Under the pieces are notes generated by a model. It had not been told where the DNA came from, searched no databases, and was given only the letters and a program-made list of their open reading frames with translations. Of a stretch of DNA of 64,000 bases, positions 1 to 64,000 are shown in pieces. Positions within the stretch are counted from its first letter, which is position 1; every line of letters starts with the position of its first letter. A program made the translations under genes and the position numbers. The DNA is from Bradyrhizobium sp. (GTDB lineage Bacteria > Pseudomonadota > Alphaproteobacteria > Rhizobiales > Xanthobacteraceae), in the NCBI RefSeq assembly GCF_016219575.1, contig NZ_JACRMG010000039.1:49189-113188 (forward strand), given 5' to 3'.

Positions 1-2
1 GG

Positions 3-188
3 GAAGCCAGTGAGGAAGACAAGCCGTTCGATCATCATTTGAGCCACCTCGCGGTGCACGGCTTCCTGCACCTGGTCGGCTACGACCACGAGAACGACGA
101 CGACGCCGAGGCGATGGAGGCGCTGGAACGCGAGATCCTGTCGCAGCTCGGCATTCCCGACCCCTATGCGGGAAGCGGGAACGGGTGA
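3..188 (+). CDS. ybeY: endoribonuclease YbeY, C-terminal fragment (truncated by window edge)
   Basis: Open frame from the window edge to TGA at 186-188 encodes ...[32 protein letters not shown]..., containing the HGxLHLxGYDH zinc motif of YbeY; followed by corC and lnt as in many proteobacteria. Confidence 0.9.
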
Positions 189-194
189 ACTGAA

Positions 195-1312
<1,118 letters not shown>

Positions 1313-1316
<4 letters not shown>

Positions 1317-2926
1317 CGACCAGCGACAAACTCCGCGCGGCCGCCCTTTCCATCATCCTCGCCTGGGGATGGAAGCGCGCCGGCATCGCGCTCGCCGCAG
1401 GCATCTTGTCCGCACTTGCCATGGCACCGTTCAATGCATGGCCCGTTCTGTTCCTGACCTTTCCCGTTCTGGTCTGGCTGATCGATGGAGCTGCGGCCGG
1501 CAAATGGCGCGGCGTGCCCGCGGCGGCGTTGTCCGGCTTCTGCTTCGGCTTCGGCTATTTCGTGCCCGGCCTGTACTGGACCGGCTACGCCTTCTTCGTC
1601 GATGCGCCGACCTTCGCGTGGCTGTCGCCCTTCGCCGTGCTGGGACTGCCGGCCTATCTGGCGCTCTATCCGGCGCTCGGCTTCGCGCTGGCGCGGCTGC
1701 TGTGGACCAGCGACGCCTCGCGGATTCTCGCGCTCGCGGCCGCGCTCACGGTGAGCGAATGGCTGCGCGGCCATTGGCTCACGGGTTTTCCCTGGAACGC
1801 CTACGGCTATGCGCTGTCCGAGCCGCCGGCGCTGGCGCAGTTCGCTTCCGTGATCGGGCTGTGGGGCATGACGTTCCTGGCTGTTGCCATCTTCGCAAGC
1901 CCCGCGGTGCTGATCGAGGCAAACTCGCGGCGGAGACCGTGGATTGTTCCAGTGGCTGCGCTTGCGACGCTGCTGGCGCTGGGGATTTTCGGTGCGGTCA
2001 GGCTTTCGCTGCTGCCGACCAGGATGGTGTCGCACGTCAAGCTGCGCATCATGCAGCCCAACCTGCAGCAGGACGTCAAATTCAACTATTCCGCCAAGCG
2101 CGAGGTGATGCAGAAATACCTGACGCTGTCGGATCGCGCCTCGGGACCGCAATCGACCGGCGTGCGCGACGCCAGCATCCTGGTCTGGCCCGAATCAGCA
2201 TTCCCGTTCTTCCTCACCCGCGAAGCCGACGCGATGGCGCAGATCGCAGAGCTGCTGCCGAAGGGCACGGTGCTGATCACGGGCGCGGTGCGCGTGCCTG
2301 CCGATGCGCCGGCGGGAGTGCCGGTCACCCGAGCCTATAATTCAATCTATGTTATCGACCACGACGGCAGCGTGCTGTCGGTTTATGACAAAACCCACCT
2401 GGTCCCGTTTGGCGAATACCTGCCATTCCAGAATTGGATGGAAAAATTGGGCTTCAGCCAGCTCACCAAGGTGCAGGGCGGCTACATCGCCGGCACACGC
2501 CGGCGCCCGCTCGACGTCCCGAATGCGCCGCGGGCGCTGCCGCTGATTTGTTACGAGGCGATTTTCCCCGGGAAAGTCGCTGAAGGCGACGACCGCGCGG
2601 GCTGGATCATCAATCTGACCAATGACGGCTGGTTCGGTATCTCGACCGGACCCTACCAGCACTTGCAGCAGGCGCGACTGCGCGCGATCGAGGAAGGCCT
2701 GCCGGTGGTGCGCGCCGCCAATACCGGAATCTCCGCGGTGATCGATCCGGTGGGACGAATCGTCGCGCGACTCGGCCTCGGCATCGAAGGTGTATTGGAT
2801 GCCAACCTGCCCTCTGCGATTGCGCCGACGATTTATGCGCGGCTCTCGAACATTCCTGCCGCGATAATGGTGGCAATTGCCCTGATTTTCGTCGTGTACC
2901 GGCGCGCGAAGCGGCAAAATTTCTGA
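1313..2926 (+). CDS. lnt: apolipoprotein N-acyltransferase
   Basis: 537 aa; N-terminal membrane helices plus nitrilase-like domain ([28 protein letters not shown]). Confidence 0.93.
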
Positions 2927-3139
2927 AGCCGATTTCAGAATCCGAATTTTGAAAGGAATTTAGAACGCGTCGAAGTTCCAACAGTTGACAGGACGCCATG
3001 TCAGTTCGCATTGTGCGCCCCGAATTCAACCAGTCAGTTCATTGTTCGAAGCCTCCTTCCCTCCGAGCAGAATGTGACGGTTTCGCGCCTGACGCACCTG
3101 GTGCATCTCCGGCGCTAAAAACCCAAGGAGAGTTGGAGA

Positions 3140-3565
3140 ATGTCGACTAAAGCGCCGAACCCTGTTGACAAATATGTCGGCAGCCGCGTGCGGATGCGCC
3201 GCATCATGCTCGGGATGAGTCAGGAAAAGCTAGGCGAGGCTCTCGGCCTTACCTTCCAGCAGATCCAGAAATACGAAAAGGGCACCAACCGCGTCGGTGC
3301 GAGCCGGTTGCAGCAGATTTCCGAAGTGCTGCAGGTGCCAGTGTCCTTCCTGTTCGATGGCGGCCCGAGCGGCGTGATCAATGGCGAGTTTTCAGCCGAG
3401 AGCGCATCGCCCGCCTATATCGCCGATTTTCTCGCGACTTCCGAAGGACTTGCGTTGACGCGCGCCTTCACGCGGATTCCCGACTCGAAACTCCGGCGCA
3501 GCATCGTCGATCTGGTCGAGCAGATCGCGGACCGGGAAGCCGCGGAAAGCGGCCAGAATCCCTGA
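3140..3565 (+). CDS. XRE/Cro-type HTH regulator, PraR/PhrR-like
   Basis: 141 aa; KYVGSRVRMRRIMLGMSQEKLGEALGLTFQQIQKYEKGTNRVGASRL HTH; located after lnt as in other rhizobia. Confidence 0.85.
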   Translation: MSTKAPNPVDKYVGSRVRMRRIMLGMSQEKLGEALGLTFQQIQKYEKGTNRVGASRLQQISEVLQVPVSFLFDGGPSGVINGEFSAESASPAYIADFLATSEGLALTRAFTRIPDSKLRRSIVDLVEQIADREAAESGQNP

Positions 3566-3732
3566 AATTCGCCCAGGCTTTTGATTTGGCGCGTTTTCTT
3601 TACGCGAACCGGTATCCACCCCGCATCAAGTGCGGGGCAGGCTTTCGCTTGAAAACGCCCTGGATCGGCAGGATTGACGCCCGTCGGCCCACTGGCGCAT
3701 GACATTGGCTGACTTCGCAAAGAAGACGGCCA

Positions 3733-4866
3733 ATGGCAGCGATAACAAGCAATCCTTTCGACGCTTTGGACATCCTCGACGGCATCCGCCGCTGGGTCGA
3801 GATCGAGACGCCGACGGAAGCGACGGCACAGGTCGACAGGCTCGGCGATCTGATAGCCCAAGGCTATGCCGACCTGCCGGCGAGCGTCGAACGCATCGCC
3901 GGGCGCGATGGCTGCGGCGATCACCTGGTGGCGCGTTCGGCATGGGGCCAGGACGCGCCGGGCATTCTCGTGCTCAGCCATCACGACACCGTGCATCCCC
4001 TGGGCTTCATCGAACGGCTGCCGTTCAAGATCGATGGCGACCGCGCCTATGGTCCCGGCATCTACGACATGAAGGGCGGCGCCTACCTCGCCTATCACGC
4101 GTTCCGGCAAATCTGCGCCGATCCCGCCCGCTCGCCGCTCGGCATCACCCAGCTCTTTGTTTCCGACGAGGAGATCGGCAGCCCGACCTCGCGCGCGCTG
4201 ATCGAGGCGGAAGGACGAAGGGCGAAATACGTGCTGGTGACGGAGCCCGCGCGCGACGGCGGCAGGGTGGTGACGGGGCGCAAGGGGGTGGGACGCTTCG
4301 AGGTGTTCCTGAAGGGCGTGCCCTCGCATTCCGGCAGCAGGCCGCAGGACGGCCGCAGCGCCATCCGTGAACTCGCCAATGTGATTCATGCACTGGACGC
4401 GCTGAACGATTCGTCACGCGGCATTACGGTGAATGTCGGCGTCGTCAAAGGGGGAACGCGGCCGAACGTCGTCGCCGAAGAGGCCTATGCCGAAGTCGAC
4501 CTGCGGGTGCGGACGCTTGCCGATGCTGAAGAGCTGGTGGCGAAAATCCTCGGCCTGACGTCGCGCACCGACGGCGTCAGCGTAACAGTGACCGGCGAGC
4601 TGAACCGGCCTCCCTACGAGAAGAGCAATGCGGGCGCGGCGTTGTTCGAGCACGCGAAGGGGCTGGCCGCAGAGCTCGGCTTCGAGTTGGTCGACATCTC
4701 CACCGGCGGCGGCTCCGACGGCAATTTCACCGCGCCCCATACCGCAACCCTCGACGGGCTCGGCGTCGACGGCGAAGGCGCGCATACCCATTACGAGCAG
4801 ATGTACATCTCCTCGATCGAGCCGCGGGCGCGGCTGCTGCACCGGCTTTTCCAGACGCTCCGATGA
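3733..4866 (+). CDS. M20 family metallopeptidase (glutamate carboxypeptidase/ArgE-DapE-like)
   Basis: 377 aa; LSHHDTVHPLG, GPGIYDMKGG, SDEEIGSPTSR metal/catalytic motifs; stop overlaps trmB start. Confidence 0.88.
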   Translation: MAAITSNPFDALDILDGIRRWVEIETPTEATAQVDRLGDLIAQGYADLPASVERIAGRDGCGDHLVARSAWGQDAPGILVLSHHDTVHPLGFIERLPFKIDGDRAYGPGIYDMKGGAYLAYHAFRQICADPARSPLGITQLFVSDEEIGSPTSRALIEAEGRRAKYVLVTEPARDGGRVVTGRKGVGRFEVFLKGVPSHSGSRPQDGRSAIRELANVIHALDALNDSSRGITVNVGVVKGGTRPNVVAEEAYAEVDLRVRTLADAEELVAKILGLTSRTDGVSVTVTGELNRPPYEKSNAGAALFEHAKGLAAELGFELVDISTGGGSDGNFTAPHTATLDGLGVDGEGAHTHYEQMYISSIEPRARLLHRLFQTLR

Positions 4867-5579
4867 TGATGCGCCCCTCCAATCCCGACCGCGAGCATGC
4901 GCACGGGCAAGGCTCGTTCTTCGGCCGGCGCAAGGGCCACAAGCTGCGCGCCTATCAGGCCGACCTGATCGAAAGCCTGCTGCCGCGGCTGGCGCTGGAC
5001 ATTTCCTCGCCCGCGCCGGCGCAGCTTGCCGAGATCTTCGACCGGCCGCTCGGCGATGTCAGGCTCGAGATCGGGTTCGGCGGCGGCGAGCATCTGGCCG
5101 CGGAGGCGCTGGCCTTTCCCGATATCGGCTTCATCGGCTGCGAGCCCTATGTGAACGGGATGGCAAAGATCCTCGCGCAGATCGAGGCGCACAACATCGC
5201 CAACATCCGCCTGTTCGCCGGCGATGCGGCCGAGCTGCTGGCCTGGGCTCCGCCGCGTTCGCTGGCACGGATCGACCTGATCCATCCCGATCCCTGGCCG
5301 AAGCGGCGGCACTGGAAGCGCCGCTTCGTGCAGGATGCTACCGTCGCCGCGATGGCGCGGGTCATCAAGCCGGGCTGTGAATTCCGTTTCGTCAGCGACA
5401 TCGACGATTACTGCGCCTGGACGCTGTCGCATCTGTTGCGCTCGCCGGATTTCGTCTGGACCGCCGAGCGCGCGACCGACTGGCAGCAGCCGTGGGACGG
5501 CTACACCATGACGCGCTACGGCAGGAAGGCCGAGCGCGAGGGACGCGTGGCGGCGTATTTGCGATTCAGAAGAGTGTAA
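4863..5579 (+). CDS. trmB: tRNA (guanine-N7-)-methyltransferase
   Basis: 238 aa; LEIGFGGGEHL SAM motif, DLIHPDPWPKRRHWKRRFVQ typical of TrmB. Confidence 0.93.
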   Translation: MMMRPSNPDREHAHGQGSFFGRRKGHKLRAYQADLIESLLPRLALDISSPAPAQLAEIFDRPLGDVRLEIGFGGGEHLAAEALAFPDIGFIGCEPYVNGMAKILAQIEAHNIANIRLFAGDAAELLAWAPPRSLARIDLIHPDPWPKRRHWKRRFVQDATVAAMARVIKPGCEFRFVSDIDDYCAWTLSHLLRSPDFVWTAERATDWQQPWDGYTMTRYGRKAEREGRVAAYLRFRRV

Positions 5580-5600
5580 GCGGCGCGGGCTCTATCAACT

Positions 5601-5690
5601 CGTCATGCCCGGGCTTGTCCCGGGCATCCACGTCTTACCAGCCGTGCGGAAACAAAGGCGTGGATGGCCGGGACAAGCCCGGCCATGACG
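5601..5690. repeat. intergenic palindromic repeat, family A (full copy)
   Basis: CGTCATGCCCGGGCTTGTCCCGGGCATCCACGTC ... GGCGTGGATGGCCGGGACAAGCCCGGCCATGACG; similar copies at 24600, 27400, 48356 and a half copy at 14067. Confidence 0.9.
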
Positions 5691-5698
5691 CGGATAGA

Positions 5699-6583
5699 TT
5701 ATTGCCCCGCCGTCCGCGCCTTCTTCACGTCGGTGGCTTCCCACACCATGCGTTTGCCGCGCTCGCGGCCGAGCAGCTCGATCGGATCATGGTTGTCGAT
5801 GTGGCCGAACTGTCCCTTGTAGACGCTGTAGCCGCACAGCTCCTGCAGGCGGCGCGGGAATCGCGCGGCGGTTTCGCGGGGAATGCCGAGCTGCAGGTTC
5901 TCCTGCTGCCGCATCCAGCCCCAGCAATAGGCACAGGAGAAGGCGTAGCGCCGCGCGTCCGACGTGTTGGCGCCGCCGCCATGCCACAGCGCGCTGTCGA
6001 ACAGCATGACGCTGCCGGCCGGCATGGTCGCGGTGACGGCGTCGTAGTCCTTGCCGTATTCGGGCGAGGAATCGAATTTGTGGCTGCCCGGGATGATGCG
6101 CGTCGCGCCGTTGTCGTCGCGGAAATCCGACAGCGCCCAGATCGCATTCAGCGTGATCGGGATGTGCGGCCGCGGCAACGGGATCAGCTGCGTGTCTTCA
6201 TGGATCGGCTGCGCCTCCTGGCCGGGGCCGAGCACCAGCGAGCAGAACGACGACAACAGGCACTCCCGGTCCAGCACACGCTCGACGACCGGCAGCACGT
6301 TCTCATGCAGCGGCACCTCCCAGAAGATGTCGTCATAGGTGAGGAGGTTGTTGATACGAACGGTCTTGAATCCCTCGAACGAGGTTTTGGCGTAACCGAG
6401 ATCGTGCTCGCGCTCGACCCGGTCCAGCGCCCGCTTCAGGCCATCGACCAGCGTTGCGCTCGCGGCGCGTTCGATCACGGTGTAGCCGTCGTCGCGGATC
6501 CGACCGGCGTGCGCTTCAACCTCTGCTTCCGTCAGCATCGCATTCTCCCTGCCGGCGCTGTATCGCGCCTTGGCCGGGAGCAT
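5699..6583 (-). CDS. phytanoyl-CoA dioxygenase (PhyH) family protein
   Basis: 294 aa; HEDTQLIPLPRPH Fe-binding HxD and later ALWHGGGANTS; 2OG-Fe(II) oxygenase-like. Confidence 0.8.
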   Translation of the reverse strand: MLPAKARYSAGRENAMLTEAEVEAHAGRIRDDGYTVIERAASATLVDGLKRALDRVEREHDLGYAKTSFEGFKTVRINNLLTYDDIFWEVPLHENVLPVVERVLDRECLLSSFCSLVLGPGQEAQPIHEDTQLIPLPRPHIPITLNAIWALSDFRDDNGATRIIPGSHKFDSSPEYGKDYDAVTATMPAGSVMLFDSALWHGGGANTSDARRYAFSCAYCWGWMRQQENLQLGIPRETAARFPRRLQELCGYSVYKGQFGHIDNHDPIELLGRERGKRMVWEATDVKKARTAGQ

Positions 6584-6626
6584 AGCCCGCTACTTTGGGC
6601 TTGGGGAGCAATTCCTGATTGCAGGA

Positions 6627-7712
6627 CTACGCCGCCTGGCGCGTCTTCCAGAAGGTGACCACCCGCTCGGCGGTGGACGGCATCAGCCGCGCAAAATTGA
6701 CGCGGGCGCCTTCGATATCGGCCGGCGAGGCCACGCGGTTCGGGCCGAGCCGCAGCAGGATCAGCGCGCGCACGGTGGCCCATTCGAGCCCGATCACCTT
6801 GCTCACGATCAGGATCGGGTCGTAGCGGTCGCCCGAGATCAGCCGGTCGAGCGTTGCGATCTTCACGCCCGACATCGCCGAGAGCGCCGCGATCGACTCC
6901 TCGTATTTGTGTGCCTTCGCGAATTCGAGCAGCGCGCTTTCGTTGAGCCTGCCGGAAGTGTGCAGCGCCAGGATGGCGAGCTGCGCCGGCTCGAAATTGC
7001 GGTGGCCTTCGACCGGCACCATCAGGCCGGAGATGTCGCTCATCGCCTGCCGGATCGCGGCCTGCCTGCCGGGTTTTGCCGCTTCGAGCAGCCGGCGGCG
7101 GACGGCGTCGATCGAACCGGCGAGCAGTTCCTTGAGATTGTCGTCGGAGAGATCGTCGCGCTGGCCGACGGTGAGCGTCAGCACGCCGTCCTGGCCGGCG
7201 CGCTTGATCAACGCCGCATAGCCGGTTGTGGAGAACGCAGCGCCCGAATTGCCCGCCGCGCGGCGCACCACCTCGCGGTCGCCGCGGCGCACGATGACGT
7301 CGGTCAAGCCGGTCGAAAGCGCCGGCCGCTCCGCCATGGCAAGCAGATGCTCCTGGCCCTTTTCGCGCGCGATCTCGACCAGCACCTTCTCGTCGATGAC
7401 GGGGGAGCGGCGCAGCAGCGGACCCGCGATCATGATCTCGTCCTCGCGCGCGAGCTTGCCGACCAGGTTGCGCGGCGCATTGGCGACGGAAGCCATCTTT
7501 TCGGCGATGTCGGCGCGGATCGTCAGCTCGGTGCCGGGCACGAGCCCGATCAGGATGCCGTCGAAGAACTCGACATGCTCAGGCCGAAAGCCGGCCGCAC
7601 CTTCGAAAAACAGCTCGGCGATCCGCCGCGCCGCATCGGCACGACGGTTCGGATCGTCACCCCTGACGATTTCATCGAGCCCGGGGATCAGCGACGTCGC
7701 GAGAGCCATCAA
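6627..7712 (-). CDS. DUF2336 domain-containing protein
   Basis: 361 aa alpha-helical repeat-like protein (ADIAEKMASVANAPRNLVGKLAREDEIMIAGPLLRRSPVIDEKVLVEIA), typical of DUF2336 proteins of rhizobia. Confidence 0.75.
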   Translation of the reverse strand: MMALATSLIPGLDEIVRGDDPNRRADAARRIAELFFEGAAGFRPEHVEFFDGILIGLVPGTELTIRADIAEKMASVANAPRNLVGKLAREDEIMIAGPLLRRSPVIDEKVLVEIAREKGQEHLLAMAERPALSTGLTDVIVRRGDREVVRRAAGNSGAAFSTTGYAALIKRAGQDGVLTLTVGQRDDLSDDNLKELLAGSIDAVRRRLLEAAKPGRQAAIRQAMSDISGLMVPVEGHRNFEPAQLAILALHTSGRLNESALLEFAKAHKYEESIAALSAMSGVKIATLDRLISGDRYDPILIVSKVIGLEWATVRALILLRLGPNRVASPADIEGARVNFARLMPSTAERVVTFWKTRQAA

Positions 7713-7921
7713 ACCTACTCAACCCGGCGCACTTTGCCGGGTTGCTGGGCAATCTAGGCAGGCGAGATGAACGAAGCGTTTCGGAGCAAATCGGCCCGAA
7801 GCGAGCTGAATTCTTGCTTAACGGGGCCTGTTGACGGGTCTCGACGTCTATTGGGCCTTGCCGGATTGCGGCAAAACCGCTATATCGGCAGCAACTTACA
7901 TGTCTCATACGATCGCGTATT

Positions 7922-7953
7922 GAGAGTGGGCCCCCCGGGACCCGCTCTTTTTT
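7922..7953 (+). promoter_or_regulatory. intrinsic terminator/attenuator-like hairpin in rimP-nusA leader
   Basis: GAGAGTGGG-cccccccggga-CCCGCTCTT stem (9 bp with G-T wobbles) followed by TTTTTT, about 100 nt upstream of rimP. Confidence 0.65.
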
Positions 7954-8055
7954 ATTACCTGAACGAGGCCGGCCCGAAGCGGGGCGCGGCGGCTGTTCGG
8001 GGAGCCGGCCGGGCCCAGGCCTAAGGCCCTGTCAAACCTGCACAAACGAGCGAAC

Positions 8056-8853
8056 TTGACGCTGCTGATGACCGATCGAACCGCGCCTTCAATGGATGCC
8101 GGATTGCTGGCCGAGCCACGCCTCGTGGTCGAGCCGGGGATGGCGGCGCGGGTGTCGGCGATTGCGGAGCCGGTGCTACAGGGGATGGGCTATCGCCTCG
8201 TCCGCACCCGCGTTTCCGGCGAAGCCGGCTGCACGGTGCAGATCATGGCCGAGCGGCCGGACGGAACCATGCTGATCGAGGATTGCGAGGCGGTGTCGCG
8301 GGCGCTGTCCCCGGTGCTCGACATCGCCGATCCCATCGAGCGCGCCTATCGGCTGGAAATTTCCTCGCCGGGCATCGACCGCCCGCTGGTGCGCAGGTCC
8401 GATTTCGAGCGCCATGCCGGCCATCTCGTGAAGATCGAGATGGCGGTTGCAGCCCACGGCCGCAAGCGCTTTCGCGGGTCGATCGCCGGCGTCGAAGGCA
8501 ATGCCGTGCGCATCCGGCGCGACGATTTGAAGGCCGGCGAAGATGCCGAGGTACTGCTGGTCATCGAAGAGATCGCCGATGCGCGTCTCGTCCTCACCGA
8601 CGAGCTGGTCGCGGAATCGATGCGGCGCGGCAAGGCCGCCGAGCGCGAGATGCGCCGGGATCTCGGGCTGGCGCCGCCGCTGCCCGAACATGCCAGGCGC
8701 GATCTGTCGAAGGGCCACAAGCCCAGGAATCCCAAGAAGAATCCCAAGACTCTTCCGAACAGCCAGAAGCCGCTACCCGAGAACACCAAGCAACACCGCC
8801 TCGCCGCCGAACGCGCGCGCAGGGGCGAAATCGATCCTACCGAAGGAGACTAG
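8056..8853 (+). CDS. rimP: ribosome maturation factor RimP (start codon uncertain; ATG at 8068 possible)
   Basis: 265 aa; [53 protein letters not shown] signature; directly upstream of nusA. Confidence 0.93.
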
Positions 8854-8856
8854 ACC

Positions 8857-10470
8857 ATGGCAGTCAGCGCCAACAAACTCGAACTGCTGCAGATCGCAGA
8901 CGCCGTTGCGCGCGAGAAGTCGATCGACCGTTCGATCGTGATCGCCGCGATGGAGGACGCCATCGCGAAAGCGGCGCGCGCCCGCTACGGCAGCGAGACC
9001 GACGTGCACGCCGAGATCGACGCCAAGAAGGGCGAGCTGCGGCTGTCGCGCCACATGCTCGTCGTCGAGAACGTCGAGAACCACGCCAACCAGATCTCGC
9101 TGGCCGATGCCCGCCGCGCCAATCCGGGCGCGCAGATCGGCGACACCATCGCCGACACCCTGCCGCCGCTGGAATATGGCCGCATCGCCGCGCAATCCGC
9201 CAAGCAGGTGATCGTGCAGAAGGTGCGCGAAGCCGAGCGCGACCGCCAGTACCAGGAATTCAAGGACCGTATCGGCGACATCGTCAACGGCGTGGTCAAG
9301 CGCGTCGAATATGGCAGCGTGATCGTCGATCTCGGCCGCGGCGAGGCCATCATCCGCCGCGACGAGATGCTGCCGCGCGAGGTGTTCCGCAACGGCGACC
9401 GCGTCCGCGCCTACATCTTCGACGTCCGCCGCGAAACCCGTGGGCCCCAGATTTTCCTCTCCCGCACCCATCCGCAATTCATGGCGAAGCTGTTCGCGCA
9501 GGAAGTGCCGGAGATCTATGACGGCATCGTCGAGATCAAGGCGGTCGCCCGCGATCCCGGCTCGCGTGCCAAGATCGGCGTGGTCTCGCGCGATTCCTCC
9601 GTCGACCCCGTCGGCGCCTGCGTCGGCATGCGCGGTTCGCGCGTGCAGGCCGTGGTGAACGAGCTGCAGGGCGAGAAGATCGACATCATTCCGTGGTCGC
9701 CCGACATCGCGACCTTCGTGGTCAACGCGCTGGCGCCGGCCGAAGTCGCCAAGGTCGTCATCGACGAGGACCGCGAGCGCATCGAGGTCGTGGTGCCCGA
9801 CACCAACAACCAGCTTTCGCTGGCGATCGGCCGCCGCGGCCAGAACGTCCGCCTCGCCTCGCAGCTCACCGGCTGGGACATCGACATCCTGACCGAGCAG
9901 GAGGAATCGGAGCGCCGCCAGGCCGACTTCGAGAATTCGACCCGCGTCTTCATGGAAGCGCTCAATGTCGACGAGGTCGTCGGTCAGCTGCTGGCGTCGG
10001 AAGGCTTCACCTCGGTCGAGGAACTGGCGCTGGTCGACGTGCGCGAGCTCGCCGGCATCGAGGGCTTCGACGAGGAAACCGCCAACGAGTTGCAGAACCG
10101 CGCCAAGGAATATCTCGAGGCGCTGGAAGCCGAGCTGGAAAGCCGCCGCAAGGAACTCGGCGTCGAGGACGACGTAAAGGATGTCCCCGGCATCAATTCC
10201 AAGATGATGGTCAAGCTCGGCGAGAACGACGTCAAGACGGTCGAGGACCTCGCGGGCTGCGCCACCGACGACCTCGTCGGCTGGACCGAACGCAAGGAGG
10301 GAGCCGAGCCCGTCAAGCATGCCGGCTTCCTCGACGGGATCGAGGTTTCCCGCGAAGACGCCGAAGCCCTGATCATGCAGGCGCGCGTCAAGGCGGGCTG
10401 GATCACCGAGGAAGAGCTCGCCAAGCAGTCTGCGGAGGCCGAAGCCTCCGAAGACCAGCCGGCGGCCTGA
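8857..10470 (+). CDS. nusA: transcription termination/antitermination protein NusA
   Basis: 537 aa; S1 and KH domains (GACVGMRGSRVQAVVNELQGEKIDII), C-terminal HhH repeats. Confidence 0.97.
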   Translation: MAVSANKLELLQIADAVAREKSIDRSIVIAAMEDAIAKAARARYGSETDVHAEIDAKKGELRLSRHMLVVENVENHANQISLADARRANPGAQIGDTIADTLPPLEYGRIAAQSAKQVIVQKVREAERDRQYQEFKDRIGDIVNGVVKRVEYGSVIVDLGRGEAIIRRDEMLPREVFRNGDRVRAYIFDVRRETRGPQIFLSRTHPQFMAKLFAQEVPEIYDGIVEIKAVARDPGSRAKIGVVSRDSSVDPVGACVGMRGSRVQAVVNELQGEKIDIIPWSPDIATFVVNALAPAEVAKVVIDEDRERIEVVVPDTNNQLSLAIGRRGQNVRLASQLTGWDIDILTEQEESERRQADFENSTRVFMEALNVDEVVGQLLASEGFTSVEELALVDVRELAGIEGFDEETANELQNRAKEYLEALEAELESRRKELGVEDDVKDVPGINSKMMVKLGENDVKTVEDLAGCATDDLVGWTERKEGAEPVKHAGFLDGIEVSREDAEALIMQARVKAGWITEEELAKQSAEAEASEDQPAA

Positions 10471-10552
10471 GCCGCGCGTTCGGCAGAAGTGGAGACCGGT
10501 TTTGCGTCAAGGATTCGCGCCAGATAAAGCGGCTTAGGGAGATGCCCCGCGC

Positions 10553-11245
10553 ATGCTCGCCATCGCCAGCCCCGAACTCGACAACGGGCCGCGGACCGAC
10601 AGGTCCGCGACGATGCGGATGTGCGCGGTCAGCCGCGAGGTTCGCCCCGTCGACGAGCTGATCCGTTTCGTCCTGTCGCCGCAAGGCGAGGTGATTCCGG
10701 ACCTGAAGCGCAAATTGCCGGGCCGCGGTCTCTGGATTTCGGCCTCCCGGACGCGGGTTGCGGAAGCGGTTCGGCGTAACCAATTCAGCCGTGGGTTCAA
10801 GCGCGACGTCCGCGCCGCGCAGACCCTGGCCTCCGATACCGAAAAACTGCTGGTCAAGAGCGCCATCGAGGCGCTGGCCATGGTGGCAAAGGCCGGCCAG
10901 GTGGTGGCGGGCTTTGCCAAGGTCGAGGAGGCCCTCCATGGGGGGCCGGCCAAGTCCGGGGTATCGGCCCTGATCCATGCCTCGGACGGGGCGGCCGATG
11001 GAATCCGCAAATTGGACGCCATCGTCAGGCAAAGGGGCGGGAATCATGGTGAATCCGCGCCTTTCCCCATTGTCACCGTGCTGACATCCGCAGAATTGGA
11101 TTTGGCACTAGGGCGGTCAAATGTGATACATGCTGCGCTGCTCGCGGGCCCGGCGGGCAAGACCTTCCTGTCGCGTAGCCAGATCCTGGTCCGATACCGG
11201 ATGGCGGACGACGACAAGACGGCCGGGGGCGGCAAAGAATTCTGA
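10553..11245 (+). CDS. RNA-binding protein with YlxR (DUF448) and L7Ae-like domains
   Basis: 230 aa; RMCAVSREVRPVDELIRFV...GRGLWISASR YlxR motif; located nusA-ylxR-infB. Confidence 0.88.
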   Translation: MLAIASPELDNGPRTDRSATMRMCAVSREVRPVDELIRFVLSPQGEVIPDLKRKLPGRGLWISASRTRVAEAVRRNQFSRGFKRDVRAAQTLASDTEKLLVKSAIEALAMVAKAGQVVAGFAKVEEALHGGPAKSGVSALIHASDGAADGIRKLDAIVRQRGGNHGESAPFPIVTVLTSAELDLALGRSNVIHAALLAGPAGKTFLSRSQILVRYRMADDDKTAGGGKEF

Positions 11246-11246
11246 A

Positions 11247-11291
11247 GCATGATCCGGAAAAGTGGGGACCGGTTTTCCGAAGGGATCATGC
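11247..11291. repeat. intergenic palindromic repeat, family B (GCATGATC...GATCATGC)
   Basis: GCATGATCCGGAAAAGTGGGGACCGGTTTTCCGAAGGGATCATGC; imperfect inverted repeat, second diverged copy at 15993-16043. Confidence 0.8.
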
Positions 11292-11396
11292 TCAAACAAC
11301 GATAGGGCGGGATGACGATTCGACGTCATCCAGCTCGCGACACACTGCAATCAAATGTGCGCGATGCGCACAGCGTAACGAGATTAGGACTGCTGA

Positions 11397-14018
11397 ATGG
11401 TTGATACCAAAACGCCTGGCGACAAGCTGAGCATGCCGAGCAAGACCCTGACGCTGAAGCCGCGGGTCGAGACCGGCACCGTGCGCCAGAGTTTCAGCCA
11501 CGGCCGCAGCAAGCAGGTTGTGGTTGAAAAGCGCGGCAAGCGCCGCCTGCCCGGCGAGGCAGCCTCGCCTGGCGAAGCACCCGCGCCAGAGCCCGTTGCC
11601 AAGGCCGCCCCCGCCAGGCCTGCGCCGGGTGGACGTCCTGCCGCGCCGGCCGCACCGCGCTCAGGTTCCGGCGTCGTGCTGCGCACGCTGACCGAGGATG
11701 AACGTTCCGCCCGCGCCAGCGCGCTCGCCGATGCCAAGGTGCGCGAGGAAGAAGAGCGCCGGATCGCCGAAGAGGAAGCCAAGCGCCGCGCCAGCCGCGA
11801 AGGCATCGAGCAGGCCGAACGCGAGGCCGCCGAAGCCCGCCGCAAGGCCGAGGAAGAGCGGCATCGCCACGAGGAAGAGGCCAAGCGCAAGGCCGAGCAG
11901 GAAGCCAAGCGCCGCTTCGGCGAAGCCGAGGCTGCCGCAGCAAAGCCTGCCGCGACGGCCAAGCCTGCGACGACGACCGTCCGTACGCCCCCTTCCGTCA
12001 AGGCGCCCGGCATTGCCGTCGAAGTCGAAGAGGACGACGGTCCGCGACAGATCCGCCGCGGTCCCGGCGGCGCAATCCGCCCCGCCGCCGCGCCGAAGAC
12101 CACCCACAAGCCCGGCCCGCAGAAGCAGCGCGGCCGCCTTACCGTGACCACCGCGCTCAACGCCGACGAAGTGCGTGAGCGTTCGATCGCCTCGTTCCGC
12201 CGCCGCACCCAGCGCCTGAAGGGCCATGCGTCGAACGAAGCCAAGGAAAAGTTGATCCGCGAAGTGATTATTCCCGAAGCGATTACGATCCAGGAACTCG
12301 CCAACCGCATGTCGGAGCGCGCGGTCGACGTCATCCGCATGCTGATGAAGCAGGGCGCGATGCACAAGATCACCGACGTGATCGACGCCGATACCGCGCA
12401 GCTGATCGCCGAGGAACTCGGCCACACCGTCAAGCGCGTCGCCGCCTCCGACGTGGAAGAAGGCCTGTTCGACGCGGTCGACGATTCCACCGACACCGAG
12501 CCGCGTTCGCCCGTGGTGACCGTGATGGGTCACGTCGACCACGGCAAGACCTCGCTGCTCGACGCGCTGCGCCACGCCAATGTGGTGTCCGGCGAAGCCG
12601 GCGGCATCACCCAGCATATCGGCGCCTATCAGGTGACCTCGCCCGAGAGCGGCAAGAAGATCACCTTCATCGACACGCCCGGCCACGCCGCGTTCACCGC
12701 GATGCGCGCCCGCGGCGCCAAGGTGACCGACATCGTCGTGCTGGTGGTGGCGGCCGATGACGGCGTCATGCCGCAGACGGTGGAAGCCATCAACCACGCC
12801 AAGGCGGCCAAGGTGCCGATGATCGTGGCGATCAACAAGATCGACAAGCCCGATGCGAAGCCGGAGCGCGTGCGCACCGAGCTCCTGCAGTACGAGGTGC
12901 AGGTCGAATCGCTCGGCGGCGACGTCGTCGACGTCGAGGTTTCCGCCAAGAACAAGACCAACCTCGATCGCCTGCTCGAAATGATCGCGCTGCAGGCCGA
13001 CATCCTCGAGCTGAAGACCAATTCGCAGCGTCCCGCCGAAGGCACCGTGATCGAGGCCAAGCTCGACCGCGGCCGCGGTCCGGTGGCGACCGTGCTGGTC
13101 CAGCGCGGTACGCTCCGCATCGGCGACATCATCGTGGCCGGCGCCGAGATGGGCCGCGTCCGCGCACTGATCTCCGACCAGGGCGAGAATCTCGAGGAGG
13201 CCGGCCCGTCCGTGCCGGTCGAGGTGCTCGGCTTCAACGGCCCGCCGGAAGCCGGCGATCGCCTCGCCGTGGTCGAGAACGAAGCCCGCGCCCGCCAGGT
13301 CACCAGCTACCGCGCGCACCAGAAGCGCGAGAATGCCGCCGCCTCGATCTCGGGCATGCGCGGCTCGCTCGAGCAGATGATGTCGCAGCTCAAGACCGCG
13401 GGCCGCAAGGAATTCCCGCTGATCGTCAAGGCCGACGTGCAGGGCTCGCTGGAAGCGATCCTCGGCTCGCTGGAAAAGCTCGGCACCGAGGAAGTCGCCG
13501 CCCGCATCCTGCATGCCGGCGTCGGCGGCATCTCCGAGTCCGACGTGACGCTCGCCGAAGGCTTCAACGCCGCGATCATCGGCTTCTCCGTCCGCGCCAA
13601 CAAGGAAGCGGCGGCAGCGGCCAAGCGCAACGGCATCGAGATCCGCTACTACAACATCATTTACGACCTGGTCGACGACATCAAAAAGGCGATGTCGGGC
13701 CTGCTCGCGCCGACGCTGCGCGAAACCATGCTCGGCAACGCGCAGATCCTGGAAATCTTCAACATTTCCAAGGTCGGCAAGGTCGCGGGCTGCCGCGTCA
13801 CCGACGGCACCGTGGAACGCGGTGCCAACGTGCGCCTCATTCGCGACAACGTCGTCGTGCACGAAGGCAAGCTGTCGACGCTGAAGCGCTTCAAGGACGA
13901 AGTGAAGGAAGTTCAGTCCGGCCAGGAATGCGGCATGGCGTTCGAGAACTACGGCGACATGCGCGCCGGTGACGTCATCGAGTGCTATCGTGTGGAGACG
14001 ATCCAGCGCTCGCTGTAA
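11397..14018 (+). CDS. infB: translation initiation factor IF-2
   Basis: 873 aa; [36 protein letters not shown] GTPase motifs; charged Ala/Glu/Arg/Lys-rich N-terminus. Confidence 0.98.
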
Positions 14019-14066
14019 GTCCGAATCTTACAAAGCGACTGGATTTTTTGCGAACTGAACTAAGGG

Positions 14067-14100
14067 CGTCATGGCCGGACGCGTTCCGGCCATCCACGCC
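14067..14100. repeat. intergenic palindromic repeat, family A half copy
   Basis: CGTCATGGCCGGACGCGTTCCGGCCATCCACGCC, one arm only. Confidence 0.7.
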
Positions 14101-14174
14101 CTGTCCCGATTGAAACGAGAAAGACGCCATCGCCCGGCAATCGCGCGGGCCATGGCGGTTTTGAGAAAACCGTT

Positions 14175-14594
14175 ATGCCTCGGCATCATCAGAAGAAGGG
14201 CTCCGCCCCCGGCGGTTCGCAGCGGCAATTGCGCGTCGGCGAGCTGGTACGGCATGCGGTGGCCGATATCCTCGCACAGGGCAGCGTGCATGACGCGGAC
14301 CTCGAGGGCCACATCATCACCGTGCCGGAAGTGCGGATGTCACCCGACCTCAAGCTTGCGACCGTCTACGTGATGCCGCTCGGCGGACGCGACACCGAGC
14401 TCGTGATTGCTGCACTCGACCGCAACAAGAAGTATCTGCGCGGCGAGATCGCACACCGCGTTAACCTGAAATTTGCACCTGAGATTCGATTCCGCGCCGA
14501 CGAGCGATTCGACGAAGCGGAACGGATCGAGAAATTACTGCGAACACCTGCGGTGCAGAGAGACCTCGCACCCGGACAGGACGACAAGGAATGA
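14175..14594 (+). CDS. rbfA: ribosome-binding factor A
   Basis: 139 aa; [59 protein letters not shown]. Confidence 0.95.
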
Positions 14595-15685
14595 CCGTGA
14601 CCACGGCGAACAGCGCGCCGGATGCGCAGAATGCGCAAGCCCGCGACGCCAACGAAAATATTTTTCCGGATGCGCAGCGCGAGCCGCGCCGCACCAACAA
14701 CGATCCGCGCAACAAGCAGCAGCAGGTCAAGCGCGACCGCCGCGACGTCCATGGCTGGGTCGTGCTCGACAAGCCGATCGGCATGACCTCGACCCAGGCC
14801 GTGGCCGTGGTGAAGCGCCTGTTCAATGCCAAGCGCGCCGGTCATGCCGGCACGCTCGATCCGCTCGCTTCCGGCGGACTGCCGATTGCGCTCGGCGAGG
14901 CCACCAAGACCGTTCCCTTCGTGATGGACGGCCGCAAGCGCTACCGCTTCACGGTGTGCTGGGGCGAGGAGCGCGACACCGACGACACCGAGGGCCGGGT
15001 GGTCAGGACCAGCGAGTTGCGCCCGACGGCGGAGGCGATTTCGGCCCTCTTGCCCCGCTTTACCGGGTTGATCGAGCAGATCCCGCCGCAATATTCGGCC
15101 ATCAAGGTGCAGGGCGAGCGGGCCTATGACCTGGCGCGGGACGGCGAGACGGTCGAGCTGGCGCCCCGCCCGATCGAGATTCACTATTTATCCCTTGTAG
15201 AACAACTAGATAGCAACCGATCGGTGTTCGAGGCCGAGTGCGGCAAGGGAACCTATGTGCGGGCGCTCGCCCGCGATATCGGCCGGATTTTGGGCTGTTT
15301 CGGCCATATCTGCGAGCTGCGCCGTACCTTGGTGGGCCCGTTTACCGAAGCGGACATGATTCCGCTGGAAGAATTGGAGGCTTTGTGCAATAGAGCCGCG
15401 TCCGGCGAGGGAAGCCTCGCCGACGCGCTCCTGCCCGTTGAGACCGCGCTGGACGACATCCCGGCACTGGCCGTCACACGGGCGGATGCGGCAAGGCTCC
15501 ATCGGGGCCAGGCCGTTTTGTTGCGCGGACGGGATGCGCCCAATAGTAGCGGCACAGTCTATGTCACGGTGGCAGGCCGGCTTTTGGCGCTTGCCGAACT
15601 GGGCAATGGCGAACTCATCCCCAAGCGCGTGTTCAACCTGACCGGGCTGGTTGCCAGCTCCGGCCGCAACGATGAAAGAAGTTGA
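14591..15685 (+). CDS. truB: tRNA pseudouridine(55) synthase
   Basis: 364 aa; [41 protein letters not shown] catalytic motif. Confidence 0.97.
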
Positions 15686-15687
15686 CG

Positions 15688-15957
15688 ATGTCGATTACCG
15701 CGCAACGCAAAGCGGAAGTCATCAAGACCAATGCCACCAAGGCCGGCGATACCGGCTCTCCCGAGGTGCAGGTTGCGATCCTGTCGGAACGCATCAACGC
15801 CCTCACCGACCATTTCAAGACCCACGTGAAGGACAACCATTCCCGCCGTGGCCTCTTGAAGCTCGTGTCGACGCGCCGCTCCCTGCTCAACTACCTGAAG
15901 AACAAGGACGAGGCGCGTTACAAGGCGCTGCTCGAGAAGCACAACATCCGTCGCTGA
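15688..15957 (+). CDS. rpsO: 30S ribosomal protein S15
   Basis: [71 protein letters not shown]. Confidence 0.98.
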
Positions 15958-15967
15958 GCACGTCACG

Positions 15968-15991
15968 ACGCGCGCCGCTGGCGCGCGTTTT
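15968..15991 (+). terminator. hairpin after rpsO
   Basis: CGCGCGCCGCTGGCGCGCGTTTTC: GC-rich hairpin with short T run about 10 nt after the rpsO stop. Confidence 0.55.
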
Positions 15992-15992
15992 C

Positions 15993-16043
15993 GCATGATC
16001 TTTACGGAAGATCCGGCTTTCGATTCCCGAAAGACGATCATGC
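15993..16043. repeat. intergenic palindromic repeat, family B (diverged copy)
   Basis: GCATGATC ... GATCATGC flanking ttttacggaagatccggctttcgattcccgaaagac; same outer arms as 11247-11291. Confidence 0.65.
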
Positions 16044-16188
16044 ACAAGGCCATGACCCCGAAAGACATGACGGGTCATGCGCAAAGCAAGCGTCCAGCAG
16101 CAATCCGGCCGCTGGACCGGGCAAGGTGCCCAAGACTGACGAGAGGATGGACGCCATCCGAGACATCAAGACCATGGCAGGATCGCCG

Positions 16189-16217
16189 GATGCTGATCGG
16201 CATTTTCGATCAGCATC
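16189..16217 (+). promoter_or_regulatory. perfect 11-bp stem-loop in the pnp 5' leader
   Basis: GATGCTGATCG gcatttt CGATCAGCATC, about 72 nt upstream of the pnp ATG. Confidence 0.7.
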
Positions 16218-16288
16218 TCGCCATCTTGCGCATGGTCTTTTTGTTTTTGGGCGGACGGCCTTTCGTGAACCCATGAAAGAAGACCGAT

Positions 16289-18445
<2,157 letters not shown>

Positions 18446-18470
18446 GCGCCTGCGACATCACAATCCGGAA

Positions 18471-18498
18471 AGGGCGGCCGCAAGGCCGCCCTTTTTGT
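18471..18498 (+). terminator. intrinsic terminator after pnp
   Basis: AGGGCGGCCGCAAGGCCGCCCTTTTTGT hairpin plus T run. Confidence 0.88.
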
Positions 18499-18653
18499 TT
18501 GTTCCCTCACCCGCTGCGCCCCTAGGATAGCCTGCGCGATTCCGCCGCAGCGTCACCGTGACTGCATTCGAAAACGGGTATGACGCCTCCCGCGTATCTC
18601 ATCGCGCTGTCGCGCGTTGTGCACAGCAGACCCGCCCCTGACAGGAGAAACCA

Positions 18654-19385
18654 ATGTCAACCCTATCCCGGCGCCATCTCATGTTCGCCGCTACCGGTAT
18701 CATCGCCGCTGCCGCCGCCCCGCGTATCGTGTTCGCGCAGGGGCAGATGGCACCGGCGGGTCCGTTCAAGCTCGATCCGCTCGCCTATCCCGCCAACTCA
18801 CTGGAGCCGCATATCGACGCCAGGACGATGGAAATCCATCACGACCGGCATCATCAGGCCTTCATCACCAATCTGAACAATTTCGCCAAGGACAACCCGC
18901 AGATCGCGGCCAAGCCGGTACCGGACATCCTCGGCAATCTCAACGACGTGCCGGAAGCGATCCGCACCGGCGTGCGCAACAGCATGGGCGGTCATGCCAA
19001 CCACACCATGTTCTGGCAGATCATGGGCCCCAACGGCGGCAAGGCGGAAGGCGACGTGCTGGCCGCGATCGACCGCGACCTCGGCGGCATGGAGAAATTC
19101 CAGACCGACTTCAATGCGGCCGGCGGACGGGTGTTCGGTTCCGGCTGGGTGTTCGTGACCGTGACGAAAGACGGCAAGCTCGCCATCGAGACGCGTCCCA
19201 ACCAGGACAATCCGATGATGGACGGCAAGCGCGTGCTGCTCGGCAACGACGTGTGGGAACACGCCTATTACCTCAACTACCAGAACCGCCGCGCCGACTA
19301 TCTCAAGGCGTGGTGGAACACGGTGAACTGGAAGGTGATCGGCGAGCGCTTTGCGGCCGCCAAGGCCGGCACCCTCGGCGTTTAG
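18654..19385 (+). CDS. sodB: superoxide dismutase (Fe/Mn type) with Tat-like signal peptide
   Basis: 243 aa; MSTLSRRHLMFAATGIIAAAAAPRIVFAQ leader, then HHDRHHQAFITNLN, GGHANHTMFWQIM, DVWEHAYYLNYQNRRADYL. Confidence 0.92.
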   Translation: MSTLSRRHLMFAATGIIAAAAAPRIVFAQGQMAPAGPFKLDPLAYPANSLEPHIDARTMEIHHDRHHQAFITNLNNFAKDNPQIAAKPVPDILGNLNDVPEAIRTGVRNSMGGHANHTMFWQIMGPNGGKAEGDVLAAIDRDLGGMEKFQTDFNAAGGRVFGSGWVFVTVTKDGKLAIETRPNQDNPMMDGKRVLLGNDVWEHAYYLNYQNRRADYLKAWWNTVNWKVIGERFAAAKAGTLGV

Positions 19386-19394
19386 GCAAGAGAA

Positions 19395-19425
19395 AACCGG
19401 GTGCAGGTCATCCCTGCACCCGGTT
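19395..19425. terminator. bidirectional terminator between convergent sodB and katG
   Basis: AACCGGGTGCAGG tcatc CCTGCACCCGGTT, perfect 13-bp stem between the two convergent stop codons. Confidence 0.85.
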
Positions 19426-19456
19426 CGCCTGCCGGTCAAACTACCGGCGATCGGTT

Positions 19457-21688
<2,232 letters not shown>

Positions 21689-21732
21689 TCAGGGGAAGTT
21701 GATTTTAATGATCGAAGCGATAAGATAATCTG

Positions 21733-22665
21733 ATGATAAATCCTACGCTCCGTCAGCTCCGGTATTTCGATGCGCTGGCCCGACATGGCCATTTCGGCCG
21801 CGCCGCCGAAGCATGCTCGATTTCGCAGCCGGCCTTGTCGATGCAGATCAAGGAAATGGAGGAAGGCCTCGGCGGCACGCTGCTCGAACGAAGCGCCCGC
21901 CAGGTCACGCTCACCCGGCTCGGCGAGGAGCTGATCGAGCGCGTCCGCGACATCCTGCGCTCGGTCGACGAGCTCGGCGATTTTGCGCGCGCCTCGCGCG
22001 ACCGCTTTGCCGGACGGCTGCGCATCGGCATGATCCCGACGGTTGCGCCCTATCTGCTGCCCCGCATCATCGGCGACCTGACGCGGATGCATCCGGAACT
22101 CGATATCCAGGTGCGCGAAGCGCTAACATCCAAGCTGATCCAGGAGCTTTCCGAGGGCCGGCTCGACACCGCGATCGTTGCGCTGCCGGTATCGGAGGCC
22201 TCGCTGACCGAGGTGGCCCTGTTCAGCGAGGATTTCCTGCTGGTGCGGCCTCTCGAGGACGAGGGAACGCCAGTGCCCAGCCGCGAGATGCTGCGCGAGA
22301 TGCGGCTGCTGCTGCTGGAAGAAGGCCACTGCTTCCGCGACCAGGCGCTGTCGTTCTGCAAGATGCATTCCTCGCCGCGCGAGCTGTTGGACGCGAGTTC
22401 GCTGTCGACGCTGGTGCAGATGGTGAGCGCCGGCGTCGGCGTCACGCTGATCCCGGAAATGGCCGTCCAGGTGGAGACACGCTCGGCGGCGGTGTCGGTC
22501 GCGCGCTTCAGGAACCCGCAGCCGTCGCGAACCATCGGCATGGTCTGGCGCAAGACCAGCCCGCTGGCCCGGCAACTCACGCAAATCTCCGAAGTCGTGT
22601 GCCTGTCGGCCGGCAAGCCGCGCGGCAAGCAGACCGCGCCGCCGGCGCGCAACCACCGCAGCTGA
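21733..22665 (+). CDS. oxyR: LysR-family regulator, OxyR-like hydrogen-peroxide sensor
   Basis: 310 aa; N-terminal HTH (LRQLRYFDALARHGHFGRAAEACSISQPALSMQIKEMEE), two Cys in CFRDQALSFCKMHSS; divergent from katG. Confidence 0.87.
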   Translation: MINPTLRQLRYFDALARHGHFGRAAEACSISQPALSMQIKEMEEGLGGTLLERSARQVTLTRLGEELIERVRDILRSVDELGDFARASRDRFAGRLRIGMIPTVAPYLLPRIIGDLTRMHPELDIQVREALTSKLIQELSEGRLDTAIVALPVSEASLTEVALFSEDFLLVRPLEDEGTPVPSREMLREMRLLLLEEGHCFRDQALSFCKMHSSPRELLDASSLSTLVQMVSAGVGVTLIPEMAVQVETRSAAVSVARFRNPQPSRTIGMVWRKTSPLARQLTQISEVVCLSAGKPRGKQTAPPARNHRS

Positions 22666-22678
22666 ACGGCACGCTTGC

Positions 22679-23185
22679 GTGACGCTTGCATCGCCGGCCG
22701 CCCTGGCCGAGAACGTCCGCATGCCGGCTCCGATCATCCGCCCTGCGCTGCCGCGCGAATATGACGAGGTCGCCCGCGTCTGGATGGAGAGCTGGGTCTC
22801 CACCGGACTTGCGGAGGCCAGCAACTTCCTGCTCGCCAATCTGCGCGCGCGCGTCCGTCAGGAAATCGAGGGCGGCTGGAGCCTGTTCGTCGCCGACGAC
22901 AGCGGCATTCTTGCCGCGATGCTGGCGCTGCATCTGCCGGACAGATATCTCGACCAGCTGTTCGTCGCGCCGGAATATCAGGGCAAGGGCGTCGGCCGGC
23001 AGCTGCTTGCCTTCACGCGGCAACAATTGCCTGACGAAATCTGGCTGCGCTGCGTACGCGAGAACGAAAAGGCCTGGCGCTGGTACGAGCGCGAGGGATT
23101 TGTCCACGAAAAGGAAGAGGTCGCGAGCGCGACGGGATTCATGATGAAATATTATCGATGGAAGAATGAGGAAACGGTCCGATGA
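22679..23185 (+). CDS. GNAT family N-acetyltransferase (start codon uncertain; ATG at 22721 likely)
   Basis: MPAPIIRPALPREYDEVARVWMESW..., QLFVAPEYQGKGVGRQLL acetyl-CoA motif. Confidence 0.85.
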   Translation: MTLASPAALAENVRMPAPIIRPALPREYDEVARVWMESWVSTGLAEASNFLLANLRARVRQEIEGGWSLFVADDSGILAAMLALHLPDRYLDQLFVAPEYQGKGVGRQLLAFTRQQLPDEIWLRCVRENEKAWRWYEREGFVHEKEEVASATGFMMKYYRWKNEETVR

Positions 23186-23778
23186 TGAAACTCTACTGGT
23201 CGCCGCGTTCGCGCTCGTTCACCGCGCTCTGGCTGATGGAAGAAGCCGGCGTGCCTTACGAGCGCGTGCTGACCGATATTGCCACCGGCGCGCAGCGCAC
23301 GCCGGAATATCTCGCGATCAACCCGATGGGCAAGGTGCCGGCGCTGCAGGACGGAGATGCGACGCTGGCTGAAGCCGCCGCGATCTGCGCCTATGTCGCC
23401 GAGCGCTGCCCGGAGGCGAAGCTCGCACCGCCCGTCGGCGAACCGTCGCGCGCGAAATATCTCTACTGGTTGTTCTTCGGCCCGAGCTGCATCGAGCCTG
23501 CGATCGTGCAGCTTGCCACCAAGATCGAGATGAACCCGGTCGCCGCCGGCTGGGGCGATGCGCAGCGGGTGGTCGACGTTCTCGATGCCGCCCTGCAGAA
23601 GGGACCGTGGCTGCTTGGGGAGAATTTCTCCGCCGCCGACATCGTGATCGGCTCGGGCCTGAATTTCGGCGTGCGGCTGTTCAAGATGATCCCGTCGCGG
23701 CCGTCGTTCGACGCCTACATCGCGCGCTGCATGGCGCGCCCGGCGTTCCAGCGCGCGGAGAAGATCGCGGCGGGCTAG
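23182..23778 (+). CDS. glutathione S-transferase family protein
   Basis: 198 aa; MMKLYWSPRSRSFTALWLMEEAGVPYERV, NPMGKVPALQDGDATLAEAAAICAYVAER. Confidence 0.9.
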   Translation: MMKLYWSPRSRSFTALWLMEEAGVPYERVLTDIATGAQRTPEYLAINPMGKVPALQDGDATLAEAAAICAYVAERCPEAKLAPPVGEPSRAKYLYWLFFGPSCIEPAIVQLATKIEMNPVAAGWGDAQRVVDVLDAALQKGPWLLGENFSAADIVIGSGLNFGVRLFKMIPSRPSFDAYIARCMARPAFQRAEKIAAG

Positions 23779-24587
23779 TCCTTCTCGGGCTTCAGCGTTT
23801 CCGGCCGCGGCATCGAGATGATGTTGTAGCCGGAATCGACGTAATGCACTTCGCCGGTGACGCCGCCGGAGAGGCCCGACAACAGGTACAGCGCCGAGCC
23901 GCCGAGTTCCTCCAGCGTCACGCCGCGACCGAGCGGCGAGTTCTTCTGCTGGAAGGCGAACATGGCGCGCGCGTCGCCGATGCCGGAGCCGGCGAGCGTG
24001 CGGATCGGACCTGCGGAGAGCGCATTGATGCGAATGTTGCGCGGGCCGAAATCGGACGCGAGGTAGCGCACGGAAGCCTCGAGCGCCGCCTTGGCCACGC
24101 CCATGACATTGTAGTTCGGCATCACCCGCATCGAGCCGCCGAAGGTGAGCGTGATCATGGTGCCGCCGGATTCCGGCATCAGCTCGGCCGCGCGTTTGGC
24201 CAGCTCCGTGAAGGAGAAGCAGGAAATCACCATGGTGCGCGAGAAATTCGCGCGCGTGGTGTCGGCGTAACGTCCCTTCAGCTCGTTCTTGTCGGAGAAG
24301 CCGATGGCGTGGACGAGGAAATCGAGGCCGCCCCATTTGGCGCGCAGCGCGGCGAATACCGCATCGACGCTGGCGATGTCCTCGACGTCACAGGGCAGGA
24401 CGGTGTCGACCTTGAGCTCTTCGGCGAGCGGCTTGACGCGCTTGCCCAGCGCCTCGCCCTGATAGGTGAAGGCAAGCTCCGCGCCCTGGGCCTTGAGTGC
24501 CTGGGCGATGCCCCAGGCGATGGAATGATCATTGGCAATGCCCATGATCAGACCGCGTTTTCCCTGCATCAGGCCCGTCATTGTCAC
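23775..24587 (-). CDS. fabI: enoyl-[acyl-carrier-protein] reductase (NADH)
   Basis: 270 aa; GLIMGIANDHSIAWGIAQALKAQGAELAFTYQGE, YNVMGVAKAALEASVRYLA. Confidence 0.95.
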   Translation of the reverse strand: MTMTGLMQGKRGLIMGIANDHSIAWGIAQALKAQGAELAFTYQGEALGKRVKPLAEELKVDTVLPCDVEDIASVDAVFAALRAKWGGLDFLVHAIGFSDKNELKGRYADTTRANFSRTMVISCFSFTELAKRAAELMPESGGTMITLTFGGSMRVMPNYNVMGVAKAALEASVRYLASDFGPRNIRINALSAGPIRTLAGSGIGDARAMFAFQQKNSPLGRGVTLEELGGSALYLLSGLSGGVTGEVHYVDSGYNIISMPRPETLKPEKD

Positions 24588-24599
24588 CTACTCCATTTA

Positions 24600-24713
24600 C
24601 GTCAGGCCCGGGCAAAAGCGCGAAGCGCGTCTTCGCGCCAGATGTCCCGGGCATCCACGGCTTTCTAGCCTAGTACCAAGACGTGGATGGCCGGGACAAG
24701 CCCGGCCATGACG
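24600..24713. repeat. intergenic palindromic repeat, family A (full copy, extended left-arm loop)
   Basis: GTCAGGCCCGGGC[aaaagcgcgaagcgcgtcttcgcgccagatg]TCCCGGGCATCCACGG ... ACGTGGATGGCCGGGACAAGCCCGGCCATGACG. Confidence 0.88.
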
Positions 24714-24746
24714 ACACAACTCAAATTATTCCACGCACGAAGAACG

Positions 24747-25970
24747 TCACGCATCCATCCGCTTGAACACCAGCGTGGCGTTGGTGCCGCCGAAGCCGAA
24801 GGAGTTCGACAGCACCGTGCCGAGCCTGGCATTGTCGATGCGCTTGCGCACGATCGGCATGTCGGCAAACACCGGATCGAGCTCGCTGATGTGGGCGCTT
24901 TCGCAGACGAAACCGTTGTTCATCATCAATAGCGAGTAGATCGCTTCCTGCACGCCCGTGGCGCCGAGCGAGTGGCCGGTGAGCGCCTTGGTCGCCGAGA
25001 TCGGCGGGCACTTGTCGCCGGTGCCGAACACCTTGCGGATCGCCTCGATCTCCGGGGGATCGCCGGCCGGCGTCGAAGTGGCGTGCGGGTTGATGTAATC
25101 GACCGGCGTCTTCACGGTCGCCAGCGCCATGCGCATGCAGCGCTCGGCGCCTTCGCCGGACGGCGCCACCATGTCATAGCCGTCGGAGGTCGCGCCGTAA
25201 CCGACCACCTCGCCATAGATGCGCGCGCCGCGCGCCTTGGCGTGCTCGAGCTCTTCCAGAACGACAACACCGGCGCCGCCGGCGATGACGAAACCGTCGC
25301 GGCTGACGTCGTAAGGACGCGAGGCGGTGGCGGGCGTGTCGTTGTATTTCGAGGACATCGCGCCCATGGCGTCGAACAGCACCGACAGCGACCAGTCGAG
25401 CTCCTCGCAACCGCCGGCGAAGATGACATCCTGCTTGCCCATCTGGATCGTCTCATAGGCATTGCCGATGCAATGGTTCGACGTCGCGCAGGCCGACGAG
25501 ATCGAATAGTTCACGCCCTTGATCTTGAACCAGGTGGCGAGCGTCGCCGATGCGGTCGACGACATCGCCTTCGGCACCGCAAAGGGGCCGACCCGCTTGG
25601 GGCCCTTGGTGCGCGTAATGTCGGCGGCTTCGACGATGGTCCGCGCGGACGGCCCGCCCGAACCCATGATGATGCCGGTGCGGATGTTGGAGACTTCGGA
25701 CGGCTCGAGACCGGAATCCTGGATCGACTGCTCCATCGCGATGTGATTCCAGCCCGCGCCATCGGCGAGGAAGCGCATGGCGCGGCGGTCGATCACGTCG
25801 GAGGGATTGAGCGTCGGTGCGCCCTGCACCTGCGAACGGAAGCCAAGCTCCTTGTATTTCGAAGCATGGGTGATGCCGGACTTTGCCTCATGCAGGCTCG
25901 ACAGCACTTCCTGGGTGTTGTTTCCGATGGACGAGACGATGCCCATCCCCGTGATGACAACCCGCCTCAT
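24747..25970 (-). CDS. fabB: beta-ketoacyl-ACP synthase I
   Basis: ORF 24747..25994, likely start [32 protein letters not shown] active-site Cys, [28 protein letters not shown]. Confidence 0.94.
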
Positions 25971-26021
25971 GTTCGCCTCGCCCTGTCCGTTCATCCTTGG
26001 TGTGATAGCTTGCAGACAAGT

Positions 26022-26546
26022 TCAATTGCCGGGCTGCGTGCCCTGCCTGAACAGTCCGACCTTCAGGTCCTTCGCGCGATAGATAATCTCGCCGTCCATG
26101 GAAAGCCACCCGTCGGCAATGCCGAGCACCAGCTTTCCACGCATCACACGCTTGATATCCGTCTGGTAGACGACCTTTTTGGCGTGCGGCAGGACCTGGC
26201 CGGAGAACTTCAGCTCGCTCAGCCCCAGTGCCCGGCCACGGCCCTCGCCGCCGATCCAGCCGAGGTAGAACCCAACCATCTGCCACAGGGCGTCGAGCCC
26301 CAGGCAGCCCGGCATGACCGGGTCGTTCTTGAAATGGCAGCCGAAAAACCAGAGATCCGGCTTCACATCGAGCTCAGCGCGGACCAGGCCCTTGCCATAT
26401 TCGCCACCGGTATCGGTGATCTCGCTGATGCGGTCGAACATCAGCATCGGCGGCAGCGGCAACTGGGCATTGCCGGGACCGAACAATTCGCCTCGGCCGC
26501 AGGCCAGCAAATCCTCATACTCATAGCCGTTGCGCCGATTGAGCAT
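26022..26546 (-). CDS. fabA: 3-hydroxydecanoyl-[ACP] dehydratase/isomerase
   Basis: ORF 26022..26771, likely start [30 protein letters not shown] at 26546; [32 protein letters not shown] signature. Confidence 0.94.
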
Positions 26547-26837
26547 CGTATCAAGAACCTCTCGAATTCCGGATTGCGCGTTTTGGGCGGGGATAGCAAC
26601 CCCGCGGGCGACGCACACCGTCCCCAGGCAAGCCGCGCAGGCGCTGATGCCCTGCAGGAACCGGCATTGGCCAATGCTGAAATCGCATGGCTCGGATCGG
26701 GGCGCTCTGTAACATGCCATCCACAGGCGGCAAAGCGCCGATGCGGGGTAAATCGCCGCGCCGGCCTGCAACGTTCCGCTTAACCTTGGTCAAGTTCTAG
26801 TTGCGAAAAACTTGCATCTGAGGCGTTTCCCTCTATA

Positions 26838-26859
26838 TTCCAGCAGAATAGAGCTGGAA
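26838..26859. promoter_or_regulatory. inverted repeat upstream of irr
   Basis: TTCCAGC agaataga GCTGGAA, perfect 7-bp arms, about 20 nt upstream of the irr ORF. Confidence 0.5.
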
Positions 26860-26879
26860 GTACGAGTACGGGCCCGACC

Positions 26880-27374
26880 TTGGATATCAACGACGCAACG
26901 ACCCGCAACGACGATGCGGACAACATGGCGGTACGCCCGGCCGGACATCAACCCGCGCTGACCGGTTGCCCGTGGCATGACGTCAACGAAATGCTGCAGG
27001 CCGCTGGATTGCGCCCTACGCGGCAGCGCATGGCCTTGGGCTGGCTGCTGTTCGGCAAGGGCGCGCGGCACCTCACCGCGGAAATGCTTTACGAGGAAGC
27101 GACGCTGGCCAAGGTGCCGGTGTCGCTGGCAACCGTCTACAACACGCTCAACCAGCTCACCGATGCGGGTTTGCTGCGCCAGGTCAGCGTCGACGGCACG
27201 AAAACCTATTTCGACACCAATGTGACGGCGCACCACCATTTCTATCTCGAGAACAATCACGAGCTGGTCGATATCCCCGACCCCCATCTCGTGCTCTCGA
27301 AGATGCCCGACGTGCCCGAGGGCTACGAAATCGCCCGCGTCGACATGGTCGTGCGCCTGCGCAAGAAGCGCTGA
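26880..27374 (+). CDS. irr: Fur-family iron response regulator Irr
   Basis: 164 aa; GCPWHD heme-regulatory-like motif near N-terminus, RPTRQRMALGWLLFGKGARHLTAEMLYEEA, HHH motif. Start codon uncertain (TTG at 26880). Confidence 0.93.
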   Translation: MDINDATTRNDDADNMAVRPAGHQPALTGCPWHDVNEMLQAAGLRPTRQRMALGWLLFGKGARHLTAEMLYEEATLAKVPVSLATVYNTLNQLTDAGLLRQVSVDGTKTYFDTNVTAHHHFYLENNHELVDIPDPHLVLSKMPDVPEGYEIARVDMVVRLRKKR

Positions 27375-27399
27375 GATCTAAGCCAAGCTGTTAGAGTTT

Positions 27400-27488
27400 C
27401 GTCATGGCCGGGCTTGTCCCGGCCATCCATGTTCTTGAGCTGCGAAAAAAGAAAGACGTGGATGCCCGGGACAAGCCCGGGCATGACG
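27400..27488. repeat. intergenic palindromic repeat, family A (full copy, arms in inverted order)
   Basis: CGTCATGGCCGGGCTTGTCCCGGCCATCCATG ... ACGTGGATGCCCGGGACAAGCCCGGGCATGACG. Confidence 0.9.
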
Positions 27489-27517
27489 ACGTCAACTTGT
27501 CCCGCAACTCGCGGGGA

Positions 27518-28045
27518 CTATTCCACCTTCTCGTCGGCGTAGACGCCCCAGAGACGCTGCTGCTCGATCCAGCCGTCAAAGCCGCTGCCGGTGACACGGC
27601 ACCAGCCGTTCGTGCATTTCTTCACCTGCGCGACGACGCCGGCCTGCAGCTTTGCCGCAATCGCGCTTGCGGGATCGGCGCGGTCATAGAGCGGCGCGAG
27701 TTCGTTCTTGCTCTTCATGGTGACGACGGCGGTGCGGCGGCCCGACAGCATGGAGTGATAGACCCAGCCTTCCGAGCCTTCGGAATCGCGCACCCGGCGC
27801 CAGTTCTCGAATTCGGCGGTGATCTCCACCGGCAGGCCCGCGCGGGTATAGATCCAGGCCACGTCATTGTCCTTGGTCGGGCCGGCCCTGACATTCACGT
27901 GATCCGACTTGAGGCTGACATAGCGCGGAACGGGCAGCCCGCTGGTGGCCGCCGCCGAATCCTTGGCCGCATGACCCGTGCCGGGGACAGCTCCCAGCAT
28001 CGCCGCCAGCACCACCACCGCACCGAAACGCCCCAACCCCATCAA
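27518..28045 (-). CDS. secreted bacterial SH3-domain protein
   Basis: 175 aa; signal-peptide-like N-terminus, LPVPRYVSLKSDHVNVRAGPTKDNDVAWIYTRAGLPVEITAEFENWRRVRDSEGSEGWVY SH3b motif. Confidence 0.8.
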   Translation of the reverse strand: MMGLGRFGAVVVLAAMLGAVPGTGHAAKDSAAATSGLPVPRYVSLKSDHVNVRAGPTKDNDVAWIYTRAGLPVEITAEFENWRRVRDSEGSEGWVYHSMLSGRRTAVVTMKSKNELAPLYDRADPASAIAAKLQAGVVAQVKKCTNGWCRVTGSGFDGWIEQQRLWGVYADEKVE

Positions 28046-28361
28046 CTCGTCTCCTGTCGAGAACGCGACAGGCTCAACTTCCCGGAGCTGAACCCGCTCG
28101 TCTTACGCCAACACCCCAAATCCCTGTGCAGTTGCGGAATCGCCTCGGCTTGCAGTTCCTTGGTTCTTGTCTTGGCCCGGCCTTCTGCTAGAGAGGACGG
28201 AACGCAAGAAGAGCCGAATTTTCCCGGGGAAAACCGGGTTAAATGTCGGGGAACCCAAGGAAACGCCGGGGACCGCACTGCAAGATTGCAGTGTCGAACA
28301 CCCGGGTTAATGAGGTCTGAACGGCAGGCTTTTGTTAAGCTCAGCCTCATGAAAGCAGGAA

Positions 28362-29363
28362 ATGTCGGTTAAGAAAAAGCCTCTCGTCGTCGTCACGCGC
28401 AAGCTGCCGGACTCCATCGAGACCCGGATGCGCGAGCTGTTCGACGCGAAGCTCAATCTCGACGACACCCCGATGACGTCCGAGCAGATCGCCGAAGCCG
28501 TGTGCACCGCCGACGTGCTGGTGCCGACCGTTACCGACGAGATCAAGGAAGACGTATTGAAGCAGCCTGACTGCAAGCTCAGGCTGATCGCCAATTTCGG
28601 CAATGGCGTCGACAATATCGACGTCGCCGCCGCGCATGCCCGCGGCATCACGGTGACCAATACGCCGAAGGTGCTCACCGAAGATACCGCCGACATGACC
28701 ATGGCGCTGATCCTGGCGGTGCCGCGGCGGATGATCGAGGGCGCTTCCATCCTCACCGAAGGCAAGAACTGGGCGGGCTGGTCGCCGACCTGGATGCTCG
28801 GCCACCGCATCGGCGGCAAGCGCCTCGGCATTGTCGGCATGGGCCGGATTGGACAAGCCGTAGCGCGCCGCGCGCGGGCCTTCGGCCTGCAGATCCACTA
28901 CCACAACCGCCGTCCGGTGGCGCCGCAGATCGCCGAGGAGTTGGGCGCGACCTATTGGGAAAGCCTCGACCAGATGCTGGCGCGGATGGACATCATCTCG
29001 GTGAACTGTCCGCATACGCCGGCGACCTATCATCTGTTGTCGGCGCGGCGGCTGAAGCTGATGCGCAGGGAAGCCTATATCGTCAACACCGCGCGCGGCG
29101 GGGTGATCGACGAAGACGCCATGGTCAAGCTGATCGAATCCGGCGAGATCGGCGGCGCCGGCCTCGACGTCTACGAGCACGAACCCCTGGTGAATCCGAA
29201 GCTGGTGCGGCTCGGCAAGGCCGGCAAGGTGACGCTGCTGCCGCATATGGGCTCGGCCACCATCGAAGGCCGCGTCGACATGGGCGAGAAGGTGATCATC
29301 AACATCCGGACCTTCCTCGACAACCACAAGCCGCCGGATCGCGTGCTGCCCAGCATGCTCTGA
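28362..29363 (+). CDS. D-isomer-specific 2-hydroxyacid dehydrogenase (D-glycerate dehydrogenase-like)
   Basis: 333 aa; RLGIVGMGRIGQAVARRARAFG NAD-binding motif, NTARGGVIDEDAMVKLIESGEIGGAGLDVYEHEP. Confidence 0.93.
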   Translation: MSVKKKPLVVVTRKLPDSIETRMRELFDAKLNLDDTPMTSEQIAEAVCTADVLVPTVTDEIKEDVLKQPDCKLRLIANFGNGVDNIDVAAAHARGITVTNTPKVLTEDTADMTMALILAVPRRMIEGASILTEGKNWAGWSPTWMLGHRIGGKRLGIVGMGRIGQAVARRARAFGLQIHYHNRRPVAPQIAEELGATYWESLDQMLARMDIISVNCPHTPATYHLLSARRLKLMRREAYIVNTARGGVIDEDAMVKLIESGEIGGAGLDVYEHEPLVNPKLVRLGKAGKVTLLPHMGSATIEGRVDMGEKVIINIRTFLDNHKPPDRVLPSML

Positions 29364-29469
29364 GCGCGGCGGCGTGCCGGAACCAAAACCGCGAAAACAA
29401 CCCCATGCAAAGTAGAAATGGGACGCCCTACCGGTTACCTGCTACCGAACATGCGCTGAGCGGAGCGGC

Positions 29470-30168
29470 GTGAGCGAGACCCGCAACGCGCTGCTGGACC
29501 GTCTCGCCGCCACCATTGCGACGTTGCATCCGGACCGGCGCATCCGCGTCGCCATCGATGGCGTCGACGGGGCCGGCAAGACCATGCTGGCGGATGCGCT
29601 GGCGCCGCTGGTCATCGCGAAGGGCCGCGAAGTCATTCGGGCCAGTGTCGATGGCTTCCACAACCCGCGCGCCGTTCGCTATGCGCGCGGGCGTCATTCA
29701 CCCGACGGCTTCTACCTGGATTCCTACGACTACGCCGCGTTTCGCCGCCTGCTGCTCGATCCGCTGGGGTCCGGCAGCTCAGGCAATTACATCGCAAGAC
29801 ATTTCGACCATCGCACCGATCAGCCCGTCGTGCCGCGGCCGCAACAGGCAGCCCAGACGGTCGCGCTGATTGTCGACGGCATCTTCCTGCATCGCACTGA
29901 ATTGCGCGAATGCTGGGATCTCTCGATCTTCCTGCAGGTCGATTTCGCCGTCTCGACGGCGCGCAACGCCGCGCGCGACGGCACACCGGAAGCGCTCGAT
30001 CCCGAGGCCCCGTCCACCCGCCGCTATGTCGGCGGGCAGCAGCGCTATCTCGCCGAATGCAATCCGCAGCAAGCAGCCGATATCGTGATCGACTACAACG
30101 ATCCCGGCGCGCCGAAAATACTGAAGTGGAATTCCCGATCGCTCAGCGATGCCCGCTCAGATCGATGA
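29470..30168 (+). CDS. uridine kinase-like P-loop protein
   Basis: 232 aa; RVAIDGVDGAGKTMLADALAPL Walker A, VDGFHNPRAVRYARGRHSPDGFYLDSYDY, LIVDGIFLHRTEL. Confidence 0.8.
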   Translation: MSETRNALLDRLAATIATLHPDRRIRVAIDGVDGAGKTMLADALAPLVIAKGREVIRASVDGFHNPRAVRYARGRHSPDGFYLDSYDYAAFRRLLLDPLGSGSSGNYIARHFDHRTDQPVVPRPQQAAQTVALIVDGIFLHRTELRECWDLSIFLQVDFAVSTARNAARDGTPEALDPEAPSTRRYVGGQQRYLAECNPQQAADIVIDYNDPGAPKILKWNSRSLSDARSDR

Positions 30169-30943
30169 TACCGGGTGCATCGCCATTGAGCGGGTTTTGC
30201 GGATCGCGCTTGTAGCGCAGCGTCTCGAACCGCATCGACAGCGCATCGACCATCAAGAGGCGGCCGACCAGGCCATCGCCAAAGCCGACGATCTCGCGGA
30301 TCGCCTCCATCGCCATCATCGATCCCAATACGCCGGCGAGCGCACCCATCACGCCGGCCTCCGCACAGGTCGGCACCGTGCCGGCCGGCGGTGGCTCCGG
30401 GAACAGGCAGCGATAGGTCGGGTTCAGCTCGCCTGCCGCATTGCGCTCGTGGGCGCGGATGGTGGTGAGCGAACCGTCGAACATGCCGAGCGCGGCTGTT
30501 ATCAGCGGCTTGGCCGCGAGATAGCAGGCATCGGAAACGAGATAGCGCGTCTCGAAATTGTCTGAGCCGTCGAGCACGAGGTCGTAGCCGCCGATGACGG
30601 CCATGGCGTTGGCGGCGTTGAGCCGGACCGCATGGGATTCGAACAGCACGTGCGGATTGAGCGCGCGGACCTGCTCGGCGGCGCTGTCGACCTTGAGCCG
30701 TCCCACCTCCGGCGTGGTGTGGATGATCTGGCGCTGCAGGTTGGACAGCGAGACCCTGTCGTCGTCGACGACGCCGAGCGTGCCGATTCCGGCTGCGGCC
30801 AGATACATCAGCGCCGGCGCGCCGAGCCCGCCCGCGCCGATCACCAGCACCGAAGCCTCCTTCAGCGCCGTCTGGCCGGGGCCGCCGACCTCGCGCAGCA
30901 CGATGTGGCGGGCGTAGCGTTCGAGTTCCTTGTCGCTCAGCAT
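30143..30943 (-). CDS. moeB: ThiF/MoeB-family adenylyltransferase
   Basis: ORF 30143..31030, likely start MLSDKELERYARHIVLREVGGPGQ; VLVIGAGGLGAPALMYLAAAGIGTLGVVDDDRVSLSNLQRQI. Confidence 0.9.
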   Translation of the reverse strand: MLSDKELERYARHIVLREVGGPGQTALKEASVLVIGAGGLGAPALMYLAAAGIGTLGVVDDDRVSLSNLQRQIIHTTPEVGRLKVDSAAEQVRALNPHVLFESHAVRLNAANAMAVIGGYDLVLDGSDNFETRYLVSDACYLAAKPLITAALGMFDGSLTTIRAHERNAAGELNPTYRCLFPEPPPAGTVPTCAEAGVMGALAGVLGSMMAMEAIREIVGFGDGLVGRLLMVDALSMRFETLRYKRDPQNPLNGDAPGIIDLSGHR

Positions 30944-30954
30944 CCGATCTCTCC

Positions 30955-31078
30955 CCTCATGGTGAGGCTCCGGACGATGCTTGCGCATCGCCTTGAGAAC
31001 CATGAGGCCCCTGTCTCGCCCGTGGCCCATCCTTCGAGACGCGGCCTGACGGCCGCTCCTCAGGATGAGGTCCCGGCC
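30955..31078. repeat. intergenic repeat, family C
   Basis: CCTCATGGTGAGGCTCCGGACGATGCTTGCGCATCGCCTTGAGAACCATGAGG followed by CCATCCTTCGAGACGCGGCCTGACGGCCGCTCCTCAGGATGAGG; imperfect inverted repeats. Confidence 0.65.
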
Positions 31079-31153
31079 CCTGAACCGGCGTCCGGTTGTT
31101 GCCTGCCAAGCAGATGTGCATAATCGGCCATGGCTGCAATCCCGGGATTAGTC

Positions 31154-32497
31154 ATGAGAACGGTGCTTTCGGCAACATTGTTGGTGGTGGCCATGGGCGG
31201 CGCCGCAGAGGCCCAGATGCAGGCGCCGGCTACCGCAGGCGCCCAGCCGAAGCCGGTTGCGACCACGCCAGTGCGTCCGCCAAAGACACAAACCCCGGCC
31301 GACACCGCCAATGCCATGGCACAGGCCGAGCGGCTGGCACTGCAATCGGATCTCGCCTGGGTCGGCGAGTATAACGGCGCGATCACGGGCGAAGTCAGCG
31401 AGCGCATGGTCAACGCCATCAAGGAATTCCAGAAGAGCCGCGGCGCGAGGCAAACCGGCGTGCTCAACCCGCAGGAGCGCGGCATCCTCGCCGACACCGC
31501 GCGGAGGCGGCAGGAAAATGTCGGCTGGAAGATCATCACGGACGCCGGAACCGGTGTGCGGCTCGGCATCCCGACCAAGCTGGTGCCGCAGCAGGCGAGC
31601 GACGCCGGCGGCGCGAAATGGACCTCGCCGACCGGCACGGTGCAGATCGTGCTGTCGCGGCGCAAGGAAGCAAACCCCAGCACCGCAAAGCTCGCCGAGC
31701 AGGAGAAGAAGGCGAACGGACGCGCGGTCGACTACAACGTGGTGAAGCCCGACTTTTTCGTGCTGTCCGGGCTGCAGGGCCTGAAGAAGTTCTATCTGCG
31801 CGGCACCTTCAAGGGCGACGAGGTCCGCATCATGACGATCCTCTACGACCAGGCGGTGGAGAACACGGTCGAGCCGGTCGTCATCGCCATGTCGAGCGCG
31901 TTCAACGCATTTCCGACGGGACCGCTGGCCGGACCGCCGGCGCGCAGGACGGTGGAATACGGCACCGGCATCGTCGTGGCCGAGGACGGCAGCATCGTCA
32001 CCGACCGCCAGCTCGTCGATGCCTGCACCGCCATCGCCATCCCCGGCTTCGGCAATGCCGACCGCGTCGCCGAAGACAAGGAGCGCGATCTCGCGCTGCT
32101 GCGCATCTATGGCGCGCGCGGGCTCAAGCCGCTGAATCTCGCCGGTGGCGGCGGCAAGACCGCCGTCGATCTCACGGGGATCGCCGATCCACAGAACCAG
32201 GGCGGCGGCAGCGCCGTCAGTACCGTGAAAGCTTCGGTCAGCGGCGCCGATCTCGCGCCGGCGCCGGCGCTCGGTTTCTCGGGCGCGGTTGCCATCGACG
32301 CCGACGGCAAGTTCGCAGGCCTCGCGCAGCTCAAGCCGGTGGTGGTCGCGGGCCCCGCCGGCGGCGCGCCATCGCAGGCCGCATTGGTGCCGGCCGATGC
32401 CATCAGGGATTTCCTCAAGGCCAATGGCGTCACCGCAGCCGGCACGTCGGCGGACGCCAGGGCCTCCGTGGTGCGCGTGATCTGTGTGCGGAAGTAG
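31154..32497 (+). CDS. secreted protein with peptidoglycan-binding-like and degenerate trypsin-like domains
   Basis: ORF 31130..32497, likely start MRTVLSATLLVVAMGGAAEAQ; EYNGAITGEVSERMVNAIKEFQKSRGARQTGVLNPQE; GTGIVVAEDGSIVTDRQLVDACTAI ... ERDLALLRI ... GFSGAVAIDADGKFAGL. Confidence 0.7.
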   Translation: MRTVLSATLLVVAMGGAAEAQMQAPATAGAQPKPVATTPVRPPKTQTPADTANAMAQAERLALQSDLAWVGEYNGAITGEVSERMVNAIKEFQKSRGARQTGVLNPQERGILADTARRRQENVGWKIITDAGTGVRLGIPTKLVPQQASDAGGAKWTSPTGTVQIVLSRRKEANPSTAKLAEQEKKANGRAVDYNVVKPDFFVLSGLQGLKKFYLRGTFKGDEVRIMTILYDQAVENTVEPVVIAMSSAFNAFPTGPLAGPPARRTVEYGTGIVVAEDGSIVTDRQLVDACTAIAIPGFGNADRVAEDKERDLALLRIYGARGLKPLNLAGGGGKTAVDLTGIADPQNQGGGSAVSTVKASVSGADLAPAPALGFSGAVAIDADGKFAGLAQLKPVVVAGPAGGAPSQAALVPADAIRDFLKANGVTAAGTSADARASVVRVICVRK

Positions 32498-32614
32498 GGC
32501 GCGGCCTGTACGGACGACCGCCTTGCGGGCCGGGAGTTTTGACGCATGTCAACGACATTCCCCGCAGACTGCCGTCAATTGCGCGTAACTATCCTGCGCG
32601 ATGAGGTCATGATC

Positions 32615-33136
32615 ATGAACCGTTCCATGAAGCTTGCGACAGGGTTTGCCGCGGGAATCGCGATGTGCGGCAATGCGGCTGCCCAGTCGCCGCCTTTGCC
32701 CACGCCGATGGTGGAGGAAGTGATGGTCAAGACCACGCTTCTGACGCTCAACGACGCCAACCTCACCGGCAATTACGACGTGCTGTTCGCCAAGATGGCC
32801 AAGCCATTCCGTGACAAGCTGACCGCCGACGCCTTGAAGCAGGGATTCAAGTCCTTCGCCGGCCGCCACATCGACGTCATTGCGGCGATGCCCATCGTCG
32901 CTTCGAGCAAGCCGGAGATCGGCAGCCGGGGCGAGTTGATGCTGCGCGGCCATTTTGACACCACGCCTTCGCGCCTCACCTATCAACTCGACTACTTCAT
33001 CTCCGAAGGCGAGTGGAAGCCGGTGGTGATCGACGTCAAGGTCAGGAATCAATCCTCGAGCGATGCCGGCCCGGCCGAGCTGCTGGCGCGCGCGGCCGCC
33101 GACATCTCCGGAGCAAGCAGCGGGGGGCGGCCGTGA
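32615..33136 (+). CDS. secreted hypothetical protein
   Basis: ORF 32546..33136, likely start MNRSMKLATGFAAGIAMCGNAAAQ (signal-peptide-like). Confidence 0.65.
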   Translation: MNRSMKLATGFAAGIAMCGNAAAQSPPLPTPMVEEVMVKTTLLTLNDANLTGNYDVLFAKMAKPFRDKLTADALKQGFKSFAGRHIDVIAAMPIVASSKPEIGSRGELMLRGHFDTTPSRLTYQLDYFISEGEWKPVVIDVKVRNQSSSDAGPAELLARAAADISGASSGGRP

Positions 33137-33375
33137 ACGACTCCGTCCCGCAGACAGCCACATGGCGCAAGGTGCTTGCCGCCATCCTCGACTTCCTGAT
33201 GGTGTTCTTCGTCGGAGGTTACGCGATCGGCTACCTCACCGGCGGCACGACGTCGGAAGGTTTCAAGCTCGAGGGTGCGCCGGCGATCGTGCTGTTCGCC
33301 CTGATCGTCGTCTACTTCGTCGCCGGCAGCAAATATCTGGGCGGCACCGTCTGGCAGCGCATCCTGTACAAGTGA
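33133..33375 (+). CDS. small membrane protein (RDD-like)
   Basis: GTG at 33133 gives MNDSVPQTATWRKVLAAILDFLMVFFVGGYAIGYLTGG...YLGGTVWQRILYK, two predicted TM helices; overlaps the upstream stop. Confidence 0.65.
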   Translation: MNDSVPQTATWRKVLAAILDFLMVFFVGGYAIGYLTGGTTSEGFKLEGAPAIVLFALIVVYFVAGSKYLGGTVWQRILYK

Positions 33376-33395
33376 GCGCGCTGCAAGCGCAACGT

Positions 33396-35075
33396 TCACC
33401 GCAGGCGAAACCGCACGCCGGCACGCGCGAGGCCGCCGGACATTCCGATCGGCGTACCGTCGGCGCGCCAGCAGGCGGCGCCTGACATGCCACCGTCCTG
33501 ATCGAATTCGATGCCGTTCATGCCGCCGCCAACCGTGGACATCGCCACGACCGTGTGGCCCATCGCCGCGAGTTTGGCGCGCACGCTCTCCGGCACCGCC
33601 TGCTCGACTTCCAGCGCATTGCCCTCGGTCCAGACCCGCGGCGCCTCGACGGCTTCCTGCAGCGTCATGCCGTGGTCGATCAGATTGACCAACGCCTGCA
33701 TCGCGCTCGGGAAAATGCGCTTGCCGCCGGGCAGGCCGAGCGCAAAGCGCAGCTTGCCGTCGCGCAAGGCCATCATCGGGGACATCGAGGTGGTGACGCG
33801 CTTGCCAGGTGCCAGCGACAGCGCGTGGCCCGGCCTGGGATCGTAGAGGTTCATGTAGTTGTTCGGGATGGTGCCGAGGCCCGGGATGAGAATCTTGGCA
33901 CCGAACAAATTGTTGATGGTCTGCGTGGTCGCCACCACGTTGCCATAGGCATCGGCCGCCGTCATATGCGTGGTGTGCGCGCCTTCGAGCTGCGCGACGC
34001 CGGCACCCCAGGCCTGCGCGCGGCCGGGATCGATGGCACGGCGGCGCTCGTCGGCATAGGCCTTGGACGTCAGCCGCTCCACCGGCACGTTGACATGGGC
34101 GGGATCGCCGCTCGCCGCCTCGCGGTCGGCGAAAGCGATCTTCATCACCTCGGCGAGATAGTGGATCGTCTGTGCCGTGCCGAATCCGAGCGCGGCGATA
34201 TCGAAGCCTTCCAGGATGTTCAGCATCTGCGCGATATGCACGCCCGATGCCGCCGGCGGCGGCGGTCCCATGATCTGCCAGCCGCGATAATCGGCGCGGA
34301 TCGGTTGCCGCTCGACCGTCTTGTACGACCTGAGATCCTCGTGCGCGATGAAGCCGCCGTTCGCCTTCATGTAGTCGACGAGCACGTTGCCGAGCAGGCC
34401 GTTATACAGGGCATCCGCGCCATGCTGCGCGATGTAGGACAGCGTCTCCGCATATTCCGCCTGCACCACCCGCTCTCCCGGTTTCAGCGGCACGCCCTTG
34501 GGCAGATAGATCGCCGAGATCGGCTTGTCCTTCAGCATCACTTCGGCGCCATCGGCGATGCATTCGTGCAGGTAGGGCGTCGCCGCAAAACCGCGCGCGG
34601 CGTGCCTGATCGCGGGCTGCATCACATCGGCAAGGCTCATGCTGCCGAACCGCGCCAGCGTCTCGCACCAGGCCTTCAGCGAGCCGGGGACGGCGACCGC
34701 TTTCGGTCCGTTGAGGTTCTCGTCATCGACCGTATCGAACACGTCATGCGGCGAACCCGGCTTCGAAATGTACGTGTCCGCCTTCACCGCCAGCGGCACC
34801 GTGCTCTGCCCGTCGATAAAGCGATGGCTGCCGTCGGCCAGCCGGATATGCGCCATGCCGCCGCCGATGATGCCGACCATCATGGGCTCGACCACGGTGA
34901 GCGCAAACAACGTCGCGATCGCGGCATCCACCGCATTGCCGCCGGCCGCGAGCATTTCCATGCCGGCAGCCGAAGCCAGCGGATGATTGCTCACCACCAT
35001 GCCGCGGCTGGAAGTGGCAGGCCTCTTGTCGCATTCGAAGACCGTCGCCGCACGGTCGCGCCAGTTTCCGCCCAT
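33396..35075 (-). CDS. ggt: gamma-glutamyltransferase family protein
   Basis: 559 aa; GMVVSNHPLASAAGMEMLAAGGNAVDAAIATLFALTVVEP; HTTHMTAADAYGNVVATTQTINN nucleophile region. Confidence 0.92.
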   Translation of the reverse strand: MGGNWRDRAATVFECDKRPATSSRGMVVSNHPLASAAGMEMLAAGGNAVDAAIATLFALTVVEPMMVGIIGGGMAHIRLADGSHRFIDGQSTVPLAVKADTYISKPGSPHDVFDTVDDENLNGPKAVAVPGSLKAWCETLARFGSMSLADVMQPAIRHAARGFAATPYLHECIADGAEVMLKDKPISAIYLPKGVPLKPGERVVQAEYAETLSYIAQHGADALYNGLLGNVLVDYMKANGGFIAHEDLRSYKTVERQPIRADYRGWQIMGPPPPAASGVHIAQMLNILEGFDIAALGFGTAQTIHYLAEVMKIAFADREAASGDPAHVNVPVERLTSKAYADERRRAIDPGRAQAWGAGVAQLEGAHTTHMTAADAYGNVVATTQTINNLFGAKILIPGLGTIPNNYMNLYDPRPGHALSLAPGKRVTTSMSPMMALRDGKLRFALGLPGGKRIFPSAMQALVNLIDHGMTLQEAVEAPRVWTEGNALEVEQAVPESVRAKLAAMGHTVVAMSTVGGGMNGIEFDQDGGMSGAACWRADGTPIGMSGGLARAGVRFRLR

Positions 35076-35396
35076 CGCCGTTTGTTTTCTCGTTCTGTGG
35101 AGCGATCGCTGCCATGTTCGCCGGCCCTGCGGGCGCGGTCAACCGCCTGCGATTTTCCTCCGCCCGGCATTCTCCGTGCTTCTGCGGATAGGCAGAAATT
35201 TCGCGGTAGTCATACGGAATTGCCACATTTCTGTAATCGGCGATGATGGTGTCAGAACGATTCGGACTTCCGCGATCCCCTTGGGAGGATCGGGCCGGCA
35301 CGTCCTGGGCAAGAACTGCCCGGCAACGCGCGAATGCGATGCACCCTGTTTGTGGCGTACGCATACCCCGACCAGCGCAATCCAAAGGACCTCGAA

Positions 35397-36122
35397 ATGC
35401 ACACGATCGTTTTGGCCACCCAGAAAGGTGGCTCCGGCAAAAGCACGCTCGCCATCGGCCTCGCCCGGGCGGCGATTGATGCCGGACACACCGTCCGCCT
35501 GATCGAAACCGATCAGCAGGGCACCCTCTCCAACTGGCAGGCCCGCCGCAGCTATGCCGAGCCGCGCGTCGATCCGATCTATGCGGCCGGCGATATCGCC
35601 GACCGGCTCGCAAGGCTCGCCGAGGAAGGCGTGACGCTCGCGATCGTGGACACCGCCGGCGGCGTCGGCGCGTCAACGTCGGTCGCGATCGGCAACGCCG
35701 ATCTCTGCCTGATCCCGGCGCGCCCGAGCGTTGTCGACATCGAGGCAACCGCCGTGACGCTCGCCGAAGTGCGGCGCGCCGCAAAGCCGTTCGCCTTCGT
35801 GCTCAACCAGACGCCGATCCGCGGCCAGCGCCTCACCAATGCGGCGACGACGCTCGGCGATGGCGCGCTCGATATTCCCGATGTGGTGGCGCAGCCCTTC
35901 ATCGTGATGCGCAACGACCACCAGGATGCGCTGAGCGCGGGCCTTGCGGTCAGCGAATTCGCGCCGTCGGGCAAATCCGCCGACGAAATCCGCGGCCTCT
36001 GGTCGTGGATCGAGGCCCGGCTCGGCATCGCCGCCACCCTGGCGCCGGATCAGCTGAGCGACCTGCCGGTCGCAACGATGCCGGCGGTGCAGCCGTCAGC
36101 CGAAGCGCTCAGCTTCGCATAA
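35397..36122 (+). CDS. orphan ParA/MinD-family ATPase
   Basis: ORF 35334..36122, likely start MHTIVLATQKGGSGKSTLAIGLARAA; deviant Walker A; no ParB adjacent. Confidence 0.88.
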   Translation: MHTIVLATQKGGSGKSTLAIGLARAAIDAGHTVRLIETDQQGTLSNWQARRSYAEPRVDPIYAAGDIADRLARLAEEGVTLAIVDTAGGVGASTSVAIGNADLCLIPARPSVVDIEATAVTLAEVRRAAKPFAFVLNQTPIRGQRLTNAATTLGDGALDIPDVVAQPFIVMRNDHQDALSAGLAVSEFAPSGKSADEIRGLWSWIEARLGIAATLAPDQLSDLPVATMPAVQPSAEALSFA

Positions 36123-36151
36123 GGCCTCGTTCCCGCAGAAGCGGGGGCCGA

Positions 36152-36216
36152 ACCACCGATGTCTGCCGTTGGCCGTACTCTGGCCCCGGGGCCGGCACGA
36201 CGCGGACGTCGGTGGT
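36152..36216. repeat. inverted repeat between parA-like gene and mutM
   Basis: ACCACCGATGTC (36152-36163) and GACGTCGGTGGT (36205-36216), one mismatch. Confidence 0.6.
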
Positions 36217-36223
36217 TTGAATT

Positions 36224-37114
36224 TTACTTCTGGCACTTCGGACACCAGAAGGTCGAGCGGCCGTTCTGGTTGAAGCGGCGCACGGTGCCGCCGCAGCGCG
36301 GTGTCCTGCATTTCTCGCCTTCGCGATCGTAGACCTGGAAGGAATGCTGGAAGTAGCCGAGCTCGCCGGAGGTCTGGCGATGGTCGCGCAGCGACGAGCC
36401 GCCGGCCTTGATCGCCTGGTTCAGCACGGTGTGGATTTCTCCTACCAGCCGCCGCGCGTGATCGGTGGTCTCGCCCTTCCTCGTCGAAAGCGTCGCGGCG
36501 AGCCGGCGCGGCGACAGATGCGCGCGATAGAGCGCTTCGCAGACATAGATGTTGCCAAGTCCCGCCACCACGCGCTGGTCGAGCAGCGCGGCCTTCAGGC
36601 TGGTCTTCTTGTTGTGGCAGGCGCGCGCCAGCATGTCGGCGTCGAATTCATTGCCGAGCGGCTCGGGGCCGAGCCCGGCCAGCAGCGGCTCGTCTTCCAG
36701 CTCGTTGCGGGCGATGATCTTCATGTAGCCGAAGCGGCGCGGATCGTTGAACACGACCGAGGCGCCCGAGGACATGTGGAACACGACATGGTCGTGGGCG
36801 CGGTCCTCGCTGCGCGGATAGTGGAATTCGCCCGGCGTCGAATTCGTCTCGCCCTTGAGCACGCGGAACGAGCCGGACATGCCCAGATGCATCAGCAGCA
36901 CGTCGCCGGAGGTGAGGTCCGCCATCAGGTATTTGGCGCGGCGGCCGAGCCCGGTGACGGTCTGGCCCTGCAGGCGGGCGGCAAAATCCTTCTGGAAGGG
37001 AAAGCGCAGATCCTTGCGCCGGGCCTCGGCTTTGAGGATTTTCGAGCCTTCCATGACCGGTTGCAGGCCGCGGCGCACGGTCTCGACTTCGGGTAATTCC
37101 GGCATGGAGGTCAT
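36224..37114 (-). CDS. mutM: formamidopyrimidine-DNA glycosylase
   Basis: 296 aa; [33 protein letters not shown]-terminal [27 protein letters not shown] zinc finger. Confidence 0.96.
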
Positions 37115-37194
37115 TCACCTTATGATGGGCGTGTGATAGCCCCATTGCGGCCGGCGCGCTATGGTCCGCCGGGTTGGGGCTTTTGAGTAGAGTG

Positions 37195-37956
37195 ATGGAT
37201 CGGCCGGACCAAACCACGCATTTCGGCTTCAGGGACGTGCCCCTGGGCGAAAAGCAGACGCTGGTGAACGAGGTGTTTCACAGCGTCGCCTCGCGTTACG
37301 ACCTGATGAACGACCTGATGTCGATCGGCCTGCACCGGGCCTGGAAGGACATCATGGTCACCACGCTCAATCCGCCGAAGAACGACGCGCCGTTCCGTCT
37401 GCTCGACGTTGCCGGCGGCACCGGCGATATATCTTTCCGCGCCGCCAAGGCGTCGGGCAAAGGGTTCCGCGCCACCGTCTGCGACATCAATGTCGACATG
37501 CTCGAGGTCGGCCGCAACCGCGCGGCTGCGCAGCAGCTCGATGACCGCGTCGGGTTTGTCGAGGGCAATGCCGAGGCATTGCCGTTTCCCGATCGCAGTT
37601 TCGACGCCTACACCATCGCGTTCGGCATCCGTAACGTGCCGCAGATCGATCTCGCGCTGAAGGAAGCCTATCGCGTGCTGCGCCCCGGCAGCCGCTTCCT
37701 GTGCCTGGAATTCTCCACCGTCGACGTCCCCGGGCTGGACAGGATCTATGACCTGTTCTCGTTCCGCGTCATTCCGCCGCTCGGCCGTGCGGTGACTGGA
37801 GATGCCGAGTCCTACCGGTATCTCGTCGAATCCATCCGCAAGTTTCCCAAGCCCAATGCGTTTGCCGACATGATCCGCGCCGCCGGCTTCTCGCGCGTGC
37901 AATGGCAGAGCTTGTCGGGCGGCATCGTCGCGCTGCATTCGGGCTGGCGTTTGTGA
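37195..37956 (+). CDS. ubiE: demethylmenaquinone/ubiquinone methyltransferase UbiE
   Basis: [76 protein letters not shown] track opens at 37174. Confidence 0.96.
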
Positions 37957-39527
37957 TCTCGGCAATAACCCACATCGCAAGGCTCGCCCGCGCCGGTTTC
38001 GTGTTCGCGCGCGAGGGCGTGTTCGGCGTCATCGATCCGGGCCTGGTGCCACCGCCGGCGCAGCTGCTGATGAAACTGGCGCGGCTGGTGGAGCGGCCCG
38101 GCGCCAAGTCCGGCCCGCGGCTGTCTCGCGCGCTGACGCGGCTGGGACCGGCGTATCTGAAACTCGGACAGTTTCTGGCGACGCGGCCCGACGTGGTCGG
38201 CGTCGTCATGGCGCGGGATCTTGAGAACCTGCAGGATCGCCTGCCGCCGTTCTCGCAAGGAGAGGCCGAAGCCGCGGTCGCGCAATCGCTGGAAAGGCCT
38301 GTATCGCAGGCCTTTGCCAGCTTCGGCCCGTCAGTGGCGGCGGCCTCGATCGCGCAGGTGCATCGCGGCGAGGTGATGCGGGAGGGTGTGCGACAGCCGG
38401 TGGCGGTCAAGGTGCTCCGCCCCAATGTCGCTTCGCGCTTCCGCCGCGACCTCGGCGATTTCTTCTTTGTCGCGCGAAAGGCGGAAGCGCATTCGGCGGA
38501 AGCGCGGCGGCTGCGCCTGATCGAGGTCATCAACACCATGTCGCGCTCGGTCGCGATGGAGATGGATTTGCGGCTGGAGGCGGCCGCGATGTCCGAGATG
38601 GCGGAGAACACAAGCGACGATGCGGATTTCCGCGTGCCGACCGTGGACTGGGACCGCACTACCCACAACGTGCTGACGATGGAGTGGATCGACGGCATCG
38701 CGCTGAACGATCATGCGCGGCTAGCCCAGGCGCAGGTCGACCTGCCCGATCTCGGCCGCAAGGTGATCCAGAGTTTCCTGCGCCATGCGCTGCGCGACGG
38801 GTTCTTCCACGCCGACATGCATCCCGGCAACCTCTTCCTCGACGATGCCGGGCGGCTCGTTGCGGTCGATTTCGGCATCATGGGCCGGCTCGGGCTGAAG
38901 GAGCGGCGCTTCCTTGCGGAAATCCTGCTCGGCTTCATCACCCGCGATTATCGCCGCGTAGCCGAGGTGCATTTCGAGGCCGGCTATGTGCCGGGCCACC
39001 ACTCCGTGGAGAATTTCGCGCAAGCCATCCGCGCCATCGGCGAGCCGATCCATAATCGCACCGCCGAAGAAATCTCGATGGCGAAGCTGCTGACGCTGCT
39101 GCTCGAGGTCACCGGGCTGTTCGACATGCAGACGCGCCCGGAGTTGATCCTGCTGCAGAAGACCATGGTGGTGGTCGAGGGCGTGGCGCGCGGCTTCGAT
39201 CCCAAGCTCGACATCTGGAAGGTCGCCGATCCCGTGGTGCGGGAATGGATCGAGCGCAATCTCGGCCCGATCGGCCGTATCCAGGGCGCCATGGCAGGCG
39301 CCGGCGAACTGGGCCGGGTGGCGGCCAGCCTGCCCATCCTGGCCGGGCGCGCCGTGACCGTGCTGGAGCATCTGGAGAAGATGGTCCGGGAGGGCGTGAC
39401 GCTGTCGCCCGAAACGATTGCCGCCTTCAGCCGCGCCGAGGCCAGAAAGGACCGCTGGCGGACGATCGCAGTCTGGATCATCGCGCTGACCTTCATCGGG
39501 ATTCTCTTCGCCGTCATGCGGCTCTGA
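37953..39527 (+). CDS. ubiB: ubiquinone biosynthesis protein kinase-like UbiB
   Basis: ORF 37902..39527, GTG start at 37953 overlapping the ubiE stop; [48 protein letters not shown]. Confidence 0.94.
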
Positions 39528-39547
39528 TTGCAAGGCAATCATAGTTG

Positions 39548-39564
39548 TGCTAGCAATGCTAGCA
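39548..39564. promoter_or_regulatory. operator-like tandem palindrome upstream of the RHH-CoaBC gene
   Basis: TGCTAGCA-A-TGCTAGCA: two copies of a self-complementary octamer, 24 nt upstream of the ATG at 39589. Confidence 0.7.
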
Positions 39565-39588
39565 TCTGTTCAGTCCTGAGGGCCGCCC

Positions 39589-41004
39589 ATGGCCAGTCTC
39601 ACCATCCGCAAGCTCGACGACGCTATCCGCGACGAATTGCGGCTGCGCGCCGCCCGCAACGGCCGGTCGGTCGAGGACGAAGTGCGGGTGATCCTGCGCG
39701 AGGCCGCCCAGAACCATGCGCCCGCCGGGGCCACCCTGCCCGCTCCGGCCGAGTATTCGGCGGCGTCGCCGGACGCCGCCACCCGCCAGCCGCGCATCAC
39801 CCTGATCATCGCCGGCGGCATTGCCGCCTTCAAATCCCTCGAGCTGATCCGCCGGCTGAAGGAGCGCCAGATCGAGGTTCGCTGCGTGCTGACCAAAGCC
39901 GCGCAGCAATTCGTCACGCCGCTTTCCGCCAGCGCATTGTCGCATGAGCGCGTCTACACCGACCTGTTCGACCCCGAGAGCGAGTTCGACGCCGGACACA
40001 TTCGGCTGGCGCGAGACTGCGACCTGATCGTGGTGGCGCCCGCCACCGCCGACCTGATGGCGAAGATGGCTCATGGCCATGCCGACGATCTCGCCAGCGC
40101 CATCCTGCTCGCCACCAACAAGCCTGTCCTGCTGGCGCCTGCGATGAATCCGTTGATGTGGAACAATGCCGCCACCCGCCGCAACGTCATGCAGCTGCGC
40201 CGCGACGGCATCCACACCGTCGGCCCCAACGCAGGCGAGATGGCGGAAGCGGGCGAAGCCGGCGTCGGCCGGATGTCGGAAGCCACCGAGATTGCCGCCG
40301 CCGCAGAACACATGCTGCGACCGCCAAGGCCGCGGCCGCTAGCCGGCAAGCGCGTCCTGATCACCGCAGGGCCGACGCACGAGCCGATCGATCCCGTGCG
40401 CTACATCGCCAACCGCTCTTCGGGCAAGCAGGGTTTTGCGATTGCCGCAGCGGCGCAGGCCGCCGGCGCCGACGTCGTTCTGGTGACCGGTCCGGTCGAT
40501 CTGCGCGATCCCGCAGGGGTCACCGTGATCCGCGTGGAGTCCGCGCGCGACATGCTGCACAAGGTGGAAGCCGCATTGCCGGCCGACATCGCGATCTTTG
40601 CCGCAGCGGTCGCCGACTGGCGCGTCGCCAGCGAAGGCGCGCAGAAACTGAAGAAGACTTCCGCCGGGATGCCGCCGCTGCAGCTGGTCGAGAATCCCGA
40701 CATCCTGGCCACGGTATCCAAGCTCAAGGACAAGCGCCCGCCGCTTGTCGTCGGCTTTGCGGCCGAGACCGAGCACCTGATCGACAACGCCAAGGCCAAG
40801 ATCAAGCGCAAGGGCTGCGACTGGATCGTCGCCAATGACGTCTCGCCCGCATCGGGCGTGATGGGCGGCGATCGCAACACCGTGCACCTCTTGAAGCGGG
40901 ACGGCGCCGAGATCGACGTCGATTCCTGGCCTGTCATGACCAAGGAGCAGGTCGCGATGGAACTGGTGGCGCGTATCGCGCAGCAAGTTGGAGCGAAGGC
41001 GTGA
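39589..41004 (+). CDS. coaBC: N-terminal FitA/Arc-like ribbon-helix-helix domain fused to bifunctional CoaBC
   Basis: [40 protein letters not shown] (RHH) - linker - [21 protein letters not shown]...[17 protein letters not shown]...[27 protein letters not shown] (CoaB/CoaC); one uninterrupted frame. Confidence 0.93.
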
Positions 41005-41459
41005 GCAGCACTGTGAAGGTCGATATCCGCCAGCTGCCGCATGGCGAAGGCCTTGCGCTGCCGGCCTATCAGAGCGCCGATGCCGCCGGCCTCGACCTGC
41101 TCGCGGCGGTGCCGGAAGGCACGCCGCTGATCCTCGGCCCCGGCAAGCACGCGATGGTGCCGACGGGACTCGCGATTGCCTTGCCCCCAGGGTTCGAAGC
41201 ACAGGTGCGCCCGCGCTCGGGGCTGGCGGCCAAACACGGCGTCACGGTGCTCAATTCGCCCGGCACGATCGATGCGGATTATCGCGGCGAGATCAGCGTC
41301 ATCCTGATCAATCACGGCGAGGCCGCCTTTGCCATCCGCCGCGGCGAGCGCATCGCGCAGATGGTGATCGCGCCGGTGGTCCAGGCGCAGCTCGTGCCCG
41401 TCGTCTCCCTCCCGGACACCGACCGCGGCAGCGGCGGCTTCGGCTCGACCGGCCGCTAA
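41001..41459 (+). CDS. dut: deoxyuridine 5'-triphosphate nucleotidohydrolase
   Basis: 152 aa; [63 protein letters not shown]. Confidence 0.97.
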
Positions 41460-41521
41460 GCGGCTCATTTCATTGTAATTTCCGACATGCCTCAAACGGG
41501 ACGAATCAGCGCCATTGACTT

Positions 41522-41537
41522 TACCTACTAGTAGGTA
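41522..41537. promoter_or_regulatory. perfect 16-bp palindrome, probable TetR-type operator
   Basis: TACCTACTAGTAGGTA, immediately after TTGACT (41515-41520) and before GATATG (41538-41543). Confidence 0.75.
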
Positions 41538-41578
41538 GATATGCGATGGGTGTTTCCCCAACCCGAAGGATCATTGCC

Positions 41579-41977
41579 GTGACAACCGAGCTCTACTGGC
41601 TGACGCTGACCGCCCTGATGACCGCCCTGTTCTGGGTGCCCTACGTTCTCAACCGCATCGCAATTGCCGGACTTGGCGGCGCGCTTGCCGGCACCTCGCC
41701 GACCAGCGAGGGTCATTCCGCCTGGGCCAACCGCGCCATCAAGGCGCATGCCAACGCGATCGAGAATCTCGCGATCTTCGCGCCGGTCGTGCTCACCGCC
41801 CATCTGCTGAACATTTCCAACGGCGCCACCAGGGCGGCGGTCGTGGTCTACTTCTTCGCGCGGCTCATCCACTTCGTGGTCTACTCGGCGGCAATCCCGG
41901 CGGCGCGCACGCTCGCCTTCACCGCCGGCTGGCTGGCGCAGATCGCCATCATCGCGAGCATCCTGCGCTGGATCTGA
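41579..41977 (+). CDS. MAPEG family membrane protein
   Basis: ORF 41546..41977, likely GTG start MTTELYWLTLTALMTALFWVPYVLNR; NAIENLAIFAPVVLTAHL, RLIHFVVYSAAIPAARTLAFTAGW. Confidence 0.85.
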   Translation: MTTELYWLTLTALMTALFWVPYVLNRIAIAGLGGALAGTSPTSEGHSAWANRAIKAHANAIENLAIFAPVVLTAHLLNISNGATRAAVVVYFFARLIHFVVYSAAIPAARTLAFTAGWLAQIAIIASILRWI

Positions 41978-41998
41978 CGGCCCAAAGATCCGACAGTC

Positions 41999-42258
41999 AT
42001 GGTCCGTCCGCTTCTGCTCGTCGAAGCGACCGGAAAGCAGCTGGCGCTGGAGCAGTCCGGCCCCGGCGCCCGTCTTTCCGGCGTGACTGCCCTGCCGACG
42101 AAGAGATTTTCCTGTTGTCGGGATCGCTCAGGGATGAATATGGCAACTACGGCGCGGGCGCCTGGATCAGGAACCCGGCCAGATTCCGGCGCAGCCTTCA
42201 ATCACCCGAGGGAGCAACCTATCGGGTGAAACGAGGTCATCAGCGCCCGGCCTCGTGA
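41999..42258 (+). pseudogene. ChrR-like cupin domain remnant, frameshifted
   Basis: Frame of 41999 reads MVRPLLLVEATGKQLALEQSGPGARL; frame shifts, then 42097-42258 reads DEEIFLLSGSLRDEYGNYGAGAWIRNPARFRRSLQSPEGATYRVKRGHQRPAS*. Confidence 0.55.
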
Positions 42259-42268
42259 CGGGAAAGCA

Positions 42269-42865
42269 ATGACGACGGCGACAAGGCAGAGATCGGAAAC
42301 CGCCGAACAGATCCTCGATCTCGCCGAGACGCTGATCCAGACCCGCGGCTACAGCGCCTTTTCCTACCAGGACATTGCGGACGCGCTCGGCATCCGCAAG
42401 GCCAGCATCCATTACCACTTTCCGTCAAAGGCCGATCTCGGCGTCGCCGTGATCGACCGCTACATCGCGCGGTTCGATTCCGCGCTGAACCAGATCGCGG
42501 CAGACCAGACGCAATCGTCGATGACGATGCTGGATTTCTATGTCCAACCCTACCTGCTGTTCGCCGGGACGCCGGACAGGGTGTGCCTCAGCGCTGCGCT
42601 GGCCGGCGAAATGCTCGCCTTGCCGCCGCAGATACGCGAAAGGGTCGAACATTTCTTCAGAACGCATCAGGCGTGGCTGACCAAGATCCTTCAGCGCGGC
42701 GTGGCTCGCGGCGAATTCGCATTGCAGGCGCCGCCGCCCAAGGTCGCGCGGATGATGTTCGGAGCCCTGCAAGGCGCGCTGCTGGTCAAGCGCGCGACCG
42801 GCGATCTTTCGCAGATCGACGATGTCATCGCGGTCATCAAGCAGCAGCTCGCCGGCCCTGCATAA
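42269..42865 (+). CDS. TetR/AcrR-family transcriptional regulator
   Basis: 198 aa; ETAEQILDLAETLIQTRGYSAFSYQDIADALGIRKASIHYHFPSKADLGVAVI HTH. Confidence 0.93.
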   Translation: MTTATRQRSETAEQILDLAETLIQTRGYSAFSYQDIADALGIRKASIHYHFPSKADLGVAVIDRYIARFDSALNQIAADQTQSSMTMLDFYVQPYLLFAGTPDRVCLSAALAGEMLALPPQIRERVEHFFRTHQAWLTKILQRGVARGEFALQAPPPKVARMMFGALQGALLVKRATGDLSQIDDVIAVIKQQLAGPA

Positions 42866-42926
42866 GCCGCACAAGCGTACGATTACGGACAGTTTTCCAA
42901 AACTGCGGCGCAATTTTCCACGGCCG

Positions 42927-42990
42927 GATTCGCGTTCACGGTCTGGACTCTTACCCCCCGAGTCACGTTGGGACTATTCTCATTTGATTC
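42927..42990. promoter_or_regulatory. cluster of four GANTC (CcrM) sites upstream of divL
   Basis: GATTC 42927, GACTC 42946, GAGTC 42960, GATTC 42986. Confidence 0.75.
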
Positions 42991-43045
42991 GTGCACGGCG
43001 GGGGTAGCGCCGGGCCTGTAGTCTTGCGTTCAAGCCGAGCGTTCT

Positions 43046-45577
43046 TTGGGGCAAATCATGTCGGGCGTAGTCGCGGCAATGCGTCGAACCCTGCTGTCGT
43101 GCACCTCACTGGCGCGCAACGGCCTGATCGGACTCGCCTTTTCGGCTTTGCTGCCCGTGGGCTCGGCGCTCGCCGCCGACGTCGCGATCACCGATGCCCT
43201 CGCCGACTGGCTCGACCTCAATCACCAGGAATTCGCCGTTCTCGCCACCGCCATGGCGCTGCTCGGCTTCTCCGTCGTCTCCGCCATCCTCTTGATGCGG
43301 AACCGGACGCGCGCGGCACGGAACGAGAGCAAGCTGCGCGCCGAGATCAACGAACTGACCTCCCAGACCGACCGGCTGAGCGCGCTGCTGTTCGCCGAGC
43401 CGCAGGTGCTGGTCTCCTGGCCCGCCGGCGACGACCGGCCCCTGATCAGCGGCGACATTTCGCTGCTCTTGCCGGAATACGCCCTGCAGCAGTCGCCGCA
43501 GCGGGTCCTCGCCTTCGGCTCCTGGCTGCCGCCGGAGCCGGCGTTGCAGATGGACCGCGCGGTCGACGCCCTTCGTGAAAAAGGCGAAGGCTTCCTGCTC
43601 AACCTTGCGACATCGGCGGGACGCGCCGTGGAGGCGATGGGCCGCGCCATCGGCGGGCAAGCCATTGTCAGGATTCGCGAACTTTCCGGCGTCCGCCGCG
43701 AACTCGCCGAAGCCAACCTCCGCTACAAGACGCTGCTCGACGAAACCGAGCTGTTGCGCGATTTCGCCGATGCCGCTCCCTGGCCGATCTGGGCCAAGGA
43801 TTCGCGGGGCGCGCTGCGCTACGCCAATGCGGCCTACGCGAAGGCGACGGAAGCGAACGGCACCGCCGACGCAATCCATCGCAATCTCGAACTGCTGGAG
43901 AGCGACCAGTGCGCCGACATGAGCCGGGCGCTCAACGACAATGCCGCCTATTCGGCGCGGCTGCCGGTGGTGCTCAGCGGCGAGCGGCGTACCTACGACG
44001 TGCAGGCGATGAAGTTTCCCTCTGGCAGCGCGGCGATCGCCGTCGACGCCAGCGAAGTAGCGCAGCTGAAGGCGGCGCTGCAGCGGATGGCGGAAGCGCA
44101 CCGCCGCACCCTCGACCAGCTCTCCTCGGGCGTCGCCGTGTTCGACGCCGACCGCAGGCTGGCCTTCTATAACGAGTCCTATCGCCGGCTCTGGGGTCTC
44201 GATCAGGCCTTCCTCGACGCCCATCCCGACGATTCCAGCGTGCTCGATCGCCTGCGCGCCAACCGCAAACTGCCGGAGCAGCCGGACTTCCGCGCCTGGA
44301 AGGCCAAGCTGCACGAGGCCTACCGCGCGGTGGAATCGGAGACCTACACCTGGTTCCTGCCCGACGGCCGCGCCATCGCTGTCGTCACCACGCCCAATCT
44401 CGAAGGTGGCGTCACCTATCTCTTCGACAACGTCACCGAAAGCCTGGACATGGCCCGCCGCTTCGACGGCCTGATCCGGGTACAGCGCGAGACGCTCGAC
44501 AATCTCACCGAGGCCGTCGCCGTGTTCGGCAGCAACGGCCGCATGCAGTTGTTCAACCCGGCTTTTGCGAAGATGTGGAAGCTGTCGCCGGAAACTCTGC
44601 GCGAGCAGCCGCATGTCGAAACGGTGGAAACCCTCTGCAGGCCGCTGTTCGACGATGCGCTGACCTGGCGCGCGCTGCGCGAAGCCATCACCGCGATCGA
44701 GAACCGCGCGCAGGTTGCGCAGAAGATCGAGCGCAGGGACGGCAGCGTGCTGGAATGCATGACCATGCCGCTACCCGACGGCGCGACCATGCTGACCTTC
44801 CAGGACATCACCGACACCGAGAACGTCGAGCGCGCGCTGCGCGAGCGCAACGAGGCGCTGGAGACCGCCGACCAGATGAAGGTGGATTTCGTCCACCACG
44901 TCTCCTACGAGCTGCGCTCGCCGCTCACCACCATCATCGGCTTTGCGCATTTCCTCAGCGATCCCTCCACCGGGCCGCTGACGCCGAAGCAGGCCGAATA
45001 TCTCGACTACGTCACCAAATCGACCAATGCGCTGCTGGCGCTGACCAACAACATCCTCGATCTCGCCACCATCGACGCCGGCGCGATGAAGCTCGAGCTC
45101 GGCCCGGTCAACATCCAGAAGGCGATCGAGGCCGCCGCCGAAGGAATCCAGGACCGGCTCGCCACCGACCGCATCACGCTGAAGGTCGATATCGAACACA
45201 ATATCGGCACTTTCACCGGCGACGAACGCCGCGTGGTGCAGGTGCTCTATAATCTTCTCGCCAACGCCGTCGGCTTCTCGCCGCATGATGCGGTCGTGAC
45301 CATCAGCGCGCGGCGCACCGACACGCATGTCGTCTTCACCGTCGCCGATTCCGGGCCCGGCATTCCGCCGGAGGCCAAGGACAAGGTGTTCGACTGGTTC
45401 GAGAGCTATTCCAACGGCTCGCGGCATCGCGGCGCCGGCCTCGGCCTGTCGCTGGTACGCTCATTCGTCGAACTGCATGGCGGCGATGTACGCTTCGATC
45501 CCGATGTCGCCAGGGGCACGACCGTGATCTGCGAATTCCCGCTCGACCGAGCCGCCCATCGCCACGCCGCGGAATGA
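43046..45577 (+). CDS. divL: DivL-like PAS/sensor kinase with Tyr at the phospho-acceptor position
   Basis: 843 aa; N-terminal TM, PAS domains, VHHVSYELRSPLTTIIGF (Tyr for His in the H-box), ATPase domain GAGLGLSLVRSFVELHGG. Confidence 0.85.
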   Translation: MGQIMSGVVAAMRRTLLSCTSLARNGLIGLAFSALLPVGSALAADVAITDALADWLDLNHQEFAVLATAMALLGFSVVSAILLMRNRTRAARNESKLRAEINELTSQTDRLSALLFAEPQVLVSWPAGDDRPLISGDISLLLPEYALQQSPQRVLAFGSWLPPEPALQMDRAVDALREKGEGFLLNLATSAGRAVEAMGRAIGGQAIVRIRELSGVRRELAEANLRYKTLLDETELLRDFADAAPWPIWAKDSRGALRYANAAYAKATEANGTADAIHRNLELLESDQCADMSRALNDNAAYSARLPVVLSGERRTYDVQAMKFPSGSAAIAVDASEVAQLKAALQRMAEAHRRTLDQLSSGVAVFDADRRLAFYNESYRRLWGLDQAFLDAHPDDSSVLDRLRANRKLPEQPDFRAWKAKLHEAYRAVESETYTWFLPDGRAIAVVTTPNLEGGVTYLFDNVTESLDMARRFDGLIRVQRETLDNLTEAVAVFGSNGRMQLFNPAFAKMWKLSPETLREQPHVETVETLCRPLFDDALTWRALREAITAIENRAQVAQKIERRDGSVLECMTMPLPDGATMLTFQDITDTENVERALRERNEALETADQMKVDFVHHVSYELRSPLTTIIGFAHFLSDPSTGPLTPKQAEYLDYVTKSTNALLALTNNILDLATIDAGAMKLELGPVNIQKAIEAAAEGIQDRLATDRITLKVDIEHNIGTFTGDERRVVQVLYNLLANAVGFSPHDAVVTISARRTDTHVVFTVADSGPGIPPEAKDKVFDWFESYSNGSRHRGAGLGLSLVRSFVELHGGDVRFDPDVARGTTVICEFPLDRAAHRHAAE

Positions 45578-47100
45578 CGTCGCCCGCCACATTCTCGCTC
45601 GCGCTTCCGAACGAGACCGCGACCGCGCATCTGATGGCCGACCTCGCGCTGTTGACCGGCCCCGGCGACGTCATCACGCTCTCGGGCGATCTCGGCGCCG
45701 GCAAGACGGCGGCGGCGCGCGCCATGATCCGCTATCTCGCCGATGACGACGAGCTGGAAGTGCCGAGCCCGACCTTCACGCTGGCGCAGACTTACGAACT
45801 GCCGCCGTTCCCGCTGATCCATGCCGACCTCTACCGCATCAACGACGCGTCCGAGCTGGAGGAGATCGGCCTTTCCCCGCTGCCCGAAGGCATCGTCGCA
45901 CTGATCGAATGGCCGGAGCGCGCAGCCAACGCGCTGCCTGCCGACCGTATCGACATCGCGCTCAGCCATCGTCCCGCGCTGGGCTCGACCGCGCGCGCGG
46001 CCGAGATCACCGGCTACGGCAAATGTGCTGCGACCGTCGAGCGGCTGAAGACGCTGCGCGCGTTCCTCGAAGGCGCGGCTTTCGGCGAGGCCAGACGCAA
46101 GCGCATGGCCGGCGACGCCTCGATCCGCTCCTATGCGCGGCTGATCAGCGACGACGGCGTGTTCATCCTGATGAACTCGCCGAAACGGCCGGACGGGCCG
46201 GCCATCTACAACGGAAAATCCTACAGCGCCGCGGTGCATCTGGCCGAAGACGTCAAGCCGTTCGTCGCCATCGACAACGGACTTCGCGCGCAAGGCCTCT
46301 CGGCGCCGGCGATCCACCACGCCGATCTCGATACCGGTTTTCTCATCACCGAGGATTTCGGCACCGAAGGCGTGATCGAGGGCGATCCGCCCGCGCCGAT
46401 CGCTGAGCGCTACGAGGCAGCCACCGACATGCTGGCGGCGCTGCACCGGCAGCCGTTGCCGGACACGCTGGCGCTGGCGCCGCATGTCACCTACACCATC
46501 CCGCCCTTCGACACCGAGGCAATGCTGGTCGAGATCGGCCTGATGCCGGAGTGGTACATGCCCGATCGTGGCTCGGCACTGTCCGACGAGCTCAGGGCGC
46601 AGTTCACCGGCATGTGGCGCGAGCTGCTCGACAGGACGCTCGCCGCCGCTGCAAAGACCTGGGTGATGCGCGACTTCCATTCGCCGAACATCATCTGGCT
46701 CGCCAATCGCGAAGGCATCAAGCGCATCGGCATCATCGATTTCCAGGATACGGTGCTGGGACCCGGCGCCTACGATCTGGTGTCGCTGCTGCAGGATGCC
46801 CGCATCGACGTCCCCGAGCAGCTCGAGCTCACCTTGCTCTCGCGCTACATCAAGGCGCGCCGCGTCGACGAGGCAAGCTTCGATGCCGCCGGCTTCGCCG
46901 GGCTCTACGCCATCATGTCGGCGCAGCGCAACACGCGGCTGCTCGGCACCTTTGCCCGGCTCAACCGGCGCGACGGCAAGCCGCAATATCTGCGGCACCA
47001 GCCGCGGATCTGGACCTATCTCAACCGCTCGCTGGCGCATCCGGCGCTGGCCGGATTCCGCGACTGGTATGCGGCCAATGTGCCGCCGCCGGCTTCCTGA
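45574..47100 (+). CDS. TsaE fused to AmgK-like aminoglycoside phosphotransferase domain
   Basis: 508 aa; ITLSGDLGAGKTAAARAMIRYLA, VPSPTFTLAQTYE, HADLYRI (TsaE) followed by RMAGDASIRSYARL...WVMRDFHSPNIIWLANREGIKRIGIIDFQDTVLGPGAYDLVSLLQDAR (APH). Confidence 0.92.
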   Translation: MTSPATFSLALPNETATAHLMADLALLTGPGDVITLSGDLGAGKTAAARAMIRYLADDDELEVPSPTFTLAQTYELPPFPLIHADLYRINDASELEEIGLSPLPEGIVALIEWPERAANALPADRIDIALSHRPALGSTARAAEITGYGKCAATVERLKTLRAFLEGAAFGEARRKRMAGDASIRSYARLISDDGVFILMNSPKRPDGPAIYNGKSYSAAVHLAEDVKPFVAIDNGLRAQGLSAPAIHHADLDTGFLITEDFGTEGVIEGDPPAPIAERYEAATDMLAALHRQPLPDTLALAPHVTYTIPPFDTEAMLVEIGLMPEWYMPDRGSALSDELRAQFTGMWRELLDRTLAAAAKTWVMRDFHSPNIIWLANREGIKRIGIIDFQDTVLGPGAYDLVSLLQDARIDVPEQLELTLLSRYIKARRVDEASFDAAGFAGLYAIMSAQRNTRLLGTFARLNRRDGKPQYLRHQPRIWTYLNRSLAHPALAGFRDWYAANVPPPAS

Positions 47101-47185
47101 TTTACCTCTTGTTAGCCAAACAGCCGTTAATCTCGCGGAGGGTGCCGCACGCCGGCGTGTGGCTCGTTCATATGGGAAGCAAGCC

Positions 47186-47500
47186 ATGGCGACGGCAGAG
47201 CGACGCAGAGGCGAGCGAGTCGTATTCGAGCGGGGCATCCCGGCCCACATGATGGCCATCGACGGCACCTGGCGGCGCGACTGCACCATGGAAGACGTTT
47301 CGGAGACCGGCGCCAAGCTGACGGTCGAGGGTTCCGTCGAGGGCCTGCACCTGAAGGAATTCTTCCTGCTGCTGTCGTCGACCGGCCTTGCCTATCGCCG
47401 CTGCGAGCTGGCCTGGGTCAACGGCGACCAGATCGGCGTCAACTTCCTCAAGCAAGGCGACAAGAAGAAGGCAACCCGGCGCGCCACGGCCGAGGCCTGA
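47186..47500 (+). CDS. PilZ domain protein
   Basis: MATAERRRGERVVFERGIPAHMMAIDGTWRRDCTMEDVSETGAKL: RxxxR and DxSxxG c-di-GMP motifs; in the frame of ORF 46796..47500. Confidence 0.82.
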   Translation: MATAERRRGERVVFERGIPAHMMAIDGTWRRDCTMEDVSETGAKLTVEGSVEGLHLKEFFLLLSSTGLAYRRCELAWVNGDQIGVNFLKQGDKKKATRRATAEA

Positions 47501-47610
47501 ACGGCACCGTCGCACGGCCGTCATATCCGGTCACTATGGCCTGACGACCACACCCAGGGGCGAATCGCCGTGATATGATCCGGCCAACGAATTCGAGAAG
47601 CTTTCCGCTG

Positions 47611-48333
47611 ATGTCCGTCCAACCCACCAAAGCCATGGTCCTTGCCGCCGGTTTCGGCGTGCGCATGCGTCCGCTCACCGACAGGATGCCGAAGCCGCTG
47701 GTGCGTGTCGCCGGCGAGCCCCTGCTCGATCACGTGCTCGACAAGCTGGCCGCCGCCGGCGTCAGCGAGGCCGTCGTCAACGTGCACTACCTGCCCGACC
47801 AGATCATCGAGCACACGCGGCTGCGCAAAAAGCCCCGCATCATCATCTCCGACGAGCGCGACCATGTGCTGGGCACCGGCGGCGCCGTGGTCAAGGCGCT
47901 GCCGATCCTGGGCAATGCGCCGTTCTTCCATCTCAACGCCGACACGATGTGGATCGACGGCGTGCGGCCGAACCTGGCGCGGCTGGCGGAGGCCTTCGAT
48001 CCCGCGCGCATGGACATCCTGCTGCTGATGGCGCCGACCACCAGCAGCATCGGCTATACCGGCCGCGGCGACTATTCGATGCTGCCGGACGGCGCGCTGC
48101 GCAAGCGGCGCGAGCTGCAGGTGGTGCCGTTCGTCTACGCCGGCGCGGCGATCATGTCGCCCTCGCTGTTCGCCGACGCGCCATCCGGCGAATTCTCGCT
48201 GACGAAAATGTTCGACCGCGCCAACGAGCAGGAGCGCCTGTTTGGCCTGCGTCTCGACGGCGTCTGGATGCATGTCGGAACCCCCGACGCGGTCCAGGCC
48301 GCGGAAGAGGCGCTTCTGGAGAGCGTGGCCTAG
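47611..48333 (+). CDS. murU: nucleotidyltransferase, MurU-like (N-acetylmuramate-1-phosphate uridylyltransferase)
   Basis: ORF 47575..48333, likely start MSVQPTKAMVLAAGFGVRMRPLTDRMPKPLVRVAG; downstream of the AmgK-like domain. Confidence 0.85.
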   Translation: MSVQPTKAMVLAAGFGVRMRPLTDRMPKPLVRVAGEPLLDHVLDKLAAAGVSEAVVNVHYLPDQIIEHTRLRKKPRIIISDERDHVLGTGGAVVKALPILGNAPFFHLNADTMWIDGVRPNLARLAEAFDPARMDILLLMAPTTSSIGYTGRGDYSMLPDGALRKRRELQVVPFVYAGAAIMSPSLFADAPSGEFSLTKMFDRANEQERLFGLRLDGVWMHVGTPDAVQAAEEALLESVA

Positions 48334-48355
48334 CGTCCTGGCAACTCTCTGACGT

Positions 48356-48480
48356 CGTCATGCCCGGGCTTGTCCCGGGCATCCACGTCTTGGGCGCAAC
48401 CTGCGAGAAAGTCGTGGATGGCCGGGTCACAGGCGGAGCGAAGCGACGCCGTTCTTCGAACGGCTATGCCCGGCCATGAC
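48356..48480. repeat. intergenic palindromic repeat, family A (full copy, extended right-arm loop)
   Basis: CGTCATGCCCGGGCTTGTCCCGGGCATCCACGTC ... GTGGATGGCCGGG[tcacaggcggagcgaagcgacgccgttcttcgaacggctatg]CCCGGCCATGAC. Confidence 0.88.
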
Positions 48481-48553
48481 GGAACATTGGGCACGACTCC
48501 CTCCCGTCTCCCCGCCATGCCATGATGCGACCTGATCCCGAATCAGGAAGTCC

Positions 48554-51500
48554 ATGCGCGTTCTCAGCGTTCCCCTTTCCGTGCCGTTCCTGCGCACCGT
48601 CATCGCGGCGCTGGTCGACGGCCGCCTGTTGGAAGGCTTTGAGGCGCGCACGCAGCCCGAACGGCTGGCCAGCGCGACGCTTTACTTGCCGACCCGGCGC
48701 GCAGGACGGCTGGCGCATGGCATCTTTCTCGATGTGCTCGGCACCGATGCCGCGATCCTGCCGCGCATCGTTGCGCTCGGTGACATCGACGAGGACGAGC
48801 TCGCCTTCTCGGAGGATTCCGAGCCGGGCGGCATCGCCCCGCTCGACATTCCACCGAAGCTCGGCGAACTGGCGCGCCGGCTGGCGCTGACAAGGCTGGT
48901 CGCCGCCTGGGCCAGGCGTCCGGTGCTGTCGCCACTGGTGGTCGGCGGCCCCGCGTCCACGCTCGCATTGGCCGGCGATCTGGCGCGGCTGATCGACGAC
49001 ATGGTGACGCGCGGCGTCGACTGGAGCGCGCTCGACCGCCTGGTACCGGACCAGTTCGATGAATACTGGCAGCACTCGCTGGAGTTCCTGCAAATCGCGC
49101 GAGAATTCTGGCCGGCTTTTCTCGCCGAGGAGAACAGGATCGAGCCCGCCGCACGCCGCGACCTGCTGATCGAAGCCGAAGCGGCGCGGCTGTCGCGACA
49201 TGCCGACGGACCGGTGATCGCCGCAGGCTCCACCGGCTCGATGCCTTCGACCGCAAGATTCCTGCATGCCGTCGCGAAGTTGCCGCATGGCGCCGTGGTG
49301 TTGCCGGGCCTCGATACCGAACTCGACGAGGAGTCCTGGGACAGCATCGGCGGCGCAAGAGGCGACGACGGAAGATTTACGACGTCGCCGTCGTCGAACC
49401 ATCCGCAATATGCCATGCACGCCCTGCTTGACCGCTTCGGCATCAAGCGCGGCGATGTCGAGATTCTCGGCGCGCCTTCGGCGGAAGGCCGCGAAGTCCT
49501 GATGTCGGAGGCGATGCGGCCGTCCGGCGCCACCGGGCAATGGCATGACCGGCTGCGGCAGCCCGCCATCGCGGCACACATCACCGCCGGCATGAAGAAG
49601 CTTGCCGTGGTCGAGGCGCCCAATCCCGAGATGGAGGCGCTGGCGATTGCGGTCGCGATGCGCGAGGCGCGGCATCTCGGCAAGTCGGCTGCGCTGGTGA
49701 CGCCGGACCGCGCGCTGGCGCGGCGCGTGACCGCCGCGCTCGGCCGCTGGCATCTCGCCTTCGACGATTCCGGCGGCGATGGACTGATGGAAACGCCGGC
49801 CGGCATCTTTGCGCGGCTCGCTGCCGAGGCCGCGACCAGAGGACTGGAGCCGCCGACGCTGCTGGCGCTGCTCAAGCATCCGCTGTTCCGGCTTGGTGAC
49901 GCTCATGGCGCCTTGAAGCGCGGCATGGAGGTGCTCGAGCTGGTGTTGCTGCGCGGCACGCGCCCGCAGGCCGGAAGCGAGGGCCTTGCCGCCGACTTCG
50001 TGCGCTTCCGCGACGAACTGCACAAGCTGAAGAGCAACGAGACTTCATCGCTCCATCGCGCGGAGCCGCGCACGAGAGTGGGCGATCGCGACCTCGACCA
50101 GGCGGAGTTGCTGATATCTGCGCTTCACAAGGCGCTGGCGCCGCTCGAAGGTCTTTCATCCTCCAGCCCGCATGACTTTGCCGAACTGGCGCAACGCCAT
50201 CGCGAGGTGCTGGCAGGTCTCTCCGCCGACGAAAACGCGGTTGCCTCGGCATTCGAAGGCCAGGACGGAATGGCGCTGGCATCGGCCTTTGACGATTTGC
50301 TCGGCCGGCAGCAGAACACCGGCCTCATGGTCGAGATCTCGGACTATGCCGAAGTATTCCAGGCTGCCTTTGCCGACCGCATGGTGCGGCGGCCCGAGCA
50401 GCCGGGAGCGAGGCTCCACATCTTCGGCCAGCTCGAGGCGCGGCTGACGGAAGCCGACCGCGTGATACTCGGCGGTCTCGTCGAAACCGTATGGCCGCCC
50501 GCACCGCGCGTCGATCCCTGGCTGAGCCGACCGATGCGTCACGACCTCGGCCTCGATCTGCCGGAGCGGCGCATCGGCCTCTCCGCTCACGACTTCGCGC
50601 AACTGCTCGGCCATGAGGATGTCATCCTCACGCATTCGGCCAAGGTCGGCGGTGCGCCGGCGGTGGCTTCGCGATTCCTGCACAGGCTCGAAGCCGTCGC
50701 GGGCGAAGAGCGCTGGAAGGCGGCGAGGAAGGCCGGCGACAACTACGTCTACTACGCCGGCGCGATCGATCAGCCGGCTGAAGTCAGGCCGATCGACCAG
50801 CCTGCGCCCAAGCCGCCACGCGAGACGCGACCGACGAGACTTTCGGTAAGTGCGATCGAGGACTGGCTGCGCGATCCCTACACGATCTATGCCCGCCACA
50901 TCCTGCGGCTCGATCCGCTCGATCCCGTGGACATGCCGCTATCGGCCGCCGATCGCGGCTCTGCAATCCACGCTGCGCTGGGCGAGTTCACGCAGACCTA
51001 TTCCGGCCGATTGCCCTCCGACATCCTGGGCGCGTTGCGCAGCATCGGCGAAAAGCATTTCAAGCCGCTGATGGAGCGTCCGGAAGCGCGGGCGTTGTGG
51101 TGGCCCCGGTTCCAGCGCATCGCGCGCTGGTTCGCCGATTGGGAGACCGCGCGGCGCGGCGATCTCGGCGCTATCCTCGCCGAGATCAAGGGCGACCTCG
51201 AGATCGCGCTCGACAACGACAGGAAATTCATCCTGTCGGCGCGCGCCGACCGCATCGAACGCCGCCACGACGGCAGCTATGCCATCCTCGACTACAAGAC
51301 CGGCGCACCGCCGACGGCGAAGCAGGTGCGAATGGGCCTGTCCCCGCAGCTCACGCTGGAGGCGGCGATCCTGCGCGCAGGAGGCTTTGACGGGATCGAC
51401 GCCGGCTCTTCGGTCGGCGAACTCGCCTATGTCAGGATCAGCGGCAACAATCCGCCGGGTGAGCACAAGGCGCTGGCGCTGAAGATCAGGCAGAACGACA

Positions 51501-51697
51501 CGCCGCAGCCGCCCGATGAGGCGGCTGACCATGCGCGGGCGCAGCTCGAGGCGCTGATCCGCCGGTTCGAGAACCCGGATGAGCCTTATCGGTCGCTGGT
51601 GCTGTCGATGTGGACTGCCCGTTACGGCGACTACGACAACCTTGCCCGCGTCAAGGAATGGTCCGCCGCGGGCGGCATTGCACTGGAGGAATGGTGA
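48554..51697 (+). CDS. addB: double-strand break repair protein AddB
   Basis: 1047 aa; AddB features (GSTGSMPSTARFLHAVA; C-terminal RecB-like nuclease YAILDYKTGAPPTAKQVRMGLSPQLTLEAAIL), adjacent to addA. Confidence 0.94.
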   Translation: MRVLSVPLSVPFLRTVIAALVDGRLLEGFEARTQPERLASATLYLPTRRAGRLAHGIFLDVLGTDAAILPRIVALGDIDEDELAFSEDSEPGGIAPLDIPPKLGELARRLALTRLVAAWARRPVLSPLVVGGPASTLALAGDLARLIDDMVTRGVDWSALDRLVPDQFDEYWQHSLEFLQIAREFWPAFLAEENRIEPAARRDLLIEAEAARLSRHADGPVIAAGSTGSMPSTARFLHAVAKLPHGAVVLPGLDTELDEESWDSIGGARGDDGRFTTSPSSNHPQYAMHALLDRFGIKRGDVEILGAPSAEGREVLMSEAMRPSGATGQWHDRLRQPAIAAHITAGMKKLAVVEAPNPEMEALAIAVAMREARHLGKSAALVTPDRALARRVTAALGRWHLAFDDSGGDGLMETPAGIFARLAAEAATRGLEPPTLLALLKHPLFRLGDAHGALKRGMEVLELVLLRGTRPQAGSEGLAADFVRFRDELHKLKSNETSSLHRAEPRTRVGDRDLDQAELLISALHKALAPLEGLSSSSPHDFAELAQRHREVLAGLSADENAVASAFEGQDGMALASAFDDLLGRQQNTGLMVEISDYAEVFQAAFADRMVRRPEQPGARLHIFGQLEARLTEADRVILGGLVETVWPPAPRVDPWLSRPMRHDLGLDLPERRIGLSAHDFAQLLGHEDVILTHSAKVGGAPAVASRFLHRLEAVAGEERWKAARKAGDNYVYYAGAIDQPAEVRPIDQPAPKPPRETRPTRLSVSAIEDWLRDPYTIYARHILRLDPLDPVDMPLSAADRGSAIHAALGEFTQTYSGRLPSDILGALRSIGEKHFKPLMERPEARALWWPRFQRIARWFADWETARRGDLGAILAEIKGDLEIALDNDRKFILSARADRIERRHDGSYAILDYKTGAPPTAKQVRMGLSPQLTLEAAILRAGGFDGIDAGSSVGELAYVRISGNNPPGEHKALALKIRQNDTPQPPDEAADHARAQLEALIRRFENPDEPYRSLVLSMWTARYGDYDNLARVKEWSAAGGIALEEW

Positions 51698-54600
51698 AGG
51701 CTCCGCGCACGATCCCGCCGCCAGTCCGCGATGCGCAGGCCCGCGCCTCCGATCCCGCGGCGTCGGCCTTCGTGTCGGCGAATGCCGGCTCGGGCAAGAC
51801 GCATGTGCTGGTGCAGCGCGTGATCCGCCTGTTGCTATCGGGCGTGCCGCCGGAAAAGATCCTCTGCCTCACCTTTACCAAGGCGGCCGCCGCCAACATG
51901 GCCGAGCGCGTGTTCACCACGCTCGGCCATTGGGTAACGCTCGACGACGACGAGCTCGATGCCGCGATAAGCAACGCCGGCATCGCGCATCCGACGGCGA
52001 AAATGCGCAGGTCCGCCCGCGAGCTCTTTGCGAGCGCGCTGGAAACGCCGGGCGGGTTGAAGGTGCAGACCATCCACGCGCTGTGCACGCGCCTGCTGCA
52101 GCAGTTCCCTTTCGAGGCCAACGTGCCGGCCCGCTTCACTGTGCTCGACGACCGCGACCAGGCCGAGATAATGGAGCGCGCCAGCCTTGCCGTGATGCTC
52201 GACGCTTCGCGCGCCCCCGACAGCGCCATCGGCCGCGCCTTGCTGACCGCCATGGCGAGCGCCGCCGACGTCACCTTCAAAGATATCCTGCGCGAGGCGT
52301 GCCTCAGCCGCGATCATTTCATGGCCTGGACCGATGCCGCCGGCAGCGCCGGCGCAGCGGCACAGCAGGTGTCGTCGGTGCTTGGCCTGGACGATACTGA
52401 TCGCCTTGACGACATCGAGCGCGAGATCGTCGACGGGCCGAACCTGCCGCGATCGCGTTGGGAGGAGTTCGCGCGCGCGCTCGAGCTTGGTGCCAAGACC
52501 GAGCGCGACAATGCGGACCGGCTGCGCGCGGCCCTGGCGACAACAGGTACGGCCCAGGCCGACGAGTATCTTTGCGTGTTCTTGACCGATACCGAACGGA
52601 CGTTTCGCAAATCGGTCGTGACCAAGAAGTTTTCGGACGACAATCCAGCGCTTGGGCGGTTGCTCAATGCCGAGCGGGAGCGGCTTCCGGCCCTGATCGA
52701 AAAGCGCCGCGCGCTGATGGTGCGCGACCGCACCGAGGCCCTGCTGCATATCGCCATTGCGGTCGCCGCCAACTATCGGCGCGAAAAGCTGGAACGCGGC
52801 CTGCTCGACTATGACGACCTGATCGACAGGACGCTGGCCCTGCTCGCAAGCGGCGCGTCCGCCTGGGTGCACTACAAGCTCGACCGCGGCGTCGATCATG
52901 TGCTGATCGACGAGGCCCAGGACACCAGCCCCCGGCAATGGGACATCATTGCGCATATCATCTCGGAATTCACCACGGGCGCGGGTTCGCGCGACGGCGT
53001 GGTGCGCACCGTGTTCGCGGTCGGCGACGAGAAGCAGTCGATCTTCTCTTTCCAGGGTGCCGCGCCGCGGGAATTCGATGCGCGGCGATGGGAACTGAAG
53101 AAGAAGTTCGAGGACGCCGCACTGAAATTCGAGTCCATTCCGTTCACCTATTCGTTCCGCTCGGGACAGGCGATCCTGAAATCCGTCGACCATGTGTTCC
53201 GCGAAGAGGCGATTTATCGCAGCATCCACGCGGAAAAGGCCTATCCGCTGCACGAGGCTCTGCCCGATGCCGGCCCGAGCCGGATCGATCTCTGGGAGCT
53301 TTCGGTCGCCGATGACAAACAGGACATCGAGGGCTGGCGCGCGCCGTTCGACGGCGTGCCGGTAACGAGCGCCGAGGTGAAACTGGCGAAACGCATCCAG
53401 GCCGAGATCAGGCGGCTCGTCACCGGCAACACCATGACCGGACGTCTCGGCGATCGCCGCCGTCTCTCCTATGGCGACGTGTTGGTGCTGGTGCGCCGAC
53501 GCGGCAATCTGTTCGATGCCGTGATCCAGGCGCTGAAGCACGCCGGCGTCCCCGTGGCCGGCGCTGACCGGCTCAAGCTCACCGAGCACATCGCAATCAT
53601 CGACCTGATGAGTCTTGCCGACGCCCTGCTGCTGCCGCAGGACGATCTGGCGCTCGCCGTCGCCCTGAAGAGCCCGCTGTTCGGCCTCGGCGAGGAAGAC
53701 TTGTTCACGCTCGCCTGGAATCGCAAGGGATCGCTGCGCGTATCGCTGACTGCGCACGCTGACGGAAACAGCAGGCTCAAGGATGCGCTCGATCGCCTCG
53801 AGCAATGCGAGCAACGCTTCCGCACCGAGACTCCGTTTGCGTTCTATGCCTGGCTGCTCGGCGGTGACGGCGGCCGTGCGCGCATCCTGCGCCGGCTCGG
53901 ACATGAGGCCAATGACGCGCTCGACGAATTCCTCGAGCTGGCGCTCGCCTATGAGAGGAAAGCCCCGGCGTCGCTGCAGGGGTTCATGGCCTGGCTGCGC
54001 GCCGCCGACACCGAGGTGAAGCGCGACATGGAAATCTCGCGCGACGAGGTTCGCGTGATGACCGTGCACGGCGCCAAGGGTCTGGAAGCCTCCGTTGTGA
54101 TCATGGCCGACACCACGACATCGCCATCGGACACCCAGCGCCTGCGGCTCGTTCGCGTGCCGCGGGGAAATGGCGGTGAGGTCATGGTCTGGGCCGGGCG
54201 CAAGGCGGACGATCCGCCCGGCGTAGCCAGCGCGCGCATTGCGATGCTGGAGGAGACCGAGCATGAATATCGCCGCCTGCTTTATGTCGCGATGACGCGC
54301 GCGGCCGACCGGCTGATCGTCGCCGGCTGCATGCCAGGAAACCGGAACAGCGTCCGTGAGGATTCCTGGTACGATTTGGTCGAGCGCGGCCTTGCGAGCT
54401 CCGGTCTGGCATTCGAGGAGATCCCGGCCGACGACGGTGTGGTGAAAAGCTACAGGCGAGCCGAAGACGAAAAGACCGTGGCGGAAGCCGACGCCGACGC
54501 CGCAGCAAACTTGCCGGTCTCGCTGCCCGATTGGCTGCGCGTGCCCGCTCCGCCCGAGCCGTTCATCGACACCAGGCTGCGGCCCTCCGATCCCGGTGAG

Positions 54601-55170
54601 GGCGAGGCCACGACCTTCCGCAGCAGCGAAGCGATCGCGCAGCGCGCCCGTGCGTTGCAGCGCGGCGTGCTGGTGCATCGCCTGCTGCAATCGCTGCCCG
54701 ATCTCGCCGCCGGCCGCCGCCGCGATCTCGCGCTGGATTATCTCGTCCGCAATGCGGAGACCTGGACAGACTCCGAACGCGAGGCGCTGGCGGCGCAGGT
54801 GCTGGCGCTGATATCCGAGCCGCGCTTTTCGGCGGTGTTCGCGCCCGGCAGCCGCGCCGAGGTGCCGATCGTCGGCCGGCTGGAGGGACGGCTGGTTTCC
54901 GGCCAGATCGACCGGCTGGTGGTGACCCCGGCCGAAATCCTGATCGTGGACTACAAGACCAACCACGCGCCGCCGGCGACGCCCGAGGAGGCCCCCCAGG
55001 GCTATGTCCGGCAGCTTGCCCTCTACCGGGCGGTGCTTGGAAAACTTTATCCCCAGCAGCCCGTCCGGGCGGCGCTGCTTTGGACCGAAACCCCTGATTT
55101 GATGGAGATTTCCACCTCCGCGCTGGACGCGGGCCTCGCATCCTCATCATCTCGGCGTGAGCCTGCTTGA
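51691..55170 (+). CDS. addA: double-strand break repair helicase AddA
   Basis: ORF 51610..55170, ATG at 51691 overlapping the addB stop; SANAGSGKTHVLVQRVIRLLL, LTFTKAAAANMAERV, LIDEAQDTSPRQWDI, VHGAKGLEASVV, ILIVDYKTNH nuclease motif. Confidence 0.96.
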   Translation: MVKAPRTIPPPVRDAQARASDPAASAFVSANAGSGKTHVLVQRVIRLLLSGVPPEKILCLTFTKAAAANMAERVFTTLGHWVTLDDDELDAAISNAGIAHPTAKMRRSARELFASALETPGGLKVQTIHALCTRLLQQFPFEANVPARFTVLDDRDQAEIMERASLAVMLDASRAPDSAIGRALLTAMASAADVTFKDILREACLSRDHFMAWTDAAGSAGAAAQQVSSVLGLDDTDRLDDIEREIVDGPNLPRSRWEEFARALELGAKTERDNADRLRAALATTGTAQADEYLCVFLTDTERTFRKSVVTKKFSDDNPALGRLLNAERERLPALIEKRRALMVRDRTEALLHIAIAVAANYRREKLERGLLDYDDLIDRTLALLASGASAWVHYKLDRGVDHVLIDEAQDTSPRQWDIIAHIISEFTTGAGSRDGVVRTVFAVGDEKQSIFSFQGAAPREFDARRWELKKKFEDAALKFESIPFTYSFRSGQAILKSVDHVFREEAIYRSIHAEKAYPLHEALPDAGPSRIDLWELSVADDKQDIEGWRAPFDGVPVTSAEVKLAKRIQAEIRRLVTGNTMTGRLGDRRRLSYGDVLVLVRRRGNLFDAVIQALKHAGVPVAGADRLKLTEHIAIIDLMSLADALLLPQDDLALAVALKSPLFGLGEEDLFTLAWNRKGSLRVSLTAHADGNSRLKDALDRLEQCEQRFRTETPFAFYAWLLGGDGGRARILRRLGHEANDALDEFLELALAYERKAPASLQGFMAWLRAADTEVKRDMEISRDEVRVMTVHGAKGLEASVVIMADTTTSPSDTQRLRLVRVPRGNGGEVMVWAGRKADDPPGVASARIAMLEETEHEYRRLLYVAMTRAADRLIVAGCMPGNRNSVREDSWYDLVERGLASSGLAFEEIPADDGVVKSYRRAEDEKTVAEADADAAANLPVSLPDWLRVPAPPEPFIDTRLRPSDPGEGEATTFRSSEAIAQRARALQRGVLVHRLLQSLPDLAAGRRRDLALDYLVRNAETWTDSEREALAAQVLALISEPRFSAVFAPGSRAEVPIVGRLEGRLVSGQIDRLVVTPAEILIVDYKTNHAPPATPEEAPQGYVRQLALYRAVLGKLYPQQPVRAALLWTETPDLMEISTSALDAGLASSSSRREPA

Positions 55171-55258
55171 CCCGGCAAGGAGCCGTTCATAGGTTGGCCA
55201 CATGCTGTTCGGGCGCGATTCCCGCGCCCCCTTATCCTGTAAACGAACGAGGTATCCC

Positions 55259-55579
55259 ATGGCCGTTGGCAAGGTTTCTGACGCCGATTTCGAAGCCGAA
55301 GTGCTCAAGGCGAGCGGCCCTGTCGTGGTCGATTTCTGGGCCGAATGGTGCGGCCCCTGCCGCATGATCGCGCCCGCGCTCGACGAGATCGCCGGCTCCA
55401 TGGGCGACAAGGTCAAGATCGTGAAGCTCAACGTCGACGAGAGCCCGAAGACGGCGTCGAAATACGGCGTGATGTCGATCCCGACCCTGATGATCTTCAA
55501 GGGCGGCGAGATGGCTTCCCGCCAGGTCGGCGCTGCGCCGAAGGCAAAGCTGCAGCAGTGGATCTCCGCTGCCGTCTGA
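55259..55579 (+). CDS. trxA: thioredoxin
   Basis: ORF 55202..55579, likely start [39 protein letters not shown]. Confidence 0.97.
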
Positions 55580-55605
55580 TCGGCTTTCGAATTGTGAATG
55601 ACGAA

Positions 55606-55636
55606 ACGGCCGGCTCAGCCGGCCGTTTTTGTTTTG
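55606..55636 (+). terminator. intrinsic terminator after trxA
   Basis: ACGGCCGGCTCAGCCGGCCGTTTTTGTTTT. Confidence 0.88.
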
Positions 55637-55643
55637 GCCGGAG

Positions 55644-56384
55644 CTAACCGACCCAGCCCGTCATCAGCGCGGATGCAAACTCCGCGTCGCCGTTGCGCCG
55701 CGCCAGTGCCGCCATCGCTTCGTGGTCGTAGGGAACGTGGCGGAAGGTCACGCTCCAGCCCGCAGGAGTCAGCTCCAGGATCGCGTAGCGGGCATCAGGC
55801 GTGCCCGCCTCAATCAGGTGCGGATACGGAACGTCGTAGGAGAAGCCGGGGCTGCCGACACTGCCGGGATTGACCACCAGGCGCCCGTCGCGAAGCCTCA
55901 CCGCGCGCGCGACATGGGTGTGGCCGCAAAGGATCAGCGATTGCGGGATTCCTTCCGCCTCCTTCTCGATCGAATCGAGGGGCGCCATCCTCACCGCCCC
56001 CTCGGGCGTCACGGCCTCCAGCCAGTAGGTGTTGTCGTCCACCGGCGTCGCATGGCAGAGATAGACCTGGTCGCGGAACACGCGCGTTGACGGCACCGTG
56101 CGTAGCCAGTCGAGATGACCGGGACTGAGCTGCGGGTAGGCGGGACGCTCCCACACGCCCATCTTCTCGAACGGCCGGTCAATCAGCCAGCGATCATGAT
56201 TGCCGAGCACGTGGACTGCATCCAGCGCCATCAGCATGTCCATGGTCCGCGCCGCATCGAGCGGCCCGCTAGCCATGTCGCCGAGATTGACGATCTCACC
56301 GACGCCATGCGCGCGGATGTCGGCGATGACGGCCTCCAGCGCGAGACGATTTCCATGCACGTCGGCAATGGCGGCAAAGCGCAT
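55644..56384 (-). CDS. metallophosphoesterase (YfcE/DUF2437-like)
   Basis: 246 aa; MRFAAIADVHGNRLALEAVIADI, VNLGDMASGPLDA, VLGNHDRWL, CGHTHVAR, VNPGSVGSPG. Confidence 0.92.
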   Translation of the reverse strand: MRFAAIADVHGNRLALEAVIADIRAHGVGEIVNLGDMASGPLDAARTMDMLMALDAVHVLGNHDRWLIDRPFEKMGVWERPAYPQLSPGHLDWLRTVPSTRVFRDQVYLCHATPVDDNTYWLEAVTPEGAVRMAPLDSIEKEAEGIPQSLILCGHTHVARAVRLRDGRLVVNPGSVGSPGFSYDVPYPHLIEAGTPDARYAILELTPAGWSVTFRHVPYDHEAMAALARRNGDAEFASALMTGWVG

Positions 56385-56393
56385 CGGCGATTC

Positions 56394-57737
56394 CTATCCC
56401 GGCGGCGTGCCGTTCAGCGCCAGCACATGACCGGCAAGATAGAGCGAGCCGGTAACCAGGATACGCGGCGGCGTTTCATAGGCGAGCTTCGCCAGCGAAC
56501 GCAACGCCGCCTCGACGCCGTCGGCGATCTCCACGCGCATGCCGAGCTGCCGCGCCGCGTCGGCGAGGCGGTCGGGCTGCATCGCGTTGTCCGTATCGGG
56601 AATCGGCACCGCAACGATGTGACGGGTCTGTCCGGCAAAATTGGCGAGGAAGCCGCCGGCATCCTTGTTGCCCATCATGCCCGCGACGATCACGAGCTGG
56701 CGCGGCACGCGTTCTTCGAGATCGCCGAGCGCCGCCGCTGTGACGCGGCCGCCTTCGGCATTATGGCCGCCGTCGAGCCAGATTTCCGAGCCTGCGGGCG
56801 CGAGCTCGATCAGCCGGCCCGCCGAGAGCCGCTGCATCCGCGCCGGCCATTCGGCGCCGACGATGCCGGCCTCGAACGCGGCATGGCTGATCCTGAAGGC
56901 GTCTGTCGCGCGCAGCGTCGCGATCGCAAGCCCGGCGTTATCGAATTGATGGCGGCCGAACAGTTTTGGTGCGGCAAGATCCATCAGGCCGCGCTCGTCC
57001 TGATAGACGAGCCGCCCGCGCTCGATGCCGACATGCCATTGCTGACCGGCTGCAAACAGCGGCGCGCGCATGCGGCCAGCCTGCATCTCGATCACCGCCA
57101 TCGCCTCGTCGGCCTGCTCGGCACAGACCACAGGCACGCCGCGCTTGATGATGCCGGCCTTCTCGCCCGCGATCGAGGCCAGCGTGTCGCCCAGGAATTC
57201 CATGTGATCCATGCTGACCGGCGAGATCACGCTCGCCAGCGGCTTCTCGATCACGTTGGTCGAATCCAGCCGCCCGCCGAGGCCGACTTCGAGCAGCGCG
57301 ACATCGGCCGGGTTGTCGGCGAACAGGCAGAAGGCTGCCGCGGTCTTGCTCTCGAACACCGTAAGCGGCGCGCCGGCATTGGCCTGCTCGCAACGCCGCA
57401 GCGCAGCCGTCAGTTCAGCGTCGCCGGCGAGAACGCCTCCGCCGGCGCGGCCGAGCCGAAAGCACTCGTTGACCCGCACCAGATAGGGCGACGTGAAGGC
57501 ATGGACGCGATAGTCGGCGGCTTCCAGCGTCGCCCGCAGATAGGCGACGGTCGAGCCCTTGCCGTTGGTGCCGGCGACGTGGATCACCGGCGGCAAATTG
57601 CGCTCGGGATGGCCGAGCCGCTCCAGCACGCGGTGCATGCGCTCGAGGCTGAGGTCGATCTTGACCGGATGCAGCGCCGACAGCCGCGCGATCACTTCGT
57701 GGAGCGGCGAGGCGGGACTGGCCGCAGGCGCGTTCAC
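56394..57737 (-). CDS. folC: bifunctional folylpolyglutamate synthase/dihydrofolate synthase
   Basis: 447 aa; [70 protein letters not shown]. Confidence 0.96.
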
Positions 57738-58675
57738 GCGTGCGGCGCAGCCGGCACCGATTCCGGCGCCGATATGATCTGCGTGGGATCGGTGACCTCG
57801 GGCGCCGGCTTGGATTCGGTCTCCGCCGCCGGCGACTTCATCAGGAGGCGGCAGAGCCGCGCCAGCGTCGGGCGCATCTCATGGCGATGCACCACCATGT
57901 CGACCATGCCGTGGTCGCGCAGATACTCGGCGCGCTGGAAACCCTCCGGCAGCTTCTCGCGGATGGTCTGCTCGATGACGCGCGCGCCGGCGAAGCCGAT
58001 GAGCGCGCCGGGCTCGGCAATCTGGACATCGCCCAGCATCGCGTAGGACGCGGTGACGCCGCCGGTGGTCGGATTGGTCAGCACCACGATGTAGGGCAGC
58101 TTTGCCTCGCGCAGCATCTGCACGGCTACCGTCGTACGCGGCATCTGCATCAGCGACAGGATGCCTTCCTGCATCCGCGCGCCGCCGGAAGCGGCGAACA
58201 CGATGAAGGGCGACTTCTTCTCCAGCGCGAGCTCCATGCCGCGCACCATGGCTTCGCCCGCTGCCATGCCGAGCGAGCCGCCCATGAAATCGAAATCCTG
58301 CACCGCGACCACGACGGCGGCGCCCTCCAGCTTGCCGTAGCCGACCTTCACCGCATCGTTCAGCCCGGTCTTGGCGCGGGCGTCTTTCAGGCGGTCGACA
58401 TATTTGCGCTCGTCGCGGAATTTCAGGGGATCGACCGTGACCTCCGGCAGCGCGATGTCGTACCAGGTCTCGTTGTCGAAGATCGACTTCAGACGTGCCA
58501 CCGCGCCCATGCGCATGTGGTAGTTGGAGCCGGGGATGACGAACTGGTTGGCCTCGACGTCCTTGTAGAACACGAGCTGCCCGGAATCCGGGCACTTGAT
58601 CCAGAGATTCTCCGGCGTCTCACGCCGCAGCATGTTGCGGATTTTCGGCCGGACGACGTTGGTGAGCCAGTTCAT
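57734..58675 (-). CDS. accD: acetyl-CoA carboxylase carboxyltransferase subunit beta
   Basis: 313 aa; [85 protein letters not shown]. Confidence 0.96.
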
Positions 58676-58789
58676 GGTTCGCTCCGAAATGCGGGTGGGT
58701 ACGCATTCATCTGGATTACCGGACTATATGGCGGCCCGGACAACCCCGGGCAAGCCATCTCTTGAAGCTAAATCGCAGGCAAAAATGGC

Positions 58790-59622
58790 CTATTCAGCCG
58801 CCTGCTTCGCTCCGCGGACGCCCTGCGCCAGCGAGGCCACCATATCAGCCACCGCCGCGACGGTCTTGCCGGTCGCTTTCCCCTGCGCATCGAGGCTATC
58901 ACGTAGCGCATCCACCAGTGCGGTGCCAACCACGGCGCCATTGGCCGTCTCCGCAATCGCGCGCGCCGCCTCCGGCGTGCGGATACCGAAGCCGACACAC
59001 ACCGGCAGCTTCGTATGCCGCTTGATGCGCGCGACTGCATCGCCAACGGCAGCGGAGTCGGCCGCAGCCGCGCCCGTGATCCCGGTGATGGAGACGTAAT
59101 AGACAAAGCCCGACGTGTTCGCGAGCACGGCCGGCAGTCGCTTGTCATCGGTGGTCGGCGTCGCCAGGCGAATGAAGTTGAGCCCGGCCTTCAGCGCGGG
59201 GATGCAAAGCTCGTCATCCTCCTCCGGCGGCAGGTCGACGATGATGAGGCCATCGACGCCGGCGGCCTTGGCATCCACGAGGAACCTGTCGACGCCATAG
59301 ATGTAGATCGGATTGTAGTAGCCCATCAGCACCAGCGGCGTGGCGTTGTCGTCCTTGCGGAAGCCGCGCACCAGCTCCAGCGTCTTCCTGAGCGTCATGC
59401 CGCCCTTGAGCGCGCGCAGACCCGCAGCCTGAATCGACGGCCCGTCCGCCATCGGATCGGTAAAGGGCATGCCGATCTCGATGACGTCGGCGCCGGCCTT
59501 GGGCAGCGCCTTGATGATGTCGAGCGAGGTGGCGGGATCGGGATCGCCGGCCATCAGGAAGGTGACGAAGGCCGAGCGGCCTTCCTTCGCGAGTTCGGCA
59601 AAGCGCGTGTCGATACGGGTGG

Positions 59623-59626
<4 letters not shown>
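58790..59626 (-). CDS. trpA: tryptophan synthase alpha chain
   Basis: 278 aa; [54 protein letters not shown]. Confidence 0.97.
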
Positions 59627-60840
<1,214 letters not shown>

Positions 60841-60869
60841 CGAACCGTCAATTCTTGTGTTGGCCTCTT

Positions 60870-61005
60870 ACTCCCTCTCCCCGCCCTTGCGGGGAGAGGG
60901 TTGGGGTGAGGGGCTAGCCCCGCAAATTCGTTGAGAGTTGAGCGCGCGGAGACTCCCCCTCACCCGGATCGCTGACGCGATCCCCGTGAGGTAAAGAGAG
61001 GTGTG
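60870..61005. repeat. intergenic repeat, family D, overlapping the 3' end of trpF
   Basis: CTCCCTCTCCCCGCCCTTGCGGGGAGAGGGTTGGGGTGAGGGG ... GCGCGGAGACTCCCCCTCACCCGGATCGCTGACGCGATCCCCGTGAGG; layout matches 63721-63888. Confidence 0.75.
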
Positions 61006-61642
61006 TGGCGCGCGCGGCGCGGATGAAGTCGCGGATCATGTCGGGGTCCTTGACGCCGGGCGTGCGCTCCACGCCTGACGACACGTCAACGCCGCCGGCC
61101 CGCGTGACGCGGACCGCCTCGGCGACGTTGCCGGCATGCAAGCCGCCCGACACCATGAAGGGCAGCCTGAGATCGAGGTTTTCCAGCAGATGCCAGTCGA
61201 AAGCCGCGCCCAGCCCGCCCGGACGCGTGGCGCCCCTGGGCGCGCGGGCGTCGAACAGGATGCGGTCGGCAACCGCAGCATAGCCGGGCAGGCCCGCGAG
61301 GTCGGCTACGGTCTCCACCGGCAGCGCCTTCATCACGGGCAAGCCGAACTTCTGCTTGATGTCGCGCACCCGCGCCGTCGTCTCCTTGCCGTGGATCTGC
61401 AGGATATCGGGATGCAGCGCATCGATGATGTTCTCGAAGGTCGCGTCGTCGGCATCGACCGTGAGCGCCACCTTCACGGCACGCCCCCCGGCGTGGCGAC
61501 CGAGCTCGCGCGCCGTCTCGAGCGAAAGGTGCCGTGGCGAGGGCGGGAAGAACACGAAGCCGACCATGTCCGCGCCAGCCTCCAGCGCGACGTCGAGCGT
61601 CTCGCGCGTGGACAGGCCGCAAATCTTGACGAGCAGGGACAT
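60914..61642 (-). CDS. trpF: phosphoribosylanthranilate isomerase with repeat-derived C-terminal tail
   Basis: ORF 60914..61660, likely start MSLLVKICGLSTRETLDVALEAGADMVGFVFFPPSPR; VSGGLHAGNVAEAV, VDVSSGVERTPGVKD. Confidence 0.93.
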   Translation of the reverse strand: MSLLVKICGLSTRETLDVALEAGADMVGFVFFPPSPRHLSLETARELGRHAGGRAVKVALTVDADDATFENIIDALHPDILQIHGKETTARVRDIKQKFGLPVMKALPVETVADLAGLPGYAAVADRILFDARAPRGATRPGGLGAAFDWHLLENLDLRLPFMVSGGLHAGNVAEAVRVTRAGGVDVSSGVERTPGVKDPDMIRDFIRAARATHLSLPHGDRVSDPGEGESPRAQLSTNLRG

Positions 61643-61696
61643 GGTTCCTTCGGACCGCAAAAGGGCTGAAATTTCGGGCGGCTGACGGGGCGGGTT

Positions 61697-62083
61697 CTAC
61701 AACGTCGCGCCCTGCTTGTCTCGCTCGACGGACCCGTAAATGCCCCCCTGCGCGAGCGCCGGATAGCGCTGCTCGCGCGCCGCCTGGCTGCGCAAGTCGG
61801 CCAGTTGGGTCCGCATCTGGCGGGCCTCGGCCTCATGCTGGCGGGCGGCACGGCGCCATTTGCCCTGCCGGAACCAGCTCGCCATGCCCCCGGCCAGAAC
61901 GCCGAGGATCGCCACCGCAATGATCACCACGAACAGCGGCAGCGTCACCGCGACCGTCGGCGTCACCGAATTGAACGGGTCGAACGACACCGTCACCAGA
62001 TGGCGGTTGGCGACCGCGAAGATGACGAAGAAGATGCCGAGGGGAATGACGACCAGCGCGGTGAGGAATTTTCGCATGACCAT
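61697..62083 (-). CDS. LapA-domain membrane protein
   Basis: 128 aa; two N-terminal TM segments (FLTALVVIPLGIFFVIFAVANRHLVTVSFDP, LPLFVVIIAVAILGVLAGGMASWF), LapA/DUF1049 pattern. Confidence 0.82.
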   Translation of the reverse strand: MVMRKFLTALVVIPLGIFFVIFAVANRHLVTVSFDPFNSVTPTVAVTLPLFVVIIAVAILGVLAGGMASWFRQGKWRRAARQHEAEARQMRTQLADLRSQAAREQRYPALAQGGIYGSVERDKQGATL

Positions 62084-62159
62084 CTCCCGTCTGAATCGAG
62101 GTTACCGGACGGGTCCGGCGGCGAGTGCTGCAGGCCGAGCCGGGCCGCTGAAAAACGCT

Positions 62160-62465
62160 TTAGCTGCCGGCCTCGGGCGTCGCCGGCTCGCGATTCAGCC
62201 GCTCGCGCATTTCCTTGCCGGTCTTGAAGAACGGCACGCTCTTCTGGTCGACCGGCACATGGGCGCCGGTGCGGGGATTGCGCCCGGCGCGGGCCGGGCG
62301 ATGCTTGACCGAGAAGGCGCCGAAGCCGCGCAGCTCGACCCGGTCGCCGCGCGCCAAGGCAGCCACGATCTCATCGAGAATCGCGTTGACGATATTCTCG
62401 ACGTCCCGCTGGTAGAGATGCGGGTTGTGCTCGGCTATGCGCTGAACGAGTTCGGATTTGATCAT
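62160..62465 (-). CDS. ihfB: integration host factor subunit beta
   Basis: 101 aa; [67 protein letters not shown]. Confidence 0.95.
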
Positions 62466-62639
62466 CGAGGAATGGACCCGGGACCGTTTACTTCAGCCAT
62501 TTCCGTGAAAATGCCTTGATCTGTCAAGACGCTAAATCAATTTTGGGCAGCGCGAAAGGACGTGACAGGCGGCCCCGGATGGCCCTGTCGCGACACAAGC
62601 AAAGCGGGTGCGGCGCGGGAGGGGGGCGAATTCCGCCCC

Positions 62640-63620
62640 CTAGTTGGAGGCGGCGGGCTGCCAGAGCGCCAGCATCCCGTCCATCGAGAGGCGGTCCACC
62701 GCCTGGCTGACCCCGGACTGCTCGAGACGGCGGGCGATGCCACCCAGGCCGACTGCCTCCAGGGTGATCGAGGTGGCCGCGCGCAGGAAGGTCAGGTCAC
62801 CGAAGCGCGGCTGCAGCTTGTAGTCCCGCACCGGCAGTCCCTTCTTGATGTTCTTGTTCGCTTCCAGCCACGCCACCGCGGCCTTCTCGTCGCCGAGCGC
62901 GTCGACGAGTTTCAGCTCGACCGCCTGGCGGCCGGTGAAAACGCGGCCGTCGGCGACCTTCTCGATCTGCGCGTCGTCCATGCCGCGGCGTTCCTTCACC
63001 AGACCGCGGAACCAGGCATAGGAATCCTTGACCAGCGCGTCGATTGCGGCGCGTGCCTCGGGGCTGGTTGGCTCGAACCCGTTGGGCGCAGCCTTGAGCG
63101 GCGAGGACTTGATTTCCTCGACCTTCACGCCGACGGTCTTCATCAGCTCGGTGAAATTCGGAAACTGGAACAGCACGCCGATCGAGCCGACCAGCGAGCT
63201 TTGCTGCGCCACGATGTGGTCGGCGGCGATCGCGGTGATGTAGCCGCCGGACGCGGCCAGTCCTTCGACGACGACCACCAGCGGCTTTTTCGCCTTCAGC
63301 CGCACCAGCGAATCGTAGAGCTGTTCGGAGCCGGCGGTGGTGCCGCCGGGCGAGTTGATGTGCACGATGACGGCGGCGGCCTGCGACTTCTCCAGCCGCT
63401 CCAGCGCCTCGACGCGGTCGGAGTCGCTGCGGATCAGCCCGTCGATTTTCACGCGCGCGATCGAGCTCGTCGAAGCCAGCGTGCCGCGGCCGCCCGGCGC
63501 CACGACGACACCGACCGCAACCACGGCGAGGATCGCGACCACGGCGGCGGCAACGCGCCAGAAGGTCAGCTTGCGGCGAATCCTGCGACGATCGACGATG
63601 ACGTCCGAATCCAGCGACAT
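62640..63620 (-). CDS. sppA: signal peptide peptidase SppA
   Basis: 326 aa; AAVIVHINSPGGTTAGSEQLYDSLVRLKAKKPLVVVVEGLAASGGYITAIAADHIVAQQSSLVGSIGV. Confidence 0.93.
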   Translation of the reverse strand: MSLDSDVIVDRRRIRRKLTFWRVAAAVVAILAVVAVGVVVAPGGRGTLASTSSIARVKIDGLIRSDSDRVEALERLEKSQAAAVIVHINSPGGTTAGSEQLYDSLVRLKAKKPLVVVVEGLAASGGYITAIAADHIVAQQSSLVGSIGVLFQFPNFTELMKTVGVKVEEIKSSPLKAAPNGFEPTSPEARAAIDALVKDSYAWFRGLVKERRGMDDAQIEKVADGRVFTGRQAVELKLVDALGDEKAAVAWLEANKNIKKGLPVRDYKLQPRFGDLTFLRAATSITLEAVGLGGIARRLEQSGVSQAVDRLSMDGMLALWQPAASN

Positions 63621-63720
63621 CGAAATTCTCCTGAAAACAGTGCGCGCGCTTTTGCCTGCGCAGCGTAATGATCGGCTTATCTGATTACATCAATTGCGAC
63701 GCAATTTGAAGAAAACAAGG

Positions 63721-63888
63721 CCCCTGCCCCTTCCTTCTCCCCTTGTGGGAGAAGGTGGCGCGGACGAAGTCCGCGACGGATGAGGGGTTCTCTCGGCAGT
63801 TGCAGTTCTTTCAATGAGAGCTCGACCCGCGGAGACAGACCCCTCACCCCGCTTCGCTTCGCGAAGCGACCCTCTCCCACAAGGGGCC
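63721..63888. repeat. intergenic repeat, family D
   Basis: CCTTCTCCCCTTGTGGGAGAAGG ... GATGAGGGGTTCTC ... GACCCGCGGAGACAGACCCCTCACCCCGCTTCGCTTCGCGAAGCGACCCTCTCCCACAAGGGG; outer arms inverted. Confidence 0.8.
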
Positions 63889-63942
63889 TGTTGCGTAATT
63901 CGGCGATTGTGATTCTCTGAGACGTGGCCTTGGGAGATCGCG

Positions 63943-64000
63943 ATGGCAGTGAAGCAGACCGGACAACCGAGCTTTATGGAAGTGCTATTGCCGAAGGGGG
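63943..64000 (+). mobile_element. probable transposase N-terminus (IS5-like), truncated by window edge
   Basis: MAVKQTGQPSFMEVLLPKG; preceded by a break in the family D repeat at about 63888. Only 19 codons visible. Confidence 0.5.

Follow-up and report, generated by a model that had tools for sequence, protein, structure and literature searches.

A four-site octamer array upstream of an RHH-CoaBC fusion gene in Bradyrhizobium sp. as the probable operator of an antitoxin-derived domain

Several described systems connect ribbon-helix-helix (RHH) domains or metabolic enzymes with the control of transcription. PutA is a proline catabolic flavoenzyme in which an N-terminal RHH autorepressor acts on an operator in its own control region, and MetJ is a free RHH repressor of many genes that uses contiguous 8-bp met boxes. 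BirA and NadR are cofactor-pathway enzymes that also repress transcription, in their case with a helix-turn-helix. FitA-FitB of Neisseria gonorrhoeae and relatives is a toxin-antitoxin system with octamer half-sites upstream and with the PIN toxin directly downstream of the RHH antitoxin. That hosts can employ antitoxins as regulators of their own is generally accepted (PMC8987985).

The gene considered here lies in a window of 64,000 nucleotides (the 64-kb window) of Bradyrhizobium sp. DNA and encodes CoaBC, an enzyme of the coenzyme A (CoA) pathway, with an N-terminal RHH domain. It resembles PutA in that a metabolic flavoenzyme carries such a domain and has a candidate operator in its own control region, where the match between operator and fused DNA-binding domain is shown by their co-occurrence in relatives. 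However, the enzyme is unrelated and belongs to an anabolic pathway, the RHH domain probably comes from a FitA-like antitoxin, and the protein falls outside the PutA family, its enzymatic part being CoaBC rather than proline dehydrogenase or P5C dehydrogenase. The operator layout is similar to that of MetJ, with RHH dimers presumably placed on tandem self-complementary 8-bp sites, although the period here is 9 bp, a single target is supported, and the protein is not a MetJ member. As with BirA and NadR, a cofactor-pathway enzyme would act as a transcription regulator, but through an RHH domain instead of a helix-turn-helix and in another pathway. With FitA-FitB, the locus has in common the RHH family (PF22513, with FitA as the best PDB match) and the upstream octamer half-sites, four of which are present at 39525-39564. 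In contrast to FitA-FitB, the reading frame of the RHH domain continues into CoaBC, a dut-like gene comes next, and the half-site spacing is 9-14-9 bp, whereas RHH-PIN operons of the same bacterial family mostly show 19-20 bp; 9-bp tandem pairs placed 22-23 bp apart are a feature of the fusions. Because the toxin is absent, RHH-CoaBC is not considered a toxin-antitoxin system.

The fusion gene (39589-41004, forward strand) encodes 471 amino acids, for which two profile matches were obtained. PF22513 matches residues 2-40 with 57.1 bits against a curated cut-off of 27, and the CoaBC equivalog profile TIGR00521 matches residues 69-463 with 400.3 bits against a cut-off of 219.7, CoaBC being complete. 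Among PDB structures, the RHH part is best matched by gonococcal FitA; the kinship with FitA on which an earlier sequence-only reading of this DNA relied is confirmed by the profile match. The domain (39589-39711, forward strand) is the only FitA-like RHH domain in this genome, and in the structure model its helices span residues 11-24 and 28-41. The model has a pLDDT of 75.5 with a poor N-terminal strand, as expected for a monomer, and was used for the helices and the linker only. The linker between the RHH domain and CoaC (39712-39792, forward strand) differs in length and sequence among relatives and is predicted to be disordered, with a pLDDT below 50 at residues 42-64. Upstream lies ubiB (37953-39527, forward strand; PF03109 ABC1, 249 bits), whose first residue is an estimate, and downstream a dut-like gene (41001-41459, forward strand), taken from the list of open reading frames and named from sequence motifs, overlaps the end of coaBC and is probably co-transcribed with it. 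Other CoaC proteins contain an ACGD cysteine motif; the corresponding CoaC stretch (approximately 40234-40275) reads AE[RSAKPT]G in every family member for which the motif could be located, whether fused or unfused.

The gap between ubiB and the coaBC start spans 61 bp (39528-39588) and has a GC content of 52%, compared with 65% for the window. The tandem palindrome reported in this gap by the sequence-only reading, TGCTAGCA-A-TGCTAGCA at 39548-39564, was confirmed. The full 17-mer, TGCTAGCAATGCTAGCA, is the sole match in the 64-kb window at three or fewer mismatches (0.14 expected from shuffles), and both window copies of TGCTAGCA form the 39548/39557 pair, where two or more octamers were obtained in 4 of 100 shuffles. 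A second pair, TGATTGCA-A-GGCAATCA, which the earlier reading had missed, lies upstream at 39525-39541 with the same geometry. The whole array is composed of four half-sites over 39525-39564 at a spacing of 9-14-9 bp, and the tandem palindrome is the half of it nearer to the start codon; the octamers originally seen are real, but the layout has four half-sites rather than two. Half-site 1 (TGATTGCA, 39525-39532), read from the sequence, shares bases with the ubiB stop codon TGA (39525-39527), and half-site 2 (GGCAATCA, 39534-39541), 9 bp further on, departs from the pattern TGMNNKCA once. Half-sites 3 and 4 (both TGCTAGCA; 39548-39555 and 39557-39564) are the two octamers of the earlier reading, recognized in the sequence as well as by the matrix. 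When the window was scored with a 17-bp matrix built from relatives, the 64-kb window itself being held out, the pair at 39548 ranked first with 25.4 bits and the pair at 39525 second with 21.7 bits, followed by a next-best value of 5.4.

A coaBC match was found in 148 of 150 genomes of the same family, beginning at residue 1 (fusion) or, mostly, near residues 40-69. The fusion occurs in Bradyrhizobium, Tardiphaga, Nitrobacter, Afipia, Rhodopseudomonas and Pseudolabrys, among other genera. Upstream DNA was collected from 130 loci, comprising 84 fused genes, 5 with a separate upstream RHH gene and 41 without RHH. The 120 bp upstream of the 84 fused genes contain 250 TGMNNKCA octamers in total, where shuffles give 26 on average; pairs at a distance of exactly 9 bp number 108, against a shuffle mean of 0.06 and a shuffle maximum of 1. 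Upstream of the 41 genes without RHH, 4 octamers (4.1 expected) and no pairs were counted. The preferred distances from one octamer to another are 9, 13/14, 18, 22/23 and 31/32 bp. Of the 84 fused loci, 38 have two pairs separated by 22-23 bp and 34 have three consecutive octamers; these are the main layouts, and they do not occur without RHH. What is conserved is not the perfect palindrome but the TGMNNKCA octamer repeated at a 9-bp period.

Since the pattern was read by eye from the same sequences in which it was counted, the matrix tests carry more weight. A matrix score of at least 10 was reached by 83 of the 84 fused loci and by none of the 41 without RHH (Fisher p = 2e-32, uncorrected for relatedness), and a matrix trained on one clade and applied to other lineages recovered 34/34 fused loci against 1/41 without RHH. 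A further collection scan gave 80 loci, of which 77 carry the fusion; 56 fusions were new to the set, and all 56 scored at least 15. The octamers hence covary with the RHH domain in each of these comparisons, and the co-occurrence supports the earlier proposal of an autoregulatory operator for the RHH domain fused to CoaBC. All informative phylogenetic contrasts were concordant and none was opposed, but this test is underpowered, as only two to four contrasts, and few RHH gains or losses on the tree, are well supported. One fused locus (L041) scores just 7.3 bits, and where the RHH gene is separate, a good 9-bp pair is lacking in three (L095, L118 and L122) of five loci. In a second bacterial family (f24), four fused loci (L144-L146 and L149) and two with an RHH-PIN-coaBC arrangement (L150 and L151) also have 9-bp pairs. 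In four loci (L018, L037, L045 and L071), the array is kept 150-290 bp upstream of the start codon. Long repeat-like inverted stretches separate the array from the fusion gene in these four.

The array could instead be owned by another, unlinked transcription factor for coaBC or ubiB, with the RHH domain being incidental. The gene neighbourhood is common to most family members and we only infer that the RHH domain binds, both of which leave room for such a factor. However, the array is missing before all 41 coaBC genes without RHH, and RHH-PIN operons located at unrelated places have octamers of a similar kind in front of them. In addition, an exact-pattern scan of the genome gave 12 places (4 with a control pattern), among which the ubiB-coaBC array scores best, and the other matches (8 of 11 examined) are mostly within open frames or score far lower. 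From these considerations, ownership by an unlinked factor is judged very unlikely. A wider regulon was rejected from the same exact-pattern scan, in which the array site is top-scoring and most of the other examined places are inside open frames.

The repeats might also act at the level of RNA, as a hairpin that terminates ubiB transcription or controls coaBC translation. Both pairs of the window can indeed fold, with an energy of −25.5 kcal/mol and a z-score of −1.57; 15 of 200 shuffles do equally well. Among the octamer pairs of the fused genomes, only 36 of 114 are mutually complementary whereas all of them fit TGMNNKCA; moreover, a terminator-like T run was not found, and the array is retained far from the start codon where repeats intervene. 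A hairpin or terminator role was rejected because the hairpin is not conserved; this explanation is considered highly improbable.

The relationship with FitA-FitB can be followed in the RHH-PIN operons and at the coaBC locus itself. A short distance upstream of RHH-PIN operons at other places in the family, TGMNNKCA octamers of the TGCTATCA/TGATAGCA type are present; an example (L168) has TGATAGCA at −58 and TGCTATCA at −38. In the operons L164, L166-L169, L171 and L191, the octamers are mostly 19-20 bp apart, unlike the 9-bp pairs of the fusions. The octamer is thus considered to go with the RHH domain, and the 9-bp tandem to be typical of the CoaBC form.

In three relatives (L087, L118 and L122), the space between ubiB and coaBC is occupied by genes for an RHH protein and a PIN toxin, and the toxins of L087 and L118 have PIN Pfam matches. 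In L095, the RHH gene is kept and the toxin frame joins its N-terminal VIVLDTNVVSELMNP straight to the C-terminal GAGVEIIDPW, while in L105 only the toxin remnants VIVLD and, out of frame, GIEVIDPWND are left. In L093, which belongs to the genus of L105, CoaBC carries the fused RHH domain with a linker that has remained similar to the antitoxin tail, the identity with the antitoxin being 47% over 74 residues including the RHH domain; for the tail alone, 0-6 of 1000 shuffles do as well. Most fusions have a degenerate antitoxin tail. These loci likely form a series from the intact module through a toxin scar and a fusion with an antitoxin tail to a clean fusion, as in the window, where the direction is read from the scars because the tree does not root the changes. 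The RHH domain and its type of operator probably derive from a FitA-FitB operon that was located between ubiB and coaBC; the toxin would have been lost and the antitoxin then fused to coaBC.

At L150 (genome G217, family f24), the PIN-type protein following the RHH gene upstream of coaBC apparently differs from its counterpart at L151, a locus of the same genus, which suggests that the site has hosted at least two toxin-antitoxin modules. In another family (f16), L155 (approximately 1210-1999) encodes a CoaBC with an N-terminal XRE-type helix-turn-helix (HTH_3, 28.8 bits) and has GGATATATCC repeats upstream of the gene. The CoaBC of L147 begins with a different short domain, for which Pfam gave no match. 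L155 and L147 are possibly parallel fusions of DNA-binding domains to CoaBC.

Toxin remnants in relatives and the degenerate antitoxin tail would also be expected if the RHH domain and operator were a non-functional relic of the toxin-antitoxin system. However, eleven RHH residues (M1, A2, L4, T5, R7, R20, R26, S27, E29, E31 and R33) are invariant in 27 fusions while the linker has drifted, and the array is retained in nearly all fusions. The invariance of these residues together with the retention of the array indicates selection, and a mere relic is extremely improbable.

We regard it as highly probable that the array at 39525-39564 is an operator at which the antitoxin-derived RHH domain fused to CoaBC binds and represses coaBC, possibly together with dut. 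One RHH dimer would read each TGMNNKCA octamer, with adjacent dimers 9 bp apart, which is approximately one helical turn, and with the two octamer pairs 23 bp apart, which is approximately two helical turns. The RHH dimers may form between CoaBC subunits, and the oligomeric enzyme, by means of its flexible linkers, would fill the array when CoaBC is plentiful so that transcription of coaBC(-dut) is blocked. Mycobacterial CoaBC is a dodecamer and is inhibited by CoA and its thioesters (PMC7794376); if the present enzyme is dodecameric as well, one particle could present six RHH dimers.

The sign of the regulation is connected with the position of the promoter. The sequence-only reading had proposed a −35/−10 promoter here, but a promoter scan of 39350-39700 revealed no sigma-70-type site; the supposed −35 box, TTGCAA at 39528-39533, is part of the upstream half-site pair (pair 1). 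As no consensus promoter overlaps the array in the window, RHH-CoaBC may bind the array and activate, or have a role beyond the control of its own transcription. In many relatives, however, a TATAAT-like box lies close downstream of the array, where a bound protein would cover the −35 region or spacer, and the operators of antitoxins are in general repressor sites that overlap a promoter (review, PMC4803016). For these two reasons autorepression is preferred, and activation or another role is regarded as unlikely; for the window, which has no clear promoter, repression over activation is assumed.

In a limited literature search, no paper describing an RHH-CoaBC or antitoxin-CoaBC fusion was found. 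Discussions of how coenzyme A synthesis is controlled usually centre on the enzymes, whereas here a core enzyme of the pathway seems to be equipped with a brake on its own transcription. Every step by which a selfish toxin-antitoxin module became a housekeeping regulator is apparently preserved at this locus. More tentatively, CoaBC might be a coenzyme-A-responsive autorepressor, in which the ligand state alters the hold of the RHH arms on the operator and a captured toxin-antitoxin module has given rise to a one-protein loop, while in cases such as L155 other DNA-binding domains would have been joined to CoaBC independently and in parallel; we consider this conceivable but rather less than probable. 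If it is true, the supply of CoA in these bacteria would be governed by a feedback loop that consists of a single protein.
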